From the NCBI RefSeq assembly GCF_002778315.1, contig NZ_NESA01000006.1, positions 1 through 64,000 of the forward strand: a stretch of 64,000 nt of DNA. The letters are read 5' to 3'. Shown here piece by piece: positions 1 through 64,000 of the stretch. This DNA is from Limnohabitans sp. JirII-31 (GTDB lineage: Bacteria > Pseudomonadota > Gammaproteobacteria > Burkholderiales > Burkholderiaceae_C). Under the pieces are notes generated by a model. It did not search any database and was not told the DNA's origin. It worked only from the letters and a program-made list of their open reading frames with translations. How positions within the stretch are numbered: position 1 is the first letter of the stretch; the number at the start of each line of letters is the position of its first letter. The translations under genes were made by a program, and so were the position numbers.

Positions 1-90
1 TGGTTCGATGACTACAATTCTTATCACCCGCACAGTGCGTTGGGATATTTGCCACCGACCGTGTTCAGGGAAAAACAATCGGTAACTTGA
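1..90 (+). CDS. IS3-family transposase (OrfB, DDE integrase), C-terminal 29 residues
   Basis: Frame 1 reads without interruption from the window edge to a TGA at 88-90. The peptide contains the block WFDDYNSYHPHSALGYLPP, the typical C-terminal signature of IS3-family OrfB integrases (the 'YN..RPHSALGY.PP' block after the DDE core). The 5' part is cut by the window edge. The product would catalyse strand cleavage and transfer during IS transposition. Whether the complete gene is intact cannot be told from this fragment. Confidence 0.85.
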   Translation, partial: WFDDYNSYHPHSALGYLPPTVFREKQSVT

Positions 91-120
91 ATATACCGAC
101 GGTACTGGATTACAGGGTCA
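1..120 (+). mobile_element. Right end of an IS3-family insertion sequence (partial)
   Basis: The window opens inside an insertion sequence. The last 30 codons of its transposase end at 90. A stretch finishing in ACAGGGTCA near 120 reads TGACCCTGT on the other strand, which fits the 5'-TG start of IS3-family terminal repeats. The left end and most of the element lie outside the window, so the terminal repeat and any target duplication cannot be checked here. The boundary at about 120 is an inference. Confidence 0.55.
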
Positions 121-244
121 AGACCAAATGCCCACTAAAGTTCGCAAAATCATATTATGGGATTGCCCCGATAATCTTCTTAGATCAAGATCAATTTTTA
201 TTTTGAAATATTTTGAATGCTAGGTATGTCGATAGCAAAGTGTT

Positions 245-325
245 TTACTTCTTTGATGATGGCAAGTCGGTACAAGAACCATGCGCCACCATGCCAATGC
301 TTTCGCCCAGCGTAGGGTGTGTATG
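245..325 (-). pseudogene. lpdA: Remnant of the 3' end of a PDH-type lpdA (dihydrolipoamide dehydrogenase)
   Basis: Read on the minus strand, 26 codons and a stop give [18 protein letters not shown] followed by TDLPSSKK. The intact LpdA ends [19 protein letters not shown] then [10 protein letters not shown]. The two differ by a three-codon in-frame deletion (AAE) and two substitutions, and both end at the same stop. At the DNA level 291-313 is identical to 1938-1960 (23 bases). Similarity stops abruptly at about 325. This is the tail of a second lpdA copy, on the same strand as the intact one and about 1.6 kb from it, and it has no start or catalytic part. Confidence 0.85.
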
Positions 326-327
326 GT

Positions 328-489
328 GCCTACTTTGAACCTTGGACCTTGGTCAAGAACTGGACGAATGAAGAGCTGCTGCTACCCGGCCAAGTGGTGG
401 ATCAAGCCTTGATTGCGGCGCTGTGCAGTGAGGACGGTGATGAAGAGGATGGGGAGCGGGCTGAGGGGTGTTACCTTGGGGCGCATTGA
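328..489 (+). pseudogene. Open fragment of unknown gene (C-terminal piece)
   Basis: Starting right after the lpdA remnant, an open frame runs to a TGA at 487-489. It reads AYFEPWTLVKNWTNEELLLP and then an acidic tail (CSEDGDEEDGERAEG). There is no start codon with a ribosome binding site, and the frame is closed upstream by a TAG at 313-315. It looks like the last ~50 codons of a gene whose front was lost. I do not recognise the family. It could also be chance. Confidence 0.3.
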
Positions 490-576
490 GATGCAGGTGT
501 TGTTACCAGAACATTCACCACAGAATGGCCTCAAACTCCTAGAGAATGTCTTTTCTTTCCTTCATCTGGAGTTTGT

Positions 577-1185
577 ATGACGTGGTTGATCTTGGGTTTG
601 GTTCTTTTTTTAGGCGCGCATTCAACGCGCATTTTTGCTGAAGGATGGCGAACCAAATCCATCGAGGCCTGGGGTGAAAAGCCGTTCAAAGGGGTCTACG
701 CTTTGGTGTCTTTGTTGGGTTTTTATGCCCTGATCGTTGGCTATGCCCAAGTGCGTCTTGAGCCGGTTGTCATCTGGCAGCCCCCCATCGCGACTCGCCA
801 TATCAGTGTGTTGCTGATGTTGTTTGCAAGTATCTTGCTGGTTGCAGCGTACATCCCTGCCAACCATTTCAAAGTGCGCCTGCGCCACCCAATGGTGCTG
901 TCGGTCAAGGTGTGGGCCTTGGCGCATTTGTTGTCAAACGGGAATTTGGCTGATCTGATTTTGTTCGGTGCGTTTTTGGCGTGGTCCGTCATGAACTTCA
1001 AATCTGCACGTGCACGTGACCGCATCCAAGCCGAAACACAAGCGCAGGTGTCAGATGAATCTGCGCAACCTGCTCTCCCCAAAACATCTGCCACGCTCAT
1101 CACAGTCGGCGTTGGTGTTGTTCTTTGGGGGCTGATCACCTTTGTTTTGCATGCTCGGGTGGTCGGCGTTTCGCCGCTGGGTTGA
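577..1185 (+). CDS. NnrU family membrane protein
   Basis: A 202-residue integral membrane protein. Hydrophobic segments lie at about 2-18, 43-60, 76-94, 119-137 and 170-192. The stretch from 103 to 138 contains RHPMVLSVKVWALAHLLSNG followed by ADLILFGAFLAWSV, the signature of the NnrU family (first described next to nitrite/nitric oxide reductase genes in alphaproteobacteria; also common in species that do not denitrify). Its biochemical role is unsettled, and related domains occur fused to isoprenoid or carotenoid enzymes. The ATG has GGAG just upstream. No denitrification gene is nearby, so a role in nitrogen oxide reduction should not be assumed. It is convergent with the transferase gene downstream. 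Confidence 0.8.
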   Translation: MTWLILGLVLFLGAHSTRIFAEGWRTKSIEAWGEKPFKGVYALVSLLGFYALIVGYAQVRLEPVVIWQPPIATRHISVLLMLFASILLVAAYIPANHFKVRLRHPMVLSVKVWALAHLLSNGNLADLILFGAFLAWSVMNFKSARARDRIQAETQAQVSDESAQPALPKTSATLITVGVGVVLWGLITFVLHARVVGVSPLG

Positions 1186-1203
1186 GATGGCAGACTCGTT
1201 CAG

Positions 1204-1818
1204 CTAAAGCACCGGCTTTTTCATCGCCTCGGCAAATAACCCACTCCCCAACCAACCCGCCAGCCATGCCTTCACCGCTGGCAGAGGCAAGGCCTCGAAC
1301 CACTCGGGGTCAACGGCGGCGAACTGACGCACAAAGGGAAAGATTCCGATGTCTGCCGCACAGGGGCTGGCTCCGCCCAGCTGCGGTTGGCTGTGCAGTT
1401 CTTGCTCCAGAGGTTCAAGCAGCACGGCCACAGCTTGCTGAAAGTGATGTTCGCGCATCATGGCATCGGCAAAGCGCTGCGGGTATTTGTAGCGGTCGAG
1501 GTGGTGTTTGAAGGGTCCGTCACACGCCTGCTGCAAGGCTACGCTCGACGAAATTTGGGCCCTCGCCCACCACTGGTCTAGGTCGCCACTTTGCTCAAAA
1601 GCCCAGCGCATGATGTCCAAGCTTTGCTCCAGTACCGCGCCATTTGGCAGCACCAGCACGGGCACGGTGCCTTTGGGCGACACGGCCAGCATGGCGGACG
1701 GCTTGTCACGCAAAGACACCTCACGCGGCTGGTATGTCACACCCGCTTGCAGCAAGGCCATGCGGGCACGCATGGCGTAGGGGCAGCGGCGGTAGGTGTA
1801 GAGAAGCGGAGCTGGCAT
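1204..1818 (-). CDS. Glutathione S-transferase family protein
   Basis: A 204-residue protein with an N-terminal thioredoxin-like domain (about 4-75) and an all-helical C-terminal domain (about 85-195). The N-terminus YTYRRCPYAMRARMAL places a CPYA motif at 12-15, and VPVLVLPNGAVLEQSLDIM gives the conserved cis-proline and the Glu-Ser that bind glutathione. A Cys rather than Ser/Tyr in the active site suggests thiol-transferase or reductase activity of the omega/glutaredoxin-2-like type. The ATG at 1818 was chosen over an upstream extension that would run into lpdA and the terminator. It lies 64 bases after lpdA behind a hairpin, so it is probably expressed separately from the pyruvate dehydrogenase genes. 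Confidence 0.8.
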   Translation of the reverse strand: MPAPLLYTYRRCPYAMRARMALLQAGVTYQPREVSLRDKPSAMLAVSPKGTVPVLVLPNGAVLEQSLDIMRWAFEQSGDLDQWWARAQISSSVALQQACDGPFKHHLDRYKYPQRFADAMMREHHFQQAVAVLLEPLEQELHSQPQLGGASPCAADIGIFPFVRQFAAVDPEWFEALPLPAVKAWLAGWLGSGLFAEAMKKPVL

Positions 1819-1826
1819 AAGTGATG

Positions 1827-1859
1827 GAAAAGCCGCCTGGCTTTGCAGCGAGGCGGCTT
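1827..1859 (-). terminator. Rho-independent terminator after lpdA
   Basis: An 8-bp perfect stem (AAGCCGCC at 1830-1837 with GGCGGCTT at 1852-1859) encloses a 14-base loop. On the minus strand the stem is followed by a short T run. It lies 23 bases beyond the lpdA stop and before the transferase start, and probably ends the aceE-aceF-lpdA transcript. Confidence 0.7.
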
Positions 1860-1882
1860 GTATTTTTGCACTGTGAAGCGGT

Positions 1883-3733
1883 TTACTTCTTGCTCGGCGG
1901 CAAATCCGTGCAACTCCCATGCGCCACTTCTGCCGCCATGCCAATGCTTTCGCCCAGCGTGGGGTGTGGGTGAATGGTTTTGCCGATGTCCACTGCGTCT
2001 GCGCCCATCTCAATCGCCAGGGCGATTTCGCCAATCATGTCGCCGGCGTGCGTACCCACCATGCCGCCGCCCAAGATCTTGCCGTGGCCGTGGGCCTCAG
2101 GAGAATCGTCAAACAGCAGTTTGGTCACGCCTTCGTCGCGGCCATTGGCAATGGCGCGGCCTGAGGCCGTCCAAGGGAACAGGCCTTTTTTGACCTTGAT
2201 GCCTTGGGCCTTGGCCTGGTCTTCGGTCAAGCCCACCCATGCCACTTCAGGGTCGGTGTAGGCCACGCTCGGAATGACGCGAGCATTGAAAGCGCTTGCG
2301 GCCAATTCTTTGTTGCCTTGAATTTCACCGGCAATGACTTCAGCCGCCACGTGGGCTTCGTGCACAGCCTTGTGCGCCAACATGGGCTGGCCGACGATGT
2401 CGCCAATGGCAAAGATGTGCGGCACGTTGGTGCGCATCTGAATGTCGACGTTGATGAAGCCACGGTCGGTCACGGCCACGCCGGCTTTGTCCGCCGCAAT
2501 CTTCTTGCCATTGGGCGTGCGTCCCACGGCTTGCAACACGAGGTCGTACACCTGCGGCGCGGGGGCCGCAACGCTTGCGTTGCTTCCGTTCTCGCCCTCT
2601 TCTGCTGGTGCAAACGTGACTTCAATGCCTTCGGGCAAGGCGCGTGCTGACACGGTCTTGGTTTTGAGCATGATGTTGTCAAAACGCTTGGCATTCATCT
2701 TTTGCCAGATCTTCACCAAGTCCCGGTCAGCGCCTTGCATGAGGCCGTCCATCATTTCCACCACGTCCAGGCGTGCGCCCAGCGTGCTGTAAACGGTGCC
2801 CATCTCCAGGCCAATGATGCCGCCGCCCAAAATAAGCATGCGCTTGGGCACTTCTTTGAGGGCCAAGGCACCCGTGCTATCGACCACGCGGGGGTCGTTG
2901 GGCATGAAAGGTAGACGCACGGCTTGCGAGCCTGCCGCAATGATGGCGCGCTTGAACGCCACCACTTTTTTGGTGCCGGTTTTTTCTTGCGCCGTGCCGC
3001 TGGTTTCTTCCACTTCCAGGTGGTTGGCGCCAACGAATGCGCCGTAACCACGCACGGTGGTGACCTTGCGCATCTTGGCCATGGCAGCCAGGCCGCCCGT
3101 CAATTTGCCAATGACTTTTTCTTTGTGGCCGCGCAGCTTGTCGATGTTGACCACCGGTGCGCCAAAGTCCACGCCGAGGTCAGCCATATGGCTGACTTCG
3201 TCCATCACGGCGGCCACGTGCAACAGGGCTTTGGAAGGAATGCAACCCACGTTCAGGCACACGCCACCCAGGGTGGCATAGCGCTCAACGATGACCACAT
3301 TGAGCCCTAAGTCTGCGGCACGAAATGCTGCCGAGTAACCGCCAGGGCCACCACCTAGCACAAGCACATCGCACTCGATGTCGGCGGAGCCGCCAAACGA
3401 CGAGGCAGTGGGTGCTGGCACGGCAGCCACAGGTGCAGCGGCTGTTGTTGCAGCTGGCGCGGGCGAGGGTGCAGCAGCAGGGGCCGCTGAAGCGCCCTCG
3501 CCTTCGAGCACCAAGACCACTGAGCCTTGTTTGACTTTGTCACCGAGTTTCACGCGCAGCTCTTTGACCACACCCGCGTGTGACGATGGAATTTCCATCG
3601 AAGCTTTGTCGGACTCGACGGTGATGAGCGATTGCTCGGCCTTGACGGTGTCGCCGGGTTTGACCAGCAACTCGATCACAGCCACTTCGTCGAAGTCGCC
3701 AATGTCTGGAACTTGAATGTCAATGGATGCCAT
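1883..3733 (-). CDS. lpdA: Dihydrolipoamide dehydrogenase (PDH E3) with N-terminal lipoyl domain
   Basis: A 616-residue E3 flavoprotein that reoxidises dihydrolipoamide on E2 with NAD+. Residues 1-78 form a lipoyl domain with the lipoylated lysine at 43 (SDKAS). An Ala/Pro-rich linker runs to about 115. The FAD fold starts with GGGPGG at 127-132, and the redox disulfide is Cys159/Cys164 (GGVCLNVGC). The C-terminal interface holds HPHPTLGES with the catalytic His-Glu pair. E3 proteins with a fused lipoyl domain are known from betaproteobacteria and Neisseria. The gene follows aceF by 15 bases with AAGGAA before the ATG, so the three PDH genes form one operon. A broken copy of its tail lies at 245-325. 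Confidence 0.97.
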
Positions 3734-3748
3734 GTCTGTTCCTTCGCC

Positions 3749-5395
3749 TTAGAGCAACACGCGACGGAAGTCGCTGAGGATTTGGCCCAAGAAGGCATTG
3801 AAGCGTGCAGCAGCCGCGCCGTCGATCACGCGGTGATCCCAGGTCAAGCTCAGTGGCAACATCAAACGGGGCTGGAAAGCCTTGCCGTCCCACACCGGTT
3901 CCATGGTGCTCTTGCACACACCCAAGATGGCCACTTCAGGCGCATTGATGATGGGGGTGAAGTACTTGCCGCCAATGCCGCCCAAGCTTGAGATGGTGAA
4001 GGTGGCACCGGTCATTTCAGCGGGGCCGAGTTTGCCGTCGCGCGCTTTCTTGGCCAGCTCAGACATTTCTTGGCTGATTTGCAGCACGCCTTTTTTGTCG
4101 CAATCGCGGATGACGGGAACCATCAACCCATTGGGCGTGTCAGCGGCAAAGCCGATGTGCCAGTAGTTTTTGTAAACCAGTGCATCACCATCCAAGCTGC
4201 TGTTGAATTCAGGGTACTTCTTGAGTGCAGCCACACAGGCCTTGATCAAGAAAGCCAGCATGGTGACTTTGACGCCCGACTTCTCGTTTTCTTTGTTGGT
4301 CGAGACGCGGAAGGCTTCGAGGTCGGTGATGTCTGCGTCGTCATGGTTGGTGACAGCAGGAATCATCACCGCGTTGCGCAACAGGTTGGCTCCGCTGATC
4401 TTCTTGATGCGCCCCATCTCCTTGCGCTCAATGGGACCGAACTTGGCAAAGTCAACCTTGGGCCAAGGAATGAGGCCCAAACCAGCACCATCGCCACCGC
4501 CAGCAGGTGCTTTGGCAGCCTGTGCTTTGGTTTGGGTGGCACCCGACATGACGGCCTTGGTGAAGGCTTGCACGTCGTCTTGGGTGATGCGGCCTTTGGG
4601 GCCTTGGCCCTTGACCTCTTCCAGTGGCACACCCAGTTCACGCGCAAACTTGCGCACCGAAGGCGAGGCATGGGGCAAGCCCAGCGTCGAGGCACCGGGT
4701 GCGTGCGCTGGGGCGGCCACGACGGCTGCGGCCACAGCCACTGCGGTGGGCGCAGAGACGGCAGCGGGCGCAGCGGCGACCGCAGCAGCCACAGGGGCTG
4801 CCACAGCGGCAGTAGCAACAGCCACACTGCCTTCCAAAATGGCCAGCAAGTCACCGATGTTGACCTTGTCACCCACTTTGACTTTGAGCTCTTTGAGCAC
4901 ACCGGCGTGTGAGGATGGAATTTCCATCGAAGCTTTGTCAGACTCCACCGTGATGAGCGATTGCTCAACCTTGATGGTGTCACCCGGTTTGACGAACACT
5001 TCAATGACGGCCACGTCTTTGAAGTCGCCAATGTCTGGCACATGAATTTCAATCAAGCCTGAGGCTGTTGGGGCTGCGGCGGGAGCCACGACAGCCACAG
5101 GGGCGGCGGCGGCTGCGGGCAGTGCCGACGCCACGGCTGCGGCGGCTGCGGCAGCACCTGCAGCCTCCACCACCAAGACCACCGAGCCTTCTTTGACCTT
5201 GTCACCCAACTTCACGCGCAGTTCTTTGACCACACCGGCGGTGCTGGATGGAATTTCCATCGAGGCCTTGTCGGACTCCACCGTGATCAAGGACTGCTCA
5301 GCCTTGACGGTGTCGCCCACCTTGACCAGCAGTTCAATGACTGCGACTTCATCGAAATCCCCAATGTCTGGGACTTTTACTTCTACCAATGCCAT
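3749..5395 (-). CDS. aceF: Dihydrolipoyllysine-residue acetyltransferase (PDH E2)
   Basis: The 548-residue core subunit of the pyruvate dehydrogenase complex; it passes the acetyl group from E1 to CoA. The order is lipoyl domain 1 (1-77, Lys43), an Ala-rich linker, lipoyl domain 2 (114-188, Lys154), a long Ala/Pro/Val linker, the E1/E3-binding domain (about 241-280, starting [16 protein letters not shown]), and the acyltransferase domain (about 310-548) with HRVIDG, giving the catalytic His521 and Asp525. Two lipoyl domains here plus one on E3 make three nearly identical modules. It sits 70 bases after aceE and 15 before lpdA on the same strand. Confidence 0.97.
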
Positions 5396-5465
5396 GTTTG
5401 TCTCACTTAGTATGTTGAGGACAGAGCAAAGCTTGCAGCTTTGGACAGTCCCACAAAGTTATTCA

Positions 5466-8177
5466 TTAAGCGTAAAGCGGGTTGATTTTGTCGACTTTGA
5501 TGCCGTACTTTTTGATCGCTTCAGCCACTTGGCTCACCGGCACGGTGCCGTCTTCGCTCAGCGCCTTGAGTGCCGCCACGACGATGTAGTGACGGTTGAT
5601 TTCAAAGTGCTCGCGCAGTTTGCTGCGGAAGTCGCTGCGGCCAAAACCATCGGTGCCCAACACTTTGTAGGTGCGACCCTTTGGAATGAACGGGCGAATT
5701 TGCTCGGCATAGGCCTTCATGTAGTCGGTCGATGCCACCACTGGCCCGGTGTACGGGTCGAGCTGTGCGGTCACAAACGGCACTTTCGGTGCGTCTGTCG
5801 GGTGCAACAGGTTGTAACGCTCGGCGTCTTGACCGTCGCGGGTCAATTCGTTGAAGCTCGGGCAGCTCCACACGTTGGCTGCCACGCCCCAGTCGGCGGC
5901 CAGCAAGTCGCGGGCTGCAATGGATTCGCGCAAGATGGTGCCCGAGCCCAACAGGTTGACGCGAGGCGCTTTCTTGGCGCCTTCACCTTGTTGCAACAAG
6001 TACATGCCTTTGATGATTTGCTCTTCGGTACCAGCCTTGAGGCCTGGCATGGCGTAGTTCTCGTTCAACAAGGTCAGGTAGTAGAAGACGTTGTCTTGCT
6101 TCTCGACCATGCGCTTCAAACCGTGGTGCAGGATGATGCCCACTTCGTGTGCGAAGGTCGGGTCATACGACACGCAGTTCGGAATGGTGTTGGCCATGAT
6201 GTGGCTGTGACCGTCTTCGTGCTGCAAGCCTTCGCCGTTCAAGGTGGTACGGCCCGAGGTGCCGCCCAACAAGAAGCCACGTGCTTGCATGTCGCCAGCT
6301 GCCCAGGCCAAGTCGCCAATGCGCTGGAAGCCAAACATCGAGTAGTACACGTAGAACGGCACCATGATGCGGTTACTGGTGGAGTAGCTGGTGGCCGCTG
6401 CAATCCAGCTCGACATGCCGCCGGCTTCGTTGATGCCTTCTTGCAAGATCTGGCCCGCCACGTCTTCCTTGTAATACATGACCTGGTCTTTATCGACCGG
6501 GGTGTACTGCTGGCCGGCAGGGTTGTAAATACCGATTTGACGGAACAAGCCTTCCATACCAAAGGTACGGGCCTCGTCCACCAAAATAGGCACCACACGT
6601 GGACCCAAAGCTTGGTCACGCAGCAACTGCGTGAGAAAGCGCACATAGGCTTGGGTGGTCGAGATTTCACGGCCTTCGGCGGTGGGCTCCATCACCGATT
6701 TGAAAATGTCCAACGAGGGAACCGTGAAGCTTTCTTCGGCTTTGGTGCGGCGGTGCGGCAAGTACCCACCCAAGGCCTTACGGCGTTCGTGCAGGTAACG
6801 CATTTCAGGCGTGTCGTCAGCGGGCTTGTAGAAAGGAATCTTGGACAACTCGCTGTCGGGGACCGGAATGTTGAAGCGGTCACGCATGTACTTGATGTCT
6901 TCGTCCGTGAGCTTCTTGGTTTGGTGAACGTTGTTCTTGCCCTCGCCCGCTTTACCCATGCCAAAACCTTTGACGGTTTTGATCAACAACACGGTGGGTT
7001 GGCCTTTGTGGTTCACCGCCTGGTGGTAGGCGGCATACACCTTTTGGGGGTCGTGGCCACCGCGCTTGAGGTTCCAAATTTCGTCGTCGCTCATGTGCGC
7101 CACCATCTCCAGGGTGCGTGGATCACGACCAAAGAAATGTTTGCGCACGTAAGCGCCATCGTTGGCTTTGAAGGCTTGGTAGTCGCCATCCAAGGTTTCC
7201 ATCATCAGTTTGCGCAAGGCACCGTCTTTGTCGCGGGCCAAGAGTGGGTCCCACTCGCTGCCCCACAACAGTTTGATCACGTTCCAGCCTGAACCACGGA
7301 ATTCGCCTTCGAGCTCTTGCACGATCTTGCCGTTGCCACGCACGGGGCCGTCCAGGCGCTGCAAGTTGCAGTTCACCACAAAGATCAGGTTGTCGAGCTT
7401 TTCGCGAGCGGCCAAACCAATCGCACCCAAAGACTCGACTTCGTCCATTTCACCGTCGCCACAGAACACCCACACTTTGCGGTTTTCTGTGTTGGCAATA
7501 CCACGGGCATGCAAGTACTTCAAAAAGCGCGCTTGGTAAATGGCCATCAAAGGCCCGAGGCCCATAGAGACGGTGGGGAACTGCCAAAACTCAGGCATGA
7601 GTTTGGGGTGTGGGTAGCTGGAGAGGCCGTTGCCGTCCACCTCTTGGCGGAAGTTGAGCAATTGCTCTTCGGTCAAACGCCCTTCTAGGTAAGCACGGGC
7701 GTAAACACCGGGCGACACGTGGCCCTGGATGTACAGGCAGTCACCGCCATGGTTTTCGTTTTCTGCGTGCCAAAAGTGATTGAAGCCTGCACCGAACATG
7801 TGGGCCAACGAGGCAAACGAACCGATGTGGCCACCTAAGTCGCCGCCGTCTTCAGGGTTGTGGCGGTTGGCTTTAACCACCATGGCCATGGCGTTCCAGC
7901 GCATGTAGGCGCGAAGTCGCTCTTCGATTTCGATGTTGCCCGGGCAATGCGCCTCTTGGCTGGGTTCGATGGTGTTGACGTAGCCCGTGTTGGCTGAGAA
8001 CGGCATGTCGATGCTGCTCTCGCGCGCGTGTTCTAGCAACTGTTCCAACAAGAAGTGCGCACGCTCGGGGCCTTCTGCGTTGATGACAGCGGACAGAGCG
8101 TCCATCCATTCACGTGTCTCTTGTGTGTCTGCATCATTCGTGGCAAATGTGCGCAGGTCGTTGGGTTGTGCTGACAT
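5466..8177 (-). CDS. aceE: Pyruvate dehydrogenase E1 component (homodimeric type)
   Basis: A 903-residue thiamine-diphosphate enzyme that decarboxylates pyruvate and acetylates the E2 lipoyl groups. The cofactor motif begins GDGEMDE at 240-246 and ends VNCNLQ at 268-273. The length and lack of separate alpha/beta genes mark the homodimeric AceE type of Gram-negatives. The start at 8177 is supported by AGGAGA (complement at 8183-8188) nine bases upstream. It is the first gene of the aceE-aceF-lpdA operon and is divergent from a sensor kinase across about 140 bases. The antisense frame over this gene is long and open but is a codon-bias shadow. Confidence 0.98.
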   Translation of the reverse strand: MSAQPNDLRTFATNDADTQETREWMDALSAVINAEGPERAHFLLEQLLEHARESSIDMPFSANTGYVNTIEPSQEAHCPGNIEIEERLRAYMRWNAMAMVVKANRHNPEDGGDLGGHIGSFASLAHMFGAGFNHFWHAENENHGGDCLYIQGHVSPGVYARAYLEGRLTEEQLLNFRQEVDGNGLSSYPHPKLMPEFWQFPTVSMGLGPLMAIYQARFLKYLHARGIANTENRKVWVFCGDGEMDEVESLGAIGLAAREKLDNLIFVVNCNLQRLDGPVRGNGKIVQELEGEFRGSGWNVIKLLWGSEWDPLLARDKDGALRKLMMETLDGDYQAFKANDGAYVRKHFFGRDPRTLEMVAHMSDDEIWNLKRGGHDPQKVYAAYHQAVNHKGQPTVLLIKTVKGFGMGKAGEGKNNVHQTKKLTDEDIKYMRDRFNIPVPDSELSKIPFYKPADDTPEMRYLHERRKALGGYLPHRRTKAEESFTVPSLDIFKSVMEPTAEGREISTTQAYVRFLTQLLRDQALGPRVVPILVDEARTFGMEGLFRQIGIYNPAGQQYTPVDKDQVMYYKEDVAGQILQEGINEAGGMSSWIAAATSYSTSNRIMVPFYVYYSMFGFQRIGDLAWAAGDMQARGFLLGGTSGRTTLNGEGLQHEDGHSHIMANTIPNCVSYDPTFAHEVGIILHHGLKRMVEKQDNVFYYLTLLNENYAMPGLKAGTEEQIIKGMYLLQQGEGAKKAPRVNLLGSGTILRESIAARDLLAADWGVAANVWSCPSFNELTRDGQDAERYNLLHPTDAPKVPFVTAQLDPYTGPVVASTDYMKAYAEQIRPFIPKGRTYKVLGTDGFGRSDFRSKLREHFEINRHYIVVAALKALSEDGTVPVSQVAEAIKKYGIKVDKINPLYA

Positions 8178-8320
8178 GCTTGTCTCCTAGTGTTGGCACT
8201 TGTTTCGATCGACTGTAACTAATTGTCACATAAAAAATATAAATTTCAAATTGCGGTCATTGATTTCTTATTATGAAATTCAACAATCAAAACGCGGAGC
8301 ACACGCTAAACTCAAGGCAC
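8178..8320. promoter_or_regulatory. Divergent promoter region between aceE and the sensor kinase
   Basis: This AT-rich gap is the only place from which the PDH operon can be started. On the minus strand a TTGAAA, a 16-base spacer and GACAAT make a fair sigma-70 candidate (about 8221-8250), upstream of the AGGAGA ribosome site. On the plus strand TATTAT at about 8269 could serve the kinase gene. No clean operator palindrome stands out. The exact elements are inference. Confidence 0.45.
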
Positions 8321-10843
8321 ATGTTCAAACAACGTTTATCCACCCCATTTCAACCCTTGGTCGCCCGCTGGAACCGATGGTGGCGACAGCAAAGCCCAAG
8401 CAAACAAGACCGTTTCGCATTGATGGGGCCATTGGCTGCCGTGGTGTTGTTTTTGGTTGCCATCACCACGGCACTTTGGTATTTGAAGTACGAAGAACTC
8501 GACCGCGAGCAAGAGATCGTTCGCCGCGACGTGGAGTACGCCCAGCAGCGCTTGCGTTTGCGTTTGCTGGAACGCCAGGAACAGATCATGCGCATCGCGC
8601 GTGATGTCGCTAACCGCGAAACCAATCCACAAGAGTTTGTCAGCGAAGCTAACTCACTGTTAGACCAAAGCCCCGAGCTATCGAGTCTGACGTGGCTCGA
8701 CACACGCCGTCGCGTACGTGCCACCGACTCCAGCGCAAGTGCCAATCCAGCCATGATTCACCAAACAGGTGATGTGCTGACGCAAACCGAAACCAAAGAC
8801 ACTTTTGATTTGGCCCATGCATTGCTACAGCCGGTCTATTCACAGCCGATCAAGCAAGCCACCGCCTTGCAGGGTCAGGTCAGCCAATTGCAGTTGCAAG
8901 TACCCATCGTCAACCACACCAAGTTTGAAGGTGTGATCTTGGCGGAGTACCCGTTGGATGGCATTTTTCGCTACGTCGTGCCCAACGAGATCACGAGCAA
9001 ATACGCGGTGTCTCTGCGTGATGTGAACAACACCGTGTTGGCGGGGCAAGCCAACATGCCGGGTCCCAAGGTCAGCGAGGTGCTGCCCTGGCTCAACCGC
9101 ACCAACGACTACGAAGTACCTGTCACGCCCGTGGGTTATGCGCTCACCTTGCATGCGCGGGCTTACCGCACCTCACAAGGCCTGATTGGCAATGGCGTGT
9201 TCTGGTTGGTGACCGCCTTGAGTTTGATGACGGCCTGGATGTTGATTGGCACCTGGCGTCACACACGACGCCGTGTGCAAGCTCAGCAAGCCTTGGTGGC
9301 AGAGACTAACTTTCGTCGCGCCATGGAAAACTCGGTGCTCACCGGCATGCGCGCCATGGACCTCAAAGGTCGCATCACTTATGTGAACACGGCGTTTTGC
9401 CAAATGACGGGGTGGACCGAGGAGGAGTTGGTGGGGTGTACACCCCCCTTCCCTTACTGGCCAGACCAAGACAGGGTGAGTCTGGAGCAAAAGCTGCAAC
9501 TCGAGCTACAGGGCAACACCACATCCAGTGGGTTTCAGGTGCGCGTCAAGCGCAAAGACGGCCATTTGTTTGACGCACGTTTGTATGTGTCACCACTGAT
9601 TGATGCCTTGGGGCAGCAAACGGGCTGGATGACATCCATGACCGACATCACCGAACCCAACCGCATTCGCGAGCAGTTGTCAGCGTCGCATGACCGCTTC
9701 ACCACCGTGCTGGAAGGCTTGGACGCATCCGTCTCGGTGGCCCCGCTAGGCAGTCAAGAACTGCTGTTTGCCAACAAGCTGTATCGACAATGGTTTCAGG
9801 TGTCTAGCGAAGGGCACCTCAGCTTGGTCGCTCAAGCTGGGCAGCCTAAGCAAGTGCCGTATGAAGAAAACGGCAACCAGAACGGTGAGGCCGATGACCC
9901 TCTGGTCGGCTTTCCTACCGACGAGTTGACCGAAGGCTCCAGTGAGAACGCCGAAATTTATGTGCCCTCGCTGAACAAATGGCTGGAGGTGCGTTCACGC
10001 TACCTGAATTGGGTCGATGGACGTTTGGCTCAAATGGTGATTGCGACCGACATCACGCCGCGCCGCCAAGCAGAAGAACAATCTCAGGCACAGGCGGAAC
10101 GCGCACAGTCGGCCAGCCGCTTGATCACCATGGGTGAAATGGCGTCCAGCGTGGCGCATGAACTGAATCAGCCGCTGACAGCCATCAACAATTACTGCAA
10201 CGGCATGGTCTCGCGCATCAAGTCAAACAATTTGATGGAAGAGGACCTGCTCAAAGCCTTGGAAAAAACCGCACATCAGGCGCAACGCGCGGGGCAGATC
10301 ATTCAGCGCATCCGCACCTTTGTGAAGCGCAGCGAGCCCAACCGCACGGAGTCGGATGTGGCGCACATGGTGACGGAAGCGGTTGAATTGGCAGACATTG
10401 AATTGCGCCGTCGCCAGGTGCGCCTGACCCAGGTGGTGGCGGCACGGGTGCCAAAACTCCACGTCGATCCCATCTTGATTGAACAAGTGCTGGTCAATTT
10501 GATGAAGAACGCCGCCGAATCGGTGGACCTGGCCCAGCGCCCGATGCCTGGACGCAATGTGGAACTCAAAGTGGTGCCCCGTGTCGAAGAAGGACAACCC
10601 GTGGTGGAGTTTTCGGTCAGTGACACTGGGCGCGGCCTCGCCCCTGAAGTGATGGAGCGCTTGTTTGAAGCCTTCTTCTCGACCAAACCGGAAGGTATGG
10701 GCATTGGCCTGAATTTGTGCCGCAGCATCGTCGAATCTCACCAGGGCAGGATGAAAGCTGAGAACCTCTACAATGCGAACGAAATTACGGGCTGCCGCTT
10801 TTCCTTCTGGATACCGGCCCGTACCGTCGGAGCATCTGCATGA
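8321..10843 (+). CDS. Membrane-bound PAS-domain sensor histidine kinase
   Basis: About 840 residues: a membrane segment near 34-53, a periplasmic region of about 230 residues, a second membrane segment near 290-312, a PAS domain (about 325-445, with a PAC tail containing MTSMTDITE), a second PAS-like region (about 450-590), then HisKA with phospho-acceptor His613 in SSVAHELNQPL, and an ATPase domain with NLMKNAAES, DTGRGL and GMGIGLNLCRSIV. The H-box and ATPase resemble the FixL/DctB/TtrS group. An in-frame ATG at 8273 gives 16 more residues; I prefer 8321 because the earlier one lies in the promoter-like stretch, but neither has a good ribosome site. The stop overlaps the regulator start by four bases. 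The divergent position suggests, but does not prove, control of the PDH operon. Confidence 0.88.
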   Translation: MFKQRLSTPFQPLVARWNRWWRQQSPSKQDRFALMGPLAAVVLFLVAITTALWYLKYEELDREQEIVRRDVEYAQQRLRLRLLERQEQIMRIARDVANRETNPQEFVSEANSLLDQSPELSSLTWLDTRRRVRATDSSASANPAMIHQTGDVLTQTETKDTFDLAHALLQPVYSQPIKQATALQGQVSQLQLQVPIVNHTKFEGVILAEYPLDGIFRYVVPNEITSKYAVSLRDVNNTVLAGQANMPGPKVSEVLPWLNRTNDYEVPVTPVGYALTLHARAYRTSQGLIGNGVFWLVTALSLMTAWMLIGTWRHTRRRVQAQQALVAETNFRRAMENSVLTGMRAMDLKGRITYVNTAFCQMTGWTEEELVGCTPPFPYWPDQDRVSLEQKLQLELQGNTTSSGFQVRVKRKDGHLFDARLYVSPLIDALGQQTGWMTSMTDITEPNRIREQLSASHDRFTTVLEGLDASVSVAPLGSQELLFANKLYRQWFQVSSEGHLSLVAQAGQPKQVPYEENGNQNGEADDPLVGFPTDELTEGSSENAEIYVPSLNKWLEVRSRYLNWVDGRLAQMVIATDITPRRQAEEQSQAQAERAQSASRLITMGEMASSVAHELNQPLTAINNYCNGMVSRIKSNNLMEEDLLKALEKTAHQAQRAGQIIQRIRTFVKRSEPNRTESDVAHMVTEAVELADIELRRRQVRLTQVVAARVPKLHVDPILIEQVLVNLMKNAAESVDLAQRPMPGRNVELKVVPRVEEGQPVVEFSVSDTGRGLAPEVMERLFEAFFSTKPEGMGIGLNLCRSIVESHQGRMKAENLYNANEITGCRFSFWIPARTVGASA

Positions 10844-11466
10844 GTTTGATTCCCAAAAAAGGTACGGTCTACGTCGTTGATGATGACGAGGCTGTGCGCG
10901 ATTCGTTGCAATGGTTGTTAGAGGGCAAGGACTACCGCGTCCGCTGCTTTGATTCCGCTGAAACTTTTTTGAGCCGCTATGACGCGCGTGAAGTGGCCTG
11001 CTTGATTGTTGACATCCGCATGGGTGGCATGACAGGCCTGGAACTGCAAGACAAACTGATCGAGCGCAAATCTCCTTTGCCCATTGTGTTCATTACCGGC
11101 CACGGCGATGTGCCCATGGCTGTGAACACCATGAAAAAAGGGGCCATGGACTTCATCCAAAAGCCCTTCAAAGAAGACGAGCTCGTCAGCTTGGTCGAGC
11201 GCATGCTGGAGCACGCCAAAGACGCCTTTGCCGACTTCCAGCAAGCGGCCAGCCGTGATGCCTTGATGGCCAAGCTGACCGGACGTGAAGCCCAAGTGCT
11301 AGAGCGCATCGTGGCCGGACGTCTGAACAAGCAAATTGCCGACGATTTGGGCATCAGCATCAAAACGGTGGAAGCGCACCGCGCCAACATCATGGAAAAG
11401 CTCAATGCCAACACCGTGGCCGACTTGTTGAAAACGGCCTTGGGTCAAACTGCCGCCAAAGCCTGA
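10840..11466 (+). CDS. FixJ/NarL-type response regulator transcription factor
   Basis: A 208-residue two-domain regulator. The receiver domain (about 8-125) has the acidic pocket VVDDDEA, phospho-acceptor Asp58 ([10 protein letters not shown]), Thr86 and Lys108 (QKPF). The C-terminal LuxR-type helix-turn-helix (about 140-205) contains [20 protein letters not shown] and [17 protein letters not shown]. The pairing is FixL/FixJ- or TtrS/TtrR-like. It overlaps the kinase gene by ATGA and so is translationally coupled to it, and a terminator follows. Likely targets are the adjacent divergent promoter and possibly other genes of central carbon metabolism (inference from position only). Confidence 0.92.
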
Positions 11467-11490
11467 GTCCCCGGCCTTTCACGTAACCAT

Positions 11491-11515
11491 GACGCCCGTT
11501 CTCTACGGGCGTTTT
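11491..11515 (+). terminator. Rho-independent terminator after the two-component genes
   Basis: A perfect 8-bp stem (ACGCCCGT at 11492-11499, ACGGGCGT at 11505-11512) with loop TCTCT is followed by TTT. It lies 25 bases after the regulator stop and only 16 bases before the folD start, so it separates the two units, though folD readthrough remains possible. Confidence 0.8.
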
Positions 11516-11530
11516 CACTTCTCTTTGACC

Positions 11531-12391
11531 ATGACCGCACAACGCATCGACGGCAACGCCCTCTCTCAACAACTGCGCGCCCAAGTGGCCGCAGACACCG
11601 CAGCGCTCAAGGCCCAAGGCCTCACCCCTGGCTTGGCCGTGGTACTGGTGGGCGACAACCCTGCCAGCCAGGTCTATGTGCGCAACAAGGTCAAGGCCTG
11701 TCAAGATGCGGGTTTGCATTCGGTGCTTGAAAAATACGAGGCCACGATGAGCGAGGCTGATTTGTTGGCGCGTGTCGAAGCGCTCAACAACGACCCACTC
11801 ATCCACGGGATCTTGGTGCAACTGCCCTTGCCTGCTCACATCGACGCACAAAAGGTGATTGAAGCCATCAGCCCAGCCAAGGACGTGGACGGTTTTCACA
11901 TCGCCAGCGCAGGTGCTTTGATGACGGGCATGCCAGGGTTTTGGCCCTGTACGCCTTATGGCTGTATGAAGATGCTCGAGAGCATTGGCTACAACTTGCG
12001 CGGCAAGCATGCGGTGGTGATTGGCCGCAGCAACATCGTGGGCAAACCCATGGCGCTGATGCTGTTGCAACAAAACGCCACAGTCACCATTTGCCACAGC
12101 GCCACGCCCGACCTGAAGGTGCACACCTTGCAGGCCGACGTGATCGTGGCGGCGGTGGGCAAGCGCAATGTGCTGACGGCAGACATGGTCAAACCCGGTG
12201 CCGTGGTGCTGGACGTGGGCATGAACCGCAATGCAGAAGGCAAGCTGTGTGGCGATGTCGACTTTGACGGTGTGAGCCAAGTGGCCAGCTACATCACCCC
12301 CGTGCCAGGAGGTGTGGGCCCAATGACCATCACCATGTTGCTGGTGAACACCTTGGAATCGGCCAAGCGGGCCTTATCTGCTCAGCACTGA
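11531..12391 (+). CDS. folD: Bifunctional methylenetetrahydrofolate dehydrogenase / cyclohydrolase
   Basis: A 286-residue FolD, which interconverts 5,10-methylene-THF and 10-formyl-THF with NADP+ to supply one-carbon units. The catalytic Tyr49-x3-Lys53 lies in the YVRNK motif, the substrate loop in ILVQLPLP and KDVDGFH, the NADP fold in GRSNIVGKP, and the C-terminal signature in [11 protein letters not shown]. The ATG at 11531 (MTAQRIDG) was chosen because the longer frame would start inside the terminator hairpin. It is followed after 18 bases by prlC on the same strand, probably as a two-gene unit. Confidence 0.97.
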
Positions 12392-12409
12392 ATCAAAGAA
12401 ATTTTCTAC

Positions 12410-14455
12410 ATGTCACACGCCAACCCGCTGCTCAATTTCACAGACCATCCCCTGTTTGACGCCATTCGGCCTGAGCACATTGCACCGGCGCTTGACCCGC
12501 TGCTGGCCGATGCCAACCTGGCCCTCGAAAAAGTCACCGCCGCCGAGTTTCCTGCGGATTGGCAAGCGATTGCCGGCGTGCTGGATGTGGCCACTGAAAA
12601 GCTCAGCCGTGCGTGGGGCGCCATCAGCCATTTGCACTCGGTGGCCGACACACCCGAGTTGCGCGCCGCATATACCGAAGCCTTGCCATGCGTGACCGAG
12701 TTTTGGACCCGTCTGGGGGCTGATGAACGCTTGTACGCCAAGTACAAAGCTGTTCCCCTGAGCAGCCTCAACGCCGAGCAGCAACGCGCCCACACACTGG
12801 CCATGCGCAACTTTGTGCTGTCAGGTGCAGAGCTTGAAGGCGCAGCCAAAGAGCGCTTTGCCGCCATTCAAGAGCGCCTGGCGGAGGTGAGCCAAAAGTT
12901 CAGCGAGAACGTGCTGGACGCAACCGACCAGTGGTCGCTCGTCGTCAATGCCGATGCGTTGGCTGGCGTGCCTGACGATGTGTTGCAGGCCACACGCGCC
13001 GCCGCTGACAAAGACGGCGTGGCCGGTCACAAATTGAATTTGAAAATGCCCTGCTATCTGCCGGTGATGCAGTTTGCCCACAGCTCCGCCTTGCGCGAAA
13101 AGCTCTACCGCGCCTACGCCACGCGGGCCTCTGACCAATCAGAAGCGGTGCAAGCGGGCAAGACCGAGCAAGACAACACGCCCTGGATCCAAGACATCTT
13201 GACGCTGCGCCAAGAAGAAGCACAGCTGTTGGGTTACGCCAACCACGCCGAAGTCTCGTTGGCAACGAAGATGGCCCAATCGCCCGCCGAGGTGATGGCC
13301 TTCTTGCGTGACCTGGCACAACGTGCCCGTCCCTTTGCTGAAAAAGATGTGGCCGAAATGCGCGCCTTTGCCGCCGAGCACCTGAACCTGGCAGAACCTC
13401 AAGCCTGGGACTGGCCCTACATCGGGGAAAAGCTCAAAGAAGCGCGCTACGCCTTCAGCGAGCAAGAGGTCAAGCCCTACTTCACAGCGCCTAAGGTATT
13501 GGCAGGTTTGTTCAAAATTGTGGAGACCTTGTTTGAAGTGAGCATCCGTCGCGACAGCGCACCGGTGTGGCACCCTGCGGTCGAGTTTTACCGGATTGAA
13601 CGTGCAGGTCAGTTGGTCGGTCAGTTCTACCTCGACCCAGGGTCGCGCTCAGGCAAACGCGGCGGCGCTTGGATGGACGACGTCCGCGCCCGCTGGCTGC
13701 GCCCCGACAACCAACAACTACAAACCCCCGTGGCGCATTTGGTGTGTAACTTTGCTGAGGGCGTGGGTGGCAAACCACCCCTGCTCACACACGACGATGT
13801 GATCACCCTGTTCCACGAATGTGGGCATGGCTTACACCACCTGCTCACCCAAATTAACGAGCGCGATGTGTCTGGCATCAGCGGTGTGGAATGGGATGCG
13901 GTGGAGCTGCCCAGCCAATTCATGGAAAACTTTTGCTGGGAATGGAGCGTGCTGCGCCACATGACAGCACATGTGGACACGGGCGAACCCCTGCCACGCG
14001 CACTGTTCGACAAAATGCTGGCCGCCAAGAACTTCCAAAGTGGTTTGCAAACCTTGCGTCAAATTGAGTTCTCGTTGTTCGACATGCGCTTGCATACCGA
14101 ACCATCTGCCGCCCAAGACGTGATGCAGGTGCTGCGCGAGGTGCGTGCTGAGGTGGCCGTGCTGCCCTCACCCAACTGGGGGCGCACGCCGCATACCTTT
14201 AGCCACATCTTTGCGGGTGGTTATTCCGCTGGCTATTACAGCTACAAGTGGGCCGAGGTGCTGAGCGCCGATGCTTACGCTGCCTTTGAAGAAACCGTGG
14301 GTGCCGACGGTGAGCCCAGTGTGGAGACGGGTCGCCGTTATCGCAGGGAAATTTTGGAAGCCGGGGGCAGTCGCCCGGCCATGGCGTCGTTCAAAGCGTT
14401 TCGTGGCCGCGAGCCAAAACTGGATGCTTTGTTGCGCCACCAAGGTATGGCCTGA
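12410..14455 (+). CDS. prlC: Oligopeptidase A (M3 family metallopeptidase)
   Basis: A 681-residue cytoplasmic zinc peptidase that degrades short peptides, including cleaved signal peptides. The zinc motif HECGHGLHH places His469, Glu470 and His473 in the typical M3 position, and the third ligand is expected in the WDAVELPSQFMENF block about 25 residues later. The length matches E. coli OpdA/PrlC (680 residues). It follows folD by 18 bases. Its 3' end faces rpiA with a 21-base gap and no clear terminator. Confidence 0.95.
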   Translation: MSHANPLLNFTDHPLFDAIRPEHIAPALDPLLADANLALEKVTAAEFPADWQAIAGVLDVATEKLSRAWGAISHLHSVADTPELRAAYTEALPCVTEFWTRLGADERLYAKYKAVPLSSLNAEQQRAHTLAMRNFVLSGAELEGAAKERFAAIQERLAEVSQKFSENVLDATDQWSLVVNADALAGVPDDVLQATRAAADKDGVAGHKLNLKMPCYLPVMQFAHSSALREKLYRAYATRASDQSEAVQAGKTEQDNTPWIQDILTLRQEEAQLLGYANHAEVSLATKMAQSPAEVMAFLRDLAQRARPFAEKDVAEMRAFAAEHLNLAEPQAWDWPYIGEKLKEARYAFSEQEVKPYFTAPKVLAGLFKIVETLFEVSIRRDSAPVWHPAVEFYRIERAGQLVGQFYLDPGSRSGKRGGAWMDDVRARWLRPDNQQLQTPVAHLVCNFAEGVGGKPPLLTHDDVITLFHECGHGLHHLLTQINERDVSGISGVEWDAVELPSQFMENFCWEWSVLRHMTAHVDTGEPLPRALFDKMLAAKNFQSGLQTLRQIEFSLFDMRLHTEPSAAQDVMQVLREVRAEVAVLPSPNWGRTPHTFSHIFAGGYSAGYYSYKWAEVLSADAYAAFEETVGADGEPSVETGRRYRREILEAGGSRPAMASFKAFRGREPKLDALLRHQGMA

Positions 14456-14476
14456 GAAAACCTTGAAACATCAGGC

Positions 14477-15175
14477 TTAGAACTTCAAGGTCTTGACGCC
14501 TGTCAAGGTGCCCAGCAAACACACTTGGGCTTTTTGATGGGCAAAGACCCCGACCGTCACCACGCCAGGCCATTGGCTGACCACGGTTTCAAAGGTCAAG
14601 GGATCGTCAATTTTCAGGCCTGTCACGTCGACGATGTGCTGCCCGTTGTCAGTGACCAGCGCTTGGCCATTTTTCAAACGCACCGTGGCCATGCCGCCCA
14701 TGGCTGCGAATTGGCGGATCACACGGGCAGTGGCCATGGGAATGACCTCCACCGGCAATGGAAAAGCACCCAAGGTGTCGACCAATTTGCTCTCATCCGC
14801 AATGCAAACAAACATCTTGGACTGAGCCGCCACAATCTTTTCGCGGGTCAATGCCGCACCCCCGCCTTTGACCATGTAACCCTGGTGATCAATCTCGTCG
14901 GCACCGTCGATGTAGACCGACAAACTGTCCACGTCTGACGCTTCAAACACCGCAATGCCACAAGCCTTGAGACGTTCGGTGGACGCGACAGAGCTGGACA
15001 CCGCACCTTTGATTTGGTCTTTGATGGTCGCCAGTGCATCGATGAATTTGTTCACCGTCGACCCCGTGCCCACGCCGACCACCTCGCCGGGCACCACGTA
15101 TTGCAAGGCAGCTTGGCCAACCAAGGTTTTGAGTTCGTCTTGGCTCAAGGGGGCAGAAGATGTGGGGGTGCTCAT
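14477..15175 (-). CDS. rpiA: Ribose-5-phosphate isomerase A
   Basis: A 232-residue enzyme of the non-oxidative pentose phosphate pathway, interconverting ribose-5-phosphate and ribulose-5-phosphate. Family motifs are [13 protein letters not shown] (phosphate loop), [17 protein letters not shown] and [11 protein letters not shown], with the catalytic Asp and Glu in the DGADE segment. The start MSTPTSS at 15175 was preferred to a longer frame that would overlap the divergent pyrD start. The rpiA and pyrD starts are only 41 bases apart, so their promoters must be compact and back to back. Confidence 0.96.
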
Positions 15176-15216
15176 GGGCGAAAATCCAGGGTTCAATTCA
15201 AAGCTTGAGATTATCC

Positions 15217-16296
15217 ATGTCGTTGTTCCCCTATTCGTTGGCCCGCCCCGTTCTGTTTTCGATGGATGCAGAAACCGCACACGATCTCACCTTGTCGATG
15301 CTGGCGCGCACGCAAAACACACCGCTGCAATGGGCCTACGGCCAATCGCGCATCGCCGACCCCATCACCCTGGCCGGCTTGACGTTTCCCAACCGTGTGG
15401 GCTTGGGCGCAGGGCTAGACAAAAACGCGCGCTGCATCGACGGCTTGGCCGCAATTGGGTTTGGCTTTGTGGAGGTGGGAACGGTCACCCCCAAGGGACA
15501 GCCAGGGAACCCCAAACCACGTATGTTTCGCTTGCCGCAAGCCAACGCACTGATCAACCGCCTGGGCTTCAACAACGAGGGCTTGGAAGCTTTTATTGCC
15601 AACGTCCAACAAGCCAAGTTCCGCCAACACAGTGGCACGCCCATGTTGCTGGGTTTGAACATTGGCAAAAACGGAGCCACCCCGAATGAGCGTGCCGCCG
15701 ATGATTACCTGACTTGCCTAGACGGCGTCTACCCCTATGCAGACTACGTGACAGTCAATATCTCTAGCCCCAACACCAAAAACTTGCGCGCCCTGCAAAG
15801 CGATGAGGCCCTGGATGCGCTCATCAGCACCTTGGCCAAACGACGCGACACTTTGGCGCAGCAATACAACAAGCAAGTGCCGGTGTTCATCAAGATCGCC
15901 CCCGATTTGGATGAAGCCCAAGTGGCCGTGATTGCGGCCACCCTGCAACGCCATTGCATGACCCGTGGGCAATCCGCCGCGACGGCCTCTTGGGGCGTGG
16001 TGGCCACCAACACCACCATTGCCCGCGATGCGGTGCAAGGACTGCCCTTCGGGGAAGAAACTGGCGGGCTGTCTGGTGCGCCGGTGTTTGAGAAAAGCAA
16101 TGCAGTGATTCGTCAATTGCGCGCGGCCTTAGGGCCAGATGTCCCCATCATTGGGGTGGGCGGAATTTTCAGCGGCACAGATGCCGTGGCAAAAATCAAG
16201 GCCGGGGCTAATGTGGTTCAGATCTACACCGGGTTGATTTACAAGGGACCGGCGTTGGTGAAAGAGGCCGCACGGGCCATCCGCGATCAAGCCTGA
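15217..16296 (+). CDS. pyrD: Dihydroorotate dehydrogenase (quinone), class 2
   Basis: A 359-residue FMN enzyme of de novo pyrimidine synthesis that oxidises dihydroorotate to orotate with ubiquinone. The N-terminal helix ([17 protein letters not shown]) is the membrane-attachment segment of class 2 enzymes. The catalytic Ser183 lies in [13 protein letters not shown] contacts are in GLGAGLDKN, the KIAPDL segment and the C-terminal [10 protein letters not shown] motif. The ATG at 15217 is the first that starts at the conserved [11 protein letters not shown]. The stop directly abuts the stop of the convergent NlpC gene with no spare base. Confidence 0.96.
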
Positions 16297-16806
16297 TCAA
16301 GCCAATAGGGTTCGGTAGCCTTGAAAGCGCCGAGCCCAATAACGCCGACTCAGTAACTCAGCGGTAACGCCCGTTTTTTCGTTGGCAGCATGGATGAATT
16401 TGTCCGATCCGATGTAGATGCCCACATGAGAAAACGGACTGCCCAGGGTGTTGAAAAAAACCAAGTCACCCGGACTGGCTTGCTCTGGCGGAACCACGCG
16501 CGCAGCACGCGCCATGTCAAAGGCACTGCCTTTGATGGCGATGCCAGCCGACTCTTGGTAGACAAAGCTCACCAGGCCTGAGCAATCAAACCCGGTGTGC
16601 AGCTTTTTACCGCCATAGGTGTACCCCCGATCCAGCATGGCCATGGCATGCATCACGATGTCTTGTCGCTTGGAAGAGCGCACCTGACTTGGCGATGGTT
16701 CCTGACGGCTTGGAGCAGGCAACAGATACGTTGTGTCTGTTGAGCAGCCCCACAGAAGAGAGACCCCCACTGACGTCAGCAAGAAACGACGGTTCATCAT
16801 CTCCAT
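16297..16806 (-). CDS. NlpC/P60-family lipoprotein, putative cell-wall endopeptidase
   Basis: A 169-residue secreted protein. A lipobox LLWGC puts the lipidated Cys at 21 after the ATG at 16806. The catalytic triad is visible: Cys75 in GFDCSGLVSF, His127 in SHVGIYIG and His139 in FIHAAN. It resembles the E. coli MepS/NlpC group that cuts peptidoglycan cross-links. The N-terminus has several candidate starts (GTG 16818, ATG 16806, 16800, 16797); I chose 16806, and the lipobox is present with any of them. It follows the FAD oxidoreductase by 15 bases on the same strand, with which it may be co-transcribed without an obvious functional link. Confidence 0.9.
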   Translation of the reverse strand: MEMMNRRFLLTSVGVSLLWGCSTDTTYLLPAPSRQEPSPSQVRSSKRQDIVMHAMAMLDRGYTYGGKKLHTGFDCSGLVSFVYQESAGIAIKGSAFDMARAARVVPPEQASPGDLVFFNTLGSPFSHVGIYIGSDKFIHAANEKTGVTAELLSRRYWARRFQGYRTLLA

Positions 16807-16821
16807 GGTCTGCGTCACGTG

Positions 16822-17946
16822 TTACCCACCCAATGTGTGTACAACTGCTGTGCCGATGGCCAACGAGCTGGTCAAACCTGGAGACTCAATACCAAACAGA
16901 TTGACCAAGCCAGGGATACCGTGTACCTGAGGACCTTGGATGCAAAAGTCGGCCGCAGCGTCATGCGGTCCAGAAATCTTGGGTCTAATTCCCGCATAGC
17001 CCGCCTGCAAGGCCCCATCAGCCAAAGCGGGCCAATACTTGCGGACCTCTTGGTAAAAAGCCTGCTCGTGCTCAGCAGAGACAACCAAGTCATCGGGCGA
17101 GTCCACCCACTGCACGTCGGGACCAAACTTGGCTTGCCCTCCTAAATCGAGCGTGAGATGAACGCCCAAACCCGCGGCTTGTGGCACCGGGTAGATCAAG
17201 CGTGAAAACGGCGATTTGCCAGACAGGGTGAAGTAATTGCCCTTGGCGAAAAACGCTTGGGGCACATGGCCGGGAGCAAGTCCTTCAAACTTGGCAGCCA
17301 ACCAAGGTGCTGTCAATCCAGCGGCATTGACCACGGTTTGGGCCATCAACTCAGTGCCATCGACCATGCGCACCACGATGCCTTCAGGCGTACAGACGGC
17401 ACCCGCGACCGGGGAGTTCAATGCCACCAAGCCACCTGCATTTTCAAAATCACCTTGCAGGCTGAGCATCAACCCATGACTGTCCACAATGCCCGTGCTC
17501 GGCGAATGTACCGCCGCAACACAGGCCAGGGCAGGCTCCATCGTTTGAGCCTCAGCAGCATTTAACAACCGCAAGTCAGTCACTCCGTTGGCCTGGGCTT
17601 TGGCCATGATGGCATGCAGCGTCGGCACTTGGTCGGGGTGGGTCGCGACAATCAACTTGCCACAGCGTTGGTGGGCAATGCAGCGCTCAAGCGAATAGGC
17701 ATAGAGCATGTCGCGCCCCTGCACGCACAACTGGGCCTTGAGAGAGCCTTGAGGGTAATAAATGCCAGCGTGAATCACCTCACTGTTGCGCGAACTGGTG
17801 CCGGTTCCAATCGCATCAGCGGCTTCAAGCACCATCCATTCACGACTCGACTCTGGCGCAGCTTGTATCAAAGCCCGTGCCACAGCCAATCCCACCACGC
17901 CCGCACCAATCACCAACCCATCAACTTTGTCCAAATTGCACTCCAA
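16822..17946 (-). CDS. FAD-dependent oxidoreductase, L-2-hydroxyglutarate oxidase-like
   Basis: A 374-residue DAO-family flavoprotein. The FAD-binding motif is GAGVVGLA at 14-21, and the [20 protein letters not shown] segment is characteristic of the LhgO/L2HGDH branch. The likely reaction is oxidation of L-2-hydroxyglutarate (or a related 2-hydroxy acid) to the 2-keto acid, with electrons passed to the quinone pool. The exact substrate cannot be fixed from sequence alone. The gene lies after the phasin terminator and before the NlpC lipoprotein. Confidence 0.8.
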
Positions 17947-17965
17947 GAAAGTATGGCTATTTGAC

Positions 17966-17995
17966 CAAAAAAAACGGCACCCGAAGGTGCCGTTT
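17966..17995 (-). terminator. Rho-independent terminator after phaP
   Basis: A perfect 10-bp stem (AAACGGCACC at 17972-17981, GGTGCCGTTT at 17986-17995) with loop CGAA. On the minus strand it continues into a T run (A run at 17966-17974 on the plus strand). It lies 24 bases after the phasin stop and isolates phaP as a single-gene unit. Confidence 0.9.
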
Positions 17996-18019
17996 CAAAG
18001 CCTTGGAAGACTTGAACAA

Positions 18020-18565
18020 TCAACGCTTTTTAGCAGCCGTCTTGCCAGCATTCAGGGCTGTAGAAGCCATGTTTTTGTAGTTGGCTTCAGCCACATCGGT
18101 GGCTTGCTTGACAGCCTTTTGCACCGACTCCAGAGCATTGTTGCCAGCCGACACAGCCGTTTTGAAAGCAGCCACAGCAGCCTCAGAACCCGCAGGTGCA
18201 TTTTGGGTGGCGGTTTCAATCATGGAGGCGAAAGCTTTTTGCGCTTCAGCCATTTTTTCTTCAACCGCGCTGCTGAGGTGCGAACCAGTACCGGTTGCAA
18301 TTTCATAGAGGTGACGGTTGTAAGACACCGCTTTTTCAGCCAAAGGCTGGAACAAGCTGGCTTGCAGAGCCAACAGCTCTTGGGCGTCTTTCACGCTCAA
18401 AACCGATTGGGCTTGTTGTTGTGAGTCTGCCAAGGTGGACTTGGCAGCCGCCAAGTTCAGCTCAATCAATTGCTCTAGGCCAGAAAACGCCTTGTTGGTC
18501 AGGCCCACCAAGGTTTCCAAATTGGCTTTGTTGGCGGCGATCACTTGTTCAGGGGTCAGGGTCAT
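18020..18565 (-). CDS. phaP: Phasin (polyhydroxyalkanoate granule protein)
   Basis: A 181-residue, almost fully helical protein rich in Ala, Lys, Glu and Gln. The N-terminus TPEQVIAANKANLETLVGLT and the following amphipathic helix match the TIGR01841-type phasins of Burkholderiales. It coats polyhydroxybutyrate granules and controls their size and number, so its presence says the organism makes PHA. It has its own promoter, a TGC-rich operator candidate and a strong terminator. GGAG seven bases before the ATG supports the start. The PHA synthase genes are not in this window. Confidence 0.93.
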   Translation of the reverse strand: MTLTPEQVIAANKANLETLVGLTNKAFSGLEQLIELNLAAAKSTLADSQQQAQSVLSVKDAQELLALQASLFQPLAEKAVSYNRHLYEIATGTGSHLSSAVEEKMAEAQKAFASMIETATQNAPAGSEAAVAAFKTAVSAGNNALESVQKAVKQATDVAEANYKNMASTALNAGKTAAKKR

Positions 18566-18623
18566 GTCAATTCTCCAAAAAATGAAAAGGTCTGAATAAC
18601 TGCTCTGAATCTGCCCCGTGGGC

Positions 18624-18682
18624 TTGCATCATGTTGCAGTGCAGCATGGATTGAATTCTAGGGATAAAAACAGAAACGACAA
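18624..18682 (-). promoter_or_regulatory. phaP promoter with TGC-rich operator candidate (PhaR-like)
   Basis: On the minus strand TTGTCG (complement at 18677-18682) and TAGAAT (complement at 18655-18660) are 16 bases apart and make a good sigma-70 promoter. Directly downstream, at 18624-18648, lies TTGCATCATG then TTGCAGTGCAGCATG on the plus strand, a cluster of TGC/GCA half-sites over the expected start of transcription. Phasin genes are classically repressed by PhaR, which binds TGC/GCA dyads. The assignment to PhaR is inference. Confidence 0.55.
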
Positions 18683-18751
18683 GTATTTTGAGCCTTTAAA
18701 CGTGCGTTTTAGAGCTGGCAGACTAAATCCCTCTACCCATCACATCCTGGT

Positions 18752-19315
18752 TCATTCCACACTGTGTGCCCAATGGGTCTGCCATTGCGCCTTGTACTGG
18801 TTGGCCACCTCTGGCGACCTGAGGATCAAAAAGTTTTCTGCATTGCGTGTCTCCGCAGAGTTGGTGAAATTGAAACTACCTGTGATGACGACAGACTCAT
18901 CAATCACCATCACCTTGTTATGCGCAATCGCATGCTTGCCATCTTCGCGCATCGACACATGCCCTTGGTTGAGCAAATCAATCACATACCGGTTGGTGTG
19001 GTCACTTTTCAGATCTAACAGGACACGCACCACCACGCCTCGCGCATGTGCGCGCAACAAGGCCTGCGCGATGGCGTTGTGTGTGAAGCCATAAGCCTGC
19101 ACCAACACCTCGCGCTCACTGGCGTCAATGGCTTTGACAATTGCGCCAGCAGCACCCGCTGGCGGTGTGAAGTAAACGCCCAACACCTCAGCCGTAGTGG
19201 GTGTGGCAGGACTCGCGTTGACATCGCCCCAGTGGTTGTGCTCCCGCATCAAGCTGAAAACTTGAAACAGAACCAACCCACACACGACAGCACCAACAGA
19301 CAACTTCTTTCTCAT
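18752..19315 (-). CDS. Phospholipase D-like family protein, membrane-anchored, single HKD motif
   Basis: A 187-residue protein with an N-terminal hydrophobic anchor or signal (about 5-22) and one PLDc domain. The catalytic motif is HNKVMVIDES (His132, Lys134, Asp139) followed by GSFNFT and ENFLIL. One HKD per chain and the small size match the Nuc/BfiL-type nucleases, which work as dimers, rather than large two-HKD phospholipases. The exported location suggests action on nucleic acid or phosphodiesters outside the cytoplasm. The ATG at 19315 was chosen over a TTG seven codons earlier. It is divergent from the MFS gene across about 125 AT-rich bases. Confidence 0.8.
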   Translation of the reverse strand: MRKKLSVGAVVCGLVLFQVFSLMREHNHWGDVNASPATPTTAEVLGVYFTPPAGAAGAIVKAIDASEREVLVQAYGFTHNAIAQALLRAHARGVVVRVLLDLKSDHTNRYVIDLLNQGHVSMREDGKHAIAHNKVMVIDESVVITGSFNFTNSAETRNAENFLILRSPEVANQYKAQWQTHWAHSVE

Positions 19316-19441
19316 ACCGATGATGCTAAACGTCAATTGTTGAATTTTGTGTTTTTATTATTTATTCGATTAATTCAATAAATGACGCAGGTGACAGGCT
19401 GTGACGACCGAGTACAAACCCTCGTGTAAAGTAGCTGTGCT

Positions 19442-20668
19442 TTGAAGTCCAAACACCCCCCCCACCCTGCTTCGTACAGTCTCTCGCCAGCCACCCGCAA
19501 GGCGATTTTTCTGTTGTCATTGGCCACGTTTTCCAGCATGGCCATCCAACGTATTTGTGACCCGATGCTGCCCGAGCTATCACGGGTCTTCAACGCCCCC
19601 ATAGGGGACGTTGCGCAAGTGGTTTCTATGTTCGCCATCACCTACGGCTTGATGCAATTGGTCTTTGGCCCCATTGGTGACCGTTGGGGCAAGTACAAGG
19701 TGGTGATGCTGGCCACCTTGGGTTGCAGCATCGGATGCGTTTTGTCTTCGCTTAGCGAAGGACTCGACTTTTTGGTGATGGCACGTGTTGGCACAGCGGT
19801 ATCTGCTGCGGCCATCATTCCTTTGTCTATGGCTTGGGTGGGCGACCAAGTGCATTACGAACACCGCCAAGAAACCCTGGCACGCGTCGGCTTGGGCACC
19901 ATGCTGGGCATCACCGCAGGGCAGTTATTTGGCGGTTTGCTGACCGACACACTGGGTTGGCGCTGGTCCTTTGGCATGATGGCCGTGTTGTTTTGTGCGG
20001 TGAGCGTCATGCTGTGGCGCCATGCCAAGCGCATCGAAGCACCCAGTGAGCCCTATGTACCGACCCACGGTTTTTTTGGACAACTCCTACAGGTGGCACG
20101 CGACCCATGGGCACGCACACTCTTGAGCATTGCGTTGCTTGAAGGCGCGTCTGTGTTTGGCATGTTGGCCGTCACCGCCTCGCACCTGCACAACACGCAT
20201 CAAATTTCGCTCACTCTGGCCGGGGGCACAACCGCCTTGTTTGGCTTTGGCGGCATGCTCTACATGGCCACGGCGAAATACACCATCCGTCGCTTTGGGG
20301 AGATTGGCTTGGCACGCTATGGCGGTGGAACCCTGGGCCTGTCTTTCATGGTGATCGCATTCACCCCTTGGTGGCCATTGGCCATACCGGCTTGTTTCTT
20401 TGCAGGCTTTGGATTTGCCATGTTCCACAACACCATGCAAGCCAAGGCCACCCAAATGGTGCCAACAGCCAGGGGAACCAGCGTGACCCTGTTCGCGGGC
20501 GCTTTGTTTCTAGGTCAATCGCTTGGTGTGTTGGTACTGGCCAAACTCATGGCGTATGCACAATCTGCCCACGTCATGGCCTGGGATGCGTTGGGTGTGA
20601 CAGCTCTGGCGTGGTACTTTGGCTATGCGCTGATCCATCGAAACGCCAGCCAAGCAGACCATGTCTAA
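19442..20668 (+). CDS. MFS transporter (drug efflux-like)
   Basis: A 408-residue, 12-segment permease. After a short cytoplasmic N-terminus it has DPMLPELSRVF in the first loop and GPIGDRWGKYKVVM, the motif-A loop between helices 2 and 3, as in the DHA1/Bcr-CflA-like proton antiporters. Substrate unknown. The first in-frame start is a TTG at 19442 (an upstream TAA closes the frame); the true start could be a little further in, since no clear ribosome site precedes the TTG. It is followed 26 bases later by the exonuclease gene on the same strand. Confidence 0.75.
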   Translation: MKSKHPPHPASYSLSPATRKAIFLLSLATFSSMAIQRICDPMLPELSRVFNAPIGDVAQVVSMFAITYGLMQLVFGPIGDRWGKYKVVMLATLGCSIGCVLSSLSEGLDFLVMARVGTAVSAAAIIPLSMAWVGDQVHYEHRQETLARVGLGTMLGITAGQLFGGLLTDTLGWRWSFGMMAVLFCAVSVMLWRHAKRIEAPSEPYVPTHGFFGQLLQVARDPWARTLLSIALLEGASVFGMLAVTASHLHNTHQISLTLAGGTTALFGFGGMLYMATAKYTIRRFGEIGLARYGGGTLGLSFMVIAFTPWWPLAIPACFFAGFGFAMFHNTMQAKATQMVPTARGTSVTLFAGALFLGQSLGVLVLAKLMAYAQSAHVMAWDALGVTALAWYFGYALIHRNASQADHV

Positions 20669-20694
20669 CCTTACTGACCCAAACAACACAGACC

Positions 20695-21606
20695 ATGACC
20701 CAAGACTTTGAACAGTTGGCACAGCAACTGGAACAACACCCTGATTACCGCGTGCTGCGACGCTTGACGCCCACGCCAATGTTCAACACGCCGGTGCCCG
20801 GACAACGACTGTCCAAGGGCGTGGTGCTGGATACCGAAACCACAGGCTTTGATGCGCAAAACGACCGGGTGATTGAACTCGGAATGTTGGTGTTCGAGTT
20901 CGACCCGATCTCAGGCATGGTCTATCGGGTGCTGGACGTGTTCGACGAGTTGGAAGACCCGGGTTTTCCCATTCCACCTGCCACCACAGCCGTGCATCAC
21001 ATCACCGACGAGATGGTGCAAGGCCAACGTATTGACGACGCCCGTGTCGCATCTCTGATGCAAGGTGTGGAGGTCGTGATTGCGCATAACGCAGCGTTTG
21101 ACCGCCCTTTTGTGGAGGCGCGCTGGCCCTTGTTTGAACAGCTGAACTGGGCATGCAGCATCAAAGACATCGATTGGCGCGAAGAAGGCTTCGGATCCGC
21201 CAAGCTGGAGTACTTGCTCAGCACCCAAGGATATTTTTACGAAGCTCACCGCGCTGAAGCAGATTGTTGGGCATTGCTGGCCTTATTGAGTCACATCCTG
21301 CCGCAAAGTCAACGCACAGCGCTGTTGGCCTTGCTAGAGACGCTCAACCAAGCACAGCAAAAGGTGTACGCCGTGGGCTCGCCCTTTGAGACCAAAGACA
21401 TGCTCAAAGCCCGCAATTACCGCTGGTCGGCAGAGCTGCGGTGCTGGAGTCGTTTGGTGTCGGGTGACCAAGAACTACAAGAAGAGTTGTCTTGGCTCAA
21501 ACGCAAGGTCTACGGCGAGCGCAGCGCTCGCGTGGAAGTGGAATCACTGGGCGGCAAGGTGCGTTACTCCAGCCGCCAAGGTGACAAAGAAGTGGTGACG
21601 ATTTAA
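20695..21606 (+). CDS. DEDDh 3'-5' exonuclease, DNA polymerase III epsilon-like
   Basis: A 303-residue protein with an RNase T/DnaQ exonuclease core (about 41-205): DTETTG gives Asp46 and Glu48, AHNAAFDRPF gives Asp136, and HRAEADC gives His185 and Asp190. A further 95-residue C-terminal part contains AVGSPFETKDMLKARNYRW, a small domain often seen on stand-alone epsilon-like exonucleases. It is not the replicative DnaQ: there is no clamp-binding or alpha-binding tail that I can identify. It probably acts in repair or nucleotide salvage. The ATG at 20695 lies 26 bases after the MFS stop. Confidence 0.85.
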   Translation: MTQDFEQLAQQLEQHPDYRVLRRLTPTPMFNTPVPGQRLSKGVVLDTETTGFDAQNDRVIELGMLVFEFDPISGMVYRVLDVFDELEDPGFPIPPATTAVHHITDEMVQGQRIDDARVASLMQGVEVVIAHNAAFDRPFVEARWPLFEQLNWACSIKDIDWREEGFGSAKLEYLLSTQGYFYEAHRAEADCWALLALLSHILPQSQRTALLALLETLNQAQQKVYAVGSPFETKDMLKARNYRWSAELRCWSRLVSGDQELQEELSWLKRKVYGERSARVEVESLGGKVRYSSRQGDKEVVTI

Positions 21607-21607
21607 A

Positions 21608-21958
21608 TCAGTAACTCACCACTTGCCAAGGCACGTTGCAGCTTGGCACATTGGGGTAGTACTGCTGAGCGGTACTACAGAAATAGGCCACCCGATTGGG
21701 GTACATCGGGGGCTGAGCCACCACCACAGGGGGCGTCACCACATAACGAGGTGTGCTGGCTGCGTAAATCACGCTACCAACCAAGGCCGCGCCCAGCACA
21801 GGGCCCACCCAATCATTGCGCCAGCCACCCCCTGGGTGTGCGTAGCCATAGCCGCCACCGCCATGACCACCTCCGTGCCAGCCGCCGCCATGCGCTTGGG
21901 CAGGCACCACCGCCACACAGGCCAAGACACAAAGCAAAAGAGTTGAAAGACGTTTCAT
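21608..21958 (-). CDS. Secreted Gly/His-rich protein with C-terminal C-x12-C motif (paralog 1)
   Basis: 116 residues. A clear signal peptide ends near VPAQA (residue 22). A Gly/His-rich stretch (HGGGWHGGGHGGGG, 23-36) follows, then a weakly hydrophobic segment (52-67), a Pro/Val-rich linker, and the terminal block with Cys94 and Cys107 (YFCSTAQQYYP ... SCNVPW). The same architecture and the same Cys spacing recur in the gene at 22444-22833, so the two are paralogs. I recognise the tail as a recurring motif of uncharacterised proteobacterial exported proteins but know no function. The His-rich part could bind metal (speculation). Confidence 0.75.
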   Translation of the reverse strand: MKRLSTLLLCVLACVAVVPAQAHGGGWHGGGHGGGGYGYAHPGGGWRNDWVGPVLGAALVGSVIYAASTPRYVVTPPVVVAQPPMYPNRVAYFCSTAQQYYPNVPSCNVPWQVVSY

Positions 21959-22066
21959 GACAGGTCTCGCTTAAGAAAGGTTGCGATCAATGACCACCAG
22001 GTCACACCTACAACGCATGGTGAACGCAGGCGGATGACAAACGGGACGTAAAGTCAGTCCTTATCT

Positions 22067-22447
22067 TCAATACGCCAGTGCCGCCGCATAAAGACCTAGA
22101 GAACTTAGCAAACCGAGCAGCCAAAACAACGAACGCAAACTCGCTCGATCGGCCAAATAGCAAGCGATAAAGCCTACACGTGCACCCACAAACACGAGGG
22201 CACACGCATCAACACGTAGGCTGTCAGCATGCACCAGCGTCGCCAAGACCACGCCGACGGCGAACAACGGAAAGGCTTCAAAGCTGTTGCTTTGCGCGGC
22301 ATTTGCGCGCGCACGAAAGCCAGTTTGCCGAGCCAGCCACTGGCGCGGATTGTGGTTATCAAACTCACGAAAACCCCACTTCGCCGCAATGGCGCAGACA
22401 AAGGGCAACAAACCAGCAATTAAGACACAGACAAAGGCAATATTCAT
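22067..22447 (-). CDS. MAPEG family membrane protein
   Basis: A 126-residue protein with four hydrophobic segments (about 3-20, 53-73, 79-95, 105-124). The loop ARANAAQSNSFEAFPLFAVG carries the Arg...Asn...Glu..Pro pattern of the MAPEG family (membrane-associated proteins in eicosanoid and glutathione metabolism). Bacterial members are often of unknown function; some conjugate glutathione. The ATG at 22447 overlaps the stop of the upstream secreted protein gene (ATGA), so the two are translationally coupled. Confidence 0.8.
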   Translation of the reverse strand: MNIAFVCVLIAGLLPFVCAIAAKWGFREFDNHNPRQWLARQTGFRARANAAQSNSFEAFPLFAVGVVLATLVHADSLRVDACALVFVGARVGFIACYLADRASLRSLFWLLGLLSSLGLYAAALAY

Positions 22448-22833
22448 TGCGGATTCACCACCAACCAAGGCGTGGGACAGGTTTGCACCACAGGAAAATA
22501 CTGTGCCGAGTCACGGCAGTAATACGCCTCGACAGGTGCAGGAACGGGAGCGCCTTGCACCCAGGTCGTCGGCGGTGGTGGTGTTTGCACAATCACCGCA
22601 GGTGGGTTGGTGATGACCACGGTCGAGGGAGGTACCGGCGGATAAGGGCGCGAAAAGTACAACGTTGTACCCACCGCTGCACCAAACACCAATGGGGCAA
22701 TCCAGGGGTCGTAACCCCAGCCGCCGTGTCGGTAGCCATAACCGCCACGTGGGCCATGCGCTTGTGCCAATGTCGCCGCTAACAGCAGCAACAAACCTAT
22801 GGCACAACAGCGAGATGTGGAATGAATGCGCAT
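22444..22833 (-). CDS. Secreted Gly/His/Pro-rich protein with C-terminal C-x12-C motif (paralog 2)
   Basis: 129 residues from the ATG at 22833, which has a strong AAGGAGAAGG site just upstream. A signal peptide ends near ATLAQA (residue 25), followed by HGPRGGYGYRHGGWGY, a hydrophobic segment (46-60), a Pro-rich linker with PPVPP and TPPPP, and the tail YYCRDSAQYFP ... TCPTPW with Cys106 and Cys119. The 13-residue Cys spacing matches the gene at 21608-21958. Its stop overlaps the start of the MAPEG gene, so both should be made together at the envelope. Function unknown. Confidence 0.78.
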   Translation of the reverse strand: MRIHSTSRCCAIGLLLLLAATLAQAHGPRGGYGYRHGGWGYDPWIAPLVFGAAVGTTLYFSRPYPPVPPSTVVITNPPAVIVQTPPPPTTWVQGAPVPAPVEAYYCRDSAQYFPVVQTCPTPWLVVNPQ

Positions 22834-22932
22834 GACCTTCTCCTTCGCAACAACAAGCTCCATTCTCTACGAGGCATTGAAAGTCAGCATATCTGGCATG
22901 TAAAGGTCTCACGCACAGGTGAAAGGCTGAAC

Positions 22933-24243
22933 TCAAGCCAGCAGAGCCTCCAGCGCCAGCGCCACACATGCCAAGTGTGCATCGCAGCCGTGTACAGCCG
23001 ACACCATCAGACCCACAGGCAAGGCATCTGGCGCCTGACAAGGCAAACTGAAAGCGCACCCATCCAAGTAATTGATGGCAGATGGATTGCGCAACAGTAA
23101 ACGGTTCACTTTGAAAAACGCCTCATCGCTGGCCAGTAAAGGAGCGATCTCAGGTGCGCACATCGGTACGGTGGGACAGAGCATGGCATCAAAGCCTTTC
23201 AGCGTCTCTTGGGCTTGAGCCATCCAAGCACGGCGACGGTCCAGCAAACCGATGTACTCCCGCGCACTCACGTCACGCCCCAGGGTCATACGAGCCATCA
23301 CACGTGGGTCAATGCGATCGGGCGCCCGGGCCAAACGGGCGTGATGGGCGGCATAACCCTCGACGGGTGAAAAGCCGCCAGGCATGCTGAGCGCTGCGAT
23401 ATCCCCCAAGCCTGAAAACGCGATGTCCACAACTTGTGCGCCTGCGGCTGAAATGCGCGAGAGCGCACGCTGAAATACCTCGGCCACCGCAGGCTCCAAG
23501 TCATCCAACAGCAGGGTGTGTGGCACCGCAAAGCGCAGATGCCTCAGGTCTGCAGGCTGTCTGGGTAACGGTTGCTGCGACAGCACCGCATCGACTTGCA
23601 GGCTATCGCGCACATGGTGCGCAATCACGCCCACGGTATCCAGTGAGCGCGACAACTCCATCACACCCGCCAAGGGAATGCGTGATTGCGACCCTTTGAA
23701 CCCCACCAAGCCGCACAGCGCTGCGGGAATGCGAATGGAGCCACCGGTATCCGTCCCCAACGCTGCAAATGCCAGCCCCAAAGCGACCGACACAGCAGCA
23801 CCTGAAGACGAACCACCGGGTATACGGGCCACCTCTGTGTCACAAGGGTTGCGCGGCGTGCCGTAGTGTGGGTTGATGCCCACCCCCGAAAACGCAAACT
23901 CACTCATATTGGTTTTGCCCACCAACACGGCACCCGCTTGGCGCAAACGCTGCACCACAGGGGCATCGTGGGTTGCGACAGGTTCGCCCTCACACACCAA
24001 AGTACCTGCCAAAGTGGTTTGACCGGCAACATCGATGTTGTCTTTGAGCGTGATGGGTAAGCCATGCAAAGCGCCAAGGGGTGCACCCGATGCGCGAACC
24101 GCATCGGCCGTACGTGCTTGTGTCAAGGCGCTTTGCGCATCAAGGCGGGTAAAGACATGCTCAGCCGCAGCACTTTGGGCCAAAGCCAAGATGTCTTGTA
24201 TCCAGACCTCGCTGGTGGTGTGGTGGGTATACGGTGTGGTCAC
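22933..24243 (-). CDS. Amidase (amidase signature family)
   Basis: A 436-residue serine amidase. The Ser-cisSer-Lys triad is visible: Lys67 in ITLKDNIDV, the GGSSSG block at 143-148, and the nucleophile Ser169 in GTDTGGSIRIPA. It resembles GatA but is shorter, and no gatB or gatC is nearby, so it is a stand-alone amidase rather than the tRNA amidotransferase. Substrate unknown. I chose the GTG at 24243, ten bases after AGGAG; a TTG two codons earlier is possible. It is divergent from the DCC-family gene. Confidence 0.85.
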   Translation of the reverse strand: MTTPYTHHTTSEVWIQDILALAQSAAAEHVFTRLDAQSALTQARTADAVRASGAPLGALHGLPITLKDNIDVAGQTTLAGTLVCEGEPVATHDAPVVQRLRQAGAVLVGKTNMSEFAFSGVGINPHYGTPRNPCDTEVARIPGGSSSGAAVSVALGLAFAALGTDTGGSIRIPAALCGLVGFKGSQSRIPLAGVMELSRSLDTVGVIAHHVRDSLQVDAVLSQQPLPRQPADLRHLRFAVPHTLLLDDLEPAVAEVFQRALSRISAAGAQVVDIAFSGLGDIAALSMPGGFSPVEGYAAHHARLARAPDRIDPRVMARMTLGRDVSAREYIGLLDRRRAWMAQAQETLKGFDAMLCPTVPMCAPEIAPLLASDEAFFKVNRLLLRNPSAINYLDGCAFSLPCQAPDALPVGLMVSAVHGCDAHLACVALALEALLA

Positions 24244-24310
24244 GTGCAAAAAACTCCTGTGCTAGCCTTGCGGCACCTCATTATTGTTTGCTTTTGCACC
24301 GTACCACTGC

Positions 24311-24709
24311 ATGCCACACGTCCCTGAACTCACCTTGTATTACGACGGGCAATGTCCGTTGTGCCAAGCAGAAATTCACTTCCTGCAGTCACGCAACGGC
24401 GAAGGCAAGCTCGATTTTGTGGATGTGACCGAGGCCAACTTTGCGGCGAACGCCCACCATATTTCCTGTGAAGCCGCCATGGCGCAAATTCATGGGCGTC
24501 TGGCCAACGGCCAAGTGTTGGTGGGTGTACCGGTCTTCGCCCAGGCCTATCAGTTGGCGCGGCTACCTGTTTTGGCGTGGATACTTTCACGGCCTTGGCT
24601 ACAGCCTGTGCTTGGACCTGCCTATGTGTTGTTCGCCAAACATCGTCACACCCTGTCAAAACGCTTCGGGCCGGCACTTTTACGATTTTCCAAGCGATTT
24701 TTCCGTTAA
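24311..24709 (+). CDS. DCC-family thiol-disulfide oxidoreductase (DUF393)
   Basis: A 132-residue protein with the family hallmark YYDGQCPLC near the N-terminus, giving a CxxC pair at Cys15/Cys18 in a thioredoxin-like setting. Members are predicted thiol-disulfide oxidoreductases, but physiological partners are poorly known. The C-terminal half is basic and carries a hydrophobic stretch (about 80-100). The ATG at 24311 lies nine codons inside the longest frame and starts just before the conserved part. Confidence 0.82.
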   Translation: MPHVPELTLYYDGQCPLCQAEIHFLQSRNGEGKLDFVDVTEANFAANAHHISCEAAMAQIHGRLANGQVLVGVPVFAQAYQLARLPVLAWILSRPWLQPVLGPAYVLFAKHRHTLSKRFGPALLRFSKRFFR

Positions 24710-24791
24710 TTCAGTCAGCTTTTTCGCCCAACAGCCAAAGTGGCTTGATAAATTTGCGAAAATAGCGTTTTTGTCACAGAGAACAAAAACG

Positions 24792-25049
24792 ATGTCACGC
24801 CCAGAAAAAACAGAGATTTCCAACGACGGACTGCGCTACAAGTCAAAAAAGGGCGGTTCACCTTTTGAAGGCCTCGGCCGCACCGGCGACACCATGAGCT
24901 GCATCAAATGCGGCGTGCACAAGCCGCGCAACAACGGCTCGTTCAAGCGCATCTTGGGCTCGTCCATGTTTGTGTGCTTCGATTGCAGCCCACCCAAGAA
25001 AGAAGCAGACCCCGCAACACCTGGCGCGGCAACCAAAGTCAAGGCTTGA
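24792..25049 (+). CDS. Small four-cysteine (zinc-ribbon-like) protein of unknown function
   Basis: An 85-residue basic protein. Two CxxC knuckles, Cys37/Cys40 (SCIKCG) and Cys62/Cys65 (VCFDCS), 22 residues apart, point to one structural zinc site. The N-terminus is polar and the tail is rich in Ala, Lys and Pro. I recognise no named family. The coding bias is good, with a strong terminator right behind. The stretch TMSCIKCGVHKPRNNGSFKR suggests nucleic-acid or protein binding, which is a guess. Confidence 0.7.
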   Translation: MSRPEKTEISNDGLRYKSKKGGSPFEGLGRTGDTMSCIKCGVHKPRNNGSFKRILGSSMFVCFDCSPPKKEADPATPGAATKVKA

Positions 25050-25065
25050 TCCCTCGACTTCCACG

Positions 25066-25092
25066 AAAAAGCGGCTCAAAGAGCCGCTTTTT
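25066..25092. terminator. Bidirectional terminator between the zinc-ribbon gene and parC
   Basis: A perfect 12-bp stem (AAAAAGCGGCTC at 25066-25077, GAGCCGCTTTTT at 25081-25092) with a three-base AAA loop has A/T runs on both sides, so it can stop transcription from either direction between the two convergent genes. Confidence 0.9.
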
Positions 25093-25106
25093 ACTTTTAC
25101 TGTGGG

Positions 25107-27458
25107 TTACTCGACCCGCACCACTGCATTTGGCTTGAAGCCCAAATCGGCCACTTTGCCTTTTTTGGCACGTGCAGCCTTGGCATTGTTCAAGCTGCGA
25201 ATTTCCAGAATCTCTTCGCGCACCTTACCGCCTCGGCCAATGCCTTCGATGCGTACGCTGCGGGTGTACGCCGCTGCACCAGCCAAGTTGTCCTTGGCTT
25301 CTAGGTCAATCAGCATCAAGCCGCGACCGCCCTTTTCCATCAATTTGAGCTCCGACAGCTCAAAGGTCAGGAAGCGACCACCGGTTGAGGCGCACGCCAC
25401 ATGCGTAGCAGGTGCCACAGGCTGTGCGCCAGAGCCACCGCTGGCAGGAGACGGGCGACACACGGTTTCACCTTCGGCCACAGTGATAAAGGCTTTGCCA
25501 CCTTTGTTGCGCGAAATCATGTGCTCAATGTTGGCCATAAAACCATAGCCTCCTGAGCTGCTGAGCAAATAAGTAGCGCCCGCAGGGCCGGCCACGTAAT
25601 GCAGCAGTTGGGTGCCCGTCTCCAGATCCACCAAGGTGGTCACCGGTTGACCATCGCCACGCGCTCCCGGCAGCACTGAGACGGGGACCGAGTAAATACG
25701 GCCATTCGAGCCAAATGCGATGAAGGTGTCCACCGTGCGGCATTCGAACGTGCCATACAAACCATCCCCCGCCTTGAACGCAAAGCTGGCAGGGTCGTGG
25801 CCGTGGCCGGTACGCGCACGCACCCAGCCTTTTTCAGACACCACCACGGTCACTGGCTCATCAACGACCTTGATTTCAGCGACGGCTTTCTTTTCTTCTT
25901 GAATGAGGGTGCGACGTGGATCGGCAAACTGCTTGGCATCGGCTTCGATTTCTTTGACCATCAAACGGCGCAGGGCCACCGGGTTGCCCACGATGTCTTC
26001 GAGCTTGGCCTGTTCCTCGCGCAACTCTTTGAGTTCTTGCTCAATCTTGATCGCCTCAAGACGAGCCAGCTGGCGCAAGCGAATTTCCAAAATGTCTTCG
26101 GCTTGTCGCTCGCTGAGTTTGAAACGCTCCATCAAGGCCTGCTTGGGCTCGTCGCTCTGGCGGATGATGGCAATCACCTCGTCAATGTTGAGCAAGACCA
26201 GTTGACGACCTTCCAAGATGTGGACGCGGTCAAGCACTTTGTTCAAGCGATGCTGTGAGCGGCGCAGGATGGTGGTTTGGCGAAACTCAATCCATTCCGT
26301 GAGCATGTCGCGCAGCGACTTCTGCACCGGACGACCGTCCAGCCCCACCATGGTGAGGTTGATCGACGATGAGGTTTCCAGGCTGGTGTGCGCCAACAAG
26401 GTGGTGATGAGTTCTTGCTGCTCAACGGTGCGCGTCTTGGGCTCGAACACCAAGCGCACCGGGGCGTCTTTGCTCGACTCGTCACGCACCACATCCAACA
26501 CCGCCAGCACGGTGGCTTTGAGTTGGGTTTGGTCGGCGCTGAGGGCTTTTTTGCCCGCTTTGACTTTGGGATTGGTCAGCTCTTCAATCTCTTCCAGCAC
26601 ACGCTGGCTGCTCACGCCCGGTGGCAACTCATTGACCACCAGCTGCCATTGACCACGGGCCAAGTCTTCGATGACCCAACGCGCACGTACCTTGAGCGAG
26701 CCGCGCCCGGTGCGGTAGGCGTCGGCGATATCGGATGCACTGCTGATGATTTGACCGCCGCCTGGGTAGTCGGGGGCAGGCAATATCTGCAACAGCTCTT
26801 CGTCGCTCAGCTTGGGGGATTTGATCAGGGCCACACAGGCATCGGCCACTTCACGCAGGTTGTGGCTTGGAATTTCGGTGGCCATGCCCACGGCAATACC
26901 GCTCGCGCCATTGAGCAAGTTAAAAGGCAGGCGCGCGGGCAACTGCTTAGGCTCTTCAGTCGAGCCGTCGTAGTTGGGCTGAAAGTCCACCGTGCCTTCG
27001 TCAATCTCGTCCAGCAGCAGCGTGGTGATTTTGGCCAAACGAGCTTCGGTGTAGCGCATGGCGGCAGCGCCGTCGCCATCGCGTGAGCCAAAGTTGCCTT
27101 GCCCGTCAATCAGCGGGTAGCGTTGTGCAAAGTCTTGCGCCATACGCACCAGTGCTTCATACGCTGCGCTGTCGCCGTGCGGGTGGTAACGGCCCAGCAC
27201 ATCACCCACCACACGCGCGCACTTGACGGGCTTGGCACCGGTGTTGTTGTTGGGGCCACTGAAGCCCAGGCCCATGCGGGACATGGAATACAAAATGCGG
27301 CGCTGCACGGGCTTTTGGCCGTCGCACACATCCGGTAAAGCACGGCCTTTGACCACGCTCAGGGCGTACTCAAGGTAAGCACGTTGGGCGTAGTGGCCCA
27401 GTGCAATGTCGCCCTCGCTGTCAGCAGCGGGCAGGTCTGGGGTCAACAAATCGGTCAT
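25107..27458 (-). CDS. parC: DNA topoisomerase IV subunit A
   Basis: 783 residues; the DNA-cleaving subunit of topoisomerase IV, which unlinks daughter chromosomes. The winged-helix region contains [20 protein letters not shown], and the catalytic tyrosine is Tyr136 ([11 protein letters not shown]). The quinolone-resistance region reads [14 protein letters not shown] with Ser97 and Glu101, the sensitive-type residues. The C-terminal beta-pinwheel is shorter than in GyrA and lacks a GyrA box. It follows parE with a four-base overlap (ATGA). Confidence 0.96.
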
Positions 27459-29434
27459 ACGTCAATCTCAATCGAATCGCCATGCAGTTCCATCAGCTCG
27501 CGGCGGGCGGCAGCTTCGCCTTTGCCCATGAGTTGGGTGATCAAACCTTCGGTCTGCAAAAAGTCCAGCACGCCCAGTTGCACTGGCATCAAACGGCGGG
27601 TGTCTGGGTTGAGGGTGGTGTCCCACAGTTGCTCGGCGCTCATTTCGCCCAAGCCCTTGAAGCGGCTGATGCTCCAGGAACCTTCGCGCACGCCGTCTTT
27701 GCGCAGCTTGTCCAAAATGGCGGTGAGCTCACCTTCGTCCAAGGCATACACCTTAGAGGCTGGTTTTTTACCTCGCGCGGGCGCATCGACGCGGAACAAG
27801 GGGGGGCGCGCCACGTACACATGGCCTGCTTCAATGAGCTTAGGGAAATGACGAAAGAACAGGGTGAGCAGCAGCACTTGAATGTGCGAGCCATCCACAT
27901 CTGCATCGCTCAAGATGCACACCTTGCCGTAGCGCAAGCCGCTCATATCGGGGCTGTCGTTGGGGCCGTGTGGGTCGACCCCGATGGCTACCGAAATGTC
28001 GTGAATTTCGTTGTTGGCAAACAAGCGGTCACGCTCGACCTCCCAGGTGTTGAGCACTTTGCCGCGCAGCGGCAGGATGGCTTGGTTTTCTTTGTTGCGA
28101 CCCATCTTGGCGCTGCCGCCGGCAGAGTCACCCTCGACCAAAAACACCTCGTTGTGGGCGATGTCTTTGCTTTCGCAGTCGGTCAGCTTGCCAGGCAGCA
28201 CGGCCACGCCTGAGCCTTTGCGTTTTTCAACTTTTTGCCCCGCCTTTTGGCGGCTTTGCGCCGCTTTGATAGCCAGCTCCGCGAGCTTTTTGCCGTACTC
28301 CACGTGCTGGTTGAGCCACAACTCCATGGTGGGACGCACATAGCTCGACACCAAGCGCACCGCATCGCGTGAGTTGAGGCGCTCTTTGATTTGGCCCTGG
28401 AACTGCGGGTCCAAGACTTTGGCGCTCAGGACATAGCTGGCACGGGCAAACACGTCTTCAGGCAACAACTTCACGCCTTTGGGCAGCAAGGCATGCAACT
28501 CAATGAAGCTCTTGACCGCCGTGAACAAACCATCGCGCAAACCGCTGTCATGCGTGCCGCCCGCGCTGGTGGGAATCAGGTTCACGTAGCTCTCGCGTAC
28601 AGGCTGGCCATCTTCGGTGAAAGCCACCGCCCAAGCAGCGCCCTCGCCTTCTGCAAAGCTGTCGTGGTTGCTGTCGGCGTAGCCATCGCCCTCGAACATG
28701 GGGATCACCAACTCACCGTTGAGCGACTGCATCAGATAGTCGCGCAAGCCACCTTTGTAGAGCCAGTTTTGGGTTTCTTTGCTTTTTTCGTTGGCCAGTG
28801 TCACGCTAACACCTGGCATCAACACGGCCTTGCTGCGCAGCAGATGAACCAACTCGTTCATCGGCAGCGCCGAGGATTCAAAGTATTTGGCGTCGGGCCA
28901 CACGCGCACCGAGGTACCCCATTTGCGATCCCCGGCTGCTTGGGGGCGCAGGGTCAAGGCTTCAATCACGTCGCCCGCAGAAAACACCAAGCGGGCCACT
29001 TGGCCTTCGCGGTACGACGTGACTTCCATGCGCTTGGCCAGTGCATTGGTCACGCTCACACCCACGCCGTGCAAGCCACCTGAAAAGCTGTAAGCGCCAC
29101 CCTGCCCTTTGTCAAACTTGCCACCCGCGTGCAGCCGGGTAAAAACCAGCTCAATGACTGGCGCTTTTTCCTCGGGGTGCATGCCAAAGGGAATGCCGCG
29201 ACCATCGTCATCGATCGTCACCGAACCGTCGGCGTGCAAGGTCACGCCAATTTTCTTGCCGTGCCCAGCCAGCGCCTCGTCAGCAGCGTTGTCCAGCACT
29301 TCTTGGATGATGTGCAGCGGGTTGTCGGTGCGGGTGTACATGCCCGGACGCTGCTTGACGGGTTCGAGTCCTTTGAGAACGCGAATTGAACCTTCGGAGT
29401 ACTGGGGCGGTGTAGTGGGTTGCTTGGTAGCCAT
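27455..29434 (-). CDS. parE: DNA topoisomerase IV subunit B
   Basis: 659 residues; the ATPase subunit partnering ParC. The GHKL ATPase motifs are [23 protein letters not shown] and [14 protein letters not shown], and the Toprim motifs are [14 protein letters not shown] and the DADVDGSHI segment. The length fits ParE (about 630-660) and not the longer GyrB of Gram-negatives. parE and parC overlap by four bases, which helps equal synthesis. The start is 37 bases from the divergent MFS gene. Confidence 0.96.
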
Positions 29435-29471
29435 GGGCGGGCATTGTAGGTTTTAGTTAAAGTCGCTCTTT

Positions 29472-30695
29472 ATGACTCATTCATCTACCAAAACCCTGCC
29501 CATGTGGCAGGTGCTGATTTGCGGCGCAGCCATCGTGACCCTGTCCATGGGCGTACGCCATGGCTTTGGCTTGTGGTTGCAACCCATCACCCAGGCCCAA
29601 GACTGGACGCGTGAAAACTTTGCGTTCGCCATTGCCATCCAAAACCTCACCTGGGGCTTTGCGGGCATCTTCTCAGGCATGTTGGCCGATCGCTTTGGCG
29701 CGTTTCGCGTCATCGTGGTGTGTTCGGTGCTGTATGCGCTGGGTTTGGTCGGCATGGCCTACTCTGACACACCGGCCTTGTTCACGGCTTCAGCCGGTGT
29801 GTTGATTGGCATTGCCCAAGCCGGCACCACGTACGCGGTGATTTACGGCGTGATTGGCCGCAATGTGAGCGCTGAAAAACGCTCTTGGGCCATGGGGGTT
29901 GCGGCAGCGGCGGGCTCGTTTGGTCAGTTTTTGATGGTCCCCACCGAAGGCTTTTTGATCCAAACCTTTGGCTGGCAGCAGGCCTTGGTGATGCTGAGTT
30001 TGGCCGCCATCATGGTCATTCCGCTGGCATTTGGTCTGCGCGAACCTGGTTTTGCGGGCGGAGCAGCCCCCAAACGCGACCAAACCATCCTGCACGCCTT
30101 GCGCGAAGCGTTTGCTTACCCGAGCTTTCAACTGCTGATGGCGGGTTATTTCGTTTGCGGCTTCCAAGTAGTTTTCATTGGTGTGCACATGCCCAGTTAC
30201 CTGAAAGACAAGGGCTTGTCACCTGAAGTCGCCAGCATGGCGCTGGCACTGATTGGCTTGTTCAACGTGTTTGGCACCTACATCGCAGGCTCTCTGGGGC
30301 AGCGTTTGGCCAAACGCAAAATTTTGTCATTCATTTACTTTTCACGAGCCATTGCCATCAGCTTGTTTTTGTTGGCCCCGCTCACGCCGATGAGTGTGTA
30401 TGTCTTTGCGGCGGCCATGGGCTTGCTGTGGCTCTCAACCGTGCCACCGACCAACGCCGTGGTGGCGCAAATTTTTGGCGTGGCCCACTTGTCCATGTTG
30501 AGTGGTTTTGTCTTTTTCAGTCACCAGATCGGCAGCTTCATGGGGGTTTGGCTGGGCGGCTACCTGTATGACAAGACGGGGAGCTACGACATTGTTTGGT
30601 ACATCTCCATTGCGCTTGGGGTGTTTGCCGCGCTGATCAATTTGCCTGTGCGTGAAAACGCCATTGCGCGCGGGCACAAGGTGGCTGCTGCGTGA
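29472..30695 (+). CDS. MFS transporter (monocarboxylate/OFA-like)
   Basis: A 407-residue, 12-segment permease. The N-terminus VTLSMGVRHGFGLWLQPITQ and the motif-A loop SGMLADRFGAFRVIV resemble the oxalate/formate-antiporter and monocarboxylate-porter-like MFS proteins common in Burkholderiales. Substrate unknown. Its stop shares a base with the start of the next small gene (TGATG), so the two are coupled. Confidence 0.8.
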   Translation: MTHSSTKTLPMWQVLICGAAIVTLSMGVRHGFGLWLQPITQAQDWTRENFAFAIAIQNLTWGFAGIFSGMLADRFGAFRVIVVCSVLYALGLVGMAYSDTPALFTASAGVLIGIAQAGTTYAVIYGVIGRNVSAEKRSWAMGVAAAAGSFGQFLMVPTEGFLIQTFGWQQALVMLSLAAIMVIPLAFGLREPGFAGGAAPKRDQTILHALREAFAYPSFQLLMAGYFVCGFQVVFIGVHMPSYLKDKGLSPEVASMALALIGLFNVFGTYIAGSLGQRLAKRKILSFIYFSRAIAISLFLLAPLTPMSVYVFAAAMGLLWLSTVPPTNAVVAQIFGVAHLSMLSGFVFFSHQIGSFMGVWLGGYLYDKTGSYDIVWYISIALGVFAALINLPVRENAIARGHKVAAA

Positions 30696-30823
30696 TGAAG
30701 CCTTGGCTGCGTCAATTGCTGCTTGCAGTGGCATGTGCCCTGGTATTGCTGACCGTTTTGTCTTTGTACTTGCGCCCGGGTTTTGTGATGAACATGGCCA
30801 ACCAAGTGTGGGGATGCTTTTGA
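30695..30823 (+). CDS. 42-residue single-span membrane peptide
   Basis: A very short gene: ATG at 30695 overlaps the MFS stop by one base (TGATG), and its TGA at 30821-30823 is one base before the methyltransferase ATG. It reads MKPWLRQLLLAVACALVLLT, continues hydrophobic to VLSLYLRPGF, and ends NQVWGCF. This gives a positive N-terminus, one membrane helix (about 7-26) and a short outside tail. The exact fit between two real genes argues that it is translated. No function is known to me; it could modulate the transporter. Confidence 0.65.
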   Translation: MKPWLRQLLLAVACALVLLTVLSLYLRPGFVMNMANQVWGCF

Positions 30824-30824
30824 G

Positions 30825-31406
30825 ATGACGGCCCCTACCTCCACACACGGCACAGAGCCACCTTCGCTGTGGGTTCAGCGCTGGGCTCACCTGATCCCCC
30901 AAAACTCCACTGTCCTTGATGTGGCCTGTGGCCGAGGCCGGCACATGCGCTATTTGTCCCAGCAAGGACACGCGGTGGTGGGTGTCGACCGTGATGCGCA
31001 AGCCATCGCCGCGGTGGCGGACCTTGGAGAGGCGATCGAGGCAGATATTGAAAATGCGGCTTGGCCACTGCCCAACCGCCAGTTTGGTGCTGTCGTGGTG
31101 ACCAACTACCTGTGGCGCCCTGTGTGGCCAAGCATCTTGAGCAGCCTGGCACCAGGCGCCGTGCTGATTTATGAAACATTTGCGGCGGGTAATGAGACCG
31201 TGGGCAAACCTTCCCGCCCTGATTTTTTGTTGCAGCCCGGTGAACTGCTGTCACGTTGTGCTGGTTTACGCGTTGTAGCGTATGAAGACGGCTTTTTAAA
31301 CAGCCCTGAGCGCTTTGTGCAACGCATCGTGGCCGTGCAAACTTTGGCAACGCAACGTCTTGTGCAGCGCTTTCACCTGAGCCCGAGCCTGCACTCGCTA
31401 GAATGA
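30825..31406 (+). CDS. Class I SAM-dependent methyltransferase (TehB-like)
   Basis: A 193-residue protein with a Rossmann methyltransferase fold. Motif I is [15 protein letters not shown], motif II ends in VGVDRD, and motif IV is [10 protein letters not shown]. It belongs to the small TehB-like group; the substrate cannot be read from sequence. It is packed behind the MFS and membrane-peptide genes with one-base spacing, suggesting a three-gene unit. The next gene, dapA, starts 28 bases later and may be co-transcribed. Confidence 0.82.
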
Positions 31407-31434
31407 TTGTTTTATCTTGACCGAACCTGCGGAC

Positions 31435-32328
31435 ATGACACCCATCACCGGCAGCATCGTGGCTTTGACCACCCCCATGTTAGAAGACGGCAGCGTGGAT
31501 TACCCCACCCTGCGCAAGCTGATTGACTGGCACATTGCAGAAGGCACCGACTGCATTGGCGTGGTCGGCACCACCGGCGAATCGCCGACTGTCAATGTCG
31601 AGGAACATTGCGAAATCATCCGCGTTTCCGTCGAACAAGCTGCCAAACACACCGAGCGTCATGTCCCCATCATGGCGGGCTGTGGCGCCAACTCCACGGC
31701 TGAAGCCATCGAATTGGCCAAATTTGCCAAGGGTGTTGGCGCGGATTGCCAGTTGCAAGTGGTGCCCTACTACAACAAGCCGACCCAAGAGGGGCAATAC
31801 CTGCATTTCAAAGCGATTGCCGAAGCGGTTGATCTGCCTGTGGTGCTCTACAACGTGCCTGGCCGCAGTGTGGCTGATATGGCCCACGACACGGTGCTGC
31901 GCTTGACCCAAGTGCCGGGCATCGTCGGCATCAAAGAGGCAACCGGCAACGTTGAGCGCGCTCAATGGCTGATCCGTGACGTACCCAAAGGTTTTGCCGT
32001 CTATTCGGGTGACGACCCAACAGCGGTTGCCTTGATGCTGTGTGGTGGCCAAGGCAACATCAGTGTCACAGCAAACGTGGCACCCCGCTGGATGCATGAG
32101 CTGTGCATGGCAGCGATTTCCGGTGATGTGAAGCGCGCCATGGAAATTCAATTCAAGCTCATGCCGGTGCACAAGCATTTGTTCGTCGAAGCCAATCCAA
32201 TTCCCGTCAAATGGGCGATGCACCGCATGGGGCTGAGTGGCCCGACATTGCGTCTACCCATGACGCCGCTGACAACAGCCAACGAACCTGTGGTTGAAGG
32301 CGCATTGCGCGCTGCCGGTTTGATCTGA
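31435..32328 (+). CDS. dapA: 4-hydroxy-tetrahydrodipicolinate synthase
   Basis: A 297-residue lyase for the first committed step of lysine and meso-diaminopimelate synthesis, condensing pyruvate with aspartate semialdehyde. The Schiff-base Lys167 is in [10 protein letters not shown], Tyr139 in VVLYNVPGR, and the Thr pair in GVVGTTGES. The ATG at 31435 ([10 protein letters not shown]) is the family-typical start; a TTG six codons earlier is less likely. bamC follows after 23 bases, the same dapA-bamC pairing as in E. coli. Confidence 0.96.
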
Positions 32329-32351
32329 TCCTGACTAAGGCCATCTCTGTG

Positions 32352-33446
32352 ATGCATTCATCCTCTTTCATTCGCGCCTGCGTGGCATGTGCTATGACCG
32401 TCCTTGTGAGCGCTTGCGGCTCCGTGATGGACAACGACAAGGTCAATTACAAAACAGACGGTGTGGCCAAGATCGTTCCATTGGACATTCCGCCTGATTT
32501 GACCCAGTTGACGCGCGACACACGCTATGCAGTGCCTGGTGGCGTGGTCACGGCAAGCGGCATGGCCAGTCGCCCGGCAGCTATGGGCGTGGCCAGCACA
32601 GCGGCCAAGGAAGTCAATGATGTACGCATTGAACGTGACGGCAAACAGCGCTGGCTGGTGGTCAATCGCTCTGCCGATGAAGTCTGGCCTATCGTGCATG
32701 GCTTCTGGAAAGAAAACGGCTTCGAGTACGTCATTGACCAGCAGCAATTGGGTTTGCTTGAAACCGAATGGGCCGAGAACCGCGCCAAAATTCCGCAAGA
32801 CTTCATACGTCGAACATTGGGCAAAGTCTTGGATGGTCTGTATTCATCCGGCGAACGTGACAAATTTCGCACGCGTCTAGAGCGCAACAGCAACGGTGGC
32901 GTCGACATTTTCATCACACACCGTGGCATGAAAGAAGACTACGCAGACCAGATCAAGAGCACCACCATTTGGCAGCCACGCCCCAGTGACAGCGAATTGG
33001 AAGCCGAGTTTTTGACCCGCTTGATGGTGAAGTTAGGCGTATCTGGCAAACAAGCAACGACAGTTGTTGCCAACTCAAACACCGTCACTTCAAACACCAA
33101 CCTGGTGAGCAACGGCAACGTGCTGACCATGTCTGATTCGTTTGATGTGACTTGGCGACGCGTGGGTGTGGCACTGGATCGCACAGGCTTCACTGTAGAA
33201 GATCGGGACCGCACGCAAGGCACTTACTTTGTCCGTTACGTAGACACCACGACCAAGGAAGAAAAAGGCTTTTTCAGCAATCTCTTCAGTGGCACCAAAG
33301 CTGACACGGGACCTTTGAAGTACCGCGTGGTGGTACGCAGCGTCAATGGCAAGTCGGAGGTCAGCGTCCTCAATGCGGCCGGACAAGCTGAAAACTCTCC
33401 GATATCCCAACGTATCTTGAAGCTGGTTGCCGACGACTTGCGCTGA
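32352..33446 (+). CDS. bamC: Outer membrane assembly lipoprotein BamC (NlpB)
   Basis: A 364-residue lipoprotein of the BAM complex that inserts beta-barrels into the outer membrane. The lipobox LVSAC puts the lipidated Cys near 21. The unstructured N-terminal stretch with VPLDIPPDLTQL is the conserved part that binds BamD, followed by two helix-grip domains (about 95-210 and 255-364) joined by an Asn/Thr-rich linker. A GTG directly before the ATG is an alternative start. It follows dapA as in many proteobacteria. Confidence 0.92.
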   Translation: MHSSSFIRACVACAMTVLVSACGSVMDNDKVNYKTDGVAKIVPLDIPPDLTQLTRDTRYAVPGGVVTASGMASRPAAMGVASTAAKEVNDVRIERDGKQRWLVVNRSADEVWPIVHGFWKENGFEYVIDQQQLGLLETEWAENRAKIPQDFIRRTLGKVLDGLYSSGERDKFRTRLERNSNGGVDIFITHRGMKEDYADQIKSTTIWQPRPSDSELEAEFLTRLMVKLGVSGKQATTVVANSNTVTSNTNLVSNGNVLTMSDSFDVTWRRVGVALDRTGFTVEDRDRTQGTYFVRYVDTTTKEEKGFFSNLFSGTKADTGPLKYRVVVRSVNGKSEVSVLNAAGQAENSPISQRILKLVADDLR

Positions 33447-33471
33447 AGGCAAACGCAGATAGCTTTGCGCG

Positions 33472-34257
33472 ATGCTGCGCTTCAAAAGCCTGGGCAGTGG
33501 TAGCTCGGGCAATGCAACATTGGTGGAGGCAACACAAGGCATCCACACCACACGCCTGCTCATTGATTGCGGTCTACGGCTACGCGACTTAGAGGTACGA
33601 CTGCAAGAGGCAGGCACCGCGATGGCTGAGCTCGATGCCATATTTATCACGCACGAGCACGGCGACCACATTGGGTGCGCCCGCAGTCTGCTCAAACGTC
33701 ACCCAATCCCAATTTGGATGAGTCAAGGCTCATGGCTGGCGATTCGAGATCCCCATTGGCAAGCTCTTGAACCCTGGATTCGAATAGCTCGTGACAGCAC
33801 CACCCTAGAAATCCACAACCTACAACTCACGCCTTTCACAGTGCCACACGATGCCCGTGAGCCGTTGCAGTTGCGTTGCAGCAATGGCGATCGGCAATTG
33901 GGTGTGGTCACAGACCTGGGGCATGTCACCACACACGTGGTGCAAGCTCTGCAAAATAGCCATGCACTGGTCCTTGAAACCAACCACGACCCAGAGTTGC
34001 TGGAACGCTCCAACTACCCCCACTTTCTCAAACAACGTGTTGAGGGCGATTGGGGACATCTGGCCAACGAGGCATCTGCCTACTTATTGCGCCGCATCTC
34101 CCACGCGCAACTGACGCGGGTGGTGGCAGCACACCTGAGCGAACGCAACAACACGCCAGAGCTGGCACAACGGTGTTTGAGCGATGCACTGGGTTGCAAC
34201 CCAGATGACATTGAAGTGGCGACACCCAACACAGGAACACCGTGGTTCACCGTGTGA
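33472..34257 (+). CDS. MBL-fold metallohydrolase (YycJ/WalJ-like)
   Basis: A 261-residue metallo-beta-lactamase-fold protein. The metal-binding motif is THEHGDHIG (His61, His63, Asp65, His66), preceded by the SLGSGSSGNATLV strand that marks the YycJ-like group of putative 5'-3' exonucleases or phosphodiesterases. Further ligands are expected in VTDLGH and at His138 of AAHLS-type blocks near the C-terminus. Its substrate is unproven. It follows bamC by 25 bases and ends at a strong terminator, so dapA-bamC-MBL may be one transcript. Confidence 0.82.
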   Translation: MLRFKSLGSGSSGNATLVEATQGIHTTRLLIDCGLRLRDLEVRLQEAGTAMAELDAIFITHEHGDHIGCARSLLKRHPIPIWMSQGSWLAIRDPHWQALEPWIRIARDSTTLEIHNLQLTPFTVPHDAREPLQLRCSNGDRQLGVVTDLGHVTTHVVQALQNSHALVLETNHDPELLERSNYPHFLKQRVEGDWGHLANEASAYLLRRISHAQLTRVVAAHLSERNNTPELAQRCLSDALGCNPDDIEVATPNTGTPWFTV

Positions 34258-34267
34258 TGGCCCATGA

Positions 34268-34293
34268 AAAAAGCCACCCAAGGGTGGCTTTTT
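34268..34293. terminator. Bidirectional terminator after the MBL gene
   Basis: An 11-bp perfect stem (AAAAAGCCACC at 34268-34278, GGTGGCTTTTT at 34283-34293) with loop CAAG. A and T runs on both sides let it serve the MBL gene and the convergent small lipoprotein gene. Confidence 0.9.
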
Positions 34294-34313
34294 GAGTCAG
34301 CACAGTAAAAAAA

Positions 34314-34484
34314 TTACTTGCTGGCGGCTTCAGAAGCGGGTGCAGCAGGTGCAGATGCGTCAGCAGCAGGAGCCGAGGCCACTTCAGCAGGAGCAGCAGG
34401 AGCGGCAGCAGGAGCTTCTTTTTTACCGCAAGCGACGAGAGCAGCAGCAGCCAAGAGGGTCGCCAGCAGGAGCGATTTTTTCAT
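34314..34484 (-). CDS. Small Ala/Pro-rich lipoprotein (56 residues)
   Basis: A short gene with a clear export signal: MKKSLLLATLLAAAALVACG gives the lipobox LVAC with the lipidated Cys at 19, followed by KKEAP and about 33 residues made almost only of Ala, Pro, Ser and Glu. AGGA lies eight bases before the ATG. The mature part is a flexible low-complexity stalk of about 38 residues with no domain. A perfect 16-bp palindrome lies 28 bases upstream and a terminator follows the stop, so it is a self-contained unit. Function unknown. Confidence 0.75.
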   Translation of the reverse strand: MKKSLLLATLLAAAALVACGKKEAPAAAPAAPAEVASAPAADASAPAAPASEAASK

Positions 34485-34512
34485 GTCAATTTTCCTTTGA
34501 TAGGGATGAAAA

Positions 34513-34528
34513 CAATTTCTAGAAATTG
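34513..34528. promoter_or_regulatory. Perfect 16-bp palindrome upstream of the small lipoprotein gene
   Basis: CAATTTCTAGAAATTG equals its own reverse complement. It sits 28 bases before the lipoprotein start codon in a gap with no other gene, a fitting place for an operator bound by a dimeric regulator. No matching regulator is in the window. It could also be a chance AT-rich dyad. Confidence 0.4.
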
Positions 34529-34633
34529 CCGCAGTTCACACTGCGACCGAGCTGATGGACTCGAGCCCCTCCAACTCAGCAGGAAATTATAGGGTAAATC
34601 CCATGTGATCGACACGCTCTTGTCAGCTTCGTG

Positions 34634-35779
34634 TCATACGCGGTCTTTTTCAGTAATGGCGTGAAGCCACCCATCGTCACACCAATCCATCAGCAAACCC
34701 AAAGCCGCGGCGCTTGCCCCAGCTAAGTCTTGCGCAACCAGTTGCCTATCGTCGGCCAATCGCCGCATCAATACGGCATCCGCTCCTGAAGCACGCCAGC
34801 TCTCACCGTTCAAGAAGATGTGGTGCTTGTCGTACATCATGCGACTGCGACGGTCCAAACGAACGCGCTTGAGTTTGCGTGGTACGGCACTAGCTTCAAA
34901 CCACACGTTGGCTTTGGGCTCTGTCAGCAACTCACCCAAGGCACGCTCCAACGACAAGGGGTCTTTGAGCGCACGCTGAAGCGCAGTTTTAGCGAACTCG
35001 CGCAAGCCCTCTGGAATACAAGCAGGTCGTTGAACTGCAGGCTGGTCGGCATCTTTGTACAAGTCGTCTCCCAAAAATTCGTCAACAGACTCGCTCCCCC
35101 GGACCAACAACTCACGTGCCAACTCGCCCATCTGAGGGGCACGAAAACCAATGGAGTAAGTCATGCATTCGCCCTCGGCCACACCATCGTGGGCATATCT
35201 CGGTGGCAAATACAGCATGTCCCCGGGGTTGAGCACATACTCATGCTCAGGTTTGAAATGGGCCAGCACCTTGAGCGGCAAGTCGGGGCGTAGGGATAAA
35301 TCTTTTTGCCGCCCAATACGCCAACGACGCTGACCATGCGCCTGCAACAGAAACACGTCATAGCTGTCAAAGTGGGGCCCAACGCCTCCGCCATCGCTGG
35401 CGTAGCTGATCATCACATCATCCAAGCGTGCATCGGGCACGAAACGAAACTTCTGCATCAGATCGGCCACAGCGTCGTCGTGTAAATCCACGCCTTGAAC
35501 CAACAAGGTCCAGTCACGCTCGCTCAGCTTGGGAATAGCGCGACGCTTGAAAGGGCCGCGCTGCATTTGCCAAGCGCGCCGCCCATTGTTTTCTCCTTGC
35601 ACCAGGCGGGACTCCACGCCGTCCTGTGCAGCCAGATCGAACAGCTCGGCGCGGCTCAGAAAAGGGGAGAAATTGGGAATGGCTTGACGCACCAGCAAAG
35701 GTTTGCGTTGCCAATGGCGCTGCATGAATTCAGCGGGTGTCAAGCCGCCAAGTAGGGTTAAAGGGTGTTTCACATTCAT
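34634..35779 (-). CDS. roxA: Cupin/JmjC ribosomal oxygenase (L16 arginine 3-hydroxylase, RoxA/YcfD family)
   Basis: A 381-residue 2-oxoglutarate/Fe(II) oxygenase. The iron facial triad reads HFDSYD (His136, Asp138) and YAHDGV (His197), in a cupin-4 fold whose N-terminus has LTPAEFMQRHWQRKPLLV, typical of YcfD. E. coli YcfD hydroxylates an arginine of ribosomal protein L16. A C-terminal winged-helix/dimer part follows. The ATG at 35779 begins at the conserved MNVKHPLTLLGG. Its start is only 19 bases from the divergent slyD. Confidence 0.88.
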   Translation of the reverse strand: MNVKHPLTLLGGLTPAEFMQRHWQRKPLLVRQAIPNFSPFLSRAELFDLAAQDGVESRLVQGENNGRRAWQMQRGPFKRRAIPKLSERDWTLLVQGVDLHDDAVADLMQKFRFVPDARLDDVMISYASDGGGVGPHFDSYDVFLLQAHGQRRWRIGRQKDLSLRPDLPLKVLAHFKPEHEYVLNPGDMLYLPPRYAHDGVAEGECMTYSIGFRAPQMGELARELLVRGSESVDEFLGDDLYKDADQPAVQRPACIPEGLREFAKTALQRALKDPLSLERALGELLTEPKANVWFEASAVPRKLKRVRLDRRSRMMYDKHHIFLNGESWRASGADAVLMRRLADDRQLVAQDLAGASAAALGLLMDWCDDGWLHAITEKDRV

Positions 35780-35798
35780 CGTGCGACAATTTTGCCCT

Positions 35799-36323
35799 AT
35801 GGAAATTACCCAACACTGCGTGGTCGGCTTGACCTGGACCTTGAAAGACACCTTGGGCGAGGTGCTCGACGAATTGGACGAGCCCGTTGAGTTTTTGCTC
35901 GGCGGTGACGATTTGCTGCACAAAATCGAAGAGGCGCTGCAAGGTCACAGCGTGGGTGCGCTGATTGACTTACATCTTGAGCCTGAAGAGGCATTTGGTG
36001 ACTATGACGAAGAACGCGTGTTTTTAGAAGACCGCGCGCGTTTCCCGAAAGAGCTAGAAGAAGGCCACACGATTGAAGGTCACGCCCTGCCCGATGGCTG
36101 CAACCCCGACGCACCGCGCGATTTGCTCTACACCGTGACCGACATTTATCCTGAGCATGTGGTGCTTGACGGCAACCATCCACTGGCGGGCATTGCCATT
36201 CGCATTCACCTCGAAGTGAAGTCCGTGCGCGAAGCCTCTGACGAAGAAAAAGACCGTGGCACAGCTGGCACTGGTTTTTTCAAAATCGAACCGCAGGCGC
36301 CAGGCAGCAACCTGCTGCATTGA
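35799..36323 (+). CDS. slyD: FKBP-type peptidyl-prolyl isomerase, SlyD-like
   Basis: A 174-residue prolyl isomerase and chaperone. The FKBP half is split by an insert-in-flap domain, as in SlyD: the N-terminus MEITQHCVVGLTWTL, an acidic middle (EPEEAFGDYDEERV), and the signature DGNHPLAGIAIRIHL. The long His-rich metal-binding tail of E. coli SlyD is absent; the C-terminus is short and ends GSNLLH. The ATG at 35799 lies 19 bases from the divergent roxA start. One base separates its stop from the convergent dut stop. Confidence 0.92.
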   Translation: MEITQHCVVGLTWTLKDTLGEVLDELDEPVEFLLGGDDLLHKIEEALQGHSVGALIDLHLEPEEAFGDYDEERVFLEDRARFPKELEEGHTIEGHALPDGCNPDAPRDLLYTVTDIYPEHVVLDGNHPLAGIAIRIHLEVKSVREASDEEKDRGTAGTGFFKIEPQAPGSNLLH

Positions 36324-36324
36324 T

Positions 36325-36774
36325 TTAATTTTTACCGGTGGACCCGTAACCACCTTCGCCGCGCTCACTGGGTGCGGCGAACTCATGGACCACGTTGAAT
36401 TGCGCCTGCACCACCGGCACGATCACCAACTGAGCCAATCGCTCCATCGGCTCCAGCGTGAAAGCCACATCGCTGCGATTCCAGGCACTGACCATCAATT
36501 GGCCTTGGTAGTCGCTGTCGATGAGCCCCACCAAATTGCCCAACACAATGCCGTGCTTGTGACCTAGACCTGAGCGCGGCAAGATCAAAGCGGCATATGC
36601 GGGGTCTGCCAAATGGATCGCGATGCCTGTAGGCACCAGTTGCCAGGCGTTGGGCACCAGTGTCAACGGCGCATCCAAGCAGGCCCGCAAATCCAGTCCG
36701 GCACTGCCAGGTGTGGCGTACTGAGGCAGTTGGTCTGCCATGCGGGGATCCAAAATTTTGACATCGAGTTTCAT
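36325..36774 (-). CDS. dut: dUTP diphosphatase
   Basis: 149 residues, a trimeric dUTPase that hydrolyses dUTP to dUMP and keeps uracil out of DNA. The five family motifs are present: [41 protein letters not shown] and [11 protein letters not shown] at the C-terminus. It lies 53 bases after coaBC on the same strand, the same coaBC-dut pairing as in E. coli, so both are probably co-transcribed. Confidence 0.97.
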
Positions 36775-36827
36775 AGATTCAAGTTCAAGGTGAGGCGCGG
36801 ACTTGCCGCATCGGAAAAGAAAAAGAT

Positions 36828-38039
36828 TCAGCCGCGGCGACGCGCAATTTCGGCCACCAATTGACGGGCCAGGCTGAGTTTGCTCGCATGGGGCAACGCT
36901 TGACTGCCTTGCGCGTCGACCAACAGCAACGCGTTGTCGTCCAAGCCGAACGTCGCAGGGCCAATATTGCCCACCAGCAACGGCACGCCTTTGCGCGCGC
37001 GCTTAGCCGTTGCGTGCTCCAGCAGGTCATGGCTCTCAGCTGCAAAACCCACGCAAAACAATGTCCCGTTTTGTGCCCGCTCAGACTGTGCGACGCCCGC
37101 CAAAATGTCAGGGTTTTCAGTGAACTGCAGTTGCGGCAATTGCCCTGAGCCGTCTTTCTTGATTTTTTGTGTCGCCACCTGAGCCAATCGCCAATCGGCC
37201 ACTGCAGCCGTTGCCACAAACACCGTGGCCTGATCCACATGCTGCGCAACAGCTGCTTGCATGTCCAAAGCCGATCGCACATCGACACGTCGCACGCCAC
37301 GTGGTGTGGCCTGATGAACAGGGCCAGCGACCAGCGTGACCTCAGCCCCCGCTTCGCGGGCGGCACGTGCAATCGCAAAGCCCATCTTGCCGCTCGACAA
37401 ATTGGTGATGCCGCGAACCGGATCGATGGCTTCGAACGTGGGCCCTGCCGTGACCAGCACATGCTGTCCTTGCAACACCTTGGGTTGAAAAAACGCCACC
37501 AAATCTTCTAATATTTCCTCGGGCTCCAACATGCGTCCGTCACCGGTTTCACCGCACGCCTGCTCACCCTGCCCGACATCCAACACATGCGCGCCATCGG
37601 CTCGCAACTGCGTCACATTGCGTTGTGTGGCGGGGTGTTGCCACATCTCACGGTTCATGGCGGGTGCCAATATCAAGGGGACACTTTGAATAGGTCGCGC
37701 CAAGCACATCAAACTGAGTAAATCATCGGCCCGCCCGTGCAGCAACTTGGCCATGAAATCGGCGCTGGCAGGTGCCACCACAATGGCATCGGCCTCCCGA
37801 CTCAAATTGATGTGCGCCATGTTGTTGGGCTCACGCCCGTCCCATTGCGACACATACACGGGACGGTTGCTCAAGGCCTGTAGCGTAACCGGCGTGATGA
37901 ACTGTGCCGCAGCCTCGGTCATCACCACCTGAACGCTGGCGCCCGCCTTGATCAACGCACGACACAGCTCCGCCGCTTTGTAGCAGGCAATGCCGCCACT
38001 CAGGCCCAACACAATATGTTTGTTTGACAGATCAGACAT
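36828..38039 (-). CDS. coaBC: Bifunctional phosphopantothenoylcysteine decarboxylase / phosphopantothenate-cysteine ligase
   Basis: A 403-residue fusion for two steps of coenzyme A synthesis. The N-terminal flavoprotein (CoaC, about 6-185) has [15 protein letters not shown], the active-site His in [12 protein letters not shown], and the substrate clamp PAMNREMW. The C-terminal CoaB part (about 190-403) begins [19 protein letters not shown] and has [10 protein letters not shown]. The start at 38039 ([16 protein letters not shown]) was chosen over a 62-codon extension that would cross the pyrG promoter. It is divergent from pyrG across 70 bases. Confidence 0.96.
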
Positions 38040-38062
38040 GGGTCGCAATGTAGCAGAGCGCC

Positions 38063-39756
<1,694 letters not shown>

Positions 39757-39779
39757 GCACTTCAAACACAGGACACGCC

Positions 39780-40637
39780 ATGAAACTTTGCGGATTTGAC
39801 GTCGGTCTGAACCAGCCCTTCTTTCTGATTGCAGGCACCTGCTCCATCGAAGGCTTGGAGATGTCGCTCGATGTCGCAGGTCAACTCAAAGAAATTTGTT
39901 CGACCCTGGGTATTCCCCTAATCTACAAAGGTTCCTTTGACAAAGCCAACCGTTCCTCGGGCAACACCAAGCGTGGCCTAGGCATGGATGCAGGCTTGAA
40001 AATCCTCGACGAAGTACGCCGTCAAATTCAAGTGCCCATCCTCACCGATGTGCATGAAACGTCGCAAGTCAGCGCTGTCGCCAGCGTGGTGGATGTGTTG
40101 CAAACGCCTGCTTTTTTGTGTCGGCAGACCGATTTCATCCGTGCCGTGGCGCAATCGGGTAAGCCCGTCAACATCAAGAAGGGCCAGTTTTTAGCCCCTT
40201 GGGATATGAAAAACGTCATCGACAAAGCGCGTGACGCCGCGCGAGAAGCCGGCTTGCCAGAAGATAACTTTTTGGCCTGCGAACGCGGCGTGAGCTTTGG
40301 CTACAACAACCTGGTGGCCGACATGACCAGCTTGGCAGAGATGCGCAAGTCTGGCGCGCCTGTGGTGTTTGATGTGACCCATTCGGTGCAAAAACCAGGG
40401 GGTCAAGGCACCAGCAGTGGTGGCGCCCGTGACATGGTGCCGGTACTGGCGCGTGCAGGCGTTGCGGCTGGCGTCGCCGGGCTTTTCATGGAAACACACC
40501 CATGCCCGAACGAGGCCTGGTCCGATGGCCCCAACGCCGTGCCGTTGAAACACATGAAGGCCTTGCTGGAGACGTTGGTGGACTTGGATCGTGTGACCAA
40601 GAAGCACCCATTCCTAGAAAACAATTTCGGTATTTGA
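39780..40637 (+). CDS. kdsA: 3-deoxy-8-phosphooctulonate (KDO-8-P) synthase
   Basis: A 285-residue aldolase that condenses PEP and arabinose-5-phosphate for lipopolysaccharide inner-core synthesis. Typical segments are [31 protein letters not shown]-like ([11 protein letters not shown]), [13 protein letters not shown] and [18 protein letters not shown] metal-independent enzyme would have Asn at the first metal position; here Cys18 in AGTCSIEG suggests the metal-dependent class, as a cautious reading. It lies 23 bases after pyrG and 36 before eno. Confidence 0.96.
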
Positions 40638-40643
40638 TTCTGA

Positions 40644-41957
<1,314 letters not shown>

Positions 41958-41969
41958 ACGGTCACACGC

Positions 41970-42242
41970 GTGCTACGCCCCCTCCACCTGGTTCTGATTG
42001 CCTTGCTGTTGGTACTGCAAGGCCAGATGTGGTTTGGACGTGGCAGCGTGCCCGATGTCATGCGTTTGCGCCAGCAACTGGCCGAACAAAAACAAAACAA
42101 TGCAGCCGCCCAATTGGCCAATGACCGGTTGGGCGCTGAGCTGCACGACCTCAAAGATGGCCTCGAGATGGTCGAAGAGCGCGCACGCACAGAAATCGGC
42201 ATGGTCAAGCCGAATGAAATTTTTGTGCAGATCGCGAAGTAA
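41970..42242 (+). CDS. ftsB: Cell division protein FtsB
   Basis: A 90-residue bitopic membrane protein of the divisome (FtsQLB complex). It has a short cytoplasmic N-terminus, one membrane helix (about 5-20), then a coiled coil (about 28-72) with the DLKDGLEMVEERARTEIGMV stretch and the conserved end KPNEIFVQI. The start is a GTG at 41970, 12 bases after eno; the position next to eno is conserved in many Gram-negatives. Confidence 0.93.
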   Translation: MLRPLHLVLIALLLVLQGQMWFGRGSVPDVMRLRQQLAEQKQNNAAAQLANDRLGAELHDLKDGLEMVEERARTEIGMVKPNEIFVQIAK

Positions 42243-42258
42243 CTGAGTTGTCCAGGGC

Positions 42259-42720
42259 ATGCAGATCGCCTTGCTCGGTGCCCCACGCACCGGAAAAACC
42301 CAACTGGCTCAAGCGTTGACACGCCATCTGCAGCCACAGCATGTGGAAGTGTTCGACGCGCCAGATATCACGCAACGCCCGCTGGCGCATGCATTCGACG
42401 TCACTTTGTTGTGTGGCTTGGATTTGCCAGACCCTGCTGCGACAGGGCATAAGCGCACAGCGGTTGAACGCGAAGCCATTGACCAACGCATTCGCCACCA
42501 ACTCGATACCGCGCAGATCGCCTACCAAGTGGTCTATGGCGTGGGTGCCGAGCGGCTGGAGAACGCTTTGTTTTGCATTGCACGCCAAGCGCCTGGGTGG
42601 GCCGCCACACCACAGCGCCCGCAAGCCCTGAACCGTTGGTCCGGTCCCTGCGAGCGTTGCGCTGATGGGGACTGCGAGCACCGGCTGTTCATGGACTTGC
42701 TGAGCAACAAATCTCGCTGA
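42259..42720 (+). CDS. P-loop protein with C-terminal Cys/His cluster, function unknown
   Basis: 153 residues. The N-terminus MQIALLGAPRTGKTQLAQAL is a clear Walker A (GAPRTGKT, 7-14), so it likely binds a nucleotide. The rest is short for an NTPase and shows no obvious Walker B. The C-terminus holds CERCADGDCEH: Cys131, Cys134, Cys139 and His141, spaced like a small zinc or iron-sulfur site. I do not recognise a named family. It follows ftsB by 16 bases and is convergent with hslO, a zinc/redox chaperone, seven bases away. Confidence 0.75.
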   Translation: MQIALLGAPRTGKTQLAQALTRHLQPQHVEVFDAPDITQRPLAHAFDVTLLCGLDLPDPAATGHKRTAVEREAIDQRIRHQLDTAQIAYQVVYGVGAERLENALFCIARQAPGWAATPQRPQALNRWSGPCERCADGDCEHRLFMDLLSNKSR

Positions 42721-42727
42721 TGCGGTC

Positions 42728-43702
42728 TCAGTGCAACGACGAAGGGCCTGGCACTTGTTGTTCTGTGCTGGTGAAAATTTGCGCTGCATCCACCGGGTCA
42801 TAGCGGTATTGCTGGCCACAAAAATCACAGCCCACCTCAATGTCGCCGCGCTCGGCCAAGATACTCTCCGCCTCGGCCACGCCCAGGCTGCGAATCATCT
42901 GACTCACGCGCTCACGGTTGCATGAGCAAGCAAAACGCGGGGTTTGAGGCTCAAAACGCACCACGGGCTCTTCCCAGAAGAGGCGCCGCAAGATGGTGTC
43001 TGCGTCCAAGGTCAACAACTCCTCGCGCTTCAAACTGGCGGCCAAAATAGCGATTCGGTTGTAGTCTTCGTTGCGACCAATCTCATCTTCATCGGCAGCG
43101 GTGGAGCGGGCGGACAAGTTGCCCTCGCCCATGACAGGCAAGCGCTGGATCAACAAACCTGCCGCAGTTTTGTCATCGGCTGCCAGCACCAAGGTGGTGT
43201 CGAGCTGCTCACTTTGCAGCATGTAATGCTCAAGCACCTGGTTGAACTGCATGAGTTTTTCGCGTTGATCCCCAAACAACGGAACCACACCTTGATAAGG
43301 CTGTTGTCCAGGCAACTTGTCTTTCGGATCCAGGGTAATGGCGCAACGCCCCTCGTTGTTCTGGTTCACCATCTCGGGCAAGCTGCTGGCGTCCCCAATG
43401 TCACCGACCACTTTGGCGGTGGCACGAAAGCTCAAATCGGGCTGCACTTCAACCACGGCCAGCTTCAAGGGACCATCGCCAAAAATTTGCATCACCAAAG
43501 CGCCATTGAATTTGATATTGGCTTGCATCAGCACAGCGGCAGCGGTCATCTCACCGAGCAAGTGGCGCACGGGCTCAGGATAGGCGCCGGTCTCGACATT
43601 GGCAGCGCGGCGCTTGAGCACCTCTTGCCAGACATCGGTGAGTTGCACCAGCATGCCTCGCACGGGCAAGCCATCAAACAAAAATTTATGGAGCTGAGTC
43701 AT
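42728..43702 (-). CDS. hslO: Redox-regulated chaperone Hsp33
   Basis: A 324-residue holdase that is activated by oxidation. The N-terminal domain has LFDGLPVRGMLVQL. The redox switch at the C-terminus is a CxC plus CxxC pair, Cys259/Cys261 (FACSCNRERV) and Cys292/Cys295 (GCDFCGQQY), which hold zinc when reduced. The ATG at 43702 was preferred to a TTG one codon earlier. It shares one base with the stop of the upstream gamma-carbonic anhydrase gene (TGATG), so the two are coupled. Confidence 0.95.
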   Translation of the reverse strand: MTQLHKFLFDGLPVRGMLVQLTDVWQEVLKRRAANVETGAYPEPVRHLLGEMTAAAVLMQANIKFNGALVMQIFGDGPLKLAVVEVQPDLSFRATAKVVGDIGDASSLPEMVNQNNEGRCAITLDPKDKLPGQQPYQGVVPLFGDQREKLMQFNQVLEHYMLQSEQLDTTLVLAADDKTAAGLLIQRLPVMGEGNLSARSTAADEDEIGRNEDYNRIAILAASLKREELLTLDADTILRRLFWEEPVVRFEPQTPRFACSCNRERVSQMIRSLGVAEAESILAERGDIEVGCDFCGQQYRYDPVDAAQIFTSTEQQVPGPSSLH

Positions 43703-44226
43703 CAAGCGATTTTCTTCAGTCCCAGCTTATGGCGCTGGGCATTGTCAATGTAGTGCTGCGCACTGCGGCGCAGTCCTGCGATTTGCTCAGGGGTGAGCTG
43801 GCGGACCGCCTTGGCGGGGCTGCCCAAGATCATCGATCCATCAGGAAATTCTTTGCCCTCGGTCACCAACGAGCCAGCACCCACCAAACAGTTTTTGCCA
43901 ATCTTGGCGCCGTTGAGCACGATGGCCCCGATGCCAATCAGCGATTCATCGCCAATCGTGCACCCATGCAACTGCACCATGTGGCCCACCGTCACATGCT
44001 TGCCCAAGGTCAAAGGCATGCCCACATCGGCATGCAGCACACTGCCGTCTTGCACATTGCTGCCTTCACCGATGGTGATCTTGTCCGAATCTCCTCGCAC
44101 CACGCTGCTGTACCAGACGCTGCTGTGCGCGCCCATCTCGACGTCACCCATCACTTGTGCGTTGTCGGCCACCCAGGCCGAGTCAGCCACGTGAGGCTTG
44201 AGCGCATCCAATTCATAAACAGCCAT
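43702..44226 (-). CDS. Gamma-carbonic anhydrase family protein (YrdA/PaaY-like)
   Basis: A 174-residue left-handed beta-helix protein built of hexapeptide repeats (about 15-135), forming a trimer with zinc at the subunit interface. The ligands are His65 (SVLHAD), His82 and His87 (GHMVQLHGC). Members may hydrate CO2 or have other roles; activity cannot be read from sequence. AGGA lies seven bases before the ATG at 44226. It is the first gene of a unit with hslO and is divergent from the ferritin-like gene. Confidence 0.88.
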   Translation of the reverse strand: MAVYELDALKPHVADSAWVADNAQVMGDVEMGAHSSVWYSSVVRGDSDKITIGEGSNVQDGSVLHADVGMPLTLGKHVTVGHMVQLHGCTIGDESLIGIGAIVLNGAKIGKNCLVGAGSLVTEGKEFPDGSMILGSPAKAVRQLTPEQIAGLRRSAQHYIDNAQRHKLGLKKIA

Positions 44227-44255
44227 GACACATCCTTTGCATGTTTGGGTAATTT

Positions 44256-44267
44256 CTACAATTGTAG
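44256..44267. promoter_or_regulatory. Perfect palindrome with overlapping divergent -10 elements
   Basis: CTACAATTGTAG is its own reverse complement and contains TACAAT, a good -10 hexamer, on each strand. It lies in the 43-base gap between the gamma-carbonic anhydrase and ferritin-like genes. On the plus strand the ATG is only seven bases after TACAAT, so that transcript could be leaderless. It may be a shared promoter, an operator, or both. Confidence 0.4.
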
Positions 44268-44269
44268 GG

Positions 44270-45070
44270 ATGCAGCTCAGATCCCATGCCCTCCAAGCCC
44301 TTTGTTTGGCACACCCACGTGACAAAGTGGATGCCGTTCAGAGCTTGTGGAAAAAGTCCCCCAGCTGGGTGCTTGACCCAACGCAGTGCATCGCATTGCC
44401 CCCCGAAGAGCTTCTACCAGGGCGTCCCGCGGCACCGCGCTTGGTGCCTCCTAAGCAGGTGGTCACACGTTCGCCCTTTACCCCTCAAGGATTGGCAGGT
44501 TTGATCCATGCCGTGTGTCACATTGAGTTCAACGCCATCAACCTTGCATTGGATGCCGTATGGCGCTTCGACAACATGCCCGAGAACTTCTACACCGACT
44601 GGATGCAGGTGGCCTTTGAGGAGTCACAACACTTTGAGCTGCTTCACACCTTGCTGCAAAGTTTGGGTTACCAGTATGGGGACTTTGATGCGCACGATGG
44701 CTTGTGGCAGATGTGCGAGAAAACAGCGGCCGATGTGTTGGCCCGCATGGCCTTGGTACCTCGTACGCTTGAGGCACGCGGGCTCGACGCCACACCCCTG
44801 ATTCAAAGTAAGCTACGCAAAGCCAACAGTCCTGGCGCTTTGCGTGCGGTGGAGGTTCTGGACGTGATCTTGCGCGACGAAGTCGGACATGTGGCGATTG
44901 GCAACCACTGGTACCGCTGGTTGTGCGCACAACGCGGACTAGACCCTGTCACGCTGTATGGCGAATTGGTGCTGCGCTACGAAGCACCTCGGCTCAAACC
45001 ACCGTTCAATACCGAAGCTCGTAAAAAAGCGGGCTTTACCGATACCGAACTGAATGACCTGTTGGGGTGA
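44270..45070 (+). CDS. Ferritin-like domain protein (DUF455)
   Basis: A 266-residue helical protein. Iron-ligand candidates of a ferritin-like four-helix bundle are visible: Glu86 (HIEFNAI), Glu117/Glu118 with His121 (EESQHFELL), and Glu204 with His207 (RDEVGHVAIG). DUF455 proteins are annotated near MiaE-like di-iron proteins, but their reaction is not known to me. The ATG at 44270 begins at the family-typical LRSHALQALCLA; an ATG at 44225 would overlap the divergent start codon. It is convergent with xerD, 12 bases away. Confidence 0.82.
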   Translation: MQLRSHALQALCLAHPRDKVDAVQSLWKKSPSWVLDPTQCIALPPEELLPGRPAAPRLVPPKQVVTRSPFTPQGLAGLIHAVCHIEFNAINLALDAVWRFDNMPENFYTDWMQVAFEESQHFELLHTLLQSLGYQYGDFDAHDGLWQMCEKTAADVLARMALVPRTLEARGLDATPLIQSKLRKANSPGALRAVEVLDVILRDEVGHVAIGNHWYRWLCAQRGLDPVTLYGELVLRYEAPRLKPPFNTEARKKAGFTDTELNDLLG

Positions 45071-45082
45071 ACACACCCAACG

Positions 45083-45985
45083 TCAGCCACGCGGGTGGTG
45101 TGCCGCATGCAAGGTTTTGAGGCGCTCGCGCGCAATGTGCGTGTAGATGGTGGTGGTGGAAATGTCGGCATGGCCGAGTAACAGCTGCACGGCACGCAAA
45201 TCAGCACCGTGGTTGAGCAAATGGGTCGCAAACGCGTGGCGCAGGGTGTGCGGCGACAACGGCACTTGCACGCCGGCCAACACGGCATAGCGTTTGATCA
45301 GTTGCCAAAACATGACCCGCGTCATGGCCTCGCCTGCATGCTGGCCACGCACCGTGACAAACAAAGCATCGGTCTGGTGCAGCTTAAGCAAAGCTGGCCG
45401 CGCTTGTGTCAAGTAACGTTGCAGCCATTCGCGGGCCACTTCACCAAACGGTACCAAGCGCTCTTTGCTGCCTTTGCCCATGACACGCAACACGCCTTCG
45501 TTGAGCCCGACATGCAAGGTTTTGAGCCCTACCAACTCGCTCACACGCAAGCCACTGGCATAGAGCAACTCCATCATGGTCCGGTCACGCACACCCAATG
45601 GCGTGTTCACATCGGGTGCGTTGAGCAAACTCTCGACATGGGCTTCGCTCAAACTCTTGGGCACGCGCAGCGGCTGCTTGGCCGCCAGCAGCTTGAGTGT
45701 GGGGTCGACCGTCACCAAGCGCTCACGCAAAGCCCAACGGTAAAAGCGCTTGAGCACCGTGAGGCGACGGTTGGCACTGGTAGCTTTGGTCTGGCTGTGG
45801 CGTGCCGCAAAGTAATCGTGTAAGTCTGCCTCTTGAGCAGCCAGCAAAGACCTGCTGCGCTTGCTCAACCAATGCGACAGGGCATTTAAATCACGTCGAT
45901 AAGCGGCCAGAGAATTGGCCGCTAAGCCGTCCTCCAGCCAGAGGGCATCGATGAAGGTGTCGATCTGCGAATCTACAGCGGCCAC
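45083..45985 (-). CDS. xerD: Site-specific tyrosine recombinase XerD
   Basis: A 300-residue recombinase that with XerC resolves chromosome dimers at dif. The N-terminal SAM-like domain (about 5-90) contacts DNA. The catalytic residues are all present: Arg147 (SGLRVSEL), Lys171 (MGKGSKER), His246 and Arg249 (HTLRHAFATHLL), His272 (LGHADI) and the nucleophile Tyr281 (IYTHI). Sequence and length fit XerD rather than a phage or integron integrase, and no mobile element surrounds it. Confidence 0.93.
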   Translation of the reverse strand: MAAVDSQIDTFIDALWLEDGLAANSLAAYRRDLNALSHWLSKRSRSLLAAQEADLHDYFAARHSQTKATSANRRLTVLKRFYRWALRERLVTVDPTLKLLAAKQPLRVPKSLSEAHVESLLNAPDVNTPLGVRDRTMMELLYASGLRVSELVGLKTLHVGLNEGVLRVMGKGSKERLVPFGEVAREWLQRYLTQARPALLKLHQTDALFVTVRGQHAGEAMTRVMFWQLIKRYAVLAGVQVPLSPHTLRHAFATHLLNHGADLRAVQLLLGHADISTTTIYTHIARERLKTLHAAHHPRG

Positions 45986-46015
45986 AAACGCCCTCCCAAC
46001 GGAGAAACGCCCAAG

Positions 46016-46978
46016 TTAATCGAGCGAGAGCTTTTGCTCAATCACCACGCGCTTGTAGACCTCATATTCAGCCTTCATCTGGGCCGCAAATTGCTCAGGC
46101 GTATTGGCCACGATCAACGAACCCGTGTCTTCGATGCGCTTGCGCACAGCGGGGTCTTCCAAGGCCTTCTTCACACCGGCGCTGACTTTATCCACGATGT
46201 CTTTGGGCAAACCTTTAGGTCCATAAATACCGTAATAAGCCATGCGGTTGACCGGCTCCAAGCCCACTTCTTTGAACGTGGGTACGTTCGGTAATACAGC
46301 CAAACGCTGAGGGGCAGCCACCACGATGGGCACCAAACGGTTGTCTTTGATGAAAGGCAAGGCCGAAGGCAAGTTGTCAAAAATCATCGGCACTTGACCC
46401 GCTACGGTGTCGTTGAGCGCCGGGCCTGCACCGCGGTAAGGAATGTGGGTGATGAAGGTGTTGCTGAGGTTTTTATACAACTCCATTTGCAAATGCCCAA
46501 TGCCACCCGTGCCCGACGATGAGTACGAGTACTTGCCGGGCGAGCGTTTGACTTCGGCAATAAACCCCTTGTAGTCTTTGGCAGGAAAACTCGGGTGCAC
46601 CGCAATGATGTTGGGCGTGGCCGCAATGTTGATGATGGCCGTGAAATCGGTCAATGCGTTGTAAGGGATCTTGGTGTTGATGGCGGGGTTGGCCGCCGTG
46701 GTCGACACAGTCGCCAGACCCAACGAGTAACCATCTGGAGGCGCCTTGGCCGTTTCGTTGGCCCCCACCACGCCGCCGCCACCTGCTTTGTTGATCACCA
46801 CCACCGTTTGGCCCAAAGCTTTGCCCAAAGGCTCAGCAATGACACGGGCAATGATGTCGGTGGTACCACCAGGCGCAAATGGCACCTGCAACTGAATAGG
46901 TCGGCTGGGATACGCCTGTGCCATCACAGCAGACGCTGCGAAACCAAGTAAGAGCCCGAACCCATGACGCTTGTGCAT
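46016..46978 (-). CDS. Tripartite tricarboxylate transporter (Bug) family substrate-binding protein
   Basis: A 320-residue periplasmic binding protein. The signal peptide ends at about residue 22 (AVMAQA), and the mature start [19 protein letters not shown] is the Bug-family hallmark (the two-loop carboxylate clamp). It binds an unknown organic acid. No tctA/tctB membrane genes are near; orphan Bug proteins are abundant in Burkholderiales. AAGGAG lies eight bases before the ATG at 46978. It is divergent from the AEC carrier gene. Confidence 0.92.
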
Positions 46979-47068
46979 ATCTGTACTCCTTGAGCAATAC
47001 CAAAACATAGCCCTGATCGTATCCGCAACTGCGCCTGACACCGACCTGCAAGCGGTTATTCTTGGCGG

Positions 47069-47974
47069 GTGAATTACGCTCAACTGCTCTTCCCCGATTT
47101 CTCATTGATTCTTTGCGGTTACCTGGTCTGCCGCTACACCGCACTCAACCGCACCGTCTGGGAGCAGGTCGAGAGTTTGGTGTACTTTTTTCTATTTCCA
47201 GTCTTGTTGTTTCACTCCATCGTGCGCAGCCCGTTGGACTTGAATGCCGCCTCTCACCTGATCATGGCGGGCCTCGCCTTGGGTGTCGGCAGCATCGGTT
47301 TGTCTTATGCCCTGCCTTGGCTGCCGCTGATTGGACGACACATGGACACACGGCTGCATGCGGCCAGTGCTCAGGTGGGCTTTCGCTTCAACTCGTTTGT
47401 GGCGCTGGCTTTGGCCGACCGCATTGCGGGGCCTCAAGGCTTGCTGTTGATTGCGGTGTTGATTGGCGTCTGTGTGCCCCTCTTCAACATTGGAGCAATC
47501 TGGCCCATGGCCAGGCACGGGCAGCGGGGCTTTGTGCGCGAGCTGTCACGTAACCCGCTCGTCATCGCCACCGCCTCAGGGCTGCTTGCCAACATCGTGG
47601 GCTTGCACATCCCCAATTGGACCGAACCCACCTTGCAACGCATTGGCGCGGCCTCACTGGCCTTGGGACTGATGGCCGCAGGTGCGGGCATGCAATTCGC
47701 CACGCTGGCACAAGCCAAGACCTTAGGCCTCGCATTACTCGCGATTCGTCACTTGCTGACGCCGCTCATGGCATGGGGCTTAGCGAACTGGTTTGCGCTC
47801 GACGCCACCCAAACCAGTGTGTTGCTGGCCTTTTCAGCACTGCCCACGGCATCCAGTTGCTATGTGCTGGCAACGCGCATGGGCTACAACGGGGCCTTTG
47901 TGGCTGGACTGGTGACGCTTTCCACCCTGTTGGGCATGTTCAGCCTACCGTTTGCCTTGGGAGTGTTGCGCTGA
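47069..47974 (+). CDS. AEC family transporter (auxin efflux carrier-like)
   Basis: A 301-residue permease with about ten membrane segments. The N-terminal half has [15 protein letters not shown] and the C-terminal half [18 protein letters not shown], typical AEC family features. Bacterial members carry organic acids such as malate or malonate; this substrate is unknown. The start is a GTG at 47069. Being divergent from a Bug binding protein hints at organic-acid uptake by this pair of genes, which is speculation. Confidence 0.85.
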
Positions 47975-48063
47975 AACTGCTGTCTTTTGTGGCACAATAT
48001 CGCGTTTTGCGGAAAGTGCGTTGAAATAGGTTGACGTGGCTACCGCAGCTGACAAGGAAGATC

Positions 48064-48321
48064 ATGAAAGAAGGCATTCACCCCAACTACCGCGAAGTTT
48101 GCTTCGTGGACATGTCCAACGGTTTCAAGTTTGTGACCCGTTCGTGCGCCAACACCAAAGAAATGGTGAAGATGGACGATGGCCGCGAGCTGCCCTTGTT
48201 CAAACTGGATACCACCAGCGAATCACATCCCTTCTACACAGGTACACAGAAATCTGTGGACAACATGGGTGGTCGCGTGGAACGTTTCCGCAACAAGTAC
48301 GGCAAAACTGCCGCCAAGTAA
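48064..48321 (+). CDS. rpmE2: 50S ribosomal protein L31, type B
   Basis: An 85-residue ribosomal protein. It has the L31 start MKEGIHPNYREVCFVD and the type-B signature ESHPFYTGTQKSVD followed by RVERFRNKYG. The zinc-binding CxxC pairs of type-A L31 are missing; only two isolated Cys remain. AAGGA lies before the ATG at 48064, which was chosen over an upstream in-frame ATG at 48031. A terminator follows. Confidence 0.95.
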   Translation: MKEGIHPNYREVCFVDMSNGFKFVTRSCANTKEMVKMDDGRELPLFKLDTTSESHPFYTGTQKSVDNMGGRVERFRNKYGKTAAK

Positions 48322-48341
48322 GCCACTCGCTCACTTCCAAG

Positions 48342-48372
48342 AAGGCAGCCCGACAAGGTGCTGCCTTTTTTT
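48342..48372 (+). terminator. Rho-independent terminator after rpmE2
   Basis: An 8-bp stem (AAGGCAGC at 48342-48349, GCTGCCTT at 48360-48367) with a ten-base loop is followed by a run of seven T. The next gene's ATG touches the last T. Confidence 0.85.
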
Positions 48373-50094
48373 ATGACCGAAACCACCCCCGCCATCGTCG
48401 CCCAACACGCCGTTCGCCGCTTGCCACGCTTGGCCATGTGGCTGTTTTGCCTGGCGTTTGTAGTGCCGGGCTTGTTTGGTCGCGAGCCGTGGAAAGGCAA
48501 CGAAATCACGGCCTTTGGCCAAATGCTGGCTTTGGTCGATGGCCCCAGCAGTTGGCTCACCCCCATGCTGTGGGGTCAGGCTCCGGATCTGGATGCCTTG
48601 CTGCCCTATTGGCTCGGCGCATGGGCCATCCAAATGGCCCCGCATGGCATGTCCGCAGCACTGGCTGTGCGCATTCCTTTCGCCATGCTGCTGGGCTTGA
48701 CCATGGCCGCCACTTGGCACGGCGCCTACTACCTGGCGCTCAGTCCACAAGCCCAACCTGTGGCTTTTGCCTTCGGGGGTGAAGCCCAACCCAAAGATTA
48801 CGCCCGCACCATGGCCGACGGGGCTTTGCTGGCCTTGATCGCCTGTCTTGGCCTGGCGCAGTTGTCACACGAAGCCAGCCCTATCTTGGCGCAACTGGCT
48901 TTTGTCAGTTGTGCGTTTTATGGTGTGGCAGCCCTGCCCTACCACCCGCGTTACAGCTTGGTTGCCCTGGGACTGGGCCTGTCAGGTCTCTCCTTGAGTG
49001 GCGCGCCCAGCTTTGCTGTGCTGATGGCCGCGGGCAGCGGCCTGTTGTGCTTGCTGGATCTGGAAAGCACATCGGCCACAACAGGACGCCGTCATGCCTT
49101 GTGGCTGGTGGGCATGGGCCTGGCCGTGGCATGCATTGCCAGTGCTTTGGACGTCTGGCAATGGCGTCTGCAAACCCCGCACAACAACTGGTCTGAGTGG
49201 CGCAGTGTGTTGCGCTTGTTGGCCTGGTTCACCTGGCCTGTCTGGCCACTGGCCTTGTGGACACTGTGGCGTTGGCGTAGCCATTGGACGTCGTTGCACT
49301 GGAGCCGCCATGTGGTGCTGCCTATGTGGTTTGCCGCCCTGACCGTGGTGACCGCACTGTTCACGCCTTCTGCGGACCGCACGCTGCTGCTGGCACTCCC
49401 CCCTCTGGCCACCCTGGCCGCGTTTGCCTTGCCTACCCTGCGACGCAGCATGAGCGCATTCATTGACTGGTTCACACTGCTGTTCTTCTCAGGTTGCGCC
49501 TTGGTCATTTGGGTGGTGTGGATTGCCATGCAAACCGGTTGGCCAACGCAACCTGCGGCCAACGTGGCACGCCTGGCACCTGGCTTTGTGCCAAGCTTTG
49601 GTGTGCTGGCCTGCGTGGTGGCTGTCATGGCCACCCTGGCCTGGGCCTGGCTGGTGCTGTGGCGGGTTGGCAAACACCGCCATGCCTTGTGGAAAAGCGT
49701 GGTGTTGCCAGCCGGCGGTGCGGCCTTGTGCTGGCTGCTGCTGATGACCTTGTGGTTGCCCTTGCTTGACTTTGCCCGCAGCTACAAACCCTGGGTGGCA
49801 CAAATTCAAACCGTGATGGCGCGCGTCAGCAGCACGGCACCGAACTGTCTGATGGCCTACGGGCTGGATGCGGGTCAAATGACGGCCTTTCGCTACCACG
49901 GTGGCTTTGAGATCAAACCCCTAGATAGCAGCTCACGCCCACAACACGCCAGTTGCGAGTGGCTGCTGGTCGACAACGATTTGCGCCCTGGCTTATCCCA
50001 GGTGGTCAAGCTCAGCGAGTGGACGCGCATTCAAACCATACGTCGTCCGTCTGACAACGACGAAGACGTGATCTTGTTCCATCGCCAACCATGA
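48373..50094 (+). CDS. Large polytopic membrane protein, glycosyltransferase-39-like topology
   Basis: A 573-residue protein with about 12 hydrophobic segments and a soluble C-terminal domain of about 100 residues. The first periplasmic loop has GREPWKGNEITAFGQMLALV, close to the 'D.YY..' style acidic loop of ArnT/PMT-type glycosyltransferases (GT-39/83), which use lipid-linked sugars. I would not assign a substrate. The ATG at 48373 directly abuts the rpmE2 terminator T run, with no room for a ribosome site outside the hairpin, so the real start may be further in (for example the Met at residue 22). Its stop overlaps the MATE gene start by four bases. Confidence 0.7.
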   Translation: MTETTPAIVAQHAVRRLPRLAMWLFCLAFVVPGLFGREPWKGNEITAFGQMLALVDGPSSWLTPMLWGQAPDLDALLPYWLGAWAIQMAPHGMSAALAVRIPFAMLLGLTMAATWHGAYYLALSPQAQPVAFAFGGEAQPKDYARTMADGALLALIACLGLAQLSHEASPILAQLAFVSCAFYGVAALPYHPRYSLVALGLGLSGLSLSGAPSFAVLMAAGSGLLCLLDLESTSATTGRRHALWLVGMGLAVACIASALDVWQWRLQTPHNNWSEWRSVLRLLAWFTWPVWPLALWTLWRWRSHWTSLHWSRHVVLPMWFAALTVVTALFTPSADRTLLLALPPLATLAAFALPTLRRSMSAFIDWFTLLFFSGCALVIWVVWIAMQTGWPTQPAANVARLAPGFVPSFGVLACVVAVMATLAWAWLVLWRVGKHRHALWKSVVLPAGGAALCWLLLMTLWLPLLDFARSYKPWVAQIQTVMARVSSTAPNCLMAYGLDAGQMTAFRYHGGFEIKPLDSSSRPQHASCEWLLVDNDLRPGLSQVVKLSEWTRIQTIRRPSDNDEDVILFHRQP

Positions 50095-51458
50095 GTCGCA
50101 GCGAAGGAGCCACCATCGTGCGTCACGCCAGCACGGTGCTGGTGGGGCAATTGGCTGTCATGGCGTTTGGCATCACCGACACCCTGGTGGCCGGACGTTT
50201 TGCCGACACCGCCTTGGCGGCATTGTCAGTGGGCTCGGCCACCTATATCACGGTACACATCTCATTGATGGGCATGTTGCAAGCCCTGCTGCCGGTGTGG
50301 GCTGAATTGCATGGCGCAGGCCGTCAAACGGCGGTCGGACAGTCTGTGCGGCAGGCGCTTTACCTGTGCGCGTTCACCATGGCCATTGGCATGGTGGCTT
50401 TGTTTTTTCCTGGACCGTTGCTCAACTGGACCCAGGTGCCCGCAACGCTGCAAGCCGAGGTGCGCGAGTACCTGGCTATCGTGGCCGTGGGTTTGCCCGC
50501 CTCCCTGTTGTTTCGCATGTACGGCACACTGAACCAAAGCCTGGGCAAACCCAAGTTGGTGACCTGGGTGCAGGTGGGCGCGTTGGCCGTGAAAGTGCCA
50601 CTCTCCATCGTGTTGGTACTTGGCATACCTGGCTGGTTCGATCCCATGGGCTTGGCGGGTTGTGCCTGGGCCACCCTGGCGGTCAATTACCTGATGCTGG
50701 GCTTGGCCCTGTGGTTGCTCAAAACGCAAGACTTCTACCGCCCCTATCGCATCTGGTCACGCCTGGAACGCCCCGACTGGGCGCAACTCAAGCGCTTTGT
50801 TCAACTGGGCCTGCCCAGTGGCTTGGCGATTGGGGTGGAAGTGACCTCGTTCACCTTGATGTCGTTGTTCATTTCTCGCCTGGGTGTGGTGGCCACCGCC
50901 AGCCACCAAATCGTCAGCAACATGGCCGCCGTGCTCTACATGGTGCCGCTGGCGTTGTCGATTGCCAGCAGCGCACGTGTGAGCTACTGGTTGGGTGCAG
51001 GAGACATCCAACGCGCACGCCGCGCCTTGCGCACAGGCCTGGTGTGGGTGGTTGGCATGGCGTGTTTGTTGGCCACCCTGATGGGCTGGCAACGGGACGG
51101 CATTGCGGCTCTTTACACGGTGTCCCCACAAGTCGCCACACTGGCCAGCACCCTGCTGCTGTGGGTCGCGCTGTACCACTTGGCCGATGCCTTGCAGGTG
51201 TTTTGTGTGTTCACCTTACGCAGCTATGGCATCACCGTACTGCCCCTGCTCACCTACACCTTGCTGCTATGGGGACTGGGCTTGGCGGGCGGTTATGCCG
51301 TGGCCTACGGCCAGGTAGATAGCAGTGCACTGTCCTGGTTGGTGGCTGAGTCGCCCATTGCGTTTTGGCAAACCAGCAGCGTCGCCTTATGTCTGACGGC
51401 TGCGGTGCTGTTGAGTGTGTTGTGGCGTGCTGCTTACCAAACCCGCACGCAACGCTGA
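50091..51458 (+). CDS. MATE family efflux transporter
   Basis: A 455-residue, 12-segment transporter of the multidrug and toxin extrusion family (NorM/DinF-like). Typical segments are MAFGITDTLVAGRFADTALAA near the N-terminus and the repeat in the second half LGVVATASHQIVSNMAAV. Cation-coupled export of cationic drugs is the usual role. It overlaps the preceding membrane protein gene by ATGA and is convergent with phoR, ten bases away. Confidence 0.9.
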   Translation: MSRSEGATIVRHASTVLVGQLAVMAFGITDTLVAGRFADTALAALSVGSATYITVHISLMGMLQALLPVWAELHGAGRQTAVGQSVRQALYLCAFTMAIGMVALFFPGPLLNWTQVPATLQAEVREYLAIVAVGLPASLLFRMYGTLNQSLGKPKLVTWVQVGALAVKVPLSIVLVLGIPGWFDPMGLAGCAWATLAVNYLMLGLALWLLKTQDFYRPYRIWSRLERPDWAQLKRFVQLGLPSGLAIGVEVTSFTLMSLFISRLGVVATASHQIVSNMAAVLYMVPLALSIASSARVSYWLGAGDIQRARRALRTGLVWVVGMACLLATLMGWQRDGIAALYTVSPQVATLASTLLLWVALYHLADALQVFCVFTLRSYGITVLPLLTYTLLLWGLGLAGGYAVAYGQVDSSALSWLVAESPIAFWQTSSVALCLTAAVLLSVLWRAAYQTRTQR

Positions 51459-51468
51459 TGGTGCGCTC

Positions 51469-52821
51469 TTAAGCCGCGTGCTGACGCCAACGTGCTGGCG
51501 GCAAAGTCAAGGTAAAGCATGACCCTTGGCCCTGCACACTTTGAATTGACAAATGGCCACCGTGACGCTGCATCACGTGTTTGACAATGGCCAGCCCCAA
51601 ACCCGTGCCCCCCGATTCGCGTGAACGGCTGCGGTCAACACGGTAAAAGCGCTCGGTCAGGCGTGGCACATGTTCGGCCGCGATTCCGGGGCCGGTGTCT
51701 TGAACCGCGAAGCGCAAGCTTGCGTCGGGCAATACCTGCGCCTTGACGTCAATGTGTCCCCCGGCTGGCGTGTAACGCACCGCGTTGCTCACCAGGTTAG
51801 ACAGCGCGCTTTGCAGCTCACGTGGCTCGCCCAGCAAAACGGCATCCGACAAACTGGGATCTGCCGAGAACGTCAAACTTTGGGGCGTGCCTTGTGCGTC
51901 CAACAAAGACGACAAAGCTTGTGCTTCTTGCTGGCAAAAGCGCAGCAGTTGGGACACGCTCAGGTTGGATTGGTAGCCCGGGTTCGGACTACCTTCCAAG
52001 CGTGACAGGGTGAGCAGGTCTTCCACCAAGCTTTGCATGCGATGTGCTTGTGTTGCCATCAAGGCGAGATAACGCTGCTGCTCGTGTGCACTCAAGGGTA
52101 GCGTTTGCAAAGTCTCCACAAAGCCCGACAACACCGTGAGTGGCGTACGGATTTCGTGTGACACATTGGCCACGAAATCGCGGCGCATGGCTTCGGCCTG
52201 CTCCAGTGCGGTGACATCGCGTGTGATCAGGAGTTGTTTACCCTCACCATACCGATGACGCTGCACAAAAATGCGCACGGGATGCCCCTCGCGGTCATCT
52301 CGCCCGGCGATGACCACCGGTTCGCAGGGCTCAGGAGTGCTCATGTACGCCATGAACACCGGGTCGCGCACCAAATTACCAATGCGCTGCATCAAATCAC
52401 GCTCAGTGTTGATGCCCAATTGCGCAGCCGCTGTTTGGTTGCACCACTCGATTTGGGTTTGGTCATCCAACAGCATCACGCCATTGGGTGAGGCCTGAAT
52501 GGCCAACAAAAAGTCTTTCAATCGTTGCTCGCTGGCCAGCAAAGCACGTTCACGCTCGCGCAGCAAGCGGCGGGTACGGTCCACCACTTCGCCCCATAGA
52601 CCTATGGTTTGCGGAGCTCGGTCTAAGTCACCCTGACGCAACCACGACACCACACGCAAGCCACGCAAAGCATCGAGCAGCCACCACAACAATCCGGCCA
52701 GCAAGGCCCCACTGAGCAAAGAGGCCCATGCGGTGAGCGCCGTTTTGGCACCACCCCAGAAATAACCCAGGGCTGCGCCGAAAGAAAGCAGAAAAAGAAG
52801 ACTGAAAAAACGCCAGAACAC
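51469..52821 (-). CDS. phoR: Phosphate regulon sensor histidine kinase
   Basis: A 450-residue kinase. Two close hydrophobic segments (about 4-22, 30-50) anchor it with almost no periplasmic part, as in PhoR. A PAS domain (about 95-210) follows. The phospho-acceptor is His222 in NVSHEIRTPLTVL, and the ATPase domain contains SNLVSNAVRYTPAGG, DTGPGI and GGTGLGLAIVKHVM. It senses phosphate through the Pst transporter and PhoU and phosphorylates PhoB. It is the last gene of the pst-pho operon, 19 bases after phoB. Confidence 0.94.
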   Translation of the reverse strand: MFWRFFSLLFLLSFGAALGYFWGGAKTALTAWASLLSGALLAGLLWWLLDALRGLRVVSWLRQGDLDRAPQTIGLWGEVVDRTRRLLRERERALLASEQRLKDFLLAIQASPNGVMLLDDQTQIEWCNQTAAAQLGINTERDLMQRIGNLVRDPVFMAYMSTPEPCEPVVIAGRDDREGHPVRIFVQRHRYGEGKQLLITRDVTALEQAEAMRRDFVANVSHEIRTPLTVLSGFVETLQTLPLSAHEQQRYLALMATQAHRMQSLVEDLLTLSRLEGSPNPGYQSNLSVSQLLRFCQQEAQALSSLLDAQGTPQSLTFSADPSLSDAVLLGEPRELQSALSNLVSNAVRYTPAGGHIDVKAQVLPDASLRFAVQDTGPGIAAEHVPRLTERFYRVDRSRSRESGGTGLGLAIVKHVMQRHGGHLSIQSVQGQGSCFTLTLPPARWRQHAA

Positions 52822-52840
52822 GTGACCCTTCAGAGACCTA

Positions 52841-53527
52841 TCAGGTCTTGGCTGTGATTCGGTATCCTACGCCACGCACCGTTTCCACCATGGCACCGGC
52901 CTCACCCAAAGCCTCACGCAAGCGCTTGACGTGCACGTCGACCGTGCGTTCTTCAATGAACACATGATCCCCCCACACGCGATCGAGCAACTGGCTGCGG
53001 CTATGTACACGCTCGGCATGGTGCATCAAATAATTGAGCAGCTTGAATTCAGTCGGCCCTAGCTTGATGGACTGATCCTGATAACTCACACGGTGCGTGG
53101 AACCATCGAGTTGCAGCAAACCGACCTTGACCACATCGCTGGCTTGTTCGGGTGCACGCCGACGCAAAACCGCACGGATGCGTGCCAACAGCTCCTGGGT
53201 CGAGAACGGCTTGGTGATGTAGTCATCTGCGCCAGCGTCCAAGCCCGCCACCTTGTCAGGCTCATCGCCACGCGCTGTCAGCATCAAAATTGGAATGGTC
53301 TTGGTGCGTGGGTCTGCACGCCAGCGACGCGCCAACACCAAACCACTGTGGCCAGGCAGCATCCAATCCAGCAAGATGACGTCGGGCAACACCTCATCGA
53401 TTTCTTTTTGGGCAGCCTCACCATCGGACGCCAGCACAGCCAGCATGCCCTGGTGGCGCAAATTGACTGCAATCAATTCGGCAATGGCCGACTCATCTTC
53501 CACCACCAACACTCGGGCCATTTTCAT
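52841..53527 (-). CDS. phoB: Phosphate regulon response regulator
   Basis: A 228-residue OmpR-family regulator. The receiver has Asp54 as phospho-acceptor (LLDWMLPG) and Lys in ITKPFSTQELL. The winged-helix output domain (about 130-225) ends with TVDVHVKRLREALG and the GVGYRI motif. It binds Pho boxes such as the one before pstS. An ATG two codons inside (MARVLVVEDE) is an equally good start. It lies between phoU and phoR. Confidence 0.95.
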   Translation of the reverse strand: MKMARVLVVEDESAIAELIAVNLRHQGMLAVLASDGEAAQKEIDEVLPDVILLDWMLPGHSGLVLARRWRADPRTKTIPILMLTARGDEPDKVAGLDAGADDYITKPFSTQELLARIRAVLRRRAPEQASDVVKVGLLQLDGSTHRVSYQDQSIKLGPTEFKLLNYLMHHAERVHSRSQLLDRVWGDHVFIEERTVDVHVKRLREALGEAGAMVETVRGVGYRITAKT

Positions 53528-53543
53528 GTCAGATCAGTCCTGC

Positions 53544-54245
53544 TCAACCCATGGACGATTCAACATCGGCCAATGGTGTGTGGCGCACATCTTCGCCTTT
53601 GACGATGTAAATGATGAACTCTGCAATGTTCTTGGCATGGTCGCCAATCCGCTCAATGGCTTTGGCAATGAACAACAAATCCAAGCTGGCGGAGATGGTG
53701 CGCGGGTCTTCCATCATGTAGGTGATGAGCTTGCGAACAAAGCCATCGAACTCTTGGTCAATCTGATCGTCTTCACGCAAGATGCTGACAGCAGCAGGCA
53801 CATCCAAACGGGCAAAAGCATCCAGTGCTTTGCGCAGCAAGCCCGACGCCAGCTCTGCACACATGCGCAAATCGGTCGAAGGCAAGGTGCGGGGAGTACC
53901 CCCATCGATGATGGACTTGACCATGCGTGCAATCTTCGAAGCCTCATCACCCACACGCTCCAGGTTAGCAGTGGTTTTTGACATGGCCATCAGCAAACGC
54001 AAATCGCGCGCAGTAGGCTGCCTGCGACCAATGATGGATGAGATGTCGCGGTCGATTTCAACTTCCAGTGCATTGACACGTGCTTCTTGATGCAACACAT
54101 CTTCAGCCACCTCGGCACTGAAATGTGACAAGGCATGGATGGCTTGTCGAATTTGCGACTCAACCAATCCGCCCATCTCCATGACGCGAGAAGACAGGTT
54201 GTTGAGGTCGTTGTCGAACTGGGAGGACAGGTGTTTATCAGGCAT
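53544..54245 (-). CDS. phoU: Phosphate signalling protein PhoU
   Basis: A 233-residue all-helical protein of two PhoU repeats. The metal-binding segments ERVGDEASKIARM and IERIGDHAKNIAEFIIYI are clear. PhoU couples the Pst transporter to PhoR and keeps the regulon off when phosphate is plentiful. The ATG at 54245 was chosen over an upstream frame that would overlap pstB. It lies 22 bases after pstB and 16 before phoB. Confidence 0.95.
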   Translation of the reverse strand: MPDKHLSSQFDNDLNNLSSRVMEMGGLVESQIRQAIHALSHFSAEVAEDVLHQEARVNALEVEIDRDISSIIGRRQPTARDLRLLMAMSKTTANLERVGDEASKIARMVKSIIDGGTPRTLPSTDLRMCAELASGLLRKALDAFARLDVPAAVSILREDDQIDQEFDGFVRKLITYMMEDPRTISASLDLLFIAKAIERIGDHAKNIAEFIIYIVKGEDVRHTPLADVESSMG

Positions 54246-54267
54246 GGTGCATCTCTTCCAAAAAGCA

Positions 54268-55041
54268 TTAGCCGAATCGGCCAGTGATGTAGTCTTCGGT
54301 CTCTTGGCGCTTGGGTTTGAAGAAAATTTGTTCGGTCTGACCAAATTCCACCAAGTCCCCCAGGTACATGTACGCCGTGTTGTCACTGCAACGCGCCGCT
54401 TGTTGCATGTTGTGCGTCACGATGACCACGGTGTAGTCACGCTTGAGTTCAATGATCAACTCTTCTACTTTGGCGGTTGAAATCGGGTCCAGGGCAGAGC
54501 AAGGCTCATCCAACAACAACACTTCAGGCTTGATGGCAATACCACGTGCAATGCACAAACGCTGTTGCTGACCACCCGAGAGACCCGAGCCGCTTTGTTG
54601 CAACTTGTCTTTGACTTCGGTCCACAAGGCCGCTTTGCGCAACGCCCATTCCACGCGGTCATCCATGTCGCTGGCATTGAGGTTTTCAAACAGCTTCACA
54701 CCAAAGGCGATGTTGTTGTAGATCGACATCGGAAACGGGGTGGGCTTTTGAAACACCATGCCGACTTTGGCACGGATCAAGGCCACGTCTTGCTTGGAAG
54801 TGAGCAGGTTCTCACCATCGAGTTCAATCACGCCTTCGGCACGCTGCTCGGGATAGAGCTCAAACATGCGGTTGAAGGTGCGCAACAAGGTGGACTTGCC
54901 ACACCCCGAAGGACCGATGAAAGCGGTGACCTGGTTTTCGGGAATTTCAAGGTTGATGTTTTTGAGCGCGTGGAATTTGCCGTAATAAAAATTCAGGTCT
55001 TTGACTGAAATTTTGGCTTTGGTCGCAACTGCGGTATCCAT
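54268..55041 (-). CDS. pstB: Phosphate ABC transporter ATP-binding protein
   Basis: A 257-residue ATPase. Walker A is GPSGCGKST, the Q-loop is [13 protein letters not shown], the ABC signature is [13 protein letters not shown], Walker B is [13 protein letters not shown], and the switch His is in [12 protein letters not shown]. These match PstB closely. It powers high-affinity phosphate import through PstC/PstA. The ATG at 55041 was chosen, 17 bases after pstA; the longer frame would overlap pstA. Confidence 0.97.
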
Positions 55042-55058
55042 GGTTCGCCTTTGGAAGA

Positions 55059-55907
55059 TTAGTCTTTTTGACGCGTGAGCACACGCGCCAAAATATTGAG
55101 GCCCAACACCGCCACGGTGATGAGAAACACGCCAGCCCAAGCCAGCTCTTGCCAGTTTTGGTAAGGGCTCATGGCAAATTTAAAAATCGTCACGGGCAAA
55201 CTGGCCATAGGTTCAGACAAACTGGAGGTCCAGAACTGGTTGCTCAGTGCTGTGAACAACAAGGGCGCCGTCTCTCCTGAAATACGCGCCACAGCCAACA
55301 AAATACCTGTAACGACCCCTGCACGCGCAGCCCGCAAGGTGATGCTGGAGATCACTTTCCACTTCGGAGCACCCAAGGCGTAAGCCGCCTCACGCAAACC
55401 GGAGGGCACCAGCTGCAACATGTTTTCGGTGGTGCGAATCACCACAGGAATCACAATCAGCGCCAAGGCCACCACACCGGCCCAACCCGAAAAAGACTTG
55501 AATCGCGCCACCACCAGGGTGTAGACAAACAGGCCAATCACAATCGATGGCGCTGATAGCAAGATGTCGTTCACAAAACGGGTGACACTTGCAAGCAGGC
55601 TCTTGGGTGAATACTCGGCCAAGTAAATGCCAGCCATGATGCCGATGGGCGTGCCCACGAACGTGGCCAATGTCACCATCAAGAACGAACCGTAAATAGC
55701 ATTGGCAATGCCGCCCACATCGTTAGGCGCTGGGGTGGACTCGGTCAATGCCACCCAAGTCAAACCGCCCACACCCAAGCGGATGGTTTCCCACAAAATC
55801 CAAACCAGCCACACCAAGCCAAACGCCATCGCCGACATGGACAAAAACAAGGCCACACGGTTGACACGCTGACGTGCTGCAAATTTAGCCAAACGGGGAT
55901 CGCTCAT
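55059..55907 (-). CDS. pstA: Phosphate ABC transporter permease PstA
   Basis: A 282-residue inner-membrane permease with six membrane segments. The coupling-helix region to PstB is around [19 protein letters not shown], and the PstA start of the membrane part contains [11 protein letters not shown]. It overlaps pstC by four bases (ATGA) and precedes pstB by 17. Confidence 0.96.
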
Positions 55908-56944
55908 GACTTGGTCCCTTCGCTGCGCTGCATGCGAGCCAACAACACTTTTGACAGCGCCAACACCACGAAAGTGATGAAGAACAACACCAGTCCCAAA
56001 TAAATCAACGACGCTTGGTGCAGCCCTTCTGAAGCTTCTGCAAACTCATTGGCCAATGCAGACGTGATGCTGTTGGCGGCCTCAAACACACTCAGGGAGT
56101 TGAGTTGGTTCATGTTGCCAATCACAAAAGTCACGGCCATCGTCTCGCCCAAGGCACGGCCCAACCCCAACATGATGCCGCCGATGACACCCGCTTTGGT
56201 GTAGGGCAACACCACGGTGGACACCACTTCCCAAGTGGTCGCCCCCAAGCCGTAGGCAGACTCTTTCAACAAAGGAGGCGTGACTTCAAACACATCTCGC
56301 ATGACCGATGCGATGAACGGAATGATCATGATGGCCAAAATAATGCCAGCAGACAAAATACCAATCCCCACTGGCGGCCCGGAAACCATGGCCCCCAAAT
56401 ACGGCACGCCCGTCAACAACTTTTGCAAGGGCACTTGCACATAGGTCGACAAAATGGGGCCAAACACCAGCAGGCCCCACATGCCATAGACGATAGAGGG
56501 AATAGCGGCCAACAACTCGATGGCAGTCCCCAGAGGACGTTTGAGCCAGGCGGGCGACAGCTCAGTCAAAAACAAGGCAATGCCAAAACTGACCGGCACT
56601 GCAATCAACAACGCGATGAACGAGGTGGTCAGCGTGCCATAAATCATGACCAAGCCGCCGTAGTCGTTCTTCACGGGGTCCCACACGGTGCGGGTCAAAA
56701 AGCCCAGGCCATAGGCATCAATGGCAGGCCATGCTCCCACCACCAAGGACAACAAAATACCAAACAACAACGCCAAGGTCAGACATGCCGCAGCAAGTGC
56801 CGCCCAGCCAAACAAACGGTCAATGAAGGACCCCATGCGCAAACTGGGAGGTAAAGGTGGTGGATTCATGTCTCGCTCGTCACGTCGTGAAAAGGGGCCG
56901 CCGGAAACAGCAGGCCCACGGTCTGAGAGTGTATGACTCGTCAC
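55904..56944 (-). CDS. pstC: Phosphate ABC transporter permease PstC
   Basis: A permease of 346 residues from a GTG at 56944, or 321 from an ATG at 56869 ([13 protein letters not shown]). The membrane part begins near residue 45, so the extra N-terminal 25 residues are hydrophilic and the start is open. Six segments are seen, with [19 protein letters not shown] and [20 protein letters not shown] as family markers. It pairs with PstA and follows pstS by 31 bases. Confidence 0.94.
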
Positions 56945-56975
56945 GTCTGGGGTCTTGGTTTCAAGATGAATAAAT

Positions 56976-58010
56976 TTAGAACGCGACCGACTTGCCGGAA
57001 GCGTCTTTGATTTGGCTCCACGACTTACGGATGACGTCTTTCACCTTGTCGGGCATGGGCACATAGTCCAGATCGTCGGCAATCTTGTCACCGTTTTTGT
57101 AACCCCAGTCAAAGAACTTGAGCGCTGCAGAGCCGTTGTCAGGCTTGTCTTGCACTTTGTGCATCAAGATGAAAGTGGCGCCAGTGATGGGCCATGCATC
57201 TTTGCCAGCTTGGTTGGTCAAAATTTGGTAGAAGCTCTTGGACCAGTCGGCACCGGCAGCAGCCGCCTTGAAGGCTGAGTCGTCAGGCGAGACAAAGTTG
57301 CCAGAAGCATTTTTGACTTGCGCAAAAACCATTTTGTTTTGCTTCACATAAGCGTATTCCACGTAGCCAATGGAGTTGGGCAAGCGGCTCACAAACGCTG
57401 CCACGCCTTCGTTGCCTTTGCCACCTGCACCTGTGGGCCAGTTCACAGCTGTACCGTCACCGACTTTGGCTTTCCAATCGGCATTGACTTTGCTCAGGTA
57501 GTTGGTGAACAAGAAGGTGGTGCCGGAACCGTCAGAGCGGCGCACTGGAGCAATCGTCTCATCGGGCAATTTGACGTTAGGGTTCAAGGCCTTGATGGCA
57601 GCGTCGCTCCACTTGGTGATCTTGCCCAGGTAAATGTCACCCAGCACCTCGCCCGTTAGCTTCAACTGACCAGGAGTCAGACCGGCGATGTTGACGACAG
57701 GCACCACACCACCAATGACAGTGGGGAATTGCATTTGGTTTTTCTGAGCCAGCTCTTCATCTTTCAAGGGCATGTCCGACGCGCCAAAGTCCACCGTCTT
57801 GGCATCGATTTGCTTGATGCCAGCACCTGAACCCACTGATTGGTAGTTGACCTTGTGGCCCGTGGCTTTGTTGTACTCAGCCGCCCATTTGCTGTAGATG
57901 GGGGCAGGAAAACTGGCGCCAGCGCCCGTGATGTCTTGCGCCGAAGCGGTGACACCGCCAAAAGCCAGAGCGGTGATGGCCAGCAGTGATTGAATGACAT
58001 TTGATTTCAT
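56976..58010 (-). CDS. pstS: Phosphate ABC transporter substrate-binding protein PstS
   Basis: A 344-residue periplasmic phosphate-binding protein. A signal peptide is cleaved near ASA (residue 24), and the mature part starts [19 protein letters not shown]. Phosphate contacts lie in [28 protein letters not shown] and [10 protein letters not shown]. It is the first gene of the operon pstSCAB-phoUBR and lies directly behind the three-repeat Pho box. GGAAACTCC precedes the ATG. Confidence 0.97.
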
Positions 58011-58045
58011 GGAGTTTCCTTGTAGGTCATGAAGAGATGTGTGTA

Positions 58046-58078
58046 CTGTATGAACACTTTGTGACAGCTTCGTGACGA
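58046..58078 (-). promoter_or_regulatory. Pho box (three 11-bp PhoB repeats) upstream of pstS
   Basis: On the minus strand three adjoining 11-mers read TCGTCACGAAG (58078-58068), CTGTCACAAAG (58067-58057) and TGTTCATACAG (58056-58046). The middle one matches the PhoB half-site consensus CTGTCAyA well, the first has CGTCA and the last TTCAT. They end 36 bases before the pstS ATG. This is the expected PhoB activation site for the whole pst-pho operon. Confidence 0.8.
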
Positions 58079-58104
58079 AAACCCTAACTTACACGTTCAA
58101 GCAC

Positions 58105-58824
58105 TCAATAACGATGCCCCACCGAGAAACGCCACATGGTCTGCGGTGTGAAGTTGATTACCGGGTCATAAGCAATGCGGGTGAAGAAGTGCGCAAAGTC
58201 ATACGTCACACTCAGGCCCGTGCGGTGCACCATGCGGTCTTCGACCAGACCACTTTTGAACAACACATCGAGCGTCAAGCGCTGACCATCAGGCATGGGG
58301 GTGCGATACAGCAAGTGCAGATGCTGTTGATCGGGGTTTTGGCGGTTGTCTCGCACCACTTGCACAGACACCGATTGCAAGGACGACCAACGGTAGCCCA
58401 CAGAGGCCATCCAGGCATCGTTGGGGTCAAAGTTGAGGTTGACGTAGGGGTGCAGGTTGGTACGTCCTAAGCCGACCCCCGCAAACAATGTGTCGCCCGT
58501 TTCAACCGGCAAACTCCCCCCCCAAAAACCACCGGAAGCGGTTTGCACCGAAGGCATGATGCGCCAGTGCGAGGCCTCGAAGCTTTTGTCCCACCCCATG
58601 CGAGGTTGAGACACTTGCTGCTCGGGTGAACGGTACCAAGCCCCCCAGATATTGCCTAGCTGGGACGTTTGCCGGACATTGATGTCCAACCCATGGCTGT
58701 TGGACAGCCCCCCGCCAGATAAGGCGTACACACCGGTGGTGAACTTGTACGAAGGCTCCTCAGCCTGTGTGCTGCTGCAACCCAGCGCACACCACAGTAC
58801 CAAGCCAGCGCATCGCTTGATCAT
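58105..58824 (-). CDS. Putative outer-membrane beta-barrel protein of unknown function
   Basis: A 239-residue exported protein. The signal region is MIKRCAGLVLWCALGCSSTQ followed by AEEPS; cleavage after AQ/A near 21 or lipidation at Cys16 are both possible. The mature part alternates aromatic and polar residues in short strands and ends in an aromatic residue (FSVGHRY), like barrel proteins inserted by BAM. About eight strands would fit. The start is two bases after the glmM stop, so it is coupled to glmM. It lies just before the Pho box of pstS. I know no assigned function. Confidence 0.7.
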   Translation of the reverse strand: MIKRCAGLVLWCALGCSSTQAEEPSYKFTTGVYALSGGGLSNSHGLDINVRQTSQLGNIWGAWYRSPEQQVSQPRMGWDKSFEASHWRIMPSVQTASGGFWGGSLPVETGDTLFAGVGLGRTNLHPYVNLNFDPNDAWMASVGYRWSSLQSVSVQVVRDNRQNPDQQHLHLLYRTPMPDGQRLTLDVLFKSGLVEDRMVHRTGLSVTYDFAHFFTRIAYDPVINFTPQTMWRFSVGHRY

Positions 58825-58826
58825 GC

Positions 58827-60158
58827 TCAGACAAGCAAGGTGTCGGCAATACGCTGTGCGCAGCGCTGGGCTTGGTCTGCATCTTGTGCTTCCACCATCA
58901 CGCGCACCAGAGGCTCGGTGCCACTGGCGCGAATCAACACGCGTCCGCTCTGGCCCAACTCGGTGCGAACTTTCTCGGTTTCTTCTTGCATGCGGGTGTT
59001 GGCCTGCCAGTCTTGGCCTGGACGCAAGCGCACATTGACCAGCGTTTGCGGGAACAAGGTGACATCCTTGAGCAAATCAGCCATGGTGCGGCCACTGCGC
59101 ACGCAAGTTTGCAGCACCTGCAAAGCGCTGACCAAGCCATCGCCCGTGGTGTGCTTGTCCAACGCCAGCAAATGCCCGGAGCCCTCGCCTCCCAAGATCC
59201 AATGGTGTTTTTCAAGCTCTTCCAACACATAACGGTCGCCGACCTTGGCACGCACAAATTGCACACCACGGCGGGTCAAGGCCACTTCAACGGCCATGTT
59301 GGTCATGAGTGTGCCCACCACGCCAGGTAACACCTCGTCTCTGGCCAAGCGGTCATCGGCCATGAGATACAGCAACTCATCACCGTTGTACAGGCGACCT
59401 TGGTCATCCACGATTTGCAGACGGTCGGCGTCGCCATCCAGAGCCACGCCGAAGTCAGCATGGTTGGCTTTGACCGCGCGTACCAACGCCTCGGGGTGGG
59501 TAGCCCCCACCTCGTGGTTGATGTTGAGGCCATCGGGGCTACAACCAATCGCCACCACCTCTGCGCCGAGCTCATGGAACACTTTGGGGGCGATGTGATA
59601 GGCCGCACCGTGCGCGGCATCGACCACGACTTTGAGGCCTTTGAGGGTCAAGTCATGTGCAAAGGTGCTTTTGCAAAACTCGATGTAGCGACCTGCCGCA
59701 TCGTCCAAACGGCGGGTTTTGCCCAGGTTCGCGGAATCCACCCAGACGGGGGCTTCTTCTAACGCGGTCTCCACGGCTTGTTCCCACGCGTCGCTGAGTT
59801 TGGTGCCTTGGGCACTGAAGAACTTGATGCCGTTGTCAGCAAAAGGGTTGTGACTGGCACTGATGACCACGCCCAAGCTCGCACGCTGCGCACGTGTGAG
59901 ATAGGCCACACCCGGCGTAGGCAAAGGGCCCAGCAGCACCACATGAACACCCGCAGAGTTAAAGCCTGACTCCAGGGCAGACTCCAGCATGTAGCCTGAA
60001 ATGCGGGTGTCTTTGCCAATCAACACCGTGGGGTTGGCCTCGGTTTGTTTGAGCACACGGCCCACGGCATGAGCCAAACGCAACACAAAGTCAGGCGTGA
60101 TGGGAGCTTGCCCCACGGTGCCACGAATGCCATCGGTGCCAAAGTATTGACGTGTCAT
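58827..60158 (-). CDS. glmM: Phosphoglucosamine mutase
   Basis: A 443-residue enzyme that converts glucosamine-6-phosphate to glucosamine-1-phosphate for UDP-GlcNAc and thus peptidoglycan and LPS. The phosphoserine is Ser102 in [16 protein letters not shown], the Mg2+ loop is [13 protein letters not shown], the sugar loop is [12 protein letters not shown], and the phosphate-binding loop is [12 protein letters not shown]. It follows folP by 36 bases in the conserved order ftsH-folP-glmM. Confidence 0.97.
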
Positions 60159-60194
60159 ATTTTTTGTTTTTTGAGGAATGATGGAGAGATTGTC

Positions 60195-61019
60195 TCAAAG
60201 AGTGGCTGACTGCCAGACCTTCAAGGCGTGGACAGTTTGCACAACGTCATGCACACGCACAATGCGTGCGCCTCGCTCAACCGCCAACAGCGCAGCCGCC
60301 ACACTGGGCACTAAGCGCTCGTGCACCTCACAGCCAGTCACAGCACCGAGCGAGGACTTGCGCGACCACCCCACCAGCAAGGGATAACCCAAAGCAAGCA
60401 ACTCGGCTTGGCCAGACAGCAATTCAAAATTCTGTGCCACTGTTTTGCCAAACCCTACCCCCGGATCAAGCGTGATGCGCTCACGGGATACGCCCAAAGC
60501 ATGTAGTTGTTGCGCCTGTTCGTTCAAAAACTCACGGACAACAGGCAAGGCCAAACCTTCCATCGGACGCAATTGCATGGTGCGTGGTTCACCCGCCATG
60601 TGCATCAGACACACACCACAACTCGGGTGTGCTGCCAGCACGGCCTGGGCACCCGGTTGGCGCAAAGCCCAGATGTCGTTCACGATGTCAACCCCCGCAT
60701 CCAACACGGCTTGCATGACCTGTGGTTTGTAGGTATCTATCGACAGCGGCACCTGCCACTGCAAAGCCTCTCGCACCACGGGAAGCACGCGCGCCAATTC
60801 CTCCTCCAACGACACCGCAGGCGCTCCAGGACGGGTTGACTCCCCGCCAATGTCCAGCATATCGGCCCCTTCTTTGAGCAATTGCTCGGCATGCGCCAAG
60901 GCGGCTTGTGTGGTGGGGTGCTGGCCACCGTCTGAAAAGGAGTCTGGTGTGACGTTGACGATGCCCATCACTTGGGGGCGGCTCAGGTCAATGCGAAAGC
61001 GTGTGGTTTGCCAAAACAT
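60195..61019 (-). CDS. folP: Dihydropteroate synthase
   Basis: A 274-residue enzyme of folate synthesis that joins p-aminobenzoate to the pterin; target of sulfonamides. Motifs are MGIVNVTPDSFSDGG, the DIGGESTRPGAP loop, ND.W-type VNDIWALRQP, LDPGVGFGKT and GWSRKSSLG. The ATG at 61019 was preferred; a longer frame reaches back over the ftsH terminator. The loops look like the sensitive chromosomal type, not Sul enzymes. Confidence 0.95.
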   Translation of the reverse strand: MFWQTTRFRIDLSRPQVMGIVNVTPDSFSDGGQHPTTQAALAHAEQLLKEGADMLDIGGESTRPGAPAVSLEEELARVLPVVREALQWQVPLSIDTYKPQVMQAVLDAGVDIVNDIWALRQPGAQAVLAAHPSCGVCLMHMAGEPRTMQLRPMEGLALPVVREFLNEQAQQLHALGVSRERITLDPGVGFGKTVAQNFELLSGQAELLALGYPLLVGWSRKSSLGAVTGCEVHERLVPSVAAALLAVERGARIVRVHDVVQTVHALKVWQSATL

Positions 61020-61030
61020 AAAGCGTCCAT

Positions 61031-61054
61031 GAAAAACGGGGCTTGCGCCCCGTT
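61031..61054 (-). terminator. Rho-independent terminator after ftsH
   Basis: An 8-bp stem (AACGGGGC at 61035-61042, GCCCCGTT at 61047-61054) with a four-base loop. Read on the minus strand it is followed by TTTTC. It lies 31 bases after the ftsH stop and 12 before the folP start, so folP may depend partly on readthrough or a promoter inside ftsH. Confidence 0.75.
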
Positions 61055-61084
61055 GGTTGATGTCATCCACTGACTGAACCTCCA

Positions 61085-62998
61085 TCACGCAGCCGATGGG
61101 GCTGGATCAGGTTGAACAGCCGGCGTGCCACCACTGCCACCACCCGACGAAGGGGTGCGAGGTGTCCAGTCTTTGGGAGGACGTGGCTCACGGCCAGCCA
61201 TGATGTCATCGAGCTGCTCGGTGTCAATGGTTTCCCATTCCAGCAGCGCTTTGGCCATGGCGTGCATTTTGTCGGCGTTCTCTTCAATCAGACCGCGCGC
61301 CAAGGCATATTGCGCGTCAATGATGCTGCGCACTTCCATGTCCACTTTTTGCATGGTGGCTTCGGACATGTTGGTGGTCTTGGTGACCGAGCGGCCCAAG
61401 AACACTTCGCCTTCGTTTTCGGCGTACACCATGGGTCCTAATGCCTGGGTCATGCCGTAGCGCATCACCATGTCACGGGCGATCGAGGTGGCACGTTCAA
61501 AGTCGTTGCTCGCACCGGTGGTCATTTGGTGCATGAACACTTCTTCTGCAATACGGCCACCAAAGAGCATGCTGATTTGGTTCAACATGTATTCACGGTC
61601 GTAGCTGTAGCGGTCTTGCGCCGGCAGACTCATGGTCACACCCAAGGCGCGGCCACGGGGAATGATGGTCACTTTGTGCACAGGGTCGCACTTAGGCAAG
61701 AGCTTGCCAATCAAGGCATGACCAGACTCGTGATACGCCGTGTTGCGACGCTCCTCTTCCGGCATGACCATGCTCTTGCGCTCAGGCCCCATCAAGATTT
61801 TGTCTTTGGCTTTTTCAAAGTCGACCATCTCAACCACACGGGCGTTGCGACGCGCGGCCATCAAGGCGGCTTCGTTACACAGGTTGGCCAAGTCAGCACC
61901 GCTCATGCCGGGTGTACCGCGCGCGATCACGCTGGCGTTGACATCTTGGCCCAAAGGCACTTTGCGCATGTGAACGTTCAAGATTTGTTCGCGGCCACGG
62001 ATGTCGGGCAGTGTCACGTAGACCTGGCGGTCAAAGCGGCCTGGACGCAGCAAGGCAGCATCCAAAATATCGGGACGGTTGGTGGCCGCGACCACGATCA
62101 CGCCGAGGTTGGTTTCGAAACCATCCATCTCCACCAGCATTTGGTTCAGGGTTTGTTCGCGTTCATCATTGCCGCCACCCAAACCTGCGCCACGTTGGCG
62201 ACCTACTGCGTCGATCTCATCGATGAAGATGATGCAAGGTGCATTTTTCTTGGCGTTCTCAAACATGTCGCGCACACGGGCTGCACCGACACCAACGAAC
62301 ATCTCCACAAAGTCCGAGCCTGAAATGCTGAAGAACGGCACCTTGGCTTCGCCAGCAATGCCTTTGGCCAACAAGGTTTTACCTGTACCTGGAGGCCCGA
62401 CCAGCAGCAAGCCACGAGGGATACGTCCACCGAGCTTTTGGAATTTTTGCGGGTCTTTGAGGAAGTCGACCACTTCTTTGACTTCTTCTTTGGCCTCATC
62501 GCAACCGGCCACGTCGGCAAAGGTCACGGTGTTGTTGTTCTCGTCGAGCATGCGCGCTTTGCTTTTGCCAAAGCTGAAGGCCCCGCCTTTACCGCCGCCT
62601 TGCATTTGACGCATGAAGTACACCCACACGCCAATCAACAGCAACATGGGGCCCCAACTGACCAACAAGGTCATGAGCAAAGAGCCTTCTTCGCGCGGTT
62701 TGACATCGAACTTGACACCATTGGCAATCAAGTCGCCCACCAAACCACGGTCCAGGTAAGTAGCGGTGGTGCGGATTTTTCGTTCGTCGTTGGTGACAGC
62801 GACGATTTCGGTGCCCCCTTGACCTTCTTGAATGGTGGCGGTCTTGATGCGCTTAGCTCGAACTTCTTCAAGGAAGTCCGAATAGCCCATGTAGCCAGAG
62901 CCAGCGCCGGGACGTGTTTCAAATTGTTTGAACACGGTGAACAGCACCAAGGCGATCACCAACCAAACAGCGACTTTTGAGAACCATTGATTGTTCAA
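61085..62998 (-). CDS. ftsH: ATP-dependent zinc metalloprotease FtsH
   Basis: A 637-residue membrane AAA+ protease for quality control and LpxC turnover. Two membrane segments (about 6-24 and 108-128) flank a periplasmic domain. The AAA module has Walker A GPPGTGKT (201-208), Walker B IIFIDEID (257-263) and the SRH arginines around RFDR (321-324). The protease site is HESGH with His423, Glu424 and His427. The start is a TTG at 62998 ([16 protein letters not shown]), with GGAG seven bases upstream; no ATG fits. Confidence 0.96.
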
Positions 62999-63105
62999 TG
63001 TGGGCTCCGAATAGAAAGAGAGTACGGGTCGTACTTAGATGCGCCCCATTTTAGGCCTTTCAAGCCATCAACCCGCGTTATTTGCAGGAATCAGCCATCC
63101 CGGCG

Positions 63106-63780
63106 TCAAGGGTTTGCCACATGGCGATGTTTCAGGCCGATACCAACCAAAAAGGTTTCACTTGATTTATCACGGCTGGCTTTGGGTTTGATCGGTTTGA
63201 CTACGTGAAAAGTGTCCTTGAACAACTTGGTGAGTGGGCCGTAGCTACTGCCATGAAAGAGTTTGACCACCAAGGCGCCTTCGTCTTTCATATGGTGTTG
63301 TGCGAAATCGACCGCCAACTCCACCAGATGGGTAATACGGGCCGCGTCTGCTGACTCGATGCCGGACAAATTGGGGGCCATGTCAGACACCACCACATCG
63401 GCCAGACGACCTTGCAAGGCCTGCTCGAGCTGAACCAACATCTCAGGCTCGCGAAAGTCACCGTTCAAAAATTGAACGCCTTCTACAGGCTCCATCGGCA
63501 AAATATCCAACGCGATGATGGTGCCATTCAAGGTGCCAACCGCAGCCCCTTCGGGTGATAAGCGACGTCGCACATATTGACTCCAGGCACCAGGCGTGGA
63601 ACCCAGATCAACCACCAGATGGCCCGGCTTGATCAAGCCCAGTTGCTCGTCAATTTCTTTCAGCTTGAACGCAGCACGCGCGCGGTAGCCATCCTTCTTC
63701 GCCATCTTGACGTAAGGGTCGTTGACATGGTCGTTGAGCCATGACTTGTTGACCTTTTTGCTTTTAGTTTTAACTTTCAA
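63106..63780 (-). CDS. rlmE: 23S rRNA (uridine-2'-O-)-methyltransferase RlmE (FtsJ/RrmJ)
   Basis: A 224-residue methyltransferase that modifies U2552 in the 23S A-loop. The N-terminus [20 protein letters not shown] binds RNA. The SAM motif is [15 protein letters not shown], and the K-D-K-E tetrad is spread over [23 protein letters not shown] and [12 protein letters not shown] chose a TTG at 63780 preceded by AAAGG; the longer ATG start at 63816 would overlap the yhbY start codon. It is upstream of ftsH, as in E. coli. Confidence 0.93.
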
Positions 63781-63814
63781 TTCATACCTTTGAACGAGCG
63801 GGGATAATACCCCC

Positions 63815-64000
63815 ATGCCCGCAATTCAACTCACCCCTGCACAACGCAAAATCCACCGCTCAGAAGCCCACCATCTCGACCCCGTCGTGATGATCGGCAA
63901 TGATGGTTTAACGCCTGCCGTCCTCAAAGAAGCCGAGATGGCGCTCAGCGCCCACGGCCTGATCAAAATTCGCGTCTTGGGCGATGACCGCGCCGCGCGC
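63815..64000 (+). CDS. yhbY: YhbY/CRS1-type RNA-binding protein (5' part)
   Basis: The first 62 codons; the gene runs off the window edge. The sequence [20 protein letters not shown] and [20 protein letters not shown] then HGLIKIRV matches the CRM domain (YhbY), which binds pre-50S ribosomal particles. It is divergent from rlmE across 34 bases, a known pairing. A GATAAT at 63803-63808 lies only six bases before the ATG. Confidence 0.93.

Follow-up and report, generated by a model that had tools for sequence, protein, structure and literature searches.

A probable reduced relative of NadR-type kinases with a cysteine tail between ftsB and hslO in Comamonadaceae-like bacteria

The window analysed here is a stretch of 64,000 nucleotides from Limnohabitans sp. 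JirII-31 (contig NZ_NESA01000006.1, positions 1 to 64,000), in which a short open reading frame lies between ftsB and hslO. The frame begins 16 bases past the ftsB stop and ends 7 bases short of the 3' end of the convergent hslO (Table 1). A sequence-only reading of this DNA had reported a 153-residue frame at 42259-42720 on the forward strand, with a Walker A motif within its first 14 residues and with Cys131, Cys134, Cys139 and His141 close to the C-terminus. Reading the frame bore this out: the Walker A motif is GAPRTGKT, the four residues stand at those positions, and Pfam matches to DivIC and HSP33 place the gene between ftsB and hslO, as had been proposed. A promoter scan found no promoter, and Rfam gave no family at its gathering score over window positions 1-64000. 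The block of hslO with genes for a hexapeptide-repeat protein and a DUF455 protein (window 42728-45070) recurs beside the locus in many relatives.

Table 1. Features of the locus, in window coordinates
Feature	Position	Strand	Basis or remark
ftsB (DivIC)	41970..42242	+	Pfam DivIC 2e-20; upstream neighbour in 53/53 reduced loci
Gap between ftsB and the reading frame, 16 bases	42243..42258	+	pnuC occupies this place in most full-length relatives
Reduced NadR-type kinase homolog with Cys tail, 153 aa, ATG start	42259..42720	+	Reading of the frame; homologs
Walker A GAPRTGKT (residues 7-14)	42277..42300	+	GAESTGKS/T in most full-length relatives
V29-P35 (VEVFDAP), possible Walker B strand remnant with Asp33	42343..42363	+	Alignment to full-length relatives
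Core strand AFDVTLLCGLDLP, residues 46-58, retained from kinase	42394..42432	+	Alignment; model strand 48-52; pN/pS 0.23 (P-loop-bearing reduced pairs)
YQVVYGVGAERLENAL, residues 89-104, final kinase strand and helix	42523..42570	+	Alignment and model; segment 86-110 pN/pS 0.35 and 0.41
Cys tail N125-N150 (Cys131, Cys134, Asp136, Cys139, Glu140, His141)	42631..42708	+	pN/pS 0.19-0.22 in reduced forms
hslO (Hsp33)	42728..43705	-	Pfam HSP33 2e-66; convergent neighbour

Taken alone, the window protein would be nearly unclassifiable from its sequence. Searches of Pfam, NCBIfam and PDB sequences returned weak or generic P-loop matches only; the Pfam match to AAA_28 (PF13521) reached 26.1 bits against a gathering cut-off of 27 and covered only residues 3-30. 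A predicted model of the reduced protein (pLDDT 79.8) has strands at residues 2-7, 30-33, 48-52 and 90-92, and its tail is of low confidence, with block means of 54-74. Foldseek with this model was uninformative, the best E value being 0.003, with none at E<=0.001 and NadR at rank 20 (0.045).

The reading frame is nevertheless not a chance one, since homologs were found in 192 of 299 genomes of its family (Comamonadaceae-like bacteria) with a single-sequence query and in 222 of 299 with a mixed profile. The mixed profile also found relatives in 46 of 61 genomes of the genus, bringing the total to 264 different genomes with a match (the family and genus samples share four). Many of the relatives are longer, at about 211-232 residues after start trimming (21 proteins), and their typical gene order is eno-ftsB-pnuC-kinase-hslO. 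The two full-length relatives tested matched AAA_28 at 78 bits (L004) and 75 bits, with an E value of 1e-21, and both matched the kinase part of the NadR model TIGR01526, under that model's cut-off. A full-length profile matched NadR chains among PDB sequences, with RecA chains also scoring via the P-loop; the matches to NadR chains reach no further than position 153 of 214 and stop ahead of the Cys tail. Structure search with a model of L004 (pLDDT 84.5) returned NadR (8x7f) first, at an E value of 3e-7, followed by thymidylate kinases. In L004 a gene for PnuC (PF04973, 1e-47) separates ftsB from the kinase gene. PnuC imports nicotinamide riboside (NR), a form of vitamin B3, and its position next to the kinase fits an uptake-and-phosphorylation pair.

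According to PMC7221760, the L. lactis NadR protein has its Walker A at 187-195, its Walker B at 254-260 and its lid at 304-318; by motif, the counterparts in L004 are Walker A at 7-14, ADTTPL at 76-81 and WVSDGLQRDG from residue 119. PMC5343134 gives the NadR regulator as absent from Proteobacteria outside Enterobacteriales. Via its full-length relatives, the window protein shares with the ribosylnicotinamide kinase domain of NadR (1LW7, 8X7F, 6GYE; TIGR01526) the Walker A motif, the core strands and the final strand-helix unit, but it has no LREW block, canonical Walker B motif or lid. With the full-length, PnuC-linked AAA_28 kinases of the family (for example L004, L030 and, from Ramlibacter aquaticus, L246) it has the locus and the Cys tail in common, and it differs from them in length, in its kinase motifs and in the usually adjoining pnuC. 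Descent from a NadR-type NR kinase is supported.

Alignment to these relatives indicates which parts were kept. The substrate block with LREW is absent from the window protein, the lid motif (WVxDGLQRDG in relatives) is not recognisable, and the DGxxR pattern occurs in none of 53 reduced forms. The window protein fills 1 of 71 middle positions of the full-length profile, a rough figure in that the alignment left its N-terminus unplaced. Of the canonical Walker B motif (ADTTPL in relatives), at most VFDAP with Asp33 would be left. A first alignment sets VFDAP near the Walker B strand, whereas a smaller one does not put it under IADTTP; the half-excised relative L240 reads VFLIADTPALM at this strand. 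VEVFDAP with Asp33 is likely to be the surviving Walker B strand, and the excision junction may possibly lie at, or just ahead of, V29-P35.

We classified 164 loci, one per genome, out of the 264 genomes in which a match was found; the remaining 100, for the most part with weaker matches, stand outside the counts. By the number of filled middle profile positions, 108 loci are full-length, 53 are reduced (0-41 positions filled, and seven or fewer in 51) and three, truncated by the ends of their contigs, are not counted. Two of the latter (L009 and L175) look reduced and carry the tail motif; L149, truncated at the N-terminus, resembles a full-length kinase whose tail is altered and has no motif. 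Classing by motif had put L092, L095 and L098 among the reduced forms, whereas classing by profile makes them full-length. Intermediates exist: L240 has lost the LREW block and retained ADTPAL, while L130 and L151, counted as full-length, are almost of full length and combine intact tails with degraded catalytic motifs. One reduced homolog, L155, has a long Gly-Ser repeat in mid-protein and an intact Cys tail. Three matches, L117 (G212), L110 (G275) and L102 (G344), contain an internal stop codon, and the open frame of L117 stops ahead of the tail.

Reduction appears to have been repeated. On a tree of the FtsB, Hsp33 and Eno proteins from 156 loci (103 full-length, 53 reduced), the full-length and reduced states require at least 13 changes (FastTree) or at least 14 (IQ-TREE quick), numbers that could be inflated by transfer of full-length genes, and midpoint rooting gives 20 maximal reduced-only clades. 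Reduced forms span 19 genera, and both forms occur in g1, g121, g134 and g153. Repeated reduction is supported by these counts, and we infer that its direction was from full-length to reduced. The sequence-only reading had suggested checking synteny with the flanking genes, and here the two sides differ: each of the 53 reduced loci has ftsB upstream on the gene's own strand, with the gene's open frame starting at most 112 bases past the end of the ftsB frame, whereas hslO is not strictly linked: it was seen in 51 reduced loci, lying convergent and no more than 200 bases off in 45 of them and more than 600 bases off or inverted in the other six.

Loss of PnuC goes with reduction. The fetched locus contained pnuC in 84 of 108 full-length cases and in none of the 53 reduced ones (Fisher 4e-24, relatedness ignored). 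No PnuC was found in the Limnohabitans sp. JirII-31 genome that carries the window. A genome-wide search with PF04973 over 80 assemblies, 61 of them at least 90% complete, found none in the 55 genomes with a reduced gene (some of these assemblies being incomplete) and none in 16 no-match genomes where ftsB adjoins hslO. Among nine tested genomes whose full-length kinase gene has no pnuC beside it, one had a PF04973 match. Since the other eight lack PnuC genome-wide, kinase and PnuC are not strictly tied, and simple PnuC-dependence does not explain the persistence of these full-length kinases; another source of NR or another substrate is possible. The eight loci are L038, L041, L045, L068, L070, L083, L092 and L095 (genomes G264, G338, G267, G298, G302, G091, G223 and G174, respectively; G223 is only 70% complete).

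The tail behaves differently from the kinase parts. The pattern C-x2-C-x4-C-[ED] occurs in 100 of 108 full-length proteins and in all 53 reduced ones, the latter found with queries that include the tail, by which tail-less reduced forms could be under-detected. Among the 53, the three Cys and the Glu are invariant, Leu is present in 52, Asp and Phe in 50 each, and the equivalent of His141 in 32; His occurs in 68 of the 100 full-length proteins that have the motif. Thus, of the metal-type cluster proposed earlier, the three Cys stand and the His does not: the four ligands of a Cys3His zinc site are not all conserved, the His varies, so a site of this kind is not strict, and a ligand role of His141 is not obligatory. 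CCHC-type and other small zinc knuckles have a similarly compact CxxC-x4-C spacing. The window tail resembles them in that respect, but it has no Pfam match, its profile found no significant relative in the PDB, and its possible fourth ligand is not conserved. The motif is absent or changed in eight of the 108 full-length kinases. L138, L139, L143 and L250 are full-length kinases with pnuC in which the Cys tail is wholly missing; L248 and L249 are apparently the contigs of L138 and L139 again.

The tail also appears confined to this family. Its profile found no second copy at E<=10 in the organism's own genome. Across 300 genomes of the order it matched 11, eight of them within the family; we read the three outside (E 0.005-0.008) as chance. 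The full-length profile matched 12 of 229 genomes of the class, nine outside the family, and none of these nine matches extends to the Cys positions, nor was such a motif present in the eight readable frames.

To compare rates, we used 13 hand-picked reduced pairs and 26 full-length pairs chosen by genus, none of the latter with a body pS above 0.75. As the distances carry no correction and pS is high, the pN/pS ratios are relative only. In the reduced pairs pN/pS was 0.22 for the tail and 0.50 for the body (Fisher 2.5e-5 on rounded difference counts), at a similar pS of 0.53 and 0.57. No such difference was seen in the full-length pairs (0.34 for the tail, 0.41 for the body, p 0.56). A segment analysis of 12 of the 13 reduced pairs (without L059/L069) gave tail values of 0.21 in five P-loop-bearing pairs and 0.19 in seven P-loop-less pairs. 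All tested pairs had a body ratio below 1, so constraint is not limited to the tail. Judged by these ratios, the tail of the reduced forms is constrained at the protein level, and the best-kept part is the tail, not the ATPase.

Could these genes nevertheless be decaying, the kinase gene eroding after the loss of pnuC and the tail persisting by chance or for a short time? The body evolves fast, with a ratio of up to 0.87 in L094/L145, and the strict P-loop has often gone (see below). Empty sites are also found. Among 30 genomes without a match, the hslO locus was obtained in 27, and ftsB lay beside hslO in 16; 15 of these 16 sites are empty, with 19-150 bases between the matches, and the sixteenth (L220) contains a broken remnant of the tail that has no third Cys. 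In the rest, ftsB lay 1,114 bases away in L209, where no frame of the locus contains such a Cys motif, or was outside the fetched stretch (10 loci). In this small sample of 27 hslO loci, 16 of them informative, no reduced tail-less gene was recognised. Decay is hard to reconcile, however, with a Cys3-Glu motif intact in every reduced form across 19 genera, with the low tail ratio despite high pS, and with frames that stay open for some 130 codons or more where the hslO pS of the pair is 0.24-0.68. We regard decay as unlikely.

The sequence-only reading had taken the P-loop and the Cys tail as a joint unit, and a nucleotide-dependent switch made of the two might be the selected function. In support of this, residues 1-20 have a pN/pS of 0.27 in the five P-loop-bearing reduced pairs, compared with 0.58 in the seven without a P-loop; an Asp33-like Asp, sought by a loose pattern over stretches of unequal length, is found in 15 of 18 P-loop-bearing and nine of 35 P-loop-less reduced forms; and the model's pLDDT exceeds 90 across residues 1-30. 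However, the window protein has no lid motif, and the two motifs are not conserved together: a strict P-loop is present in 107 of 108 full-length proteins but in only 18 of 53 reduced ones, and the other 35 keep the tail, being homologs of the kind that the sequence-only reading had named as speaking against its proposal. A switch of this kind seems quite improbable as the selected function. The P-loop is an inheritance from the full-length NadR-type kinase that erodes after reduction; nucleotide binding may persist in the window's near relatives, since residues 1-20 are still constrained there.

A constraint on the DNA or RNA itself, such as a terminator or overlap with hslO, is very improbable as the keeper of the tail-coding bases: hslO is indeed usually close and convergent, but synonymous divergence in tail and body is similar, the six reduced loci with a distant or inverted hslO still have the motif, and none of the three terminator-like sites seen (1.3 expected) is located at the tail.

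Most simply, the window gene is what remains of an NR kinase gene, with selection acting on its tail independently of the kinase. As a whole, the account we favour, and consider probable, is that a PnuC-linked NR kinase was reduced repeatedly and a selected tail was kept on a stem. The ancestor would have been a PnuC-linked NadR-type NR kinase of the sort that carries, in the Comamonadaceae-like family, an extra C-terminal Cys3 tail. We infer that loss of the PnuC importer then went together with loss of the kinase's LREW block and lid. The product would be a small alpha/beta P-loop remnant, which from its missing parts should not function as an NR kinase. Selection would best retain the tail, CxxCxDxxCE[H]RLFxxLL, which a short alpha/beta stem carries. 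As for what the tail does, we think it most likely, as a guess, that it binds a metal ion or responds to redox, serving as a hook that docks to a partner. Modulation of the tail by nucleotide binding may persist in the window's sublineage, while other lineages would have lost the P-loop.

More tentatively, and with considerable doubt, the 26-residue Cys tail may have originated as part of an NR kinase and survived, as an autonomous functional module, many independent reductions of that enzyme; it may act on the divisome or report NAD/redox or metal state to it. Action on the divisome is suggested by the fact that all 53 reduced copies remain downstream of ftsB; this constant position is consistent with such a link, and also with simply inherited gene order.

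Full-text literature searches, judged by title and the start of the abstract, found nothing on this locus or on a Cys-tailed NR kinase. For the reduced proteins of the Comamonadaceae-like family, neither NR kinase nor generic AAA ATPase is a suitable annotation. Because the same reduction with a kept tail seems to be repeated in related bacteria, the tail probably serves a function in its own right. The apparent pattern is that of an enzyme gene repeatedly cut down as its transport partner was lost, in which the accessory tail, and not the catalytic core, is best kept, and it points to an undescribed function of this tail.
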